Shown piece by piece: positions 1 through 47,590 of a DNA stretch of 47,590 nt. Position 1 is the stretch's first letter. Every line of letters begins with the position of its first letter. The stretch covers positions 1-47,590 of the forward strand of contig JAQBWN010000005.1 of NCBI GenBank assembly GCA_027624555.1, given 5' to 3'. The stretch comes from a bacterium. Lineage in GTDB: Bacteria > Patescibacteriota > Andersenbacteria > UBA10190. The notes under the pieces are model-generated. The model was not told the DNA's origin. It saw only the letters and a list, made by a program, of their open reading frames with translations, and made no database searches. Position numbers and translations under genes: made by a program.

Positions 1-2
1 CG

Positions 3-413
3 ACGGCCCCCTCCCCAACCCTCCCCCTAAATAGGGGGAGGGGAGCTGCTCTTCTTAACTTAGCAGACATTTCCACCGTCCCCGTCGCACTTGGCTTGGC
101 TCTCGGCCGTGTGGGTAATATTATTAACCAAGAATTTGGAATATATCCATATTATGAAGCAACGGGCGATGTGTTGATATCGGTGGTGTGCTACATGTTT
201 TTGCGAGTTAGGGGAGGTACGAGTGGGATGACTTTTGCTATATTTCTCTTGCTCTATAGCATCCTCCGGTTTTCGCTAGAATATATACGTCCGCAAGATT
301 GGTCTCTTGTATTTGGCTTGTCGCGTGGGCAATTGTTAACCATTCCTCTCTTTTTACTAGCCGTGATACTGTTGAAAAATGCCTATAAGCACAGAGTTTC
401 AAAAACAGTATAG
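3..413 (+). CDS. lgt: Prolipoprotein diacylglyceryl transferase, C-terminal part (5' end outside window)
   Basis: The frame of ORF 96..413 stays open upstream to the window edge: ...ADISTVPVALGLALGRVGNIINQE... resembles the Lgt GRxGNxxNxE motif, followed by C-terminal hydrophobic helices. The ORF-track start at 96 is an internal TTG. Confidence 0.75.
   Translation, partial: TAPSPTLPLNRGRGAALLNLADISTVPVALGLALGRVGNIINQEFGIYPYYEATGDVLISVVCYMFLRVRGGTSGMTFAIFLLLYSILRFSLEYIRPQDWSLVFGLSRGQLLTIPLFLLAVILLKNAYKHRVSKTV
20..41. repeat. C-rich palindromic hairpin inside the lgt reading frame
   Basis: CCTCCCCCTA-AA-TAGGGGGAGG is a perfect 10-bp stem, read in frame as ..PSPTLPLNRGRGAALL.. Confidence 0.7.
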
Positions 414-3400
414 CGCGCTTAATGACGAGCAGAGGACAGCCGTAGATACGCTTGAAGGCCCCGTGATGGTGCTTGCGGGCCCTGGTACGGGGAAAACGCA
501 GACACTCGCAATGCGCATTGCCAACATATTGCAACACACGCAAATGGATCCGTGGAATATCCTTTGCCTTACATTTACAGAGTCTGGAGTGGCGGCTATG
601 CGCAGTAGGCTTCTTCGTGTAATTGGCACACCTGCATATTATGTTCGAATTTATACGTTTCATTCATTTTGTAATGAAATCCTTCAGGACCATCCAGAGA
701 TTTTTGCAACGGGCAACACTTGGCGCCTGGTATCTGATGCTGAAAAAGTGCAACTATTTCAAACAATAGTTGATACGCTCCCGGAAGGCAGTCCCTTAAA
801 ACCCTTTTATGCGCCGTATTTATATTTTTCGAACGTGTTAGGGGCAATCGGGGAATTAAAGCAAGAAGATATTTCTCCGGATGCGTTTCGTGAGGTTATA
901 GTAGCGTTGGCGAGTTTATTTGTTGCTACTAAGGATGCTCGAGATACTTTTTTTTCACTTACTCCAAAGCAACGAACGTATGAAGCGTGTGTAGAATTTC
1001 AAGAATTATTAGAAAAAGCGTGTGATGAAGCAAGTATTGCAGAATCTATAGCATATGCTTTGCAACAGCTATTTGTAACATTTGAAGAGCGTCACAGAAA
1101 TAGTGACTCTGCGCGGGAGCAGAGTAAAGAGCGGACACAGCTAAAAAACGCAGTAAAAAAATGGTTCGAAGTTGAAGGAAAAAATCAGGAACGAAATATG
1201 GCGTTGTCGTATGTGTATGAAAAATATGAGCAGTCTTTGAAAACTGCGGGTATGTATGACTATGAAGATATGATTTCACGGGTTGTAGCAGAGCTTACAA
1301 AAAACTCCGACTTGCTTGCAGAGTACCAAGAGGAATTTCAATATATTCTTGTAGATGAATACCAAGATACAAATGGTGGGCAAAATAAAGTAGTTGCGTT
1401 GCTTGGTTCGTTCGATGACTCTCCAAACATCTTTGTAGTGGGCGATGATAAGCAGTCTATTTATAGGTTTCAGGGTGCCTCGCTAGCGAACATGCTTTCC
1501 TTCTACGAGCGATATAAAAAATCTGTGCGAGTTATATCTTTAATGCACAACTACAGAAGTCAGAAAACAATTATTGATGCATCGGGCTCGCTCGTTTCGC
1601 ACAACAGCCAGTCGCTTGGCGCACATATACCTGGAATTATTGAACGGCTTGTTCCTGGGAAGGATATGATTGAACGTAAGATAGCTATTGTTACTACTGA
1701 ATCAGAAGATCAAGAGGCGTATGTTATTGGGCAGCATATTCTTCAGCTTCTTGAGCAACAAGTTCCTGCGGAAGATATCGCAGTGCTGTATCGCTACAAC
1801 AATGATGGAAATATTTTGTTGCAGACACTTAGAGCTATGAATATTCCCGCTCGTCTTGAAATGGGGGAAGATATTTTCGCAGAACACTGTGTTCAGCAGT
1901 GGAGTGCGCTCCTTCGGTGGCTCGTTGGTGACGCTCGTGAAGATGATATCGCTCGTATTGTGCAATACGCTTGGTGGCATATAGACAGTGTCGATGCTTT
2001 GCGAACAATTCACTACGCAACGGCAAACCATATTCCATTACTTACCGTTTTGAGCAATATGCAGTATTTGCAGAAAGCAGAAGTACAAGACGCAGCAGCA
2101 ATGCATACTATAGCTCGCACTCTTTCAGAGTTACAACAGGCTTCTGCGCGCATGCCACTGATGGAATTTTTAGAGCATATTCTACAAAAGACTTCTTGGA
2201 AGCAGTATATGCTTGCTTCAGGAGATAGCGTTACAGTGCTACGCGCGATGAAACGGTTTTTGAACGAAGCAAAAGAATTATCGCATACGCGTTCTGACTA
2301 CAGCGCGCGAGATTTTGTGCAGCATCTTATGTTTTTGCAAGATACGAACATTCATTTGCTCACACCCGCTTGGGAGGGTGGGGTGGGTGCCGTGCATTTG
2401 CTTTCTGCGCATAAGGCAAAAGGGTTAGAATGGCCGCATGTGTTTGTAATTCGTATGAACGACAAGCATTGGGGGAATCCGAAGAAACGCTCAGGGCTTG
2501 CGCTTCCAGAAGGGTTGGTAAAATACGATTTTGTATTTTTGAATGATAAAAATGAAGATGAGAGAAGGTTGTTTTATGTAGCCCTAACTCGCGCAATGCA
2601 CACAGTAACTCTTACGAGGGCATCCCACACAGCAACGGGCAAAGAAACGGTCCCGTCGTTATTTCTCGCAGAGTTGCCGGAAGTTTCGGTTGTAAAAAGT
2701 GATTACGTCGAAACTCCGCAGATACAAGAAAAACGATTACTAGAAACGATGATAATACAACAAGGAGACTTTATCCATGAAGATGCAAAGGCGTATATAC
2801 GGTCGCTTTTATCTCATTATGTAATGAGCGCTACACACGTAAATAACTACTTAGAATGCCCGCGGAAGTTTTACTGGAGAAATATATTGCAAATTCCTTC
2901 TACGAAAACGAGGAGTTTAATGCTTGGAAGTGCCGTGCATGATAGTTTACGCGATGTATTTGAGCTACTAAAAAGCGGTGACCAGCTTCCGGAAAATAAA
3001 TCACTTGAATTATTGTTTGAAAAATATTTGCGCAGAGAAGCGATGTCGGAAGCAGATTTCAACGAAATATATTCAAAAGGGAGCAAAGCGCTACTAGGAT
3101 ACTTACAGCACTACAAGAATGACTTTTTTACAGACGTTCTAACGGAATATAATTTTAAAAAACATCGGGTGCAAATCCAGGATGTTCGCATTACCGGCAA
3201 ACTCGATAAAATTGAAATAATTGATAAAGATAATAAATTAGTTAACGTAGTAGATTATAAAACGGGAAATTCTGATGCTGCATATATAAAGCTTAAAAAA
3301 GATGGAAACTATTTTCGCCAATTAGTGTTTTATAAAATACTTTGCGATAACGCTCCGCAATTTGGGTACACCATGCAAAGTGGAGAAATTGATTTTATTG

Positions 3401-3564
3401 AGGCAAGTAAGAAGGGCTATATAAAGAAAAAGATAGAAATAACAAATCAAGACGTTGACCAGTTAACAGAAGTTATGCAAAAAGTATGGAGTGAAATACA
3501 CGAATTAAAATTTATGGATCCGGAAAGTGGGTGCCAGAAGAAAGAGTGCGAATATTGCGGGTAG
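379..3564 (+). CDS. UvrD/AddA-like superfamily 1 helicase fused to a C-terminal PD-(D/E)XK nuclease with a probable Fe-S cluster
   Basis: Walker A AGPGTGKT, VDEYQDTN, GDDKQSIYRFQGA, SAHKAKGLEW, VALTRA; C-terminal VVDYKTGN plus NYLECPRKFYW...GCQKKECEYC (C...C-x4-C-x2-C). Confidence 0.9.
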   Translation: MPISTEFQKQYSALNDEQRTAVDTLEGPVMVLAGPGTGKTQTLAMRIANILQHTQMDPWNILCLTFTESGVAAMRSRLLRVIGTPAYYVRIYTFHSFCNEILQDHPEIFATGNTWRLVSDAEKVQLFQTIVDTLPEGSPLKPFYAPYLYFSNVLGAIGELKQEDISPDAFREVIVALASLFVATKDARDTFFSLTPKQRTYEACVEFQELLEKACDEASIAESIAYALQQLFVTFEERHRNSDSAREQSKERTQLKNAVKKWFEVEGKNQERNMALSYVYEKYEQSLKTAGMYDYEDMISRVVAELTKNSDLLAEYQEEFQYILVDEYQDTNGGQNKVVALLGSFDDSPNIFVVGDDKQSIYRFQGASLANMLSFYERYKKSVRVISLMHNYRSQKTIIDASGSLVSHNSQSLGAHIPGIIERLVPGKDMIERKIAIVTTESEDQEAYVIGQHILQLLEQQVPAEDIAVLYRYNNDGNILLQTLRAMNIPARLEMGEDIFAEHCVQQWSALLRWLVGDAREDDIARIVQYAWWHIDSVDALRTIHYATANHIPLLTVLSNMQYLQKAEVQDAAAMHTIARTLSELQQASARMPLMEFLEHILQKTSWKQYMLASGDSVTVLRAMKRFLNEAKELSHTRSDYSARDFVQHLMFLQDTNIHLLTPAWEGGVGAVHLLSAHKAKGLEWPHVFVIRMNDKHWGNPKKRSGLALPEGLVKYDFVFLNDKNEDERRLFYVALTRAMHTVTLTRASHTATGKETVPSLFLAELPEVSVVKSDYVETPQIQEKRLLETMIIQQGDFIHEDAKAYIRSLLSHYVMSATHVNNYLECPRKFYWRNILQIPSTKTRSLMLGSAVHDSLRDVFELLKSGDQLPENKSLELLFEKYLRREAMSEADFNEIYSKGSKALLGYLQHYKNDFFTDVLTEYNFKKHRVQIQDVRITGKLDKIEIIDKDNKLVNVVDYKTGNSDAAYIKLKKDGNYFRQLVFYKILCDNAPQFGYTMQSGEIDFIEASKKGYIKKKIEITNQDVDQLTEVMQKVWSEIHELKFMDPESGCQKKECEYCG

Positions 3565-3570
3565 AGTAGC

Positions 3571-3775
3571 TCCCCTCTCCCCAATTGGGGAGAGGGTTAG
3601 GGTGAGGGCAGGTTAGATGCTATATCGCTCACTGTAATATTAAAATTTTCAGTTCCAGTGTAAATCGTTTCTGATTAAGAACTATTCGTAGGTATGTATT
3701 CTTCGTTGCACCTGATCTGCCCTCACCCTCCCGCCTTCGGGCGAGGAGCCCTCTCCCCAATTGGGGAGAGGGGAA
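3571..3775. mobile_element. Internally deleted (MITE-like) copy of the DUF559 palindromic element
   Basis: Two copies of the 24-bp palindrome CCCTCTCCCCAATTGGGGAGAGGG (3573-3596 and 3749-3772) bracket inverted GGGTGAGGGCAG.../...CTGCCCTCACCC. The interior shares AATCAGAAACGAT (reverse strand) and a C-terminal coding remnant VSDIASNLPSP* with the full copy at 32.25 kb. Confidence 0.8.
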
Positions 3776-3782
3776 CGCTACT

Positions 3783-5432
3783 TCACTCCTTCGCAATATG
3801 CTTTTGCGACCACTTCCAGTTAAAGTTTACTTTTTTTCCTGGATTAAAAATATTCTTCGGGTCGAATATATGTTTTGTTTCTTTAAATAACCCGTACATT
3901 TTTTCACCATACATTTGTGGAAGGATGTGGCTTCGTACTAATCCGTCGTTATGTTCCGCGGTAGAAGAGCCTTTATACCGAAATACCAAATCGTATACTT
4001 CTTTGGAGACTTTTGGAATAATTGTATGTTCTTGTTCGTCTTTTAAATTCATGAGCGGGATAATATGAAAGTTTCCATCGCCTACGTGCCCAGCAATTGA
4101 ATAGTCTATATTATATTTTTGTAATATTTGTGCGAGCTGAGGTAAAAATTCTTGCAAATAGATGGGTTTTACGATGAAGTCATCAATAAACGGAGCAGTT
4201 TTTTTCCCTTGCACGTGGTGGCGGAGCATGTTAAAGCTTTCTCTTCGTATGGTCCAGTATTTTTCCTTTTCTTCTTTACTTGTCGCTATACGAGTAGGTA
4301 CGTTCCACTTTTTTATTGCATTGCGTGCTGCTTCTGCTTGGGCAATTGCTTCTTTTTTTGTGTCACCAGAAAATTCTGCAAGTACGATAAGCTTTGGAAT
4401 ACCAAATCGAAGCATAATAAAAAACTCAGGAATAAATTGCCACGCAAGAGAAAATACATTGGTTTTTAATTTTTTTACAAAACTCGGAAATAATTTCAGT
4501 GCGAGCGAGAGCGTGTGATCATCGTACGATTCTAGGCTTGTGGGTTGGTATGCAAGTAAATATTCCACTATTTTAATGAGGCTGGTTAAATCTGGAAGGA
4601 ATACTACAAGCATGGCGGAATGTTTTTTTGGTTTAATAAGCCTGAATTTAATATTTGTAGTAATTCCAAGCGTGCCCTGAGAGCCAACAAAAAGTTTTGC
4701 TACATCAAACGTTTTCCTATCCCATACGTTCCAGAGTGAATATCCGGCAGAATTTTTTGATACATCGGGTTTTTTACTGTGAATAAAATCATAATGTTTT
4801 TCGCACAACGCATATACTTCTTTATATACTTTTCCGATAAAGGTTTTTTCTTGTATTTTTTTCGCAAGTTCGCTAGCTGTAAGAGGTGAAATAGTATATT
4901 CGTTTCCATCAGCGAGCACTACAGAAAGTTCTTCAACGTACCGTTCTGTCTTACCGTACGATAGAGTTTTTTCTCCTCCCGAATTATTATTTACCATTCC
5001 ACCCACGGTACAAATATCTTTTGACGCAGGAAACGAAGGCATGAGGAGTCCTTTTTTCCGTACCTTGCGTTCCATGTCTCGGTAATACACGCCCGGCTCT
5101 ACATAAATACTATGGTTTGTAACACTTCCGATTCGAGTAAAATGAGACGTCATGTCTACGACAAGTGATTCTGAAAGGGGGCCGCCAGACATATCAGTAC
5201 CGCCGGATCGTGCTGTTAAGGAAATATGTTTATGAGTTGACGCGTATCGCACGAGCGCTTTTACGTCGTCAACGTTCATTGGATGCACAACTGCACGTGG
5301 ACGAACGATAAACAAGCTTGCATCGCGACTTGCGCGTGCAAGAGATGCTTTATCTTCCGCAACTTCACCATGAATGAGCAACTTTAAATCTTCCCCAAGA
5401 GACATGCGTTCTAGTATAACATAGCGTGGCAT
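3783..5432 (-). CDS. FAD-binding oxidase (GlcD/D-lactate dehydrogenase-like)
   Basis: SLTARSGGTDMSGG, VEPGVYYRDMERKVRKKGLLMPSFPASKDICTVGGMVNNNSGGEKTLSYGKT; C-terminal FDPKNIFNPGKK. Confidence 0.85.
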   Translation of the reverse strand: MPRYVILERMSLGEDLKLLIHGEVAEDKASLARASRDASLFIVRPRAVVHPMNVDDVKALVRYASTHKHISLTARSGGTDMSGGPLSESLVVDMTSHFTRIGSVTNHSIYVEPGVYYRDMERKVRKKGLLMPSFPASKDICTVGGMVNNNSGGEKTLSYGKTERYVEELSVVLADGNEYTISPLTASELAKKIQEKTFIGKVYKEVYALCEKHYDFIHSKKPDVSKNSAGYSLWNVWDRKTFDVAKLFVGSQGTLGITTNIKFRLIKPKKHSAMLVVFLPDLTSLIKIVEYLLAYQPTSLESYDDHTLSLALKLFPSFVKKLKTNVFSLAWQFIPEFFIMLRFGIPKLIVLAEFSGDTKKEAIAQAEAARNAIKKWNVPTRIATSKEEKEKYWTIRRESFNMLRHHVQGKKTAPFIDDFIVKPIYLQEFLPQLAQILQKYNIDYSIAGHVGDGNFHIIPLMNLKDEQEHTIIPKVSKEVYDLVFRYKGSSTAEHNDGLVRSHILPQMYGEKMYGLFKETKHIFDPKNIFNPGKKVNFNWKWSQKHIAKE

Positions 5433-5462
5433 TTTTTTTATTTCGTTATATACTTATATTAT

Positions 5463-5912
5463 ATGAAACAACTTCTATACACGTTAATCGGCGTAGTAGT
5501 TATTTTGGGAATACTATTTATAGTGTTTGGTTCTAACGATATAGACGAGCAAATGCCACAAGCAACTCCTGTTGCAGTAATTTCACCTGAAAGTGGAGGT
5601 GGGTTGGTCGCACTTGCGCCTATTCCATCTGTAGCCGGTGTTACTGTTGCGGTTTCTATGAGTGATGAGGCATTTGAGCCTGCTACTCTAAACATATCCG
5701 CAGGAGATACCGTTGTGTTTACGAATAACGGACAAGCACTTCATTGGATTGCATCTGACCCGCACCCGGCGCACAACGACCTTCCGGGGTTTGATGCGAA
5801 GAAGGGTCTAGCAACGGGTGAAACATATTCGTATACGTTTGTGGAAGCAGGAACATACGGCATGCACGATCACTTGAACACTAAGATAAAAGGAACGATT
5901 GTAGCTGAGTAG
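5463..5912 (+). CDS. Membrane-anchored cupredoxin-like protein lacking the canonical Cys ligand
   Basis: N-terminal TM helix, then EPATLNISAGDTVVFTNNGQALHWIASDPHP...GTYGMHDHLNTKIKGTIVAE. Confidence 0.75.
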   Translation: MKQLLYTLIGVVVILGILFIVFGSNDIDEQMPQATPVAVISPESGGGLVALAPIPSVAGVTVAVSMSDEAFEPATLNISAGDTVVFTNNGQALHWIASDPHPAHNDLPGFDAKKGLATGETYSYTFVEAGTYGMHDHLNTKIKGTIVAE

Positions 5913-5964
5913 TGAGCGTAGTTCTCCTCACCCTAGCTCTGGCAATTGTGTTACAATACACAGT

Positions 5965-7698
5965 ATGCCCGACGAAATTGGCGAAAGTGTTTTGGAAGTT
6001 CTTGTTGAGTTTCTCGATATTTCTATGGAAGACGCTACGCATATTCGTGAACAGATACGTGCCGGAGAGGGTACTGCATTTGATTTACTAGTAACAAAAG
6101 GAAAAGTAACGGAAGAAAAATTCACCAAAGCATACGCCGCTGTGCTTCATATGCCGTATGTAAATTTACGCGATGTTGTACTAGATAAAAAAACGTTTGA
6201 TATTATTCCGGAATCAATGGCACGCGAGCATCTTGTGGTTGCATATGAACAGGATGATACAAGCGTAAAACTTGCAATGGCAAATCCGAACGATAGGCAA
6301 ATTGTTGAATTTATCCATAAAAAGGTGGATAAAAAAATGGAAGTGTTTGTTGCGAGCGCTTCAAGCGTACGGGAGTCTTTAGTAAAATATCAAGGAACGT
6401 TGGCTGCAGATTTGCAGCAAGTAATTACAGAAGCAAAAAATGCCACTGTAGTTGGGAGTGATTTATCGAAAGTTGCGGACAATTTACCGATAATTAAAAT
6501 TACGGATTCTATTCTTAGTCATGCTATTGTAAAAGATGCATCTGATATTCATCTGGAACCTACAGAAGTCTCCGTAATTGTGCGGTATAGAATAGATGGC
6601 ATGTTGCACGATATGATGGTGCTACCAAAAAACGTACTGGCGGGTGTAGTGGCGCGTATTAAAATTTTAGCAAATTTAAAAATTGACGAACACAGACTTC
6701 CACAAGACGGTCGATTTAAGCTAGAGAGCGATGATTATAACGTAGCATTTCGTGTTTCTACATTACCGGTATTTGACGGAGAAAAGGTTGTAATGCGTCT
6801 TTTGGACGAATCAGGAAAAGGTATTACTATTGACGACTTGAAATTAAGCAAGAAAAATTTGGCGATGTTTAAGGATAATATTGCAAAACCGAACGGTATG
6901 ATTTTAGTAACAGGGCCAACCGGTTCCGGAAAAACAACAACCCTGTATGCAGTATTGCGGGAACTTAACACTCCAGAAGTAAATATTAGTACTATTGAAG
7001 ATCCGGTTGAATATAGAATGCAGCGGGTGAATCAGACGCAAGTGCAACCCAAAATAGGGTTAACGTTTTCTAATGGGCTACGTGCGCTGGTGCGGCAAGA
7101 TCCTGATATTATTATGGTAGGAGAAATTCGTGACGAAGAAACTGCATCTTTGGCGGTAAATGCCGCACTCACGGGGCATTTGGTGCTTTCTACATTGCAC
7201 ACGAATAGTGCGGCAGGGTCTGTACCTAGGCTTATGGATATGAAAGTAGAACCTTTTTTGATTGCATCTACGACAAATATTGTTATTGCGCAACGCTTGG
7301 TTCGGGTGCTTTGTGAACAATGCAGAAAAAAATCGGTCATAGACCAAATAATGCTTACTAGCCTTGCGGATATTGTAGACATGACTCACATGCTTGCGCT
7401 ATTGCAACAAGAAGGAATTGTAGACGCTGCAGAAACGACATGGGAAAAGGTTCCTATGTTTATAGCCGAGGGGTGCGATAAATGTCGCGATGGGTATAAA
7501 GGAAGACTCGGAATTTATGAAATGCTTGAAATGACTCCTTCATTGCAAAAGTTACTTTCTGCAGATATTACGTCTGATCGGCTAGAGGAGGCAGCCAAAA
7601 AAGAACAGGGTATGATAACAATGCTAGAAGACGGAATTATGAAAGTTGTACAAGGAATTACAAGCGTCGAAGAAGTGTTGCGTGTAGCAAAAGAATAA
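5965..7698 (+). CDS. pilB: Type IV pilus assembly ATPase PilB (GspE/T2SSE family)
   Basis: GspE N-terminal domain; GPTGSGKTTTLYAVL, EDPVEY, GEIRDEETA, STLHTN, CEQCRKK...CDKCRDGYKGR. Confidence 0.93.
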   Translation: MPDEIGESVLEVLVEFLDISMEDATHIREQIRAGEGTAFDLLVTKGKVTEEKFTKAYAAVLHMPYVNLRDVVLDKKTFDIIPESMAREHLVVAYEQDDTSVKLAMANPNDRQIVEFIHKKVDKKMEVFVASASSVRESLVKYQGTLAADLQQVITEAKNATVVGSDLSKVADNLPIIKITDSILSHAIVKDASDIHLEPTEVSVIVRYRIDGMLHDMMVLPKNVLAGVVARIKILANLKIDEHRLPQDGRFKLESDDYNVAFRVSTLPVFDGEKVVMRLLDESGKGITIDDLKLSKKNLAMFKDNIAKPNGMILVTGPTGSGKTTTLYAVLRELNTPEVNISTIEDPVEYRMQRVNQTQVQPKIGLTFSNGLRALVRQDPDIIMVGEIRDEETASLAVNAALTGHLVLSTLHTNSAAGSVPRLMDMKVEPFLIASTTNIVIAQRLVRVLCEQCRKKSVIDQIMLTSLADIVDMTHMLALLQQEGIVDAAETTWEKVPMFIAEGCDKCRDGYKGRLGIYEMLEMTPSLQKLLSADITSDRLEEAAKKEQGMITMLEDGIMKVVQGITSVEEVLRVAKE

Positions 7699-7704
7699 CT
7701 GACT

Positions 7705-8919
7705 ATGCCAATCTTTGCATTTACAGCACGCAATAATCAGACAGGGGAAGTAATTTCCGGCAAACGAGAGGCGCCATCTCATAGCGCACTAGGGCAGGAC
7801 TTATTTCAAGAAGGTTTGCTGCTTACCTCATATCATATAGAAGATTCCAACGCCAAAAAATCATTTTCATTGAACATATTTTCTCGAGTGCCTGTATTGG
7901 AGAGAGTGCTCTTTGCGCGATATTTTGCTCTGATGCTTCGTGCAGGACTTGATATGAAAAGTTCTCTTGGAGCACTTTCAAAACAAACAAAAAATAAAAC
8001 ATTTTCACAAGCTATTTTATCAGTCTTGCAGGGTGTTGAGCGCGGCAGTACTCTCGCTGCGAGTATGCGTCCGATTTCAGGCGCATTTCCTGATTTATTT
8101 GTAAGTTTTGTTGAGGTTGGAGAACAAACAGGTACGCTCCAGGAAACGTTTGAAGTATTGTCAGTCCAGTTACAGAAAGATTTTGAACTGCGTCGTGCAG
8201 TACGGGGTGGGATGCTGTATCCGCTGGTTATTGTTTCTGCTCTTGTGGCAGTTGGAGTTGCCATGATGATTTTTGTTGTACCAAAATTAGTAGAGGTTTT
8301 TGAAGGTTTTAATGCGGAACTTCCCCTCATGACAAGAATGCTAATAACAACAAGTTGGCTTTTTTCTACATATTGGTATGTTGTTCTTGTCGGTGTGATT
8401 CTTGGAGGGTTTTTGTTTTGGCGATTCATGAAAATTCCTGCTGTAAAAATGCATATTATGCGTGGACTGCTATATACTCCAATTCTTGGGAATATTACAA
8501 AAGATGTGAATATTGCTCGGTTTAGTCGGAGCCTCAGTTCACTGCTGACGAGTGGCGTTGCATTTACCGAAGCACTTGAAATACTGGGGAACAACACACC
8601 TCATGTAGTATATGCAAAAGTGTTTAAGGGTGCTCAAGAGCATGTACAAAAAGGAAAAGTTCTCAGTGATTTTTTTCAACAGTACGCGAATCTTTTTCCT
8701 CCGCTTGTTATAAACATTATGGCGGTTGGTGAACAAACCGGAGAGCTTGCTACGGTGCTGAAGGAAGTTGCTTCGTTTTATGAAGGAGAAGTAGATCAGA
8801 CGATGAAAAACTTTACGTCTATTATGGAGCCGGTGCTTATGATTGCAATTGGTCTTGGTGTTGGTGCGCTTGTGCTCTCTATTATTTCTCCAATTTATAG
8901 CCTAATGAATGTTATATGA
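7705..8919 (+). CDS. pilC: Type IV pilus inner-membrane protein PilC (T2SSF)
   Basis: Duplicated T2SSF architecture, VGEQTGTLQETFEVLS and VGEQTGELATVLKEVA; follows pilB. Confidence 0.93.
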   Translation: MPIFAFTARNNQTGEVISGKREAPSHSALGQDLFQEGLLLTSYHIEDSNAKKSFSLNIFSRVPVLERVLFARYFALMLRAGLDMKSSLGALSKQTKNKTFSQAILSVLQGVERGSTLAASMRPISGAFPDLFVSFVEVGEQTGTLQETFEVLSVQLQKDFELRRAVRGGMLYPLVIVSALVAVGVAMMIFVVPKLVEVFEGFNAELPLMTRMLITTSWLFSTYWYVVLVGVILGGFLFWRFMKIPAVKMHIMRGLLYTPILGNITKDVNIARFSRSLSSLLTSGVAFTEALEILGNNTPHVVYAKVFKGAQEHVQKGKVLSDFFQQYANLFPPLVINIMAVGEQTGELATVLKEVASFYEGEVDQTMKNFTSIMEPVLMIAIGLGVGALVLSIISPIYSLMNVI

Positions 8920-10229
8920 CGAAAGGATTTACCTTAATTGAAGTACTGATTGCGGCGTTTGTTTTTGCAGTGCTATCAGTCGGTATTTTTGGGCTACTTG
9001 GGCTGATATTGCGATCGAATCACGATAGTCAACGACGCATAATCGCTACTGCGCTCGCGAATGAAAAAATGGAAATGGCACGAAATCTTCCCTATGAAAG
9101 TGTCGGCACTGTGGGGGGTGTACCTGCTGGCCCGATTGTTCAAAGTGAACAAATTACTCGAAGTGGAAGTGCGTATACAGTAGAAACTGATATTCGATAT
9201 ATAGATGACCCGTTCGACGGGACAAGTACTTCTGATCCTGTTGATACGGTGAATACTGATTATAAGCAGGTACGAGTCGAGGTGTCTTTCGCGGGGAGAG
9301 TTTCTTCGCGTCCTGTTCTCTTAATTACCCAAGTTTCTTCGCAGGGCATTGAGAGCGGAGATTCCTTAGGAACCCTTGTATTTCAAGCATTAAATGCAGC
9401 GGGAATAGGAGTAGCGGGGGCAACTGTGCATTTGGTAAACGCTTCTCTGAGCCCTGTGCTAGATTTCACTACTTCAACAAACAACGAAGGTTTGGTTACT
9501 ATTCCGGGCCTTACGCCTTCCGCTGGTACCTATGAAATTTCAGTTACAAAGAATGGGTATACCTCTGAGCAAACATATAACGCAACTAGTACTTTTATTC
9601 CAGATGTTGATCATTCGCATTTAAACGCTCTTGCGGGGGAGGTTACGAACAAGACATTTTCCATTGATGCGGTGAGCAGTGTCTCCATACAAACTCAGAG
9701 CGATACCGAAGCTGTTATAGGGAATGTGCCGTTTACGATACAAGGCACGAAAAAAATTGGAACTGACGACTTGGGTATACCTGTGTATCAGTTTTCTCGT
9801 GAGGATACGACAGATGTGTCTGGCATATTTAGTTATGCAAATATGACCTGGGATACGTATTCATTTTCTATTGATGGGGTTATATCAGGGTACGACATTA
9901 AGGAAACAAATGTTCCGCTACCACTTATTCTTGTTCCGGGAGCTGCAGTGCAACTTACTGCGGCGCTTGTTCCTCACCAGGAGTTTACACTACATGCAAC
10001 CGTTCTTGATATTACTGGAGCGCCCGTAGCAAATGCTACCGTTCATCTCACGGGTGTGGGGTACGACGAAACTCTTCAAACAACGCAATATGGGCAAGTA
10101 TTTTTTACCCCTATTGGTACAGCTGGAGATTTTGAGATAACGGTAGACGCGCCTGGATACCAGCAAGTTGTGCAATTAGTTACTATAGATGCAGGTGTGC
10201 GGTTACAGATTATTATAAATTCGATATGA
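8916..10229 (+). CDS. Prepilin-like protein with carboxypeptidase-regulatory-like beta-sandwich repeats
   Basis: Class III signal MTKGFTLIEVLIAAFVFAVLS, then repeated segments such as GAPVANATVHLTGVGYDETLQTTQYGQVFFTPI; ATGA overlap with pilC. Confidence 0.85.
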   Translation: MTKGFTLIEVLIAAFVFAVLSVGIFGLLGLILRSNHDSQRRIIATALANEKMEMARNLPYESVGTVGGVPAGPIVQSEQITRSGSAYTVETDIRYIDDPFDGTSTSDPVDTVNTDYKQVRVEVSFAGRVSSRPVLLITQVSSQGIESGDSLGTLVFQALNAAGIGVAGATVHLVNASLSPVLDFTTSTNNEGLVTIPGLTPSAGTYEISVTKNGYTSEQTYNATSTFIPDVDHSHLNALAGEVTNKTFSIDAVSSVSIQTQSDTEAVIGNVPFTIQGTKKIGTDDLGIPVYQFSREDTTDVSGIFSYANMTWDTYSFSIDGVISGYDIKETNVPLPLILVPGAAVQLTAALVPHQEFTLHATVLDITGAPVANATVHLTGVGYDETLQTTQYGQVFFTPIGTAGDFEITVDAPGYQQVVQLVTIDAGVRLQIIINSI

Positions 10230-10696
10230 AGGGTTTTACGGTTATTGAAATCCTTGTTGCTATTGGAATCTCGAGCATGTTGTTTGTGGGCATGGCGATT
10301 CTTATAGCAACTGCGCTTCCGGTCTATCGTTCAACGTTTGTCCAAACAAGTGTGAATGACACTGCTCGTGTACAACTTAAGAGAATAGCAAATGAAATAC
10401 GTGAAGCTCGCGTTTCCGATGAAGGCTCGTATCCTATTGTAGAGGCAACTGGCTTTAAGTTAGTGTTTTATGCAGATATAGATGGAGATGATGCAACTGA
10501 GCGAGTGCGATATGAGTTAGTAGGGGCACATCTAGAGAGGGGCATAATTAATCCGATTGGAAATCCCGCAGTGTATGATGAAGGGCAAGAGGTAGTATCG
10601 ACTGTTTCGAGTTTTGTCTATAATGGCTCGAGTCCTCTTTTTACGTATTATGGAAGTGATTACCCCACTAATTCAAATCCTCTTGTGCTACCATAA
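10226..10696 (+). CDS. Prepilin-like minor pilin (PilW-like)
   Basis: MKGFTVIEILVAIGISSMLFVGMAILIA; ATGA overlap with the preceding gene. Confidence 0.8.
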   Translation: MKGFTVIEILVAIGISSMLFVGMAILIATALPVYRSTFVQTSVNDTARVQLKRIANEIREARVSDEGSYPIVEATGFKLVFYADIDGDDATERVRYELVGAHLERGIINPIGNPAVYDEGQEVVSTVSSFVYNGSSPLFTYYGSDYPTNSNPLVLP

Positions 10697-10700
10697 TTGT

Positions 10701-11411
10701 ATGCGACATTATTTTACTACTTTCTTTCTCTTTTGTTTGTTGCTCTTGCTTGCAACAACAACAAGTTTTTTTGTACTCGCGCAATCTCCGAGTGAGAGTC
10801 CTGGACCTTCCCCTACCCCATCACCCACTCCAACACCAACTGTACTGCCTACTGCGTCACCGTCTGTATCAGTGACACCCACTCCTACACCCATAGACAA
10901 TGCTACGGATTTGACCTGTGATGCGACGTGGCTATTGGAATTTGAGCTGTACGAGCCAAGTCAGGCAGTACGGTACGGACAAGTAGACTTTGCTCTTACG
11001 CTACCTGGGTATGAGTATGGGAATGTTCCCAATAACCCTAGAATCCGAAGCGCGTACCAATACCCAAACACTCTTGTTTTCGACTCTTCTCTAGTAATAA
11101 CGGATTGGGATGAAATTGGTAGAAAGTACACGGGATATATACTGATGGAGAGTGCGGATGCGGTTATTGTGGAGTTTGATCTGTGGTGTAAGACGTTCAC
11201 AAGCGAAGAACCTTATACGCTTACAAGAACGTACACATGGACAATTCCTGAGAGTGGAACGCCGCTGCCATCACCGACACCGAATGCTACTATTTCTGAT
11301 ATTCGCTATGTTTCTTTTGGGTTAGCTCTTGATGCAGACCCAGCCCTTGATCCTCTTGGCATCTTTATAAAATCCCAGGTGCAATTGCGCAACTTAAAAT
11401 CTAATTTATGA
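10701..11411 (+). CDS. Secreted protein with Pro/Ser/Thr-rich low-complexity segment
   Basis: Signal peptide MRHYFTTFFLFCLLLLLATTTSFFVLAQ, then SPSESPGPSPTPSPTPTPTVLPTASPSVSVTPTPTP. Start moved from 10614 to 10701. Confidence 0.75.
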   Translation: MRHYFTTFFLFCLLLLLATTTSFFVLAQSPSESPGPSPTPSPTPTPTVLPTASPSVSVTPTPTPIDNATDLTCDATWLLEFELYEPSQAVRYGQVDFALTLPGYEYGNVPNNPRIRSAYQYPNTLVFDSSLVITDWDEIGRKYTGYILMESADAVIVEFDLWCKTFTSEEPYTLTRTYTWTIPESGTPLPSPTPNATISDIRYVSFGLALDADPALDPLGIFIKSQVQLRNLKSNL

Positions 11412-12979
11412 ATAACGGGATTGGGATAAAAAAACACTTTTTCATTGGAGTAATAACAATCTTTATTATTTCATTTTTTGTTCGTGCGATGTTTTTGGGA
11501 GCGGTAGGCCAGGTTATATTTGATGAAGTTCATTTTGGGAAGTTTGTTTCGTCGTATTGTTGCACTGGAGAAAGATTTTTTGATATTCATCCGCCTATCG
11601 GCAAGCTTATTATTGCTGGCGGATCGTATGTTGCAGGATACCGCGGAGGGTTTTCGTTTGAATCTATTGGTCAGCAATACGGTGAAATTTCTATTATAGC
11701 TATTCGTTTTATGCCCGCTCTTGCTGGGGTACTGTTGCCGCTTATTGTATTTATTCTTTTGCAACAGGTAGGTGTCTCGTATTCATTTTCTTTTTTGGGA
11801 GGTATAGCTGTTGCGCTTGATAACGCATTTATTGTTGAGTCTCGAATTATTATAACCGATAGCATTTTATTGTCTGCAACATTTGGCGCGATAGCGTGTG
11901 CGTTTGCAAGTATACGTTCCAAAAGTGAATGGTATAGTTGGGGGTTTTCTATACTTGCCGGAGTTTTCAGTGGGGTGGCAGTTGGCACAAAATTTACTGG
12001 TCTTATTGCCGGTGGGGTAGTGTTGGTCATGTTTATATTGGAAGCGTTTAACCCCTCCTTTGTAAGAAGGAAAAAACTATTATTAAAAATTATGCTCGTT
12101 AGTCTTGTTGCAATATTGGTATACACGCTTGGATGGATTCTTCATTTTTCGCTCCTTACAATGCCAGGCTCGGGAGATGCTTGGGGTATTCCTACAGGAA
12201 ATTTTTGGACAGACGTTGTAACAACTCATAAGCAAATGGTATCCGCAAATTACAACCTGACTGCAGATCACCCGTACGGCAGTAAGTGGTTTACGTGGCC
12301 ATTCATGGCGCGATCGGTATTTTATTGGCAAGGAAGTAATGGGAACCAGTTTATTTACTTACTGGGCAATCCGGTTGTTTGGTGGGGAAGCTTCTTCTTA
12401 TTTTGTTTTGGTATAGTCTCGTTGTTTTTGAAAATTGCGAGCGGAGCCAAGAGCAGCCTTCGCGAGGTTTTCTCAAGCGGTGCATGGGTGTTTCTTTTGG
12501 GATATTTTGTATCGTTTGTCCCTCTCATGCGCGTTCCGCGAGTATTATTTCTGTATCACTATTTAACTCCGCTTCTGTTTTCTTTATTATTTGGTATATG
12601 GCTACTAGATTGGGTTATAAAAAAAGGCAAAGTGCGCCAATTATTTCTTGGACTTTCTTTCTTTTCTTTGGTAGTTCCCGTCCCAGGGTGGTGGTATCAA
12701 ATGACACCCGTGTGGATGTTGTCACTAACATTCGATAGCTCTTTTCCTGCATTTTTACTATGGCGCTTTGTGCTGTTTGCTTGTTTTTTTCTAATCCTTA
12801 GCCTGCTTGCAATACTACCTTCCTTTCGGAAAATATTCTTTACACAGCCTGCAATTGTACTGTTTGTTGGCGTGGTTATAGTTCTTGGTTTTATAGTGAT
12901 AAGTCCAATCACGTACGGAATTCCTTTGTCAGATTCTTGGTATAACCTCCTCTTTTCTACGTTCTCTTCGTGGCGTTAA
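11408..12979 (+). CDS. PMT-family (GT39-like) protein mannosyltransferase/glycosyltransferase, polytopic membrane protein
   Basis: FDEVHFGKFVSSYCCTGERFFDIHPPIGKLIIAGG matches the PMT loop pattern FDEVHFGK..FFD.HPP.GK; many TM helices. Confidence 0.85.
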   Translation: MNNGIGIKKHFFIGVITIFIISFFVRAMFLGAVGQVIFDEVHFGKFVSSYCCTGERFFDIHPPIGKLIIAGGSYVAGYRGGFSFESIGQQYGEISIIAIRFMPALAGVLLPLIVFILLQQVGVSYSFSFLGGIAVALDNAFIVESRIIITDSILLSATFGAIACAFASIRSKSEWYSWGFSILAGVFSGVAVGTKFTGLIAGGVVLVMFILEAFNPSFVRRKKLLLKIMLVSLVAILVYTLGWILHFSLLTMPGSGDAWGIPTGNFWTDVVTTHKQMVSANYNLTADHPYGSKWFTWPFMARSVFYWQGSNGNQFIYLLGNPVVWWGSFFLFCFGIVSLFLKIASGAKSSLREVFSSGAWVFLLGYFVSFVPLMRVPRVLFLYHYLTPLLFSLLFGIWLLDWVIKKGKVRQLFLGLSFFSLVVPVPGWWYQMTPVWMLSLTFDSSFPAFLLWRFVLFACFFLILSLLAILPSFRKIFFTQPAIVLFVGVVIVLGFIVISPITYGIPLSDSWYNLLFSTFSSWR

Positions 12980-12980
12980 T

Positions 12981-14339
12981 ATGAATACCAAAAACCAATC
13001 GGGCGGAATTCTTATTATGAATGTAGTATTATTGGCGATGTTTTTGGTGATGTTTGTAAGTTTAAGTAATGTAACAAGCCTTCAGTATCGTGAAGGAGGG
13101 CTGGCAGCACAAGATGAAACGGCATTTCAAATTGCAGAAGCTGGACTCAACTTTGCTCGGTGGAGACTTTCTCACGAACCGACAAATTTTTCACCTATCA
13201 CTCAAGAGGTGGATGATCAGTTGGAGGGAGTACTTGGGAGTTATACGCTTACGTTTACTGCGCCAGATACGGGTAGTACGGTAGTTAATATTGCTTCTGC
13301 TGGGCATACAGCGAACGCTCCTGGGCGAGATGTGATACTCGAGGCAACATATGGGATTCCGTCCCTTGCGCAATATGTAATGCTTACAAATAGTGATGTG
13401 TGGTACAAATCCGAAATTCATGGAAAAGTACACTCTAACGGTGGAATTCGAATGGACGGCAACTCTGATAGTTTGATGACGAGCGCAAAAGAAACATACA
13501 CGTGCCAAGATTTTCATGGATGTCATAATCAAACGAAACCTGGTATTTGGGGGAGTGGAACCGATAGTGCGCTGTGGCAATTTCCTGTTCCTCCTGTCGA
13601 CTATGGTAGTCTTACACTCGATTTGCTTACCATGAAAACTGCTTCGGAGGATGCAGGGACGTATCTTCTACCTTCAGGAGCACAAGGATATCACATTGTA
13701 TTTAACGCCGATAATACGTATTCCGTGTACCGTGTTGATACAAAAACTCCTGTTATTCGCTCTTATTTTGAAGATACGGGTTGGGCGTGGATGTCGCATG
13801 ATATAGCAACTGAAACATTTTTATCGACTGCAGCAGTACCTGAAAATGGCATTATTTATGCAGAAGATACTCTTTGGATACAGGGGGATATTCGTTCTCG
13901 CGTGGCAGTAGCTACTGGCCGTTTTCCAGACACTCCAAGTACGAATACCGACCTTATTATTAATGGAAATATTTCCTATGGAGGGGTGATTGATGGAAGT
14001 AGAATGCTGGGCGCTGTAGCGCAGGGGAATGTTCTGATTCCATATTCTGCCGCTCCTGATGTGTTGCAAATGGATGGTGCGTATATTGCGCAACACGGAA
14101 GATTTGGCAGAAGATACTATACGTCAGGAGCGTACAAGAAGCGCACAAGTATTACTCGGTTTGGTATGGTTGGTAGTAACTTAACTCCCATCACGGAGTG
14201 GTCTGATGGTAATAGCGTTGTGCTTAGTGGGTATGAGCAAAGTAGCGCAACGTACGATCCTAATTTACTTTATACTCCGCCGCCATTTTTCCCGACGAGT
14301 GGAGAATATCAATTTCTATCATGGAGTAGAAAAGAGTAA
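12981..14339 (+). CDS. PilX-like minor pilin/pilus-associated protein with large C-terminal domain
   Basis: SGGILIMNVVLLAMFLVMFVSLSNVTSLQYREGGLAAQDETAFQIAEAGLNFARWRL resembles the PilX/GspK N-terminus; operonic position. Confidence 0.7.
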   Translation: MNTKNQSGGILIMNVVLLAMFLVMFVSLSNVTSLQYREGGLAAQDETAFQIAEAGLNFARWRLSHEPTNFSPITQEVDDQLEGVLGSYTLTFTAPDTGSTVVNIASAGHTANAPGRDVILEATYGIPSLAQYVMLTNSDVWYKSEIHGKVHSNGGIRMDGNSDSLMTSAKETYTCQDFHGCHNQTKPGIWGSGTDSALWQFPVPPVDYGSLTLDLLTMKTASEDAGTYLLPSGAQGYHIVFNADNTYSVYRVDTKTPVIRSYFEDTGWAWMSHDIATETFLSTAAVPENGIIYAEDTLWIQGDIRSRVAVATGRFPDTPSTNTDLIINGNISYGGVIDGSRMLGAVAQGNVLIPYSAAPDVLQMDGAYIAQHGRFGRRYYTSGAYKKRTSITRFGMVGSNLTPITEWSDGNSVVLSGYEQSSATYDPNLLYTPPPFFPTSGEYQFLSWSRKE

Positions 14340-14351
14340 ACTATATGGAGT

Positions 14352-15383
14352 ATGATTGGCATTGATATATCGGATCAGACAATTAAAATAGTGCAGTTAT
14401 CATCCGCACCAAAGTGGCGGCTGGTTTCGCATTGCATAAAGACGTTGCCTCGCGGAGTAATTGAAAATGGAGTTGTGCTTGATAAGAAAAAAATGGGAGA
14501 AGAAATCATCACAGCTCTTACTTCGTGTCGTATACCAGTAAAAATAAAAGATAGTGTCGTAGCTTCTATTCCGGAAACACAATCCTTCCTCCGGGTTATA
14601 GAAATACCCACAATGAGCGAAGATGAAATTCACGAAGCAGTTCGTTGGGAAATAGCTCAACATATTCCGTTTGGATTAGATAACGTCTATGTAGATTGGC
14701 AAGCGTGCTCTGCTAGTAATCACTTGGTAAAAAGCGGCGCAATGGAGGTGGAAGTTGGTGCGGCTCAGAAGAAGGTTGTTGACCCACTCTATGATGTTAT
14801 GCAATTAATAGGGCTTGATGTTGCCGCATTTGAACTTGAGAGTCAGGCTATTATGCGTTCCCTTGTTTCGCGGGATTGGAAACGTAAACAAGGCATCCTA
14901 ATTATTGATATTGGGAATACGGCTACTAATGTAGTTGTGTACGATTACGGTGCGAGTAGGTTTGCGGCGAGCTTGCCACAGGGAGTGGTACAATTACTTC
15001 GAGATGTACCGCAGCAAGATGCGGAGCAAATAACAGAAAACTTACATGCATTGCCGAAATGGTTTTCTGATAGAGTAGAAGCGACAGTGTCTGTTGCTGC
15101 AGACGCGCTAGTTCGGGATATCTTTGGTATAGTACAGTATTACGATAGTATTGATACGCAACATGCTGTAAAAGAGATTATTCTCACCGGAGGAGGGTCT
15201 AATTTGCTAGGGCTAGATCGAGCATTTCTTAAATATTTTACGGAAGTACACATACAGCGAGGGAATCCGTGGGTGAATATTTTGAAAGGGAAACGGGTCG
15301 CAAAACCCCCTATGCCCCTTGAAGAATCTGTTCGATATTCTACTGCTATTGGTCTTGCGCTTCGTTCCTGCGTGCCCCTATGA
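14352..15383 (+). CDS. pilM: Type IV pilus assembly protein PilM
   Basis: MIGIDISDQTIKIVQLS..., VASIPETQSFLRVIEIPTMSEDEIHEAVRWEIAQHIPF, IDIGNTATNVVVYD, ILTGGGSNLLGL. Confidence 0.92.
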   Translation: MIGIDISDQTIKIVQLSSAPKWRLVSHCIKTLPRGVIENGVVLDKKKMGEEIITALTSCRIPVKIKDSVVASIPETQSFLRVIEIPTMSEDEIHEAVRWEIAQHIPFGLDNVYVDWQACSASNHLVKSGAMEVEVGAAQKKVVDPLYDVMQLIGLDVAAFELESQAIMRSLVSRDWKRKQGILIIDIGNTATNVVVYDYGASRFAASLPQGVVQLLRDVPQQDAEQITENLHALPKWFSDRVEATVSVAADALVRDIFGIVQYYDSIDTQHAVKEIILTGGGSNLLGLDRAFLKYFTEVHIQRGNPWVNILKGKRVAKPPMPLEESVRYSTAIGLALRSCVPL

Positions 15384-15919
15384 AAGACGACATTAATTTA
15401 TTGCCTCCTGGTGCCCAGGCTACTCGCAGGGAGCGTGTGAAGGTGCGTAGAGAGCGTTCATTTAGTATTGCCGCAGTATGTGCGTGTCTGTTTATTCTCG
15501 GAGTGTACGGAGTTATTTGGTGGCACTTGAAGAATGCAAAAAGTTCTATTGAAGATCAAATTATTATACAGAATAAAGATAGAATTACTATTTCAGAGCA
15601 AAATAAGATATTTAATACATCTATTACCGAAATAGATTCTCGTATAGCGGATGTCACTTTGTGGACTGCTTATATTTCGGATGTGGTGTCTTCCGTTCCA
15701 AAAGGAATTCTTATATCGCGTATCGAGCTGGTTGAAGAACCAGAAACCCTCGTCGTCACAGGTACGGCATCGTTGGGGTCTAGTGTTGTTGAATACCAGA
15801 GGGCACTTGAAGCGTTGCCGTGGGTGGATCGCGTAGAAGCACCGTTGCAGAATTTTGCACGCGCACCAAAAGCGATTGCGGTGTTTACTATTTTTCACAA
15901 GAAGCCCCCTGCTCTATGA
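15380..15919 (+). CDS. pilN: PilN-like pilus assembly protein
   Basis: MKDDINLLPPGAQ, single TM, ISRIELVEEPETLVVTGTASL; adjacent to pilM with ATGA overlap. Confidence 0.85.
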   Translation: MKDDINLLPPGAQATRRERVKVRRERSFSIAAVCACLFILGVYGVIWWHLKNAKSSIEDQIIIQNKDRITISEQNKIFNTSITEIDSRIADVTLWTAYISDVVSSVPKGILISRIELVEEPETLVVTGTASLGSSVVEYQRALEALPWVDRVEAPLQNFARAPKAIAVFTIFHKKPPAL

Positions 15920-16512
15920 AGCAACTTTTTCGCATTCTTATATACGTGTTCTGCCTCAGTTTGCTTGTGGGTGGCATCGTGTATGTCCATATACACGTGA
16001 GTGTTTTATGGAGAGATGCCGAATTACGCCTGGTGCAACTTTTAGATGTGCCTGCACAAACGAGTCATACTACCGCTCTGAAAAAAAGATTTGATTTAGC
16101 TTCTGCAGAAATGGATACTATTTATGCGGCAATTCCAACGCGAGATGAACTTGTTGCGGTTGTCGCAGCAATCTCTGCCGAAGCCATACGATCTGGAATT
16201 TCAGCACAAGTACCTATTGTACAAACAGCAAAGATACCAGAAGAGGGCACGGCCCCTACTCGTTTTGAGGATGTTCGCATTCAAATAGTGGCTTCGGGAC
16301 AACCCGCAGCATTGGCATTATTTTTACATCGCGTTGAACATCTGCTATACATTCTTCATCTTGCTTCATGGAAAATAGATACCATGCAGAAATCCTCGGT
16401 TACCCCGTTTACTTCCGAAGTGCTCTCTGGTGAGCAGGTGGCTCCACCGCTTAGCACTTCTCTTGAGGCGAGTATTTCCCTTATTATACAAAATAAACCT
16501 CTAACTCCGTAA
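15916..16512 (+). CDS. pilO: PilO-like pilus assembly protein
   Basis: Single TM plus coiled coil and C-terminal ferredoxin-like region; start set at 15916, overlapping pilN. Order pilM-N-O. Confidence 0.65.
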   Translation: MKQLFRILIYVFCLSLLVGGIVYVHIHVSVLWRDAELRLVQLLDVPAQTSHTTALKKRFDLASAEMDTIYAAIPTRDELVAVVAAISAEAIRSGISAQVPIVQTAKIPEEGTAPTRFEDVRIQIVASGQPAALALFLHRVEHLLYILHLASWKIDTMQKSSVTPFTSEVLSGEQVAPPLSTSLEASISLIIQNKPLTP

Positions 16513-16515
16513 TCT

Positions 16516-16800
16516 ATGAATATTTGGAAATATCGCATACTACACATTATCTACTTCTATGAGAGAATAATTTCTATTATCATTCTTTGCTTTGGAGGTA
16601 TGGTTGCGCTTGGTGTAGTGTATCAGTTTTTGTTTACTAGTCCTGCTGTTGAATTTGTACAGGAAACGACGAGCGAAGTTGCTCTCAATCAAGAGGCCGT
16701 TTTGCGAGTTACTCTGTGGAGTAAAAAGAGGAAAGATGAGAGTATTGTACCGTTTAGTATTCCAGAGAGCGCATTTGATATCGTTGACGTGACTCCATGA
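16516..16800 (+). CDS. Small membrane protein in pilus operon
   Basis: 94 aa, one TM segment, no recognised family; ATGA overlap with the next gene. Confidence 0.6.
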   Translation: MNIWKYRILHIIYFYERIISIIILCFGGMVALGVVYQFLFTSPAVEFVQETTSEVALNQEAVLRVTLWSKKRKDESIVPFSIPESAFDIVDVTP

Positions 16801-17207
16801 AGTCGGTTCTTTTTTTTGGCTCATTCGACCCTCTTCATGCCGGACATAAACACGCATTCCAGGAAGCGCGATCCTTAGGAGATTATCTTATAGTAGTGGT
16901 TGCTCGAGATAGTACTATTCGTGAACAAAAAAAACGATCACCTTATCAGAAAGAATATGAACGACTTGCACAGGTTGCAGCCCAGTGCAGCGTTGATGAG
17001 GCGATTCTGGGTGACGAATTCCCGTCTTTGTATACATTACTTACAAGTATTCCATTTGATATTCTTGCGCTTGGCTATGATCAGGTAGCATCTCATGAGA
17101 AAATTACTTCACGTTTGGAAAATAGTGGTAAAGGTCATATTTCTATTGTCCGCTTAGCTGCATTTGAGCCCCATCAGTATAAGTCCTCTCTATTGCGCTC
17201 TTCATGA
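16797..17207 (+). CDS. Cytidylyltransferase-like nucleotidyltransferase
   Basis: VLFFGSFDPLHAGHKHAFQEARSLGDYLIVVVARD (HxGH motif). Confidence 0.85.
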   Translation: MKSVLFFGSFDPLHAGHKHAFQEARSLGDYLIVVVARDSTIREQKKRSPYQKEYERLAQVAAQCSVDEAILGDEFPSLYTLLTSIPFDILALGYDQVASHEKITSRLENSGKGHISIVRLAAFEPHQYKSSLLRSS

Positions 17208-17221
17208 TACAATAAGGAAAT

Positions 17222-18157
17222 ATGACTGACCCAATTATTCTTCCTGTTGGAATTTCTATAGGAATTGTTGCGTTTTTACTCAGCCTGTTACCCGCAGGGT
17301 TTTTCTTGTGGATATGGTATTTGCGCAATAAAGACCGCAGTCTTCCATCGGGAACTATTGCTCGGGGATTTTGCCTTGGTATGGCATTGGTTTGGCCTGC
17401 ATTTTTGTTAGAGCAAAAAGCTCACGAGATATGGAAAATTATCTCTCCTGCAACGGAACGCTACTATGGCGGAAATGTATTACCGATAATTCACATACAA
17501 GATCTTCTCTTGCCTGCACTCGCTACCTTTTTTATTGTCGCACTTATCGAGGAAGGGCTTCGATACGCAGCAATGCGATATTGGATACGAAGGAGTAAAA
17601 AAATTGATCAGGTGTTTGATGGATTATTGATTGGAGTTGCCGTGGGGCTTGGGTTTGCAACACTTGAAAATACCCTGTATTTCAATAGCCTGTTAGGGAA
17701 TCAACAGTTTGATACACTCGTATTTGTATTCTTTTTACGATTTATTATTTCAACGCTTGCTCATATTAGTTTCGCCGGCATTATGGGAACACTCATTGCG
17801 CGCGGACTTTTTCATATGTTTCAGCCAAAGGCGTATCTTATACCAGCATTTGCTATCCCTTGGTTTTTACATGGCTTGTTCGACCTTCTTTTGGGGACGG
17901 GGTATGGCGTATACGCTGTTATTATTTTGTTTCCTGCACTTTTTACGCTTATTCTTTGGACGACCAATCGAGAGTTTTACATCATTCACAGAAACGATGG
18001 AAAATTTCTCGCCACATCTCATATGCCAGAAGATTCTTCTATGCGGGTACTTGAAACGGTGGTTCAGACCGAAAATTCTCCCTGGAATAAGCATGCACCT
18101 TGGTTGAATACGAATAAGTCATATCGCACTATCATTAATGCGATGAAATTAAAATGA
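17222..18157 (+). CDS. PrsW-like intramembrane metalloprotease
   Basis: IEEGLRYAAMRYWI...FDGLLIGVAVGLGFATLENTLYF...HISFAGIMG...WFLHGLFDLLL; EE..H..H arrangement. Confidence 0.8.
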   Translation: MTDPIILPVGISIGIVAFLLSLLPAGFFLWIWYLRNKDRSLPSGTIARGFCLGMALVWPAFLLEQKAHEIWKIISPATERYYGGNVLPIIHIQDLLLPALATFFIVALIEEGLRYAAMRYWIRRSKKIDQVFDGLLIGVAVGLGFATLENTLYFNSLLGNQQFDTLVFVFFLRFIISTLAHISFAGIMGTLIARGLFHMFQPKAYLIPAFAIPWFLHGLFDLLLGTGYGVYAVIILFPALFTLILWTTNREFYIIHRNDGKFLATSHMPEDSSMRVLETVVQTENSPWNKHAPWLNTNKSYRTIINAMKLK

Positions 18158-18558
18158 ATACAAAGGTACAATATTTTTTATTAGGTATCAGCGCTATATT
18201 CCTTGTAGGAATTGGTTTTATTCTCGATAGGGTTGGGGGTTTTGGAATTCGTTCCGACGATGTGTCTTCGTCTATGACACTTTCTTTTTCAGAGCCAGCT
18301 TTGCTTGGAGTTCCTTATTATGTGCGCTGGCAGGGAGATGAACAGGTAAACATTGGAGTTATATTGCGATTGGTATCGAAAGAAGAATCATATGTTTTTG
18401 GGTTGGGTCAACTGCTTGTTGGTGGAATGTTTATTACAATTCCGTGTTCGCTTACAGAACCACCATTTCGCTTGGAACTCAAAAATGCAATAACTGGCGC
18501 TCTGCTTGGGGTAAGCGAAATAGATACGCTTCCGCCAGGACCCGATTGCGTACAGTAG
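18154..18558 (+). CDS. Hypothetical membrane-anchored/secreted protein
   Basis: 134 aa with N-terminal TM; ATGA overlap with prsW-like gene; stop codon lies in the repeat block. Confidence 0.6.
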   Translation: MNTKVQYFLLGISAIFLVGIGFILDRVGGFGIRSDDVSSSMTLSFSEPALLGVPYYVRWQGDEQVNIGVILRLVSKEESYVFGLGQLLVGGMFITIPCSLTEPPFRLELKNAITGALLGVSEIDTLPPGPDCVQ

Positions 18559-18656
18559 CTTCATTAGCTTATAGCTTCGTTAGCTGCATTAGCTTTTAAG
18601 CCTCGCGTAGTCACGTAAGCTAACGAAGCTAGTGAAGCTAAAGAAGCTAACGCAGC
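18556..18656. repeat. 9-bp minisatellite (CGTTAGCTT-type units) arranged as an inverted repeat between convergent genes
   Basis: tagcttcat/tagcttcgt/tagctgcat... on the left, aagctaacg/aagctagtg/aagctaaag/aagctaacg on the right; central spacer cctcgcgtagtcacgt. Confidence 0.85.
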
Positions 18657-19579
18657 TCCCTGAAATACTCAATAGTCTTCGTAAGCCCCGTTTCAATATC
18701 GATAGTCGGTTCCCAAGACAGCTTTTCTTTAGCAAGCGAAATGTCTGGTTGGCGTTGTTTCGGGTCGTCTTGCGGAAGATCTTTGTATTCAATTTTTGAT
18801 GAACTGTTGGTGAGTTTTAGAACTAACTTGGCAAGGTCTTTCATGGAAAGTTCTACGGGGTTGCCAAGGTTTACTGGCCCAATAAAACCGTCTTGGTCCA
18901 TCATGCTCATCATTCCTGACACTAAGTCGTTAACATAACAAAATGACCTTGTTTGCGTGCCGTCTCCGTATATTGTAATTGGTTTTCCTTCCAACGCTTC
19001 CATAATAAAATTACTTACTACACGACCATCTTTCGGATGCATGTGCGGTCCGTATGTATTAAAAATGCGGATAATTCTAATATCAAGATTATGGGATCGG
19101 TGGTAATCCATACATAATGTTTCAGCAACTCGCTTGCCTTCATCATAACAACTGCGGATACCAATAGGGTTTACATTACCCCAGTACGATTCACCTTGTG
19201 GGTGAACATGTGGGTCGCCATACACTTCAGATGTTGATGCTTGCAGTATTTTTGCGCCACAGCGCTTTGCAAGCCCTAACATATTTACCATGCCAACAGT
19301 AGACGTCTTAATTGTCTTTATAGGATTAAATTGATAGTGAATAGGCGAAGCAGGGCACGCAAGGTTATATATTTGGTTTGCGTCAATACCGTGCAATGGT
19401 TGCACTATGTCGTGTTCTAATGCAGAAAAATTAGGATTATCCAAAAATGGTTCGATGTTCTTTTTTTGTCCGGTAAAATAGTTGTCTACACAAACTACTT
19501 TATCGCCTCGTTGTAATAAGCGTTCAATTAAATGGCTTCCAATGAATCCCGCCCCACCGGTAACTAGGATCTTTGCCAT
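18647..19579 (-). CDS. NAD-dependent epimerase/dehydratase, UDP-glucuronate decarboxylase-like
   Basis: [92 protein letters not shown]. Confidence 0.9.
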
Positions 19580-19583
19580 TAGT

Positions 19584-19931
19584 TTAGTTTTTTACCTTCT
19601 CTACAACTTTTGCAAAGATTTCCGGTTCGCTTTCTGCCAGTTCAGAGAGTACTTTTCTGTCGAGCTGTACGTTGTTTTTTCTCATTGCATGAATAAACGT
19701 AGAATATGTCATTCCAAGAGGGCGAACTGCGGCGTTAATGTGCATTTGCCACTGAGAACGAAACACTGTTTTCTTTTTTCTTCGATCTCGAAATGCATAC
19801 AGTCCAGCTTTTAGTACAGCTTCCTTTGCAAGTTTGAAAATTTTGCTTCTTCGTCCACGAAAACCTTTGGCTCGTTTGATCCATTTTTTGTGACGTTTTC
19901 GTTTTGGAATGCTTCGTGGTGCGCGCGACAT
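19584..19931 (-). CDS. rplT: 50S ribosomal protein L20
   Basis: [52 protein letters not shown]; follows rpmI. Confidence 0.95.
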
Positions 19932-19943
19932 AGTAAAGAGAAT

Positions 19944-20138
19944 TTAAGCGTATGGTATTAAGCGGTTTATTCGACCAGCGTCAGATTTGTGTATGAGATG
20001 ATCGCTATGTTTCTTTCGGGACTCTTTTCCAGAATCAAGTCCGTTAAAGTGAGCCTGTTTGGTAGCTCGGCGCTGCACCTTTCCAGTTGAGGAAAAGGTA
20101 AAACGTTTTACAGCAGCTTTTTTCGTCTTTTGCTTCAT
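19944..20138 (-). CDS. rpmI: 50S ribosomal protein L35
   Basis: MKQKTKKAAVKRFTFSSTGKVQRRATKQAHFN; infC-rpmI-rplT order. Confidence 0.93.
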   Translation of the reverse strand: MKQKTKKAAVKRFTFSSTGKVQRRATKQAHFNGLDSGKESRKKHSDHLIHKSDAGRINRLIPYA

Positions 20139-20157
20139 AGGGTTGAATACTACAGCC

Positions 20158-20709
20158 TCAGCTTATTTTCGTCAATAACACGGTTAGTCCGTGTTGAGAC
20201 CGGGCGAATGAATCCTCTGCTCTTGCCCCTCCTGGAACACCCTGGATAAAGTCACGTAATTTTGCTTCCGCAAGGTCAAATCGTTGCTTTTCTCTTCCTC
20301 GAAGTCGAATTTCAAGCTTCACTTTGTGGCCATCTTGAATAAATTCGCTTGCTTGGGAAAGTCTCAGGTTCCAATCATGGTCATCAGTTTTAAGCCCAAT
20401 TCGAAGTCCTTTCGTGTCTTTTTCTTTGCTTTTTGATTTTTGCTTGGCGTCTTTTTTGCGTTTTTCGTATAAATGCTTTCCTAAGTCCATAATACGTACA
20501 ACAGGAGGGTTGGCTTTATCGGCAACCATAACCAAATCAGTACCGTCTTCTTGGGCGCGGGCTATTGCATCTGCAATGGCAAACACTCCAAGTTGCGCAC
20601 CATCTACGCCAATTAACCGCACTTCAGGAGCGGATATTTCTAAGTTTGCGGGAGGCTTCTTTACCTCCACCTTTGGTCGATGTCTATATCTTCGTCGTCT
20701 GCTGGGCAT
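20158..20709 (-). CDS. infC: Translation initiation factor IF-3
   Basis: VRLIGVDGAQLGVFAIADAIARAQEDGTDLVMVADKANPPVVRIMDLGKHLYEKRKK. The ORF-track start at 20745 is TTG; ATG at 20709 is more likely. Confidence 0.93.
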   Translation of the reverse strand: MPSRRRRYRHRPKVEVKKPPANLEISAPEVRLIGVDGAQLGVFAIADAIARAQEDGTDLVMVADKANPPVVRIMDLGKHLYEKRKKDAKQKSKSKEKDTKGLRIGLKTDDHDWNLRLSQASEFIQDGHKVKLEIRLRGREKQRFDLAEAKLRDFIQGVPGGARAEDSFARSQHGLTVLLTKIS

Positions 20710-20743
20710 AGGGCGTATAGTAGCGTCTCTAGGGGATAAAATC

Positions 20744-20783
20744 AAGAAAAACCCCCGAACAGCGCATGTGCTGAATCGGGGGT
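20744..20783 (-). terminator. Rho-independent terminator or infC leader attenuator
   Basis: Reverse strand ACCCCCGATTCAGCACATGCGCTGTTCGGGGGTTTTT, two-step stem plus T-run, between the 87-aa ORF and infC. Confidence 0.8.
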
Positions 20784-20799
20784 ACGGGGCGAAGGAGGG

Positions 20800-21024
20800 T
20801 TAATCTAATTCCAGTAACCTATCGCTTTTTATATGCTTTCTGCAAGCTCTCATCCTTCTCGGTCTAACACAATCGGCGAGGTCTGCCTCAAGACCTTCAA
20901 CGTGCTTTTCGTCAATTCCCGCACGATGGCCGAAGTCCAAAATCTTGTCAAACGTTATAGTGCCTTCTTGAAGCATCTGCCTTAAGACCATAATAGCCGC
21001 TGGAGCAGTGTCATAATCCAACAT
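20800..21024 (-). CDS. Small hypothetical protein
   Basis: MLDYDTAPAAIMVLRQMLQEGTITFDKIL...; AAGGAG ribosome-binding site just upstream of ATG at 21024; terminator directly downstream. Confidence 0.55.
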   Translation of the reverse strand: MLDYDTAPAAIMVLRQMLQEGTITFDKILDFGHRAGIDEKHVEGLEADLADCVRPRRMRACRKHIKSDRLLELD

Positions 21025-21190
21025 TGTATTCTCCTTGTTATTGTAGGATATGGGTACTTTCATTTGGCTTTACGTAAGTGGTTGTTTTCGCATTGCCTTC
21101 CGGTGAATGTAAAGCAGTGTATGTGTTGTAAAGAACATATTACTTCTACTCTTTTTTTATTATTTTATCAAATGGTGATACGGTATTTCT

Positions 21191-21640
21191 ATGGCAGATT
21201 ATGCATACAATAAACGCGCTGGGTTCGACTTCGAAATTCTTGAAAAATTCGAAGCGGGTATTTCGTTGCTCGGGACTGAGGTAAAGTCGGTACGAAAGGG
21301 GCATATGAGCCTGCGTGGGGCGTTCGTTGCCATTCATAACAGAGAAGCGTTTCTCACTAACGCAACGGTTCCGCCTTGGCAGGTAAGCAATGCACCTACA
21401 AACTATGACCCTGTTCGTTCTCGTAAGCTGTTACTCAGCGCATCTGAGCTGAAGTATCTCATTGGTAAAGTAACCACAATTGGCTTGACAATAGTGCCAA
21501 TTAGGGTATATAATAAAGGATCAGTTATAAAGGTTGAAATAGGGCTAGGGAAAGGGAAAAAGCAGTATAATAAAAAAGAACAACAAAAAGAGCGAGACAT
21601 AAAAAGAGATGCGGAAATATATATACGAGGGAAAGAGTAG
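21191..21640 (+). CDS. smpB: SsrA-binding protein SmpB
   Basis: NKRAGFDFEILEKFEAGISLLGTEVKSVRKGHMSLRGAFV..., RSRKLLLSASELKYLIGKV, DIKRDAE. Confidence 0.95.
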   Translation: MADYAYNKRAGFDFEILEKFEAGISLLGTEVKSVRKGHMSLRGAFVAIHNREAFLTNATVPPWQVSNAPTNYDPVRSRKLLLSASELKYLIGKVTTIGLTIVPIRVYNKGSVIKVEIGLGKGKKQYNKKEQQKERDIKRDAEIYIRGKE

Positions 21641-21702
21641 TATAAATACTGGAACATTAACAATTTATTCTTAGTTGGTCTGAATTTTTTAGGAACTTTC
21701 AG

Positions 21703-21739
21703 TCCCCCTTCGCTCGCCTTGAGGCGAGGCTATGGGGGA
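21703..21739. repeat. Palindromic repeat family 2 (TCCCCCATAGCCT...GCGAAGGGGGA)
   Basis: TCCCCCTTCGCTCGCCTTGAGGCGAGGCTATGGGGGA; reverse complement TCCCCCATAGCCTCGCCTCAAGGCGAGCGAAGGGGGA matches the copy at 28679-28705. Confidence 0.75.
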
Positions 21740-21759
21740 CGACTTTTCTTCGAAAAGTC

Positions 21760-22154
21760 GGGCATGCTAGGCCTCGAACAGATGTTCATTCTATGTATCA
21801 GCGTGTTGTGTGATGATTGAGCACACATGAATCAATTCTTTCACTAGTTAAGTGCAAACTTCTCAAATCGCGTGAAGGCAGTATTTGCTAACGCATTTAC
21901 TCCATCATTTGCGACTGCTATCGCGTAAATTCGGTAGCCATCGATTCGTATCATCCGTCGGATACATATTCGGTGCAACCTTAGACGGATACGATACTTC
22001 GCCTTCGTGACGAAACTATCGGAATTGCACATCACGATACGCACCTATCTTTCTTTGTTGTTTTTTGTGGATAGATGCGTAATACAAAGCAACTGCACAC
22101 GGAGAAGATTATAGAATACCGTTTGTCACGGCGGTTCAATTCCGCCCATGTCCA
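21760..22154 (+). ncRNA. ssrA: tmRNA (transfer-messenger RNA)
   Basis: 5' GGGCATG pairs fully (one G-U) with 3' CATGTCC. The 3' end has a canonical T-arm GGCGG-TTCAATT-CCGCC, 7-nt acceptor strand and discriminator A. 5' GGCCTCGAAC resembles the tmRNA GGxTTCGAC region. Internal tag ORF starts GCAAAC and ends in TAA. About 395 nt, directly downstream of smpB. Confidence 0.82.
21854..21928 (+). other. tmRNA tag-peptide reading frame ANFSNRVKAVFANAFTPSFATAIA*
   Basis: GCA AAC TTC TCA ... ATC GCG TAA, starting with the common Ala-Asn resume pair and ending with a nonpolar Ala-rich C-terminus. Confidence 0.7.
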
Positions 22155-22160
22155 CACTTC

Positions 22161-22182
22161 GCTCCCTGCTCACGCAGGGAGC
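22161..22182. repeat. Perfect hairpin directly 3' of ssrA
   Basis: GCTCCCTGC-TCAC-GCAGGGAGC. Confidence 0.7.
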
Positions 22183-22300
22183 TTCGCGTGGCAGGCCACC
22201 TTTCGCATACAGATGTGGGTAGCCTATTTTGAAAAGAAGTGTGCCCCGCAGAGCTCGGCGAGAGACGAGCGGCGTGGGGCTGTAGGTTATAATAATATGT

Positions 22301-22537
22301 ATGTATTATGCGTATATTTTGTTGTTATCAAATAAGCAATATTATATTGGCTCGTCGTATGATCTGAAAAAACGGTTAGCCGAACATAAGAGGGGCGGTG
22401 TTTCTGCTACAAAAAACAAGCGTCCATTTGAACTCGTTTTCTACTCCGCATTCACATCTCAAAAACTCGCAATCGATTTTGAAAAATACCTCAAATCCTC
22501 TTCCGGTTATGCGTTTCGAAGCAAACGGTTGGTGTAG
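22301..22537 (+). CDS. GIY-YIG nuclease domain protein
   Basis: YYAYILLLSNKQYYIGSSYDLKKRLAEHKRGGVSATKNKRPFELVFYSAF. Confidence 0.88.
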   Translation: MYYAYILLLSNKQYYIGSSYDLKKRLAEHKRGGVSATKNKRPFELVFYSAFTSQKLAIDFEKYLKSSSGYAFRSKRLV

Positions 22538-22607
22538 GTATTGCAGTGGTAGGGAAGGGTTGCTATTACAAGCTAGCTATAAGGAATAAATACGTTATAC
22601 TAGTGTT

Positions 22608-22965
22608 ATGGTAAAAATTTGGAAGTCTATGAAAGATTTTTTTAATAAAGAAAAAGAAACAAATTATGTAGTTACCTCTGTTAATGAAGAGGTAATTTCT
22701 GATACATATAATGCTATTGAGAAGGAAATAGAGTCTTTAAGAAAATATGATAAGGGTGAAAAAGATATAGATGCACAAGATCTCACAGTTGCTGTGCGAA
22801 GCGTACGCTGAGCTTCATAGAAAGGGGCAAGTACAATTTCCTCTGTACAAAAAACAGGAACAGGCTATTGATGCTGTTGTAAAGACAGTGAATGCAAACT
22901 ATTTTGGAGTTGAGCGATTTTTAACGCCTCTTTATAGACTTTTATTGATACTTATTTTAAAATAA
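22608..22965 (+). pseudogene. Two overlapping short ORFs, possible degraded Fic/Doc-like toxin
   Basis: Second ORF carries AYAELHRKGQVQFPLYKKQEQAIDAVVKTVNANYFGVERF, resembling the N-terminal part of Fic/Doc-type proteins, but it stops before any HPFxxGNxR motif. Confidence 0.35.
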
Positions 22966-22977
22966 AGATACGTCTGT

Positions 22978-23706
22978 ATGACACTACGAAAATCAACTAT
23001 AGCGGGTGTAATATTTGCCCTTATTATTTTTCTCCTAAATATAAGAAGTTATTGGTGGTTGGAAAGTGAATACAAAATAAATCTGGACGGCAATCTCGAT
23101 CTCGCATTGATTCCACTCTTTTTTCTCAATCTTTTGATTGGTAGTTATGCAATTTTTATATATTTCTTGCTTCCGATTACATTTGGGTTACTATTTTCTA
23201 AGACAATCCGTACTAATGGACGCTTGAAGGAGCTAAGAGAAAACTTTATTGTAATCCTACTCGCTACATGTATTGTTGCAGCCCTATTTGCAATATTACA
23301 ATTCGGATCTCCGAAGTTATTTCCATTGAGTTTTGAGAATACGCAGAGCCCGCAACAATGTGGGGAGTACGCAAGTGATTTACGTAGAAACACGTGTTAC
23401 GGTGGCGAAGCAGTTAAGTTGGTTGATACGAGCCTATGTGATAAAAGTGTAGATCCATTTCAGCGCGAAATCTGTTATAGCAATGTCGCCTTACTAAATA
23501 AAAAGCCGGAAATCTGCAATCAAATCACAACTTCCCCGAACTTTGTAACATATTGTAAAGCCCAAGCATCGCGCGACCCGCTGATTTGTGATCGCATGCT
23601 TCCTAAGGAGCAGGATCCATCTTTCACGAGTACTCCTCAAGAATGTAAGAAACATGTTGCGGATAGGATCAAGTACGACCAAGAGAATCCTCTGGAAAAT
23701 AAATAA
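22978..23706 (+). CDS. Hypothetical membrane protein with Cys-rich C-terminal region
   Basis: Three TM-like segments, then QCGEYASDLRRNTCYGGEAVKLVDTSLCDKS...CYSNVALLNKKPEICNQI...CKAQ...LICDR...ECKKH. Confidence 0.6.
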   Translation: MTLRKSTIAGVIFALIIFLLNIRSYWWLESEYKINLDGNLDLALIPLFFLNLLIGSYAIFIYFLLPITFGLLFSKTIRTNGRLKELRENFIVILLATCIVAALFAILQFGSPKLFPLSFENTQSPQQCGEYASDLRRNTCYGGEAVKLVDTSLCDKSVDPFQREICYSNVALLNKKPEICNQITTSPNFVTYCKAQASRDPLICDRMLPKEQDPSFTSTPQECKKHVADRIKYDQENPLENK

Positions 23707-23746
23707 AATCCATTTCGATTAAACAGCCGGGGACTGCCACCTATAA

Positions 23747-23866
23747 ATACCATTTGAGCTCGTCTTCTACGCCGCATACACATCTCAAGGTCTTGCAATC
23801 GATTTTGAAAAATACCTAAAATCATCGTCCGGATACGCGTTTCGGAGCAAGCGGTTGGTGGAGTAA
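23747..23866 (+). pseudogene. 5'-truncated second copy of the GIY-YIG gene
   Basis: IPFELVFYAAYTSQGLAIDFEKYLKSSSGYAFRSKRLVE* closely matches the C-terminal half of the 22301..22537 product; no GIY-YIG N-terminus. Confidence 0.88.
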
Positions 23867-23933
23867 AGGTACCTGACACCTTTATCTCCTCTGTGAATCC
23901 CACTTTGGCTCGATGTTGTATACTACCGTTGCA

Positions 23934-24006
23934 GAAATGTGACGGTTTTTTTATCCCCGTAAAATCCTGCTGCATCATGGGGTGAGGTCAAAAACCGTCA
24001 CATTTC
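23934..24006. repeat. Long perfect inverted repeat (17-bp arms, 39-nt loop)
   Basis: GAAATGTGACGGTTTTT (23934-23950) / AAAAACCGTCACATTTC (23990-24006); loop contains CCCC/GGGG. Confidence 0.9.
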
Positions 24007-24185
24007 CTTAATTTCCCATAGTAGGGTGTTCCAACCGGTTACGGCTATGTTCGTCCTACGCCAAGGCTACGGACGACGCAGCCACTTATGTCCCGCTGTC
24101 CTGCGGGAATCTGGTGAGTGTTGCACTTGGGGGTTGAATTCACCCAAATTTATCTTGAATTCTTGAACACTTTACAAGGTGAATT

Positions 24186-24569
24186 ATGATTACTATTTCT
24201 GCTTTGGAGTTTAAGAGGCAACTAAGAAGTGTTGAGGCTGGTGTGGAAGGTGGCTTGCATCATCTTCTTGCGGTTCTCAAGAATGATAGCTCTTTCGCTC
24301 GTTTTTTTTCCAACCTTCCGATTGCCAGCGTCCAGTGTGGTAATGAGTTCGAGCTTTTTGCAGCCGAAGGAGGGGACATTATTGAGTCTATGCTTACAGT
24401 GAATGATGCAGACATCGAAACACCGGAAGGAAGTGTCGAAATTAAGCGGCACGAGGATGGGGAAATATCCATTGATTGCGGATTTGAGTTTGGTGTTATT
24501 TTCTCTGGCAAGCAAGCGGAAGAGTTGATAATTGCGATGCAAAAATTTGTTGCAGCAGCTCCGCCGTAA
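24186..24569 (+). CDS. Hypothetical protein
   Basis: 127 aa with AAGGTG upstream of ATG; acidic soluble-looking sequence, no family recognised. Confidence 0.55.
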   Translation: MITISALEFKRQLRSVEAGVEGGLHHLLAVLKNDSSFARFFSNLPIASVQCGNEFELFAAEGGDIIESMLTVNDADIETPEGSVEIKRHEDGEISIDCGFEFGVIFSGKQAEELIIAMQKFVAAAPP

Positions 24570-24783
24570 GAGAACGTTAATCAATACAGTGTTTGAACCG
24601 AGTTTTCCTTAGTGAATATTCCGTTCTTTTCTTACCCAAATTACGCAATTGCTAAGTCTCTAATACGTATTGAAAAGGTTTTAATATCCGCAAAGAACGT
24701 CTCAATAGGCTGTAAAAGCGGTTCGATAGATTTATAACCGTATTAGCATTTCGACACAGTCTTTGGTTTCGGCCATAAAAAGA

Positions 24784-24816
24784 AAAGCACTCAACTTTTT
24801 GAGTGCATGGTTTTTT
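24784..24816. terminator. Bidirectional-looking Rho-independent terminator
   Basis: AAAAGCACTCAACTTTTTGAGTGCATGGTTTTTT; 8-bp GCACTCAA/TTGAGTGC stem with T-tracts on both strands. Confidence 0.75.
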
Positions 24817-24842
24817 GCTGTGGTCTGATTCAAAATTCTGGC

Positions 24843-25229
24843 TTAGTTCGTCACTTGCTGTTCATATTCCGAGCGCGACTTCCAAAAGCAGTAAGATCCG
24901 TATGTCACCTCACCGCTTTCTAACCTAATTCGCGGAATATCCCTACTGTCAAATACCTCGTCAATGGCATCAGGCAATGACATTTTTCTGCCATCGCCAA
25001 AGAGCACTGTTACGTCTTCTGGTTGAATGGCTGCTTTTCCATTTCTATCCGTATCAGCGACAGGAAATTCCTCCTCTAGTTCATTAGGGATTTCAGAGAA
25101 GGGCACATAAGCATCAATTGTGCCGAAACCCACAAACGTTCGACTATCGACTCTAAAAACAGCCACGGGAGTTCCAACGGGATATTTTATTTCCAAACAG
25201 CATTTTTTATCCACATCATCATCTCTCAC
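24843..25229 (-). CDS. Hypothetical acidic protein
   Basis: 128 aa, coding-like composition, terminator immediately downstream. Confidence 0.55.
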   Translation of the reverse strand: MRDDDVDKKCCLEIKYPVGTPVAVFRVDSRTFVGFGTIDAYVPFSEIPNELEEEFPVADTDRNGKAAIQPEDVTVLFGDGRKMSLPDAIDEVFDSRDIPRIRLESGEVTYGSYCFWKSRSEYEQQVTN

Positions 25230-25441
25230 TAGATTCTCCTATTGAATGGGTTCTATATGTTCAAAGAAATTTTCAGTAAACTCTATCGCAAGAAATAAAG
25301 CAAGCTCATTTTTTTACCCACACCCCACATCCCCAATCCTCCCCGCAAAGGTTTGGAACCATTTCGCTGACTTGATAAGGTTTCATTAAAAGAGTACAAG
25401 GAATAAGTTCTTTATCAATACACACTTTTGGGAGATATTTT

Positions 25442-25750
25442 TTGACTATAAGATACGTATTTCGAGCTAACATGACCGTTGCATGGAATGAGAGTCACCC
25501 GGTTGAAAAAATAAATAAATTGCGCAGAAGATACGGCAACGGTCCATTCCATATTGAGCGTGTGCGGCTGATATCCCCGCATTGTTCATGTGGACTCCTG
25601 GAGGATGATCAAGGGCATTATCCAAGATGCGTAGCTTCTGCTCTTCCATTTGCTAAACATCCTCAAGTGCTGTATTTAAAAACGGAGCAGCAAGGAAAAG
25701 CCCTTGATTTCTCGGCTATATTTTTCCAACCCGTGGAGGGAACGTCGTAA
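25442..25750 (+). CDS. Hypothetical protein
   Basis: 102 aa, followed immediately by a terminator. Confidence 0.5.
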   Translation: MTIRYVFRANMTVAWNESHPVEKINKLRRRYGNGPFHIERVRLISPHCSCGLLEDDQGHYPRCVASALPFAKHPQVLYLKTEQQGKALDFSAIFFQPVEGTS

Positions 25751-25780
25751 GCTCGTTTGTTATGCAAGCGGGCTTTTTTT
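25749..25780 (+). terminator. Rho-independent terminator
   Basis: AAGCTCGTTTG-TTATG-CAAGCGGGCTT then T-run; 11-bp stem with two G-U. Confidence 0.75.
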
Positions 25781-25783
25781 ATT

Positions 25784-26149
25784 TCACGTTATTCCCCCCT
25801 TTCCGCGCATTGCGCGGAATTCGTCTTGCAGCTTTTTTATTTCGTCATCGGTTACATCTTCCAAATCGATAATTCGATTTCGCGCCGCTGCATTTGTTCG
25901 TATTAATTCATCCAGTTTCAAGTGTATCGTTTTTGCGTCTCGGTTTTGTGTGTTTTGAATTATAAACACCATAAGGAATGTTATAACGGTGGTGCCTGTA
26001 TTAATGACAAGCTGCCACGTATCTGAAAAATGAAAAAACGGACCACTACATGCCCAAATAAGTACAATGAACAAAGCTACTATAAACGCCCATGGTTTTC
26101 CGAGGACGGTAGCAATTTGGTGGGAAAACTTTCGAAACGTGTCTCGCAT
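25784..26149 (-). CDS. Low-affinity iron permease-like membrane protein
   Basis: FSHQIATVLGKPWAFIVALFIVLIWACSGPFFHFSDTWQLVINTGTTVITFLMVFIIQNTQNRDAKTIHLKLDELIR matches the PF04120-type pattern. Start moved to 26149. Confidence 0.82.
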   Translation of the reverse strand: MRDTFRKFSHQIATVLGKPWAFIVALFIVLIWACSGPFFHFSDTWQLVINTGTTVITFLMVFIIQNTQNRDAKTIHLKLDELIRTNAAARNRIIDLEDVTDDEIKKLQDEFRAMRGKGGIT

Positions 26150-26307
26150 ATGTGCAGAATACCATATTGCGGATGTGTATACACAATAGTTCGGCCACAA
26201 TTTTTAGTGCTTGTTAGAAATACTTTCTAGGAGTATAAGGAATTTGTGTACGTAGGGGCATGTGCCTTAACAACTTTTGTTTGAATTTCCGCTTTAGGAG
26301 GTTGAGC

Positions 26308-26856
26308 ATGAAGTCTTTAGAATCTCTCACGTTATGCGAGACGTTGCGTGTGTTGAAAATTCGTCCACTCTGTCTTACTACCGAGTTTCAGTGCGAGGTA
26401 GAAATGAATTGGCTGCAAGCACCTCTGAGTATGAAGATCACAAAGATCTTTTGTTTTGTTTTTCGCATAAGCTGTCTAACCGCGTTGTTTTGTTGTTTGA
26501 AAATGGTCACGGTGTATCTAGATTCAGGGAGTTTGGTTACTTCTCTTCTTTGGAGTCTGTATGCAGCTGCGTTTGCGCTCGTGGCAATAATTTGTTATCC
26601 GGCATTTAAAGCAACCCGGCAACCCGGTGTTTGGTGGGAAATTAGTTCGATGGAAGATTACATTGAGCGGCGAGGTATCTTGCCTTTGCCGATGACGGTG
26701 TATCGAATGGTCAATGACATAAAAGTCTGTTGTCCAGGAACTGAGGTTACAGTTTTGGTAGCGAAAAAGGAAAATGTCGAAATCGGAAAATTTTTGTTTG
26801 TTGGGTGTGACGGTAGGGCACACTTAATAGCAACATGGAAAGATAGGAGCAAGTAA
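26308..26856 (+). CDS. Hypothetical protein, possibly frameshifted
   Basis: TAGGAGG upstream of ATG at 26308; the C-terminal half looks genuine, the N-terminal half has a competing frame (ORF 26334..26609). Confidence 0.4.
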   Translation: MKSLESLTLCETLRVLKIRPLCLTTEFQCEVEMNWLQAPLSMKITKIFCFVFRISCLTALFCCLKMVTVYLDSGSLVTSLLWSLYAAAFALVAIICYPAFKATRQPGVWWEISSMEDYIERRGILPLPMTVYRMVNDIKVCCPGTEVTVLVAKKENVEIGKFLFVGCDGRAHLIATWKDRSK

Positions 26857-26882
26857 TGTCTTTGGTTCATTTTATAGAGTAA

Positions 26883-26915
26883 CGCCGGTTCTTTTTGAGA
26901 ACCGGCGCTTTTTTT
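26883..26915 (+). terminator. Rho-independent terminator
   Basis: CGCCGGTTCT-TTTTG-AGAACCGGCG-CTTTTTTT, perfect 10-bp stem. Confidence 0.92.
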
Positions 26916-26951
26916 GCTGAAAAAGGTTAGGTATCGTAGTATGATACGGCT

Positions 26952-28655
26952 ATGGTGAATATTCAAAGGGAGCTTATTGCGGATATTAGAGAGGCGCTCG
27001 AGTCTGCTATAAAAGACGGTGCTCTTGTATTTGATATGGGAAATGTACCAATAGTTGTGAAGCGCACGGAAGATGCTTTGCACGGGCATTATTCGAGTCC
27101 GCTTTCGCTTGCTCTTGCAAAAATTGCGCAAAAATCACCATTGGAAATTGCGGGTATTATTTCTACGCATATGCCGAAGAGGGAATATATCGACAAAGTA
27201 GAAGTGGCTGCTCCTGGTTTTTTAAATATTACAATTCAAGATACGTATCTTGCATCTCGACTTGATAACTTGCCAAACGATGATTTTCGCTCTGCGTGCA
27301 ATGTGGGGAATAACAAAACTATTAACATGGAATTTATTTCTGCAAATCCTACCGGCCCACTTACGCTTGGGAATGCGCGTACCGCATTTTCTGCAGATAC
27401 GCTTGGCTCTGTTATGGAATATGCGGGGTATAATGTGATTCGGGAATATTATATCAACGATGCGGGTGAACAAATACAAAAGTTAGGCGAGTCGGTACTG
27501 CGCAGAATACTAGAACAACAAGGGTTGACCGTTGATTTTGCAGAAGACTTGTACCAAGGGGAATATATTATCGATATCGCAAAAAATATTGCGGAAGAAT
27601 ATACAGAAGAAAAAGGCAAAACATTTCAAGTTTCTGATTTAGATAACGTAGAATTACTGGCAGAAATCAGTACGAAAGCAATGCATCGTTGTTTGGCTGC
27701 TATTAAGCAAACAATTCATAATGACCTGCATATAGATTTTGATGTGTGGACATCTGAAAGACAAGTTCGTGAAAGTGGGGAAATTGAAAAGGTAATTGGC
27801 AGGTTGAAGGAAAAAAACTTGATGTATGAAAAAGACGGTGCTCAGTTTATAAAAACAACGGAGTTTGGGGACGATAAAGATAGAGTGATGATTAAGGCAA
27901 ATGGTGCGTATGCATACATTACGCCAGACGTTGCATACCACCAATTAAAGTTTGATAGGGAGTTCGATATGATTTTTACGTATTTGGGTGCAGACCACCA
28001 GGGGCATATTCCAAAGTTGAAAGCTGCACTTGAGGCGCTTGGAAACGATACAAAAAAACTTCACATGATAGTTGCGCAGTGGTTAGAAATTGTGCAAGGC
28101 GGTAAACAGGTTGCACTTTCTAAGCGTAGGGGCAATGTATATTCGCTTAAAGAACTTATAGACGAAATTGGCTATGATGCGGCACGTTTTTTTATGATTG
28201 AGCATGCATTAGAAAGTCATATGGTTTTGGATTTAGATGTTGCAAAAGAAAAAAGCGATGCGAACCCTGTGTACTATGTGCAATATGCGTATGTTCGATT
28301 AGAGGCGATTATCCGAAAGGCAAAAGTATCTGGAGTTATTCCATATCGGGAAGTTGCGGATGAAGTACCACCACGTGTAACTATTACTCATCAATCTGAG
28401 CGGGAACTCGCACTGCAACTGTTTGCATTTCCTGAAGTTATTGAAAGTATCGCGAGTTCTTTTGGAGTGCATCAGTTAGCTCGCTATGCGTATGATCTAG
28501 CTCGTGCCGTGAACGCATTTTATCGAGATGTACAGGTATTGAACGGGGAAGATGAAGCGACTATAAAAAGCCGTTTGCAAATAGTAGTAGCAGCGCATGC
28601 CATATTAGGCAACGTAATAGACTTGCTTGGGATCAGTAAACCAGATGTAATGTGA
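26952..28655 (+). CDS. argS: Arginyl-tRNA synthetase
   Basis: MEFISANPTGPLTLGNARTAF, VIREYYINDAGEQIQKLGESV, YLGADHQGHIPKLKAAL, QVALSKRRGNVYSLKELIDEIGYDAARFFMIEH. Confidence 0.93.
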   Translation: MVNIQRELIADIREALESAIKDGALVFDMGNVPIVVKRTEDALHGHYSSPLSLALAKIAQKSPLEIAGIISTHMPKREYIDKVEVAAPGFLNITIQDTYLASRLDNLPNDDFRSACNVGNNKTINMEFISANPTGPLTLGNARTAFSADTLGSVMEYAGYNVIREYYINDAGEQIQKLGESVLRRILEQQGLTVDFAEDLYQGEYIIDIAKNIAEEYTEEKGKTFQVSDLDNVELLAEISTKAMHRCLAAIKQTIHNDLHIDFDVWTSERQVRESGEIEKVIGRLKEKNLMYEKDGAQFIKTTEFGDDKDRVMIKANGAYAYITPDVAYHQLKFDREFDMIFTYLGADHQGHIPKLKAALEALGNDTKKLHMIVAQWLEIVQGGKQVALSKRRGNVYSLKELIDEIGYDAARFFMIEHALESHMVLDLDVAKEKSDANPVYYVQYAYVRLEAIIRKAKVSGVIPYREVADEVPPRVTITHQSERELALQLFAFPEVIESIASSFGVHQLARYAYDLARAVNAFYRDVQVLNGEDEATIKSRLQIVVAAHAILGNVIDLLGISKPDVM

Positions 28656-28678
28656 AGCCCCGCAAAGGCGGGGCGGAA

Positions 28679-28705
28679 TCCCCCATAGCCTGGGGCGAAG
28701 GGGGA
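28679..28705. repeat. Palindromic repeat family 2, second copy
   Basis: TCCCCCATAGCCTGGGGCGAAGGGGGA; preceded by another hairpin CCCCGCAAAGGCGGGG just after the argS stop. Confidence 0.75.
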
Positions 28706-28769
28706 TGTTTTGATAGAATTTAAAAAGTGTGGTTTTGCCTATCTGGCCTGGGTAGTTTATGCTTGATAC

Positions 28770-29381
28770 ATGCGAATCGGTATAGATGCACACATTGTAT
28801 TGAAGGAGCACAAGCGGTATGACCGTCGAATAGCTCAATATACTGCTGATTTAATTATTAGCCTTATTGATTCTGACGCAAAGAAAGAGCATACGTGGGT
28901 GTTGTTTTTCGATAGTCGTATGAAAAATACGAAGAAGTTTGAGCGAGATAATGTAGAAATAAAGCATTTTCCATTCGTGCAATATCGAAAATATATGCCC
29001 GTTCTGTATTCGCATATGCTTGTTGCATCGTTCTTAACTGCTGCACGGCTCGATATATTTCATTCTCCGGAAGGGCTGATTCCGTTCCTGTACCCTGGAA
29101 ACATTATTACAACATTTCACTATGTTCCCAAAGGTGAAAGTGAAAGTAACGTATTTGCGCGAACATTTATGCTTGGGGCACTGGTTGCGTTTTCTCAACT
29201 ATGCAAGCGAGCGCAAAGAATTATTGTGAGTAAAAGATCAGACAAAACATTACTCCATAAAAAACACGGGGTTGCCACTTCTCGAATTGTTGTAATGGAA
29301 GACGATGATCTAAATGCAGTTGATTGGGGGAAGAGGGTAAAAGAGCTGAAAAAATTGTATCAAGAAGTAGCCAGCGTATAG
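28770..29381 (+). CDS. Glycosyltransferase N-terminal-like (GT4/GT-B-like acceptor domain only)
   Basis: MRIGIDAHIVLKEHKRYDRRIAQYTADLIISLI...LDIFHSPEGLIPFLYPGNIITTFHYVPKG...CKRAQRIIVSKRSDKTL; ends before a donor-binding domain. Confidence 0.6.
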   Translation: MRIGIDAHIVLKEHKRYDRRIAQYTADLIISLIDSDAKKEHTWVLFFDSRMKNTKKFERDNVEIKHFPFVQYRKYMPVLYSHMLVASFLTAARLDIFHSPEGLIPFLYPGNIITTFHYVPKGESESNVFARTFMLGALVAFSQLCKRAQRIIVSKRSDKTLLHKKHGVATSRIVVMEDDDLNAVDWGKRVKELKKLYQEVASV

Positions 29382-29382
29382 T

Positions 29383-32244
29383 ATGCGCGAGGTTTCTCCG
29401 CGTGTTGTCAGTGACGAGCTGGAACGAGAAGTTCTTATCTTTTGGGATGAAAATAAGATTTTCGAAAAATCTTTAGAACAACATAAAAACGATACGCTTT
29501 TTACGTTTTATGATGGGCCGCCGTATGCAACAGGAAAGCCGCATTATGGGCACATCCTTATATCGGCTATTAAAGATACCGTTTTACGGTATAAAACGAT
29601 GAAGGGCTACTATGTGCCACGCAGAGTTGGGTGGGATACGCATGGGTTGCCGATTGAAAATATTGTAGAAAAAGAATTGGGAATAACTTCAAAAAAACAA
29701 ATTGAAGACGATATAGAAGGGTTTAATAAGAAGTGTAGGGAAACGGTATACCTGTATGTAGATATGTTTAGGGATACATTGAAGCGCATTGGGAGATGGG
29801 CGGAGTATGGAAATGAATATTCAACACTAGATAGAGACTACATGGAATCCGAGTGGTGGGTATTTCAGCAGTTGTGGAATCAGGAATTAATTTACAAGTC
29901 GTTTCGCACTACTCCGTACTGCACGCGTTGCGCAACGCCGTTGTCGAATTTTGAAGTTGGTATGGCGTACAAAGAGGTGAAGGATATGACGGTATATGTT
30001 GCGTTGCGGGGGACAAATAATCAGCAGCTGATTATTTGGACCACAACGCCATGGACGTTGCCGGGGAACGTTGCCGTTGCGTTTAATCCTGAAATTTTGT
30101 ACGTTGTTGCGAAAAAAGAGACACGAGAATATATTCTTGCAAAAGATAGGGTGCAGAACGTATTAGGTGATGACGCAGAAATTATTCGAGAGGTATCTGT
30201 GGCAGAGCTAAGCCAGATGACGTACGAACCGCTGTATGAATCCGCGCTCACTGAAGAAGAAAAGCAAAAATCTTTCCGCCTTGTTCCGAGCGGTCATGTA
30301 ACCGCAACAGACGGTACAGGCCTTGTGCATATGGCACCAGCGTTTGGTGAAGCAGATCATGAGGTGGCGAAAAAGGCGGGGCTCCCGATATTACGCATAA
30401 TTGATACGCTTGGAAATTTCATGCCGGAAGTACCCAACTGGGCGGGAAGAAATATTTTTGATTCCCAGAAAGCCATTATGAAAGATTTGGATACTCGCGG
30501 ATTGTTGTTTAAACGAGAGCTTGTAACTCATAGCTATCCGTTTTGCTGGAGATGCGATACGCCACTCATCTACTTCGCGCTGGATTCTTGGTTCTTGAAA
30601 GTGTCGGAATTGAAAGATGCAATGCAGTCAAGCAATCAAGATATTTCTTGGGTGCCAGAGCACGTGAAAGAAGGACGTTTTGGAAAAGGTATAGAGTCGG
30701 CACCCGATTGGGCAATTTCACGAAACCGATTTTGGAGTGTTCCAATGCCAATTTGGGAATGTGATGCGTGTGAGGAGCGTGCGTGTGTTGGGAGCGTTGC
30801 GCAGTTGCAGGAATTATCTGGCGCATCAGACGAACAAGTAAAAGACATTCACCGGCCGTATGTGGACGATATATTTTGGAAGCACGCAGGGTGTGAAGGA
30901 GTTATGAGAAGAATTTCAGAGGTTCTAGACGTTTGGTTTGATTCTGGAAGTATGCCGTATGCGCAGTATCATTACCCATTTGAAAATAAGGAGCTTGTTG
31001 AGAAGGGGTATCCTGCAGATTTTATTACCGAGAGTATAGAAATGACGCGTGCGTGGTTTTACGTTCTCCATGTGTTGGCAACGGCACTCACGAAAGAAGA
31101 TGTAGGTCTCGGAAAAAATAAGCCAGCGTTTTCTCATGCAGTAGCGTCTGGGCTTATTTTTGCGGAAGATGGGCGCAAATTATCTAAGAAATTGAAAAAT
31201 TACCCAGAGATAGAACCAACGTTGAAAAGTTATGGAGCGGATGTGTTGCGATTCTATTTGCTTTCGAGTAGCACACTTGGAGAGCCGTATAAGTTTTCGG
31301 AAAAAGATATGCGGCAGATACAGCGCAATGTGTATATGACGCTTTGGAATGTGTATAGCATGTACACACGGTATGCATTGGTGCACGCGTTCGGGGGTGG
31401 GAGCGTAGGTGAGTCGTCTAATTCGCTTGATCGTTGGATAATTTCCCGCACAAATCAATTAATTTCTGAAGTTACTATGCATACAGATGCATATCGCATA
31501 GACAGCGCATCGCGGCTATTTATCGCGTATATCGATGACTTGAGCAATTGGTACATTCGTCGTTCTCGTGGCCGGCTGCAGCACCCGAAAGACGATGCTG
31601 AGCGCGATGAAGTATTTGGAACATTGCACAGTGTACTTGTTACAGTGAGTAAGCTCCTTGCGCCATTTATGCCATTTGTATCTGAAAATATGTACGGGAA
31701 TTTAACTGACGAAGAGTCTGTTCATCTATCAGTCTACCCACTCCCTCAATCATTTGATCAAAATATTCTTGAAAGCATGCAACGTGTTCGAGATGCGGTA
31801 TCGCAAGGGCTTTCACTTCGCGCAGAGGCAAAAATAAAAGTACGTCAAAAGCTGCAGGCATTTATGGTTACACATACAGGGTTTAGCGCAGAAGATATTG
31901 CGATGATTCAAGAGGAAGTGAACGTGAACGAAGTTGTAGTTTCTGATGAGATTTCGCTGAATACAAATATAACGCCCGCATTGAAACAAGAAGGCATAGC
32001 CCGCGATATTATTCGGTTTGGTCAATCGCTTCGCAAACAAGCGCTTTACGCGCTGGATGATCGAATTGTTGTGGGTATACAAACAGATAACGTAGAAATA
32101 TTTGAAGTATTACGCCTGCATAAAGAAATGATTTCAGAAGCGCTACAAACGGATGCAATAGACGATGTATTAGAAGATGCAGACGTGAGTGAAGAAGTGC
32201 AACTTGATGGAGCGAGGGTGATTATTGCGGTGAAGAAAGGGTAG
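29383..32244 (+). CDS. ileS: Isoleucyl-tRNA synthetase
   Basis: YDGPPYATGKPHYGHIL, GWDTHGLPIE, DWAISRNRFWSVPMPIW, WFYVLHVLATAL, GRKLSKKLKNYPE. Confidence 0.96.
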   Translation: MREVSPRVVSDELEREVLIFWDENKIFEKSLEQHKNDTLFTFYDGPPYATGKPHYGHILISAIKDTVLRYKTMKGYYVPRRVGWDTHGLPIENIVEKELGITSKKQIEDDIEGFNKKCRETVYLYVDMFRDTLKRIGRWAEYGNEYSTLDRDYMESEWWVFQQLWNQELIYKSFRTTPYCTRCATPLSNFEVGMAYKEVKDMTVYVALRGTNNQQLIIWTTTPWTLPGNVAVAFNPEILYVVAKKETREYILAKDRVQNVLGDDAEIIREVSVAELSQMTYEPLYESALTEEEKQKSFRLVPSGHVTATDGTGLVHMAPAFGEADHEVAKKAGLPILRIIDTLGNFMPEVPNWAGRNIFDSQKAIMKDLDTRGLLFKRELVTHSYPFCWRCDTPLIYFALDSWFLKVSELKDAMQSSNQDISWVPEHVKEGRFGKGIESAPDWAISRNRFWSVPMPIWECDACEERACVGSVAQLQELSGASDEQVKDIHRPYVDDIFWKHAGCEGVMRRISEVLDVWFDSGSMPYAQYHYPFENKELVEKGYPADFITESIEMTRAWFYVLHVLATALTKEDVGLGKNKPAFSHAVASGLIFAEDGRKLSKKLKNYPEIEPTLKSYGADVLRFYLLSSSTLGEPYKFSEKDMRQIQRNVYMTLWNVYSMYTRYALVHAFGGGSVGESSNSLDRWIISRTNQLISEVTMHTDAYRIDSASRLFIAYIDDLSNWYIRRSRGRLQHPKDDAERDEVFGTLHSVLVTVSKLLAPFMPFVSENMYGNLTDEESVHLSVYPLPQSFDQNILESMQRVRDAVSQGLSLRAEAKIKVRQKLQAFMVTHTGFSAEDIAMIQEEVNVNEVVVSDEISLNTNITPALKQEGIARDIIRFGQSLRKQALYALDDRIVVGIQTDNVEIFEVLRLHKEMISEALQTDAIDDVLEDADVSEEVQLDGARVIIAVKKG

Positions 32245-32249
32245 CGTAG

Positions 32250-32721
32250 TTCCCCTCGCCCTAATTAGGGAGAGGGTTAGGGTGAGGGCAGGTGAGATGC
32301 AATATCTTCTACTACCCCATTAATATTCTTCATCACTTCTGTATTTGTGTATCGCAATACTTGTATGCCGCATACGTTTAAATATTTTGTGCGTTCCCGA
32401 TCATACGATTCTGCGTCTGTCGTATAATGCGAATCTCCATCAATCTCTATCGCTAGATGAAGCTCTGCACAGTAAAAATCAACAACATATCTTCCGAATG
32501 ATTGTTGTCGACGAAACTTATATCCCAGTAATCTCTTATTGCGTAAAAAATACCACAGCCGCTGTTCCGGTTCCGGAACGATTTTTCTTAAATTTCGTCG
32601 TATAGGTGTTGATCGTTTCTGATTATGGATCATTCCCATATATGTATCATACATCGCTTTTTACCTGCCCTCACCCTCCCGCCTGTTGGCGAGGAGCCCT
32701 CTCCCCAATTGGGGAGAGGGG
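32250..32721. mobile_element. Putative complete DUF559-nuclease palindromic element
   Basis: Left end TTCCCCTCGCCCTAATTAGGGAGAGGGTTAGGGTGAGGGCAGGT and right end ACCTGCCCTCACCCTCCCGCCTGTTGGCGAGGAGCCCTCTCCCCAATTGGGGAGAGGGG form composite inverted repeats around a single ORF. Confidence 0.72.
32277..32654 (-). CDS. DUF559 domain (Vsr-like PD-(D/E)XK) endonuclease-like protein
   Basis: PEPEQRLWYFLRNKRLLGYKFRRQQSFGRYVVDFYCAELHLAIEIDGDSHYTTDAESYDRERTKYLNVCGIQVLRYTNTEV; C-terminus ..DIASHLPSP* is encoded by the terminal repeat. Confidence 0.9.
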   Translation of the reverse strand: MYDTYMGMIHNQKRSTPIRRNLRKIVPEPEQRLWYFLRNKRLLGYKFRRQQSFGRYVVDFYCAELHLAIEIDGDSHYTTDAESYDRERTKYLNVCGIQVLRYTNTEVMKNINGVVEDIASHLPSP

Positions 32722-32749
32722 ATATTTCTGTGCTATAATAACCCGTATT

Positions 32750-33394
32750 ATGCCCATATCTCGCATTGTTTCAGCCCTCGTATTTACTCGCAAAAATAGC
32801 GGTGAAGCAGACCGAATTGTGACGTTTTTTACTAAAGAAGAGGGGCTAATTCGGGTAATTGCAAAAGGGGTTCGAAAAATTCCATCTGCCAGAGGGGGGC
32901 ATTTGGAACCATGTACAAGAGTATCTGTGGCTCTTCATGAGAGCAGGGCCCGCATCTCTGGGGAGGTTGGCATATATGCCGGGAAAATAGAAACGGAAGA
33001 ATATTTTCATACATTACGTGAAGATGCGGACGCTTTTTCTCGTGCATGCGGACACATTCGGTTATTTCATACGCTTTTTGAGGCGGGGCAAGCGGCTCCA
33101 GATATATTTGATGCATTACTTCAGGCGTGGCGCGTATACCCAACACTTTCCCACGCAAGGCGAATTGTTATGGATGCTTCGCTTTCACTTCGTATGATTC
33201 ATCATGCGGGCATAGTGCCAGACATGCGCTCATGGAATACCAATACTACAAAAGATACATCGCGTGCGGTTATTAAATATCTTACAGAATATCCGTCTCA
33301 TGCATCTCGAATTTCCCTATCAGAAGAAGATGCAAATTTTTTACAACGAGGCATGAAGGACCTGCTTACCAAAACCCTTATGGTATACTCTTAG
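32750..33394 (+). CDS. recO: DNA repair protein RecO
   Basis: MPISRIVSALVFTRKNSGEADRIVTFFTKEEGLIRVIAKGVRKIPSARGGHLEPCTRVSVALHES. The ORF-track extension upstream of 32750 translates the palindromic repeat. Confidence 0.85.
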   Translation: MPISRIVSALVFTRKNSGEADRIVTFFTKEEGLIRVIAKGVRKIPSARGGHLEPCTRVSVALHESRARISGEVGIYAGKIETEEYFHTLREDADAFSRACGHIRLFHTLFEAGQAAPDIFDALLQAWRVYPTLSHARRIVMDASLSLRMIHHAGIVPDMRSWNTNTTKDTSRAVIKYLTEYPSHASRISLSEEDANFLQRGMKDLLTKTLMVYS

Positions 33395-33397
33395 GAA

Positions 33398-35356
33398 ATG
33401 AACGAGCCAAAAAATAATCCTGGAAAAGAAGAAGATAGCATCTCGATGTTGCGTCGTAATTTGTATTCTAAGGATGAGTCAAATGAGTTAAAAAAACGAA
33501 CGAACGAGCTCCTAACTCCCGCGCAACCAAAAGTATTTCCTGAAGCAGTGGCACGAATGAGTCCGCCACTCATAAATATTATGGATATAAAAACAAAGCG
33601 GAGAAGAAAAATAGTTATTCGAACGATGCTTGGCGCTCTTGCGACTAGCATTTTTATTGGCGGTGTATTTCTCACGGTTTGGTATAGGGGTACGCAACAA
33701 GTTAAGCAGTCGCAAATCGGAATAGAAATAGGTGCGCCGGAACATTTTACCGCAGGGAGCGAATTTACTTACAATCTTGTAGTTAGGAATACGAGTAAAG
33801 TAGACTGGGGCTCCGTGGATGTCACACTCACTACGCCGACAGGATTTTCGTATGAATCTTCTAGTCCCGAAGGGAAACCAAGTGACCAAAACATATCAGT
33901 ATCACTACCACCTCTTTTAGAAAATGAAAGCTCAACATTTACGGTTACGGGAAGGTTGGTTGGAGAAGAAGGTTCAAGTGCGCTTTCTCGCGTAGAAGTA
34001 CGGGTAAGTCCGAAGAATTTTCCAAAAGAAAGAATTGTGCAATCAAAAACAACTACAACGCTCATTTCTGCAATTCCACTCGAGGTTTCTATAGAGGCAG
34101 GCTCAAATGCTGCAGTAGGCGAGCGCATTGCAGCCGTTATTCATATTCGGAATCTGAGTGACACAAAAATTACGGGTGCGCTCTTGAGGCTTACGCCAAC
34201 GCCTGGCATGCAGCTCGCGGTCGAAGATACGGGATTTAGTGCGGAGTTTTCAGTGGTTGATTCTTTTTGGAGGCTTCCCGACATTCAGCCACTCGATGAA
34301 GTGGTGCGATATTCTGTGTTATACGTAACGGGAAATTCTGGTGACCAAAGAGAGCTTTCTATTGCAGTAACGCAAGATCAAAAAAATCAAACATTTACCC
34401 TTCGTAAAATCTCTCATGTAGTTTCAGTTACCTCTGCCCAAATTTCGGTAGCACAAACATTTAATAACGATACGAGTGGAAAGTTAGTAATTGGTGCGGG
34501 TGCACGCGTAGATGGTGCTATTGAATATAAAAATACAGGTACAAACGGTTTAACAGACGCCATTGTAAAAGTGAAGTTTGAAGGAACGGGTCTTGATGCT
34601 TCTTCTATTACACTTAATTCTGGCGCATATGACCCCACAGCAAACACTATTACATGGACTGCTGCTTCAGTACCTACACTCAAGCGTATTCTTCCGGGAG
34701 CAAGTGGAAAAATTACCTATTCATTTAACACGCTTCCGTATGATAAATTCCCACTTGTCCCGAACGGAAAAAACCAACAACTCATCGCGTCTGCATCGCT
34801 AGACAGTCCGGATTTACCAAAGCCAACCGGGCAAATTCGCCAGGTAGTATCAGGCAGATTTTTCATGCCGATTTCTACGGATGTTTTGATGGGAATAGAT
34901 GCATTTTATGATGACGGTAGGTTGGGAATTACTAGTACAGGCCCGCTGCCTCCCAAAGTTGGAGAACAAACAACGTATACCCTCCGTACCAGAGTTGGGT
35001 CATCTTTAAACGATATTGAGAATGCGAAAGTTACAATTATATTGCCGGATGGCGTTTCGTATACGAATAGTTCATATAAAACGGCAGGAGATATTGAATT
35101 TAATGATCGTACTAATACGTTTGTATGGACGATTCCGCTTCTCGAAGGACTTACCGGCAGGTCTGTTCCGCTCCATGAACTTGATATGCAAATTGCAATT
35201 ACTCCCGGAGCAAATGTTCGTGGGAAGGTTGTACCGTTTGTCCAAAACATTCAATTCACTGGAACAGATTCGTTTGCAGACATACCTTTGCAGGCGGGTG
35301 TAACGGATGTACCAACAACGCGAAGCGCTGATAGCAAGAACGGAGACGTGGAGTAG
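33398..35356 (+). CDS. Membrane-anchored protein with repeated Ig-like/DUF11-like domains
   Basis: Cytoplasmic N-terminus, one TM (MLGALATSIFIGGVFLTVWY), then repeated GAPEHFTAGSEFTYNLVVRNTS / AGSNAAVGERIAAVIHIRNLS / IGAGARVDGAIEYKNTG / PKVGEQTTYTLRTRV units. Confidence 0.75.
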   Translation: MNEPKNNPGKEEDSISMLRRNLYSKDESNELKKRTNELLTPAQPKVFPEAVARMSPPLINIMDIKTKRRRKIVIRTMLGALATSIFIGGVFLTVWYRGTQQVKQSQIGIEIGAPEHFTAGSEFTYNLVVRNTSKVDWGSVDVTLTTPTGFSYESSSPEGKPSDQNISVSLPPLLENESSTFTVTGRLVGEEGSSALSRVEVRVSPKNFPKERIVQSKTTTTLISAIPLEVSIEAGSNAAVGERIAAVIHIRNLSDTKITGALLRLTPTPGMQLAVEDTGFSAEFSVVDSFWRLPDIQPLDEVVRYSVLYVTGNSGDQRELSIAVTQDQKNQTFTLRKISHVVSVTSAQISVAQTFNNDTSGKLVIGAGARVDGAIEYKNTGTNGLTDAIVKVKFEGTGLDASSITLNSGAYDPTANTITWTAASVPTLKRILPGASGKITYSFNTLPYDKFPLVPNGKNQQLIASASLDSPDLPKPTGQIRQVVSGRFFMPISTDVLMGIDAFYDDGRLGITSTGPLPPKVGEQTTYTLRTRVGSSLNDIENAKVTIILPDGVSYTNSSYKTAGDIEFNDRTNTFVWTIPLLEGLTGRSVPLHELDMQIAITPGANVRGKVVPFVQNIQFTGTDSFADIPLQAGVTDVPTTRSADSKNGDVE

Positions 35357-36490
35357 ATGTTTAGCTTTCACATAAAGAAAAAACTTAACAAAGCGAGGCT
35401 CTCCGAGCTTACTACCCCTCATGGGAAGATTCCTGGGCCGTTTTTTCAGTTTGTCGCAACACAAGGTGCTATTCGTGGACAAGTGATGAGTGAAGATATG
35501 GAGGCGCTAGGAGCAGATATTATGTTGGCAAATACGTATCATCTTCACCTCAGGCCGGGTGAAGATGTTATTCAACAAGCGGGCAATCTGCATGGCTTTA
35601 TGCAGTGGGATAAGCCTCTTACCACGGATTCTGGCGGGTATCAGGTATTTAGTTTAGGGAAACATGTAAAAATAGACTCGGACGGCGTAACATTCCAAAG
35701 CCCGCTGGATGGAAATAGCCACCGGTTTACTCCTGAAATTACGATGCAAATACAGGCAAAATTAGGGCCCGATATCGTAATGCCACTTGATGTATGTACG
35801 CCGTTTTCTGCCTCTAAGGAGGATGTAGAAAAGGCTATAAACTTATCTACTGCATGGGCTAAGCGCTGCATCGAAGAACAAATTCGCTTACAAAGTCCGC
35901 AATGTTTATATGGAATTATTCAGGGTGGCGTGTATCCAGAGTTGCGCGAACAAGCTGCGCAGAAATTACGCAACATAGGATTTTTTGGATATAGCATTGG
36001 CGGAGAGTTGCAAGAAAAGGGGAAAAAAGAGATTAAAAAAATAGTTGCAATAACGGTTGCTCAAATACCAGAAGATGCACCGCGATACCTCATGGGATAC
36101 GGAAAGCCGGAAGACATTGTAGAAGCCGTTCGATTAGGAATAGATCAGTTTGATTGTGTGTTACCAATTCGTAATGCTCGTCATGGGCAAGTATTTTCCA
36201 AGTTACATACAGAAGAACTTGCTCGATGTCTGCAAAATCCGGACTATCCTATAGACCCGAAAAAATTGTATACAGTAATAGATATTACAAAGTCTGCATT
36301 TGCAAATGATGAAACGGTTTTTGCGCCAAATAACCCGGTGATTACAAAGCCGTACACGCATTCCTATGTTCATCATTTAATGCGTGCCGAAGCGCCTTCT
36401 GGCATGCGCCTGGCGGTACTTGCGAATATTCATTTTTACGTTGAGCTCATGAAAAGTATACGGGAGATAATCGCGGAAAAAGGAGTATAA
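35357..36490 (+). CDS. tgt: Queuine/archaeosine tRNA-ribosyltransferase family protein (TGT-like)
   Basis: TPHGKIPGPFFQFVATQGAIRG, ANTYHLHLRPGEDVI, LTTDSGGYQVFSLG, YGIIQGGVYPELREQ, RYLMGYGKPEDIVEAVRLGIDQFDCVLPIRNARHG. Confidence 0.9.
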   Translation: MFSFHIKKKLNKARLSELTTPHGKIPGPFFQFVATQGAIRGQVMSEDMEALGADIMLANTYHLHLRPGEDVIQQAGNLHGFMQWDKPLTTDSGGYQVFSLGKHVKIDSDGVTFQSPLDGNSHRFTPEITMQIQAKLGPDIVMPLDVCTPFSASKEDVEKAINLSTAWAKRCIEEQIRLQSPQCLYGIIQGGVYPELREQAAQKLRNIGFFGYSIGGELQEKGKKEIKKIVAITVAQIPEDAPRYLMGYGKPEDIVEAVRLGIDQFDCVLPIRNARHGQVFSKLHTEELARCLQNPDYPIDPKKLYTVIDITKSAFANDETVFAPNNPVITKPYTHSYVHHLMRAEAPSGMRLAVLANIHFYVELMKSIREIIAEKGV

Positions 36491-36497
36491 TGTAAGT

Positions 36498-36912
36498 ATG
36501 GGACTTTTATCGTCACTCTTTTTTGGGGAAGGGAAGAAAAAAAGAAGAGCGCATGAAGCGTGCTGCTCAGGGGCAGGGGGTTGTTGGAAATATTCTCGGT
36601 ACTAGCCCGTATATGAAACAATGGGGTAGAGAAAAGCGTGAAATTATGGAACAATATGACAAAAAAGAGATATCAATTAGGAAACAGCTGAGACGGGAAG
36701 ATATAGACATTGCGCGGGGGCTTGCGAAGGATCGGGGTCGGTACCAGCGGAAGATGGGTCCTGAAAAGGGTGAAAAATATTAAGGAGAACATGAACGGGA
36801 TGAGTGGCGAAAAATCCAACGCGAACGTGACAGAGAACTTGTTATAAGAGAGTTGGAAAGAAACGAAGCCATCCGAAATATTCAAAAAAATATAAAACAG
36901 TGGAAGGAGTGA
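36498..36912 (+). pseudogene. Small basic coiled-coil-like gene split by a frameshift and an in-frame TAA
   Basis: MGLLSSLFFGEG.. (ATG 36498) continues only by frame change into ..GKGRKKEERMKRAAQGQGVVGNILG..GEKY*GEHERDEWRKIQRERDRELVIRELERNEAIRNIQKNIKQWKE*. Confidence 0.5.
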
Positions 36913-36916
36913 TTAG

Positions 36917-36955
36917 CTTGTAGCTTCGTTAGCTTCACTAGCTTCGTTAGCTTAT
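36917..36955. repeat. CGTTAGCTT minisatellite, second copy
   Basis: GTAGCTT-CGTTAGCTT-CACTAGCTT-CGTTAGCTT, same unit order as part of the 18.6 kb array. Confidence 0.8.
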
Positions 36956-36975
36956 TTGATATAGTCTTATTTTAT

Positions 36976-38289
36976 ATGAAATCTGCAGTATCTATGGACA
37001 CAATTGTAAATCTCGCCAAGCGGCGTGGTTTTGTATTTGCCGGGTCTGAGATATACGGCGGGCTTGCGAATAGCTGGGACTACGGCCCACTTGGTGTTGA
37101 GCTTAAAAACAATATAAAACAGGCTTGGTGGAAGAAATTTGTGACATCCCGTCTCGATATGGTTGGTATAGATGGCGCTCTTATTATGAATCCCAAAGTG
37201 TGGGAAGCAAGTGGCCACGTGGCAACGTTTACGGATCCGCTTGTGGAATGCAAAAGTTGTCATGAAAGATATAGATCAGATCAAATAGATGTAGCAAAGC
37301 CGTGCCAAAAATGTGGCAATAAAGGGACGTTTACAGAGCCGGCTGCATTTAATTTAATGTTGAAAACATTTTTAGGGCCCAAAGAAGACGCAACTGCTGC
37401 TGCATATATGCGTCCGGAAACGGCTCAGGCGATGTTTGTGGATTTTAATCAAGTGCTTACAAGTAGCCGGAAGCGCGTACCATTTGGTATTGCTCAAATT
37501 GGTCACGCGTTTAGAAACGAAATTACTCCGGGCAACTTTATTTTTCGTACAAGAGAGTTTGATATTATGGAGTTTGAATATTTTGTACATGTTAATGAAT
37601 GGGAAAAGCATTTTGCGTATTGGTTGGAACAGATGCATGAGTGGATTGCAGAGTGCGGAATAGATGCAGAAAAATCACATGATTTAGAAGTTTCCGCAGA
37701 AGACAGGGCGCATTATTCCAAGAGGACGGTAGATATTGAATTTGATTTTCCGTTCGGTCGCAAAGAATTATATGGACTCGCGTACAGGGGCGATTTTGAT
37801 TTAAAAAATCATAGCCAACATTCTGGAAAGGAACTTGTATACACAGACCCTATTACAAACGAAAAATATATTCCCCATGTTATAGAACCTACGTTTGGGC
37901 TTGATAGAACGTTTTTAGCAGTATTGCTTTCGGCGTATGACGAAGAAATGGGCGAAGATGGTGAAAAACGTGTAGTACTTCGCCTGAAGCCGCATTTAGC
38001 CCCAGTTAAAGTCGCTATATTGCCGTTAATGAAAAAAGAAGAATTAGTACATATTGCGAAGCCGTTGGCGGAAAAATTAGCAAAGAACTTTGCCGTTGAA
38101 TATGACGAAACGCAATCTATCGGAAAGCGGTATAGAAGGCAAGATGAAATCGGAACGCCGTACTGCGTGACGGTGGATTATGATTCTTTGGAAGACAAAG
38201 CAGTTACCGTGCGCGAGCGAGACTCTATGAAACAGGAACGAATTTCACTTGAAAAATTACCGGAATATCTGAAAGAACGAGTGGGGTAG
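36976..38289 (+). CDS. glyS: Glycyl-tRNA synthetase, alpha2-type
   Basis: LAKRRGFVFAGSEIYGGLANSWDYGPLGVELKNNIKQAWW, ASGHVATFTDPLVECKSC, MRPETAQAMFVDF, PFGIAQIGHAFRNEITPGNFIFRTREFDIMEFEYF, EPTFGLDRTFLAVL. Confidence 0.95.
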   Translation: MKSAVSMDTIVNLAKRRGFVFAGSEIYGGLANSWDYGPLGVELKNNIKQAWWKKFVTSRLDMVGIDGALIMNPKVWEASGHVATFTDPLVECKSCHERYRSDQIDVAKPCQKCGNKGTFTEPAAFNLMLKTFLGPKEDATAAAYMRPETAQAMFVDFNQVLTSSRKRVPFGIAQIGHAFRNEITPGNFIFRTREFDIMEFEYFVHVNEWEKHFAYWLEQMHEWIAECGIDAEKSHDLEVSAEDRAHYSKRTVDIEFDFPFGRKELYGLAYRGDFDLKNHSQHSGKELVYTDPITNEKYIPHVIEPTFGLDRTFLAVLLSAYDEEMGEDGEKRVVLRLKPHLAPVKVAILPLMKKEELVHIAKPLAEKLAKNFAVEYDETQSIGKRYRRQDEIGTPYCVTVDYDSLEDKAVTVRERDSMKQERISLEKLPEYLKERVG

Positions 38290-38300
38290 CGATCGCAGCG

Positions 38301-38327
38301 TCTCCTCCCCTTTTCAAGGGGGAGAGG
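38301..38327. repeat. C-rich palindrome after the glyS stop
   Basis: TCTCCTCCCCTTTTCAAGGGGGAGAGG. Confidence 0.55.
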
Positions 38328-38378
38328 CTTTACGGGCGAATGCTTTTCTTTTTTGTACTTATTCTGTACTGTATCTGT

Positions 38379-39656
38379 ATGTCACAATTTCCACTCATAC
38401 AAAAAACATTAGTTTCGGGTCTTCGAACAATTATTATGCCACGGGAGCAAATGGCTTCCGCAACAATTTTAGTGTTAATAGGCGTAGGCTCTCGCTACGA
38501 AACGCCCAAGCAATCTGGGCTTTCGCATTTCTTAGAACATATGTTTTTTAAAGGAACAGAAAATCGCCCAACTACGAAAGAAATAGCAGAAGCAATTGAT
38601 AACGTGGGTGGAGAATTTAATGCATTTACTACAGAGGAGTTTACAGGATATTATGTAAAGGTTGCGGCTGAACATATTGAGCGAGGTGCAGATGTGGTCT
38701 CAGATATTTTGCTACGGCCACTGTTCCCGGTAGAAGAAATTGAACGCGAGCGCGGAGTTATTCAGGAAGAAATTAAAATGTATACAGACAATCCAATGCG
38801 CCATATTAACAATCTTTGGCAGAAAGTGATGTTTGGGGAGCATCCACTTGGAAAACGAGTAGATGGGTATAAAGAAACGGTGGCGGCACTCAAACGCAAA
38901 GATTTTCTTTCTTATGTTAAGTCACATTATCATACTGGTAATGCTATAGTAGTGGTTGCGGGGAATGTCGATGTAAAGAAAACTCATAAACTTTTGGCAA
39001 AGTTGTTCAGCCCGTTAGTTGTAGGGAATGAAACAATTCCAAAAAATGCTCCGAAGAGATTACCCGTACAAAAGTTTATACACGAATATCGAAAAGACTT
39101 GGACCAAACCCACATGATGGTTGGAGTACCAGGAATTGCAGCATCAGATCCTCGAAAATACCAAGCGGAACTTTTAGCAGCTATGTTAGGTGGCGGTATG
39201 AGCAGCAGATTATTTTTGAATGTTCGCGAACGCAATGGCTTGGCATATATGGTGCGTACATCTTCTGAGTCATATACGGATACCGGAAGTTTTGTAACCC
39301 AAACAGGCGTGCGGACAGAAAAAGCATTGGACGCGCTGAAGTTGATCTTGGAAGAATACGACCGCATTATGGAAGAGGTAGTTTCTGAAGAAGAACTGCA
39401 TAAAGTAAAGCAAATGGCACGAGGCAACAGCGTACTTGATTTGGAGGAAACAAACGCACTTGCACTGTTTGCCAGTGTGCAAGAATTAACAGAGCGCGAT
39501 GTGTTGACGCCAGATGAAATGATGAAAAAAATAGATGCCGTAACACCAGAAGATATTCAAAAACTCGCACGCGAATTGCTCCAGAAAGACAAGCGCGCAT
39601 TTGCTCTCCTTGGCCCTCAAAAGTCTTCTGCTACATTTGAGAAACTGCTAAGATAG
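38379..39656 (+). CDS. M16 family zinc peptidase
   Basis: SGLSHFLEHMFFKGTENRPT (HxxEH) and VGGEFNAFTTEEFTGYYVKV; start moved to 38379. Confidence 0.92.
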   Translation: MSQFPLIQKTLVSGLRTIIMPREQMASATILVLIGVGSRYETPKQSGLSHFLEHMFFKGTENRPTTKEIAEAIDNVGGEFNAFTTEEFTGYYVKVAAEHIERGADVVSDILLRPLFPVEEIERERGVIQEEIKMYTDNPMRHINNLWQKVMFGEHPLGKRVDGYKETVAALKRKDFLSYVKSHYHTGNAIVVVAGNVDVKKTHKLLAKLFSPLVVGNETIPKNAPKRLPVQKFIHEYRKDLDQTHMMVGVPGIAASDPRKYQAELLAAMLGGGMSSRLFLNVRERNGLAYMVRTSSESYTDTGSFVTQTGVRTEKALDALKLILEEYDRIMEEVVSEEELHKVKQMARGNSVLDLEETNALALFASVQELTERDVLTPDEMMKKIDAVTPEDIQKLARELLQKDKRAFALLGPQKSSATFEKLLR

Positions 39657-39673
39657 GTGTAGAATACATATAT

Positions 39674-40714
39674 ATGGCTAAGGGTACGCTTATAGATATT
39701 TCTTCGGCTACGATACTTCGCGTTATTTTGTTCGGCATCTTGTTTTGGTCACTTTTTGTATTGCGCGATGTTCTCCTGATGTTAATTGGGGCAGTTATTA
39801 TCGCATTTGCGATGGAGCCTTTGGCCCATAAGCTTCGGCAATATAATGTTCCTCGGGGAGTATCTGTTGTTGTTGTGTGTTTGTTTTTTGTTGGCGTTAT
39901 AGCCGTTGCCGTTACATTAATACTTCCGATACTCGCAGAGCAAACAATACAGCTTTCCTCCCAGCTTCCGGAAATGATACAAGGTCTTGAACAAAAATTT
40001 GGAGGATTGTTGGGGCTTAATTCTGAAGTACTAGCACCTCAACTGCAGCAGAATTTAAGTTCTTTCGGTAATAATTTAACAAACATAAGCAGTGTAGTAT
40101 TTCAGCAAACACGGTCAATTTTTTCTGGTGTTCTTTCGCTTATGTTAGTATTTATTATTGCATTTTATTTAGTAATAGAAGAAGACGCACTTAAAAAACT
40201 GTTTCGATTTATTATACCTAGTCACCATATGGCATATGTCGAACTGATGATAGATAGGATTCAGACAAAGCTTGGTAGGTGGGTGCTTGCTCAAATGTTT
40301 CTTGGGTTAGTTGTGGGGCTAGCCGTTGGTATAGGGCTTTGGGCTATTGGGGTGAAATATGCGCTTGCACTCGGACTTATTGCTGGCCTTCTTGAGGTGT
40401 TTCCTGTTATTGGACCAATAATTTCAGGAGCCCTTGGTGTTTTTATCGCGCTTTCTCAGTCGGTAATACTCGGAGTTTTTGCGTTGGTGTTGTACATCAT
40501 TATTCAGCAAACGGAAAATCATGTTCTTATTCCAAGTATTATGCGCAAAGCAACGGGGTTAAATCCACTGGTTACGTTAATTGCAGTGTTACTGGGTGGG
40601 CGGCTTGCGGGACTAACCGGAGTAATACTTTCTGTTCCTGTTGCAACAATTATTAGTATTATACTTGCAGATTTTTTCTCTACTTCAACCGGAGATGATG
40701 AACTTGCAGGGTAA
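39674..40714 (+). CDS. AI-2E family transporter (PerM-like permease)
   Basis: Multiple TM, FRFIIPSHHMAYVELMIDRIQTKLGRWVLAQMFLGLVVG, EVFPVIGPIISG, NHVLIPSIMRKATGLNPLVTLIAVLLGGRLAGLTGVILSVPVAT. Confidence 0.9.
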   Translation: MAKGTLIDISSATILRVILFGILFWSLFVLRDVLLMLIGAVIIAFAMEPLAHKLRQYNVPRGVSVVVVCLFFVGVIAVAVTLILPILAEQTIQLSSQLPEMIQGLEQKFGGLLGLNSEVLAPQLQQNLSSFGNNLTNISSVVFQQTRSIFSGVLSLMLVFIIAFYLVIEEDALKKLFRFIIPSHHMAYVELMIDRIQTKLGRWVLAQMFLGLVVGLAVGIGLWAIGVKYALALGLIAGLLEVFPVIGPIISGALGVFIALSQSVILGVFALVLYIIIQQTENHVLIPSIMRKATGLNPLVTLIAVLLGGRLAGLTGVILSVPVATIISIILADFFSTSTGDDELAG

Positions 40715-40742
40715 CAATTTTTAACTTTTAGTATTTTTTGAT

Positions 40743-41282
40743 ATGAATGTATGGCACGACGTTTCGTACGGGGAGAATATGCCCGAAGAAGTAAATGTAA
40801 TTATTGAGATTCCGACAGGGTCACAAAACAAATATGAAATAGACAAAGACTCTGGGCTTCTCAAGCTAGACCGCGTTTTGTATTCTCCTTTTCATTATCC
40901 TGGTGATTATGGATTTATTCCACAAACGCTTGGGCAGGATAACGACCCCTTGGATGGGCTGGTGCTGGTAAACTTTCCTACATACCCGCTTACCCTGATA
41001 TCTGTTCGCCCTATTGGTGTACTCCGCATGGTAGATGGCGGCGAAGGCGACGAGAAGATTTTATGTGTGCCGGTAGATGATGTGCGGCACAGCGGTGCAA
41101 ATAAGTTATCGGACATACCCCAAGCAGTACAAGACGAAATTGCTCATTTCTTCCAAACATATAAGCAGTTAGAAAAAAAGTCAGTAGAAATAAACGGATG
41201 GGGAGATGCCGATGAGGCGAAGCAGATTATTCGAGACGGGGTTGCTCGGTATCAGGAAAAGTTTAGCGCAAAGAAAGCGTAA
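40743..41282 (+). CDS. ppa: Inorganic pyrophosphatase
   Basis: VIIEIPTGSQNKYEIDKDSGLLKLDRVLYSPFHYPGDYGFIPQTLGQDNDPLDGLVL, RPIGVLRMVDGGEGDEKILCVP. Confidence 0.96.
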   Translation: MNVWHDVSYGENMPEEVNVIIEIPTGSQNKYEIDKDSGLLKLDRVLYSPFHYPGDYGFIPQTLGQDNDPLDGLVLVNFPTYPLTLISVRPIGVLRMVDGGEGDEKILCVPVDDVRHSGANKLSDIPQAVQDEIAHFFQTYKQLEKKSVEINGWGDADEAKQIIRDGVARYQEKFSAKKA

Positions 41283-41715
41283 GAATAATTGCGATAGAAC
41301 AAAAAACAATTTGCCAAAGCCCTCCAACGAGCGGGCTTGGCGTTTCCCGTTGAATGATTTCATGAAAGTGAAATATTGCTTGAATGCTTTTTGGCGACCG
41401 CTTTTGCCTATTTTTTCCCATAAAACTCCATGCTGCATGCAATATATCTGGCGCATTGCCCCCTGCAATTGCGACAAGTATAGGAATAGCAAATAGTGAG
41501 TTATCTAGAATAATATAGCTTGCAACTAATCCAGAAACTACATCCAGGCTAACAAGAAAAAACGGATACCGCTTAAAGTGGTGCGGGTAAATATTCCAGT
41601 GCAAAAACATATCAGATACCAAATGCATTAAAAATGCACCTAAAAATATGACAAATACATTCGTGAAAGCAAACCCAAACGGCAGGCTTATAATAGTATG
41701 CGAAAACGATAGCAT
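41263..41715 (-). CDS. Hypothetical multi-TM membrane protein
   Basis: MLSFSHTIISLPFGFAFTNVFVIFLGAFLMHLVSDMFLHWNIYPHHF; start moved from 41898; overlaps the end of ppa antisense. Confidence 0.65.
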   Translation of the reverse strand: MLSFSHTIISLPFGFAFTNVFVIFLGAFLMHLVSDMFLHWNIYPHHFKRYPFFLVSLDVVSGLVASYIILDNSLFAIPILVAIAGGNAPDILHAAWSFMGKNRQKRSPKSIQAIFHFHEIIQRETPSPLVGGLWQIVFCSIAIILTLSLR

Positions 41716-41745
41716 ATACGGGAAGTATATCGTATTATTCTTTTT

Positions 41746-42582
41746 ATGATAGATAGTCACGCGCATATATTGGCACAGCAGTTTGATTCTGATCGGGAAG
41801 CGCTGATTTCTTCTGCCAAAAAAAGTGGTCTTGTCTGGATAGAAGTTGGAACTGATGTTTTGGGAAGTAAACATGCAGTTGCGTTGGCCGAGCAACATGC
41901 AAATATATTTTCATCCGTCGGCGTGCACCCGGATGATATTGCAAATATTCAAGAAGACGATTGGAATACACTCGAGGGGCTCGCGGGTAATAAAAAAGTC
42001 TGTGCAATAGGGGAAATAGGTTTTGATACGTATAGAGACGGAACTATTGCGGAACAAGAGCCAGTGCTTCGACGGTTTATTAATCTTGCACAAAAAACAA
42101 ACAAGCCAGTTATATTCCATGTGCGAAGTAAGTCTGCGAGTGGCGCGTCTGCCTCCTCAACACCAGGTGTTGGCGCGTTAACACCTGGTGTTTTCCCGGC
42201 AGACGCTCATGCTGAATTACTTCGCGTTCTTGCTTCCTACCCAACATCAGAATTACCACCGGGCGTTATCCACACATTCAGCGGAACGCAAGAACAAGCG
42301 GAGCAATACATCTCCCTTGGTATGATGATTTCTTTTTCTGGAGTTATTACATTTAAAAACGCGGGGGAGCTTCGCGAAATAGCAAAAAACATTCCACTTG
42401 AGTCTATGGTAGTTGAAACAGATTGCCCGTTTCTCACACCAGAACCGTTCAGGGGGAAACGTAACGAACCTAGCTTTGTTCGCTATGTTATAGCTCGCAT
42501 TGCAGAAATCCGAGGAGTTTCATTTGAAGAAATAGAACAAGCAACGCATCAGAATGCAAAAAAACTATTTGCACTTGACTAG
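41746..42582 (+). CDS. tatD: TatD family metal-dependent hydrolase
   Basis: MIDSHAHILAQQF, AIGEIGFDTY, KPVIFHVRS, VIHTFSGTQEQAEQYISLG, MVVETDCPFLTPEPFRGKRNEPSFV. Confidence 0.9.
   Translation: MIDSHAHILAQQFDSDREALISSAKKSGLVWIEVGTDVLGSKHAVALAEQHANIFSSVGVHPDDIANIQEDDWNTLEGLAGNKKVCAIGEIGFDTYRDGTIAEQEPVLRRFINLAQKTNKPVIFHVRSKSASGASASSTPGVGALTPGVFPADAHAELLRVLASYPTSELPPGVIHTFSGTQEQAEQYISLGMMISFSGVITFKNAGELREIAKNIPLESMVVETDCPFLTPEPFRGKRNEPSFVRYVIARIAEIRGVSFEEIEQATHQNAKKLFALD
42145..42206. repeat. 62-bp nested palindrome embedded in frame in tatD
   Basis: GCGTCTGCC..AACACCAGGTGTT..AACACCTGGTGTT..GGCAGACGC; outer 9-bp and inner 13-bp arms are perfect inverted repeats. Confidence 0.92.
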
Positions 42583-42647
42583 ATACATTATAGGACTATA
42601 TTTATTTTGTCAGGTTTCTTTGACAAAGTTTGGTAAAGGGGTTAAGC

Positions 42648-42773
42648 ATGAGTGTGATTGCCCTTGGTGTGCGGGCCGTAAAGGCCTTGGGACGACGGAG
42701 AAAACGTCAAAAAAGGTTTAAGCAAAAGTTCCGTCCGCCTCCTGATTACCCAAGAAAGGCAAAAAACACGTAG
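42648..42773 (+). CDS. 41-aa strongly basic small protein
   Basis: AAAGGGG upstream of ATG; MSVIALGVRAVKALGRRRKRQKRFKQKFRPPPDYPRKAKNT; followed by a strong terminator. Not in the ORF track. Confidence 0.5.
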   Translation: MSVIALGVRAVKALGRRRKRQKRFKQKFRPPPDYPRKAKNT

Positions 42774-42797
42774 TACTTTTTCGTAGTAAGCTGTCAT

Positions 42798-42836
42798 ATG
42801 CCGTGGTAGATAGTACATCTACTACGGCATTTTTTA
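42798..42836 (+). terminator. Rho-independent terminator
   Basis: ATGCCGTGGTAGAT-AGTAC-ATCTACTACGGCAT-TTTTT; 14-bp stem with one G-U. Confidence 0.92.
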
Positions 42837-42854
42837 TTCTGGTATACTGCGTAT

Positions 42855-45194
42855 ATGTCAGATACACCCTACAATCACGCAGAAATTGAAAAGAAATGGC
42901 AAAAAAGGTGGTCTGACGAAGGTGTGTTTACCACCCCCGACATTCCCACAAAGAAAAAATGTTATGTGCTCGACATGTTCCCATACCCTTCTGGTGAAGG
43001 GCTTCATGTAGGTCATCCAAAGGGGTATATAGCAACGGATATTTATTCACGCATGAAGATGATGCAGGGGTACGACGTACTTCACCCTATGGGATGGGAT
43101 GCGTTTGGGTTACCCGCAGAAAATTATGCCATAAAAAATAAAGTGCATCCGAGTATTGCGGTAGAAAAGAATATCGCACGGTTTAAAGAACAGCTTTCCA
43201 AAATTGGCTTCACGTATGATTGGGGCAGAGAACTAAATACTACAAATCCAGAATATTATAAATGGACACAATGGATATTTTTGCAGTTATATAAAAAGGG
43301 TTTGGCGTATGAAAGTTTTGAACCGATTAATTGGTGTCCGTCTTGCCAAACTGGGCTTGCAAATGAAGACCTGGAGGGCGGGCTTTGTGAGCGATGCGGA
43401 TCGGTGGTAGAAAAACGTCCCATGAGGCAGTGGGTATTAAAAATTACAGACTATGCTGAGAAACTGCTAGACGGATTAGAAAGCCTCCCTTGGCCGAAGT
43501 CTATAAAGATGAGTCAAAAGAATTGGATAGGAAAAAGTGAGGGAGCTGAAATTAGGTTCGACCTGATTCTCCCACCCCCTCTAGCTCCCCCTCGGGCAGG
43601 GGGAGAAAACGCTGTTGACGTTTTTACGACTCGTCCTGATACGCTATTTGGGGTGACGTATCTTGTGTTGGCACCAGAACATATATTAATTCCTGATTTA
43701 TTATCGCGTGCTGAAAATTCTGAAGAAATAAAAAAATATATTCAGAAAGCTGCTAAAAAAACTGAAATAGATAGAACGTCTGAGAGCAAAGAAAAAACGG
43801 GAGTTGAACTAAAAGGGGTTATGGCGGTGAACCCAGCAACAGGAGAAAAAATCCCAGTATGGGTTGCGGATTATGTTCTTGCACATTATGGAACTGGGGC
43901 AATTATGGGTGTGCCTGCATACGATGAAAGAGACAAGCAGTTTGCGGAGAAATTCTCACTACCGATTGTAGAAGTAACTCCCGAGCAAGCAAAGCAAACG
44001 GAACATTTTGGACAAAAGAAAACGCAGTATAAGCTTCGCGATTGGGTATTTTCTCGTCAACGATATTGGGGAGAGCCTATTCCTATTATCCATTGTGAAA
44101 AATGTGGTATAGTTCCAGTTCCAGAAGACCAGCTGCCGGTGTTATTGCCAGAAGTTGAACATTATGAGCCAACCGGAACAGGTGAGTCTCCACTTGCAGC
44201 TATTCCAGATTTTGTAAATACGACGTGCCCGCAATGTTCAGGCGCTGCAACGCGCGAGACAAACACCATGCCCCAATGGGCGGGTTCTAGTTGGTATTAC
44301 TTACGGTTTATTGATCCCAAAAATTCCGAGCAGTTTGTTGATAGCGAAAAAGAAAAAGCATGGATGAATGTTGATTTATATGTAGGCGGTGCAGAACACG
44401 CAACCAGGCACTTAATATATGCCAGATTTTGGCACATTGTGTTGCATGAGCTTGGACTCGTGAGCACACCAGAGCCATTTGAACGTCTTGAGCACGTAGG
44501 GCTAATACTGGCAGAAGATGGGCGCAAGATGAGTAAGCGATGGGGAAATGTCATAAATCCAGACGATGTTGTTCAGAAATTTGGCGCAGATACGCTTAGG
44601 ATATACGAAATGTTTATGGGGCCGTTTAATCAATCTACTCAGTGGAGTACTGCGAGTATTTCTGGCCCAAGAAGATTTATTGAACGAGTGTGGAAAATAC
44701 AACAAAAAACAGGAGAACACACCGACTCACCGGAAGTCTTATCTTCTCTTCACCAGACGATTTCCCGGGTAAGTGAAGATACGCAGAATTTCCGGTTTAA
44801 TACGGCAATTGCAGGAATGATGGAATTATTAAATCTTTTGGAAAAAGAGAAACATATTTCGAAGCACACATTTGAAACATTTTTGTTATTACTTGCGCCG
44901 TATACTCCGCATGTATGTGAAGAACTATGGGAACGACTTGGGAAGACAGGCATGATTTCACGCCACGAATGGCCATTGTATGATGCAGGTCTTGCTGTAG
45001 AAAAAACAGTCAGCATCGCCATCCAGGTAAACGGAAAAGTTCGGGGGGAGTTAGTAGTGGCTCCAGGAGTTTTACAAGAAGAAGTTGAAGCGCTCGCGAA
45101 GAACCTTGATAATGTTTCGAAGCATATTTCTGGAAAAGAAATTCGCAAAGTGATTTTCGTGCCCGGCAAGCTGATAAGTTTCGTATGCGCATAA
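42855..45194 (+). CDS. leuS: Leucyl-tRNA synthetase
   Basis: MFPYPSGEGLHVGHPKGYIATDIYSRM, GWDAFGLPAENYAI, VFTTRPDTLFGVTYLVLAPEH, DWVFSRQRYWGEPIPI, GRKMSKRWGNVINPDDVV. Confidence 0.97.
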   Translation: MSDTPYNHAEIEKKWQKRWSDEGVFTTPDIPTKKKCYVLDMFPYPSGEGLHVGHPKGYIATDIYSRMKMMQGYDVLHPMGWDAFGLPAENYAIKNKVHPSIAVEKNIARFKEQLSKIGFTYDWGRELNTTNPEYYKWTQWIFLQLYKKGLAYESFEPINWCPSCQTGLANEDLEGGLCERCGSVVEKRPMRQWVLKITDYAEKLLDGLESLPWPKSIKMSQKNWIGKSEGAEIRFDLILPPPLAPPRAGGENAVDVFTTRPDTLFGVTYLVLAPEHILIPDLLSRAENSEEIKKYIQKAAKKTEIDRTSESKEKTGVELKGVMAVNPATGEKIPVWVADYVLAHYGTGAIMGVPAYDERDKQFAEKFSLPIVEVTPEQAKQTEHFGQKKTQYKLRDWVFSRQRYWGEPIPIIHCEKCGIVPVPEDQLPVLLPEVEHYEPTGTGESPLAAIPDFVNTTCPQCSGAATRETNTMPQWAGSSWYYLRFIDPKNSEQFVDSEKEKAWMNVDLYVGGAEHATRHLIYARFWHIVLHELGLVSTPEPFERLEHVGLILAEDGRKMSKRWGNVINPDDVVQKFGADTLRIYEMFMGPFNQSTQWSTASISGPRRFIERVWKIQQKTGEHTDSPEVLSSLHQTISRVSEDTQNFRFNTAIAGMMELLNLLEKEKHISKHTFETFLLLLAPYTPHVCEELWERLGKTGMISRHEWPLYDAGLAVEKTVSIAIQVNGKVRGELVVAPGVLQEEVEALAKNLDNVSKHISGKEIRKVIFVPGKLISFVCA
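43566..43609. repeat. C-rich palindromic element embedded in frame in leuS (CP1 region)
   Basis: TTCTCCCACCCCCTCTAGCTCCCCCTCGGGCAGGGGGAGAA; core CTCCCCCT-cgggc-AGGGGGAG; translated ILPPPLAPPRAGGENA just before VDVFTTRPDT. Confidence 0.85.
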
Positions 45195-45814
45195 GTATTC
45201 TAATTCCGTTGTTCGTATGTTCTGCGTTTGCATCATCTGCACACGCTGATGATTTTAACGATAGCTCCGACATAGAGCCAACAACTCCCGTTACGGGGTA
45301 TTCCATAAAGCGGACAGCACCGTCTACAACTCCTGCGCCTACTATTCCTCCTACAACATCTCAAAATATGGTGCCTATTGCCAATGCCGGGCCAAATCAG
45401 GCGGTATTTACTGGTGCGCTTGTTGTACTGAATGCAAGCGAATCTCGGGATAGCGATGGTGCAATTGCTTCATATGTATGGAAGCAATTAAGCGGGCCAC
45501 CGATTGCGCTCCTTTCTCACCGTACAAAACACGCGTCATTTACCGCAGGAGGTTCTGCCGCCTCTTATGTTTTTGAGCTTACGGTGCGAGATACTTTTGG
45601 GGCGGTGGCAACAGATTTAGTGACTGTTGTGGTGCGTCAAAATCAGAATATTGTACCGGCTGTAGTTTTTCCTTCAGACATACCGCCAACTCCAATACCA
45701 GTTCCCACATCACTTTTTTCTACCCCAAAGATTCTGTTTATAGCACTCAGCGCAATTCTTATACTATTAGTTGGAATTGTGCTTAAAGTAGCGCTAAAAT
45801 CCAAAGAGCCTTAA
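45185..45814 (+). CDS. Secreted PKD-domain protein with C-terminal TM anchor
   Basis: Signal peptide, PIANAGPNQAVFTGALVVLNASESRDSDGAIASYVWKQLSGPP...FELTVRDTFGAVATDLVTVVV, TM near the C-terminus. Confidence 0.85.
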   Translation: MRISILIPLFVCSAFASSAHADDFNDSSDIEPTTPVTGYSIKRTAPSTTPAPTIPPTTSQNMVPIANAGPNQAVFTGALVVLNASESRDSDGAIASYVWKQLSGPPIALLSHRTKHASFTAGGSAASYVFELTVRDTFGAVATDLVTVVVRQNQNIVPAVVFPSDIPPTPIPVPTSLFSTPKILFIALSAILILLVGIVLKVALKSKEP

Positions 45815-45866
45815 CTGAATCTAGTTGGCCTGGAATTTTTTTTATAACAATGCTACAAACATATCT

Positions 45867-46562
45867 ATGCAAGCAATTATACTCATGGCAGGAAAAGGAA
45901 CTCGAATGGCGAAATATTACGAAGGGCCAAAGCAATTATTGCCGGTGTTAGGCAAGCCAGTAGTACATTATTTATTAGACAGTCTGCCACCTGAAATAAC
46001 AGAACTTATTTTTATTGTTGGCGGGCCACATGAAGATACAATTCGCAGTCATTTTGCAAGTGGGGAGTACGTCGGGCTTCCTATTACGTTTATTCGACAA
46101 GATGAGCAGTTAGGGCTTCCGCATGCATTTGGGATGGCAAAAGACGTGGTGAAGGGTAAATGGTTTGGAAGTGTTGCTGATGATATTTTTGACCCGGTTG
46201 CAATTTCCAAATTAGTGAAAGAAGATATGGCAATTCTTTCGTCTCGCGTGCCAAACCCAGAACAATTCGGCGTACTTGTTACAGACGAAGAAGATAATTT
46301 AGTACGAGCCGTAGAAAAACCAAAAGAGTTCGTATCTGATTTGGTGTGGACGGGTGCTATGGTTATGGACGAAACGTTTTTTACAACAAAGACGGAATTA
46401 TCTGCGCGAGGTGAATACGAAACACCAGATGTATGGACAAAGCTGGTGCAAGAACAGGGGAAGAAAATCAAAGTGATTACGTCTGCATACTGGTGCCCGG
46501 TAAACGACAAACCGCAACTGGAAGCCGCGGAGGCAAAGGTGAAAGAGTTGGGGTTGGTTTAG
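45867..46562 (+). CDS. Sugar nucleotidyltransferase (NTP_transferase family)
   Basis: MQAIILMAGKGTRMAKYYEGPKQLLPVLGKPVVHYLLDSL; start moved to 45867. Confidence 0.88.
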   Translation: MQAIILMAGKGTRMAKYYEGPKQLLPVLGKPVVHYLLDSLPPEITELIFIVGGPHEDTIRSHFASGEYVGLPITFIRQDEQLGLPHAFGMAKDVVKGKWFGSVADDIFDPVAISKLVKEDMAILSSRVPNPEQFGVLVTDEEDNLVRAVEKPKEFVSDLVWTGAMVMDETFFTTKTELSARGEYETPDVWTKLVQEQGKKIKVITSAYWCPVNDKPQLEAAEAKVKELGLV

Positions 46563-46601
46563 CTTTCGTCGCCTCCTCCCCTTTCCTGGTATACTGGCGC
46601 A

Positions 46602-47168
46602 ATGACGATTAAGAAAAAGTTTTATTGCTATGTAGATGAATCTGGACAAGACACTGCGGGAGAACTTTTTGTTGTTTCCGTTTTGGTGCTAGGCGCACAG
46701 CGATATGAACTAGAAAAAGCGCTAGAAGCCATAGAGCTGGAATCTGGAAAACGAAAAAAGAAATGGACGAATACGAAGCATAAAGAGAGAGAAAGATATC
46801 TGCGTAGCGTCATGAGGTTAGAAGGATTAAAGAATGCTGTATTTTATGACGTATTGCGTGGTAGTAAAGAGTTTTTTGCATTTACTGCGAACACAACCGC
46901 CTTTGCTGTCCGCAAGCGTGCTAAGAAGGGAGATGAAGTTACGGTGTATGTTGATGGATTTACAAAGATAGAGATTGCAAAATTTAAAAAAATACTCAAG
47001 CCATCCATGAAAGCGAGAACTTTTGTTAAGATGATTCGCCGTGATGAAAGTAGTTTATTGATAAGGCTGGCAGACGCTCTTTGTGGTTTGTTGCGAGATG
47101 CGCAGGAGGGAAGTTTGTGGGCGCAAGAGTTCGTACAGTTATTAAAAAACAGAAAAATTACCGAATAA
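46602..47168 (+). CDS. DUF3800 domain protein
   Basis: KKKFYCYVDESGQDTAGELFVVSVLVL...VYVDGFTKIEIAKFKKIL...RDESSLLIRLADALCGLLRDA. Confidence 0.82.
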   Translation: MTIKKKFYCYVDESGQDTAGELFVVSVLVLGAQRYELEKALEAIELESGKRKKKWTNTKHKERERYLRSVMRLEGLKNAVFYDVLRGSKEFFAFTANTTAFAVRKRAKKGDEVTVYVDGFTKIEIAKFKKILKPSMKARTFVKMIRRDESSLLIRLADALCGLLRDAQEGSLWAQEFVQLLKNRKITE

Positions 47169-47240
47169 AAAACCACCCACATTGTGAAATGGGGGCGGAA
47201 ACACCTATCGTTTGCACGAGACCCTCCATGAAGGTAGGAT
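47166..47240 (+). ncRNA. Candidate structured RNA adjacent to DUF3800 gene
   Basis: CCACCCACATTGTGAAATGGGGGCGG hairpin followed by GAAACACCTATCGTTTGCACGAGACCCTCCATGAAGGTAGGATTTCAG, directly after the DUF3800 stop. Confidence 0.4.
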
Positions 47241-47530
47241 TTCAGCGTTTTTTGGTTATGTGTACAGTATACGCATATAAGAGCCTCTGTCAATCGCATT
47301 TTTGTTCTGTAACTGTGCACAATCTTTTCTTCATTCTTTAGGCGGATCCTACGATCGTCTCCGCCTCACGTTTTGTACTCCTATTATACGATGCTGAGCA
47401 GACTTTTCAAGCAGAAACGGTTTTCTTGTACAAGCATTTGGCATTCCCTCCGGCTTTGCTATACTACACCTTGTTAACCCCCTCCGCGCTTACCTTATGG
47501 TAGGTGCGGAGTTCTTTATATGCGCCGTCG

Positions 47531-47590
47531 TTCCCCTCCCGCCAATTGGGGGGAGGGTTAGGGTGGGGGCAGGTGAGATGCTATGTCGCT
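47531..47590. mobile_element. Left end of a third DUF559 palindromic element (runs off window)
   Basis: TTCCCCTCCCGCCAATTGGGGGGAGGGTTAGGGTGGGGGCAGGTGAGATGCTATGTCGCT; reverse strand SDIASHLPPP* matches the DUF559 C-terminus. Confidence 0.78.

Follow-up and report, generated by a model that had tools for sequence, protein, structure and literature searches.

The DUF559 unit and its termini

The window analysed here is a stretch of 47,590 nucleotides and forms one entire contig of a 788-kb Andersenbacteria genome that is 99.5% complete. It contains a unit of 468 bp (32253-32720), in which a gene of 125 aa occupies the space between inverted ends, both of them composite palindromes. The ORF (32277-32654, minus strand) matches DUF559 (PF04480) with an E value of 7.8e-35, and a genome search returned it as the only DUF559 gene of this genome. 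The left terminus (32253-32290, plus strand) reads CCCTCGCCCTAATTAGGGAGAGGG-TTA-GGGTGAGGG and consists of a hairpin (32253-32276), the linker TTA (32277-32279), and a third purine strand, GGGTGAGGG (32280-32288). The right terminus (32666-32720, minus strand), when reversed from 32720 to 32666, reads CCCTCTCCCCAATTGGGGAGAGGG-CTCCTCGCCAACAGGCGGGA-GGGTGAGGG. Here, the hairpin (32697-32720) is followed by a second hairpin of 20 nt (32677-32696), which replaces TTA, and by the third strand (32668-32676); otherwise, the two arms are alike. The gene ends inside the left terminus: its stop codon TAA is the TTA linker, and its last codons (..PSP) are supplied by the repeat.

The inverted-repeat score of the unit ends is 20, a value reached by none of 3000 random window positions with the same spacing (99th percentile 11). 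A triplex-motif scan detected seven motifs in the real window versus none in each of five block-shuffled windows. ORF inspection revealed no gene besides DUF559 and no transposase within 32253-32720, and the window's genome gave no match to the Y1 transposase profile (Y1_Tnp, PF01797). A preliminary description of the locus had proposed a DUF559 ORF between inverted GC-rich ends, arms that are equal except for an extra hairpin of about 20 nt on the right, C-terminal codons and a stop taken from the repeat, and the absence of a transposase, all of which we can confirm. The layout it gave for the left end also holds, but the purine arm is TTAGGGAGAGGG and not GGGGAGAGGG.

About 15 further repeat copies are present in the window's genome, according to pattern searches, from which all genome-wide repeat counts derive. 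Most are doublets of 108-115 bp without DUF559, in which a short-linker arm and a hairpin-linker arm are separated by a spacer of 18-19 nt. In the window, an internal-deletion derivative of the DUF559 unit (3573-3772, 200 bp) retains both termini and both edges of the gene region and has lost about 270 bp of the interior. The left part of a third DUF559-derived copy (47534-47590, plus strand) is interrupted by the contig end, and at the contig start lies a triplex motif (5-42, minus strand) with the remainder of its element beyond the contig. The motif scan also detected a triplex motif that stands alone (43574-43605, minus strand) and differs in sequence type, CTCCCCC..GGGGGAG-CTA-GAGGGGG.

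The termini as BoxC/PIT/TM triplex motifs

Known since the 1990s, BoxC/PIT/TM repeats have been found in hundreds of genomes and are linked to genome instability, and their spread is unexplained. Judged by their sequence, the termini of the DUF559 unit are this known intrastrand-triplex motif, the left one being of type A and the right one of type B. The preliminary description correctly saw composite palindromes and missed this identity. In each terminus, the hairpin stem pairs a pyrimidine 5' arm with a purine 3' arm; a linker or second hairpin follows, and then a third strand, also of purines, which is the mirror image of the purine arm. BoxC/PIT/TM motifs likewise combine a hairpin, a short linker (TTA, type A) or another linker (type B), and a third purine strand, and they occur as inverted pairs of A and B in E. 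coli as they do here. The difference is that in this study a nuclease gene lies between the repeats and co-occurs with them, and that one arm bears a second hairpin. The hairpins of our termini were computed, and triplex folding is inferred for them. For an E. coli motif sequence, the triplex fold was demonstrated by CD and NMR (Holder et al. 2015; PMC4666352). The same authors found the motif in more than 260 genomes, with 23 copies in E. coli MG1655, where inverted pairs are always formed by one type A and one type B motif. They noted neither transposase or integrase remnants nor a mobility gene at the E. coli sites and called the mechanism unclear; YcjD and DUF559 are absent from their text.

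The mirror rule was evaluated with one terminus per locus (n = 106 DUF559 loci, many phyla). Third strands scored 6.75 on average against their own stems versus 5.15 ± 0.10 when partners were permuted between loci (maximum 5.57 in 5000 permutations). With asymmetric arms, the mirror fit was better in 84 cases and the parallel fit in 28. As the loci are related to one another, the permutation does not give a strict probability.

No repeat family of Rfam matched at the gathering score. Below this score, the type B terminus (32667-32720, minus strand) has a weak end-to-end match to whalefall-1 (RF01762; 17.8 bits, E 0.012-0.066), and the shared layout is a hairpin, 22-24 nt, and AGGGUGAGG. Whalefall-1 appears in listings as an sRNA and may be a DNA triplex repeat of the BoxC-like kind.

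The DUF559 protein

The AlphaFold2 model of the DUF559 protein has a mean pLDDT of 84.6. Its closest solved structures in Foldseek are 3HRL, then the catalytic domain of I-Bth0305I (E 5e-4, probability 1.0) and Vsr (E 0.03). 3HRL is the gonococcal protein NGO0050, which is itself DUF559-like. E30, D59, E70, D72, and H76 are invariant among 40 sequences. Profile match, fold, and conserved acidic residues are all present as expected for a DUF559/YcjD member of the PD-(D/E)XK superfamily, in which YcjD had already been placed near Vsr (Kosinski et al.; PMC1189080).

I-Bth0305I, a homing endonuclease of the Vsr-like (EDxHD) type, shares the predicted catalytic-domain fold with the DUF559 protein, but the identity is only about 21%. 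To our knowledge, it has not been described with dispersed palindromic repeats. The likeness of DUF559 to homing endonucleases is a fold resemblance only, seen in a model, and any cutting or conversion is inferred.

Association of DUF559 genes with triplex repeats

DUF559 is associated with triplex repeats. In three further genomes of the same genus, DUF559 gene numbers are 3 (G002), 4 (G003), and 0 (G004, a complete genome), and the motif pattern matches number 51, 81, and 1, respectively; the window's genome, with its single gene, has 21. All seven canonical DUF559 genes of G002 and G003 lie between analogous composite palindromes, among which three or more sequence types can be distinguished.

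For a broader survey, an alignment of DUF559 proteins was scanned against genome contigs, giving 80 loci in at least ten phyla. The survey was seeded with DUF559 proteins whose flanking motifs were already known, and it is biased to relatives of the seeds and to best matches. With a purpose-written motif finder, a triplex motif was located within 300 bp of 72 of the 76 usable loci versus 16 of 475 control positions displaced from the same loci. Inward-facing motifs on both sides were found at 42/76 loci and at none of the 475 displaced positions. For the 29 usable top loci of Patescibacteria, the respective numbers were 27 and 16, and for a set of eight DUF559 genes, they were eight and six.

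The preliminary description had named three observations that would refute it: termini missing around DUF559 genes of relatives, the same termini usually flanking unrelated genes, and a lack of empty sites. The first is contradicted by the seven same-genus genes, all flanked, and by the 72/76 loci surveyed elsewhere. Concerning the second, we inspected about 40 stretches picked by motif and not by DUF559. Almost all inward pairs proved to be short doublets, their arms 14-32 nt apart. Only two gaps were large enough for a gene, and these consisted of host sequence lying between separate repeats, rbfA-like in one case and a fragment of a membrane protein in the other. None of these stretches showed arbitrary genes packaged between repeats. 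Empty sites are treated below.

DUF559 domains outside such units exist as well, some of them fused into large proteins (long open frames). Phages gave few and weak DUF559 matches. In Neisseria gonorrhoeae (L131), the DUF559 gene lies between direct, not inverted, repeats of about 100 bp that contain triplex-like motifs. Tandem DUF559 genes about 0.6-0.7 kb apart, possibly tandem units, occur at G251:C13:33253-34138 and G444:C1:4668051-4669056. On plasmids of Synechocystis sp. B12 (L190, L191), DUF559 adjoins DUF1156/BREX pglX-like genes, with flanking motifs on both sides that face outward; no useful close relatives of this plasmid unit were found among the genomes searched.

Co-occurrence at the genome level

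Among 380 genomes of Patescibacteria, 73 had a strong DUF559 match (E below 1e-18). The motif core pattern occurred at least 10 times in 47 of these versus 9 of the 307 others (odds ratio 60, Fisher p 4e-32), with median counts of 14 and 0, respectively. The threshold of 10 was chosen because the ends of the units themselves are included in the counts and any overlapping matches enter twice. A reversed control pattern gave no comparable difference (means 1.9 vs about 0.8), and permutation within the 14 families containing both kinds of genome gave p 0.0002. In 390 cyanobacteria, the association is weaker (88/178 vs 41/212, odds ratio 4.1, p 4e-10). Many cyanobacterial DUF559 domains lie within long proteins, and other repeat families fit the pattern.

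As follows from these counts, at least 10 motifs are also present in nine Patescibacteria, and in many cyanobacteria, that lack a strong DUF559 match. Motif-rich Patescibacteria of this kind include G008 (count 139), G040, G305, G148, and G334; their gene may have been lost or not assembled, or there may be another driver. E. coli was missing from the matching control genomes in the PF04480 search, though ycjD of K-12 is annotated as DUF559. Hence, the family search may give false negatives.

Evidence for mobility of the unit

Over the unit, identity among three Nostoc loci (L081, L088, L101) is 84-96%, and their flanks are unrelated; the right ends of L081 and L101 are identical up to ..GTACACCGTAGCT. 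For three loci of the Desulfuromonadales type (L053, L061, L091), the alignment extends little beyond the unit. A collinear empty site comes from Shinella PSBB067: two stretches that lie 9 bp from each other there are separated in Sinorhizobium sp. K101 by 767 bp, which comprise two repeat doublets and DUF559 (flank identity 82% and 78%). This single empty site shows no recognisable target-site duplication. As the comparison spans two genera, gain and loss cannot be told apart there. With one collinear empty site and one element family in three unrelated contexts, the third refuting observation does not apply, and the mobility of the unit is well supported. Of the mobile nuclease-plus-palindrome unit put forward in the preliminary description, the mobility has good support, while DUF559 as the mobiliser remains an inference.

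The window's unit itself lies at the ileS-recO junction. At this junction, G002 has a repeat of another type without DUF559, and G003 and G004 have other sequence after ileS that is too divergent for an empty site at base level. For the Nostoc locus L101, a joined-flank search placed the flanks on different contigs in the nearest relative.

Proposed explanation and alternatives

We propose that the window's unit represents a small selfish element in its autonomous form and that this element consists of a gene for a Vsr/homing-endonuclease-like DUF559 protein of the YcjD family and two inverted termini that may form triplexes. The dispersed doublets without DUF559 and the internal-deletion copy would be its non-autonomous relatives, as REPINs are to RAYT genes, with an unrelated enzyme. 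The nuclease would recognise the folded termini, as hairpin or triplex, when they are exposed in single-stranded DNA during replication, and it would nick or cut at the termini or at a target, the strand being left unspecified. Host repair or replication could then copy the element into a new intergenic site by a route that we likewise leave unspecified. That DUF559 drives the unit is the simplest reading and a likely one; its basis is packaging and co-occurrence, and no activity has been shown. A wider claim, namely that this is a widespread class of bacterial mobile elements in which a Vsr/homing-type nuclease recognises triplex DNA at its own ends and spreads itself together with BoxC-type repeats, is tentative, and we hold it at slightly less than even chances.

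The main rival is homing or gene conversion: cleavage by the nuclease at a triplex repeat or close to it would be followed by repair with a DUF559-bearing copy as template, for which the repeats provide the homology. DUF559 would then colonise pre-existing doublets without itself dispersing repeats. I-Bth0305I and Vsr being the closest folds after NGO0050 fits this idea, as do units that resemble doublets with a gene in place of the 18-nt spacer. In Legionella, recombination hotspots include segments that carry a transposase together with DUF559 (PMC12308824). However, homing leaves unexplained why genomes rich in repeats are mostly those with DUF559 and why a derivative at another locus retains the gene ends, and we regard it as unlikely. 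The co-occurrence would be expected equally if DUF559 were a repair enzyme of the host, acting on barriers formed by triplexes or hairpins and retained in repeat-rich genomes, while the repeats spread otherwise, and Vsr, its structural relative, is a repair endonuclease. Such a maintenance role does not account for the position of the gene within the unit, for genomes with several units, for the internal-deletion copy, or for units in unrelated contexts, and we consider it improbable.

Least credible to us is that another enzyme acting in trans, a Y1/RAYT or IS transposase, moves the repeats and DUF559 rides along. The repeat doublets do resemble REPINs, and REPINs depend on RAYTs. However, the window's genome lacks a Y1_Tnp match, and Y1 transposases barely predict motif abundance in Patescibacteria (odds ratio only 1.9). 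Motif-rich genomes made up 18/28 of those with DUF559 and without Y1 versus 5/133 of those with Y1 and without DUF559. RAYT/Y1 as the mover is therefore unsupported, and for E. coli sites Holder et al. (2015; PMC4666352) report remnants of neither transposases nor integrases. Among rival movers, only Y1 transposases were tested genome-wide.

The selfish-element reading, with DUF559 as the driver, shares with REPIN/RAYT systems dispersed palindromic repeats that are mostly inverted short-spacer doublets, one nuclease gene bounded by the same repeats, and non-autonomous copies. It differs in having a PD-(D/E)XK Vsr-like nuclease instead of an HUH Y1 transposase and ends that add a third strand mirroring the stem. 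Because the Y1 enzyme is absent, the unit is not a REPIN/RAYT member despite its layout. MITEs are also short inverted-repeat elements and include internal-deletion derivatives of an autonomous copy, but here the composite palindromic ends are of the putatively triplex-forming kind, there is no transposase, and no target-site duplication was recognised.

In the literature on DUF559 or ycjD that our search covered, we found no link to repeats. Preprints and most subscription journals lay outside the search, so the priority of the DUF559-repeat link is uncertain. As far as this search goes, the link between nuclease and repeat had not been made, and it offers a possible answer to how BoxC repeats spread: the nuclease gene sits within the very repeats in question, occurs where they are numerous, and is usually missing where they are not. 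This makes its product a testable enzyme, with K-12 ycjD at hand. The large DUF559 family, whose role is unknown, would thereby gain a function, and the enzyme could be an example of a nuclease that acts on triplex DNA inside cells.

The ycjD locus of E. coli

E. coli ycjD, a DUF559 gene, lies between sapF and fabI with BoxC motifs on its downstream side only, and 3333 of 5426 genomes contain most of the locus. The sapF-fabI interval was ruled out as an empty site because the examined genomes without ycjD have an RND efflux operon (eef) in this place. Between ypfG and tkt (L196-L199), some strains have a BoxC motif and K-12 has a classical REP at the same intergenic place. We rejected this place as a clean BoxC insertion, as it is polymorphic with BoxC replaced by REP. 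Immediately upstream of ycjD, where no BoxC motif occurs, the E. coli loci L129 and L130 carry a long inverted repeat, TCACCTCATTCTGACAAGA..TCTTGTCAGAATGAGGTGA.
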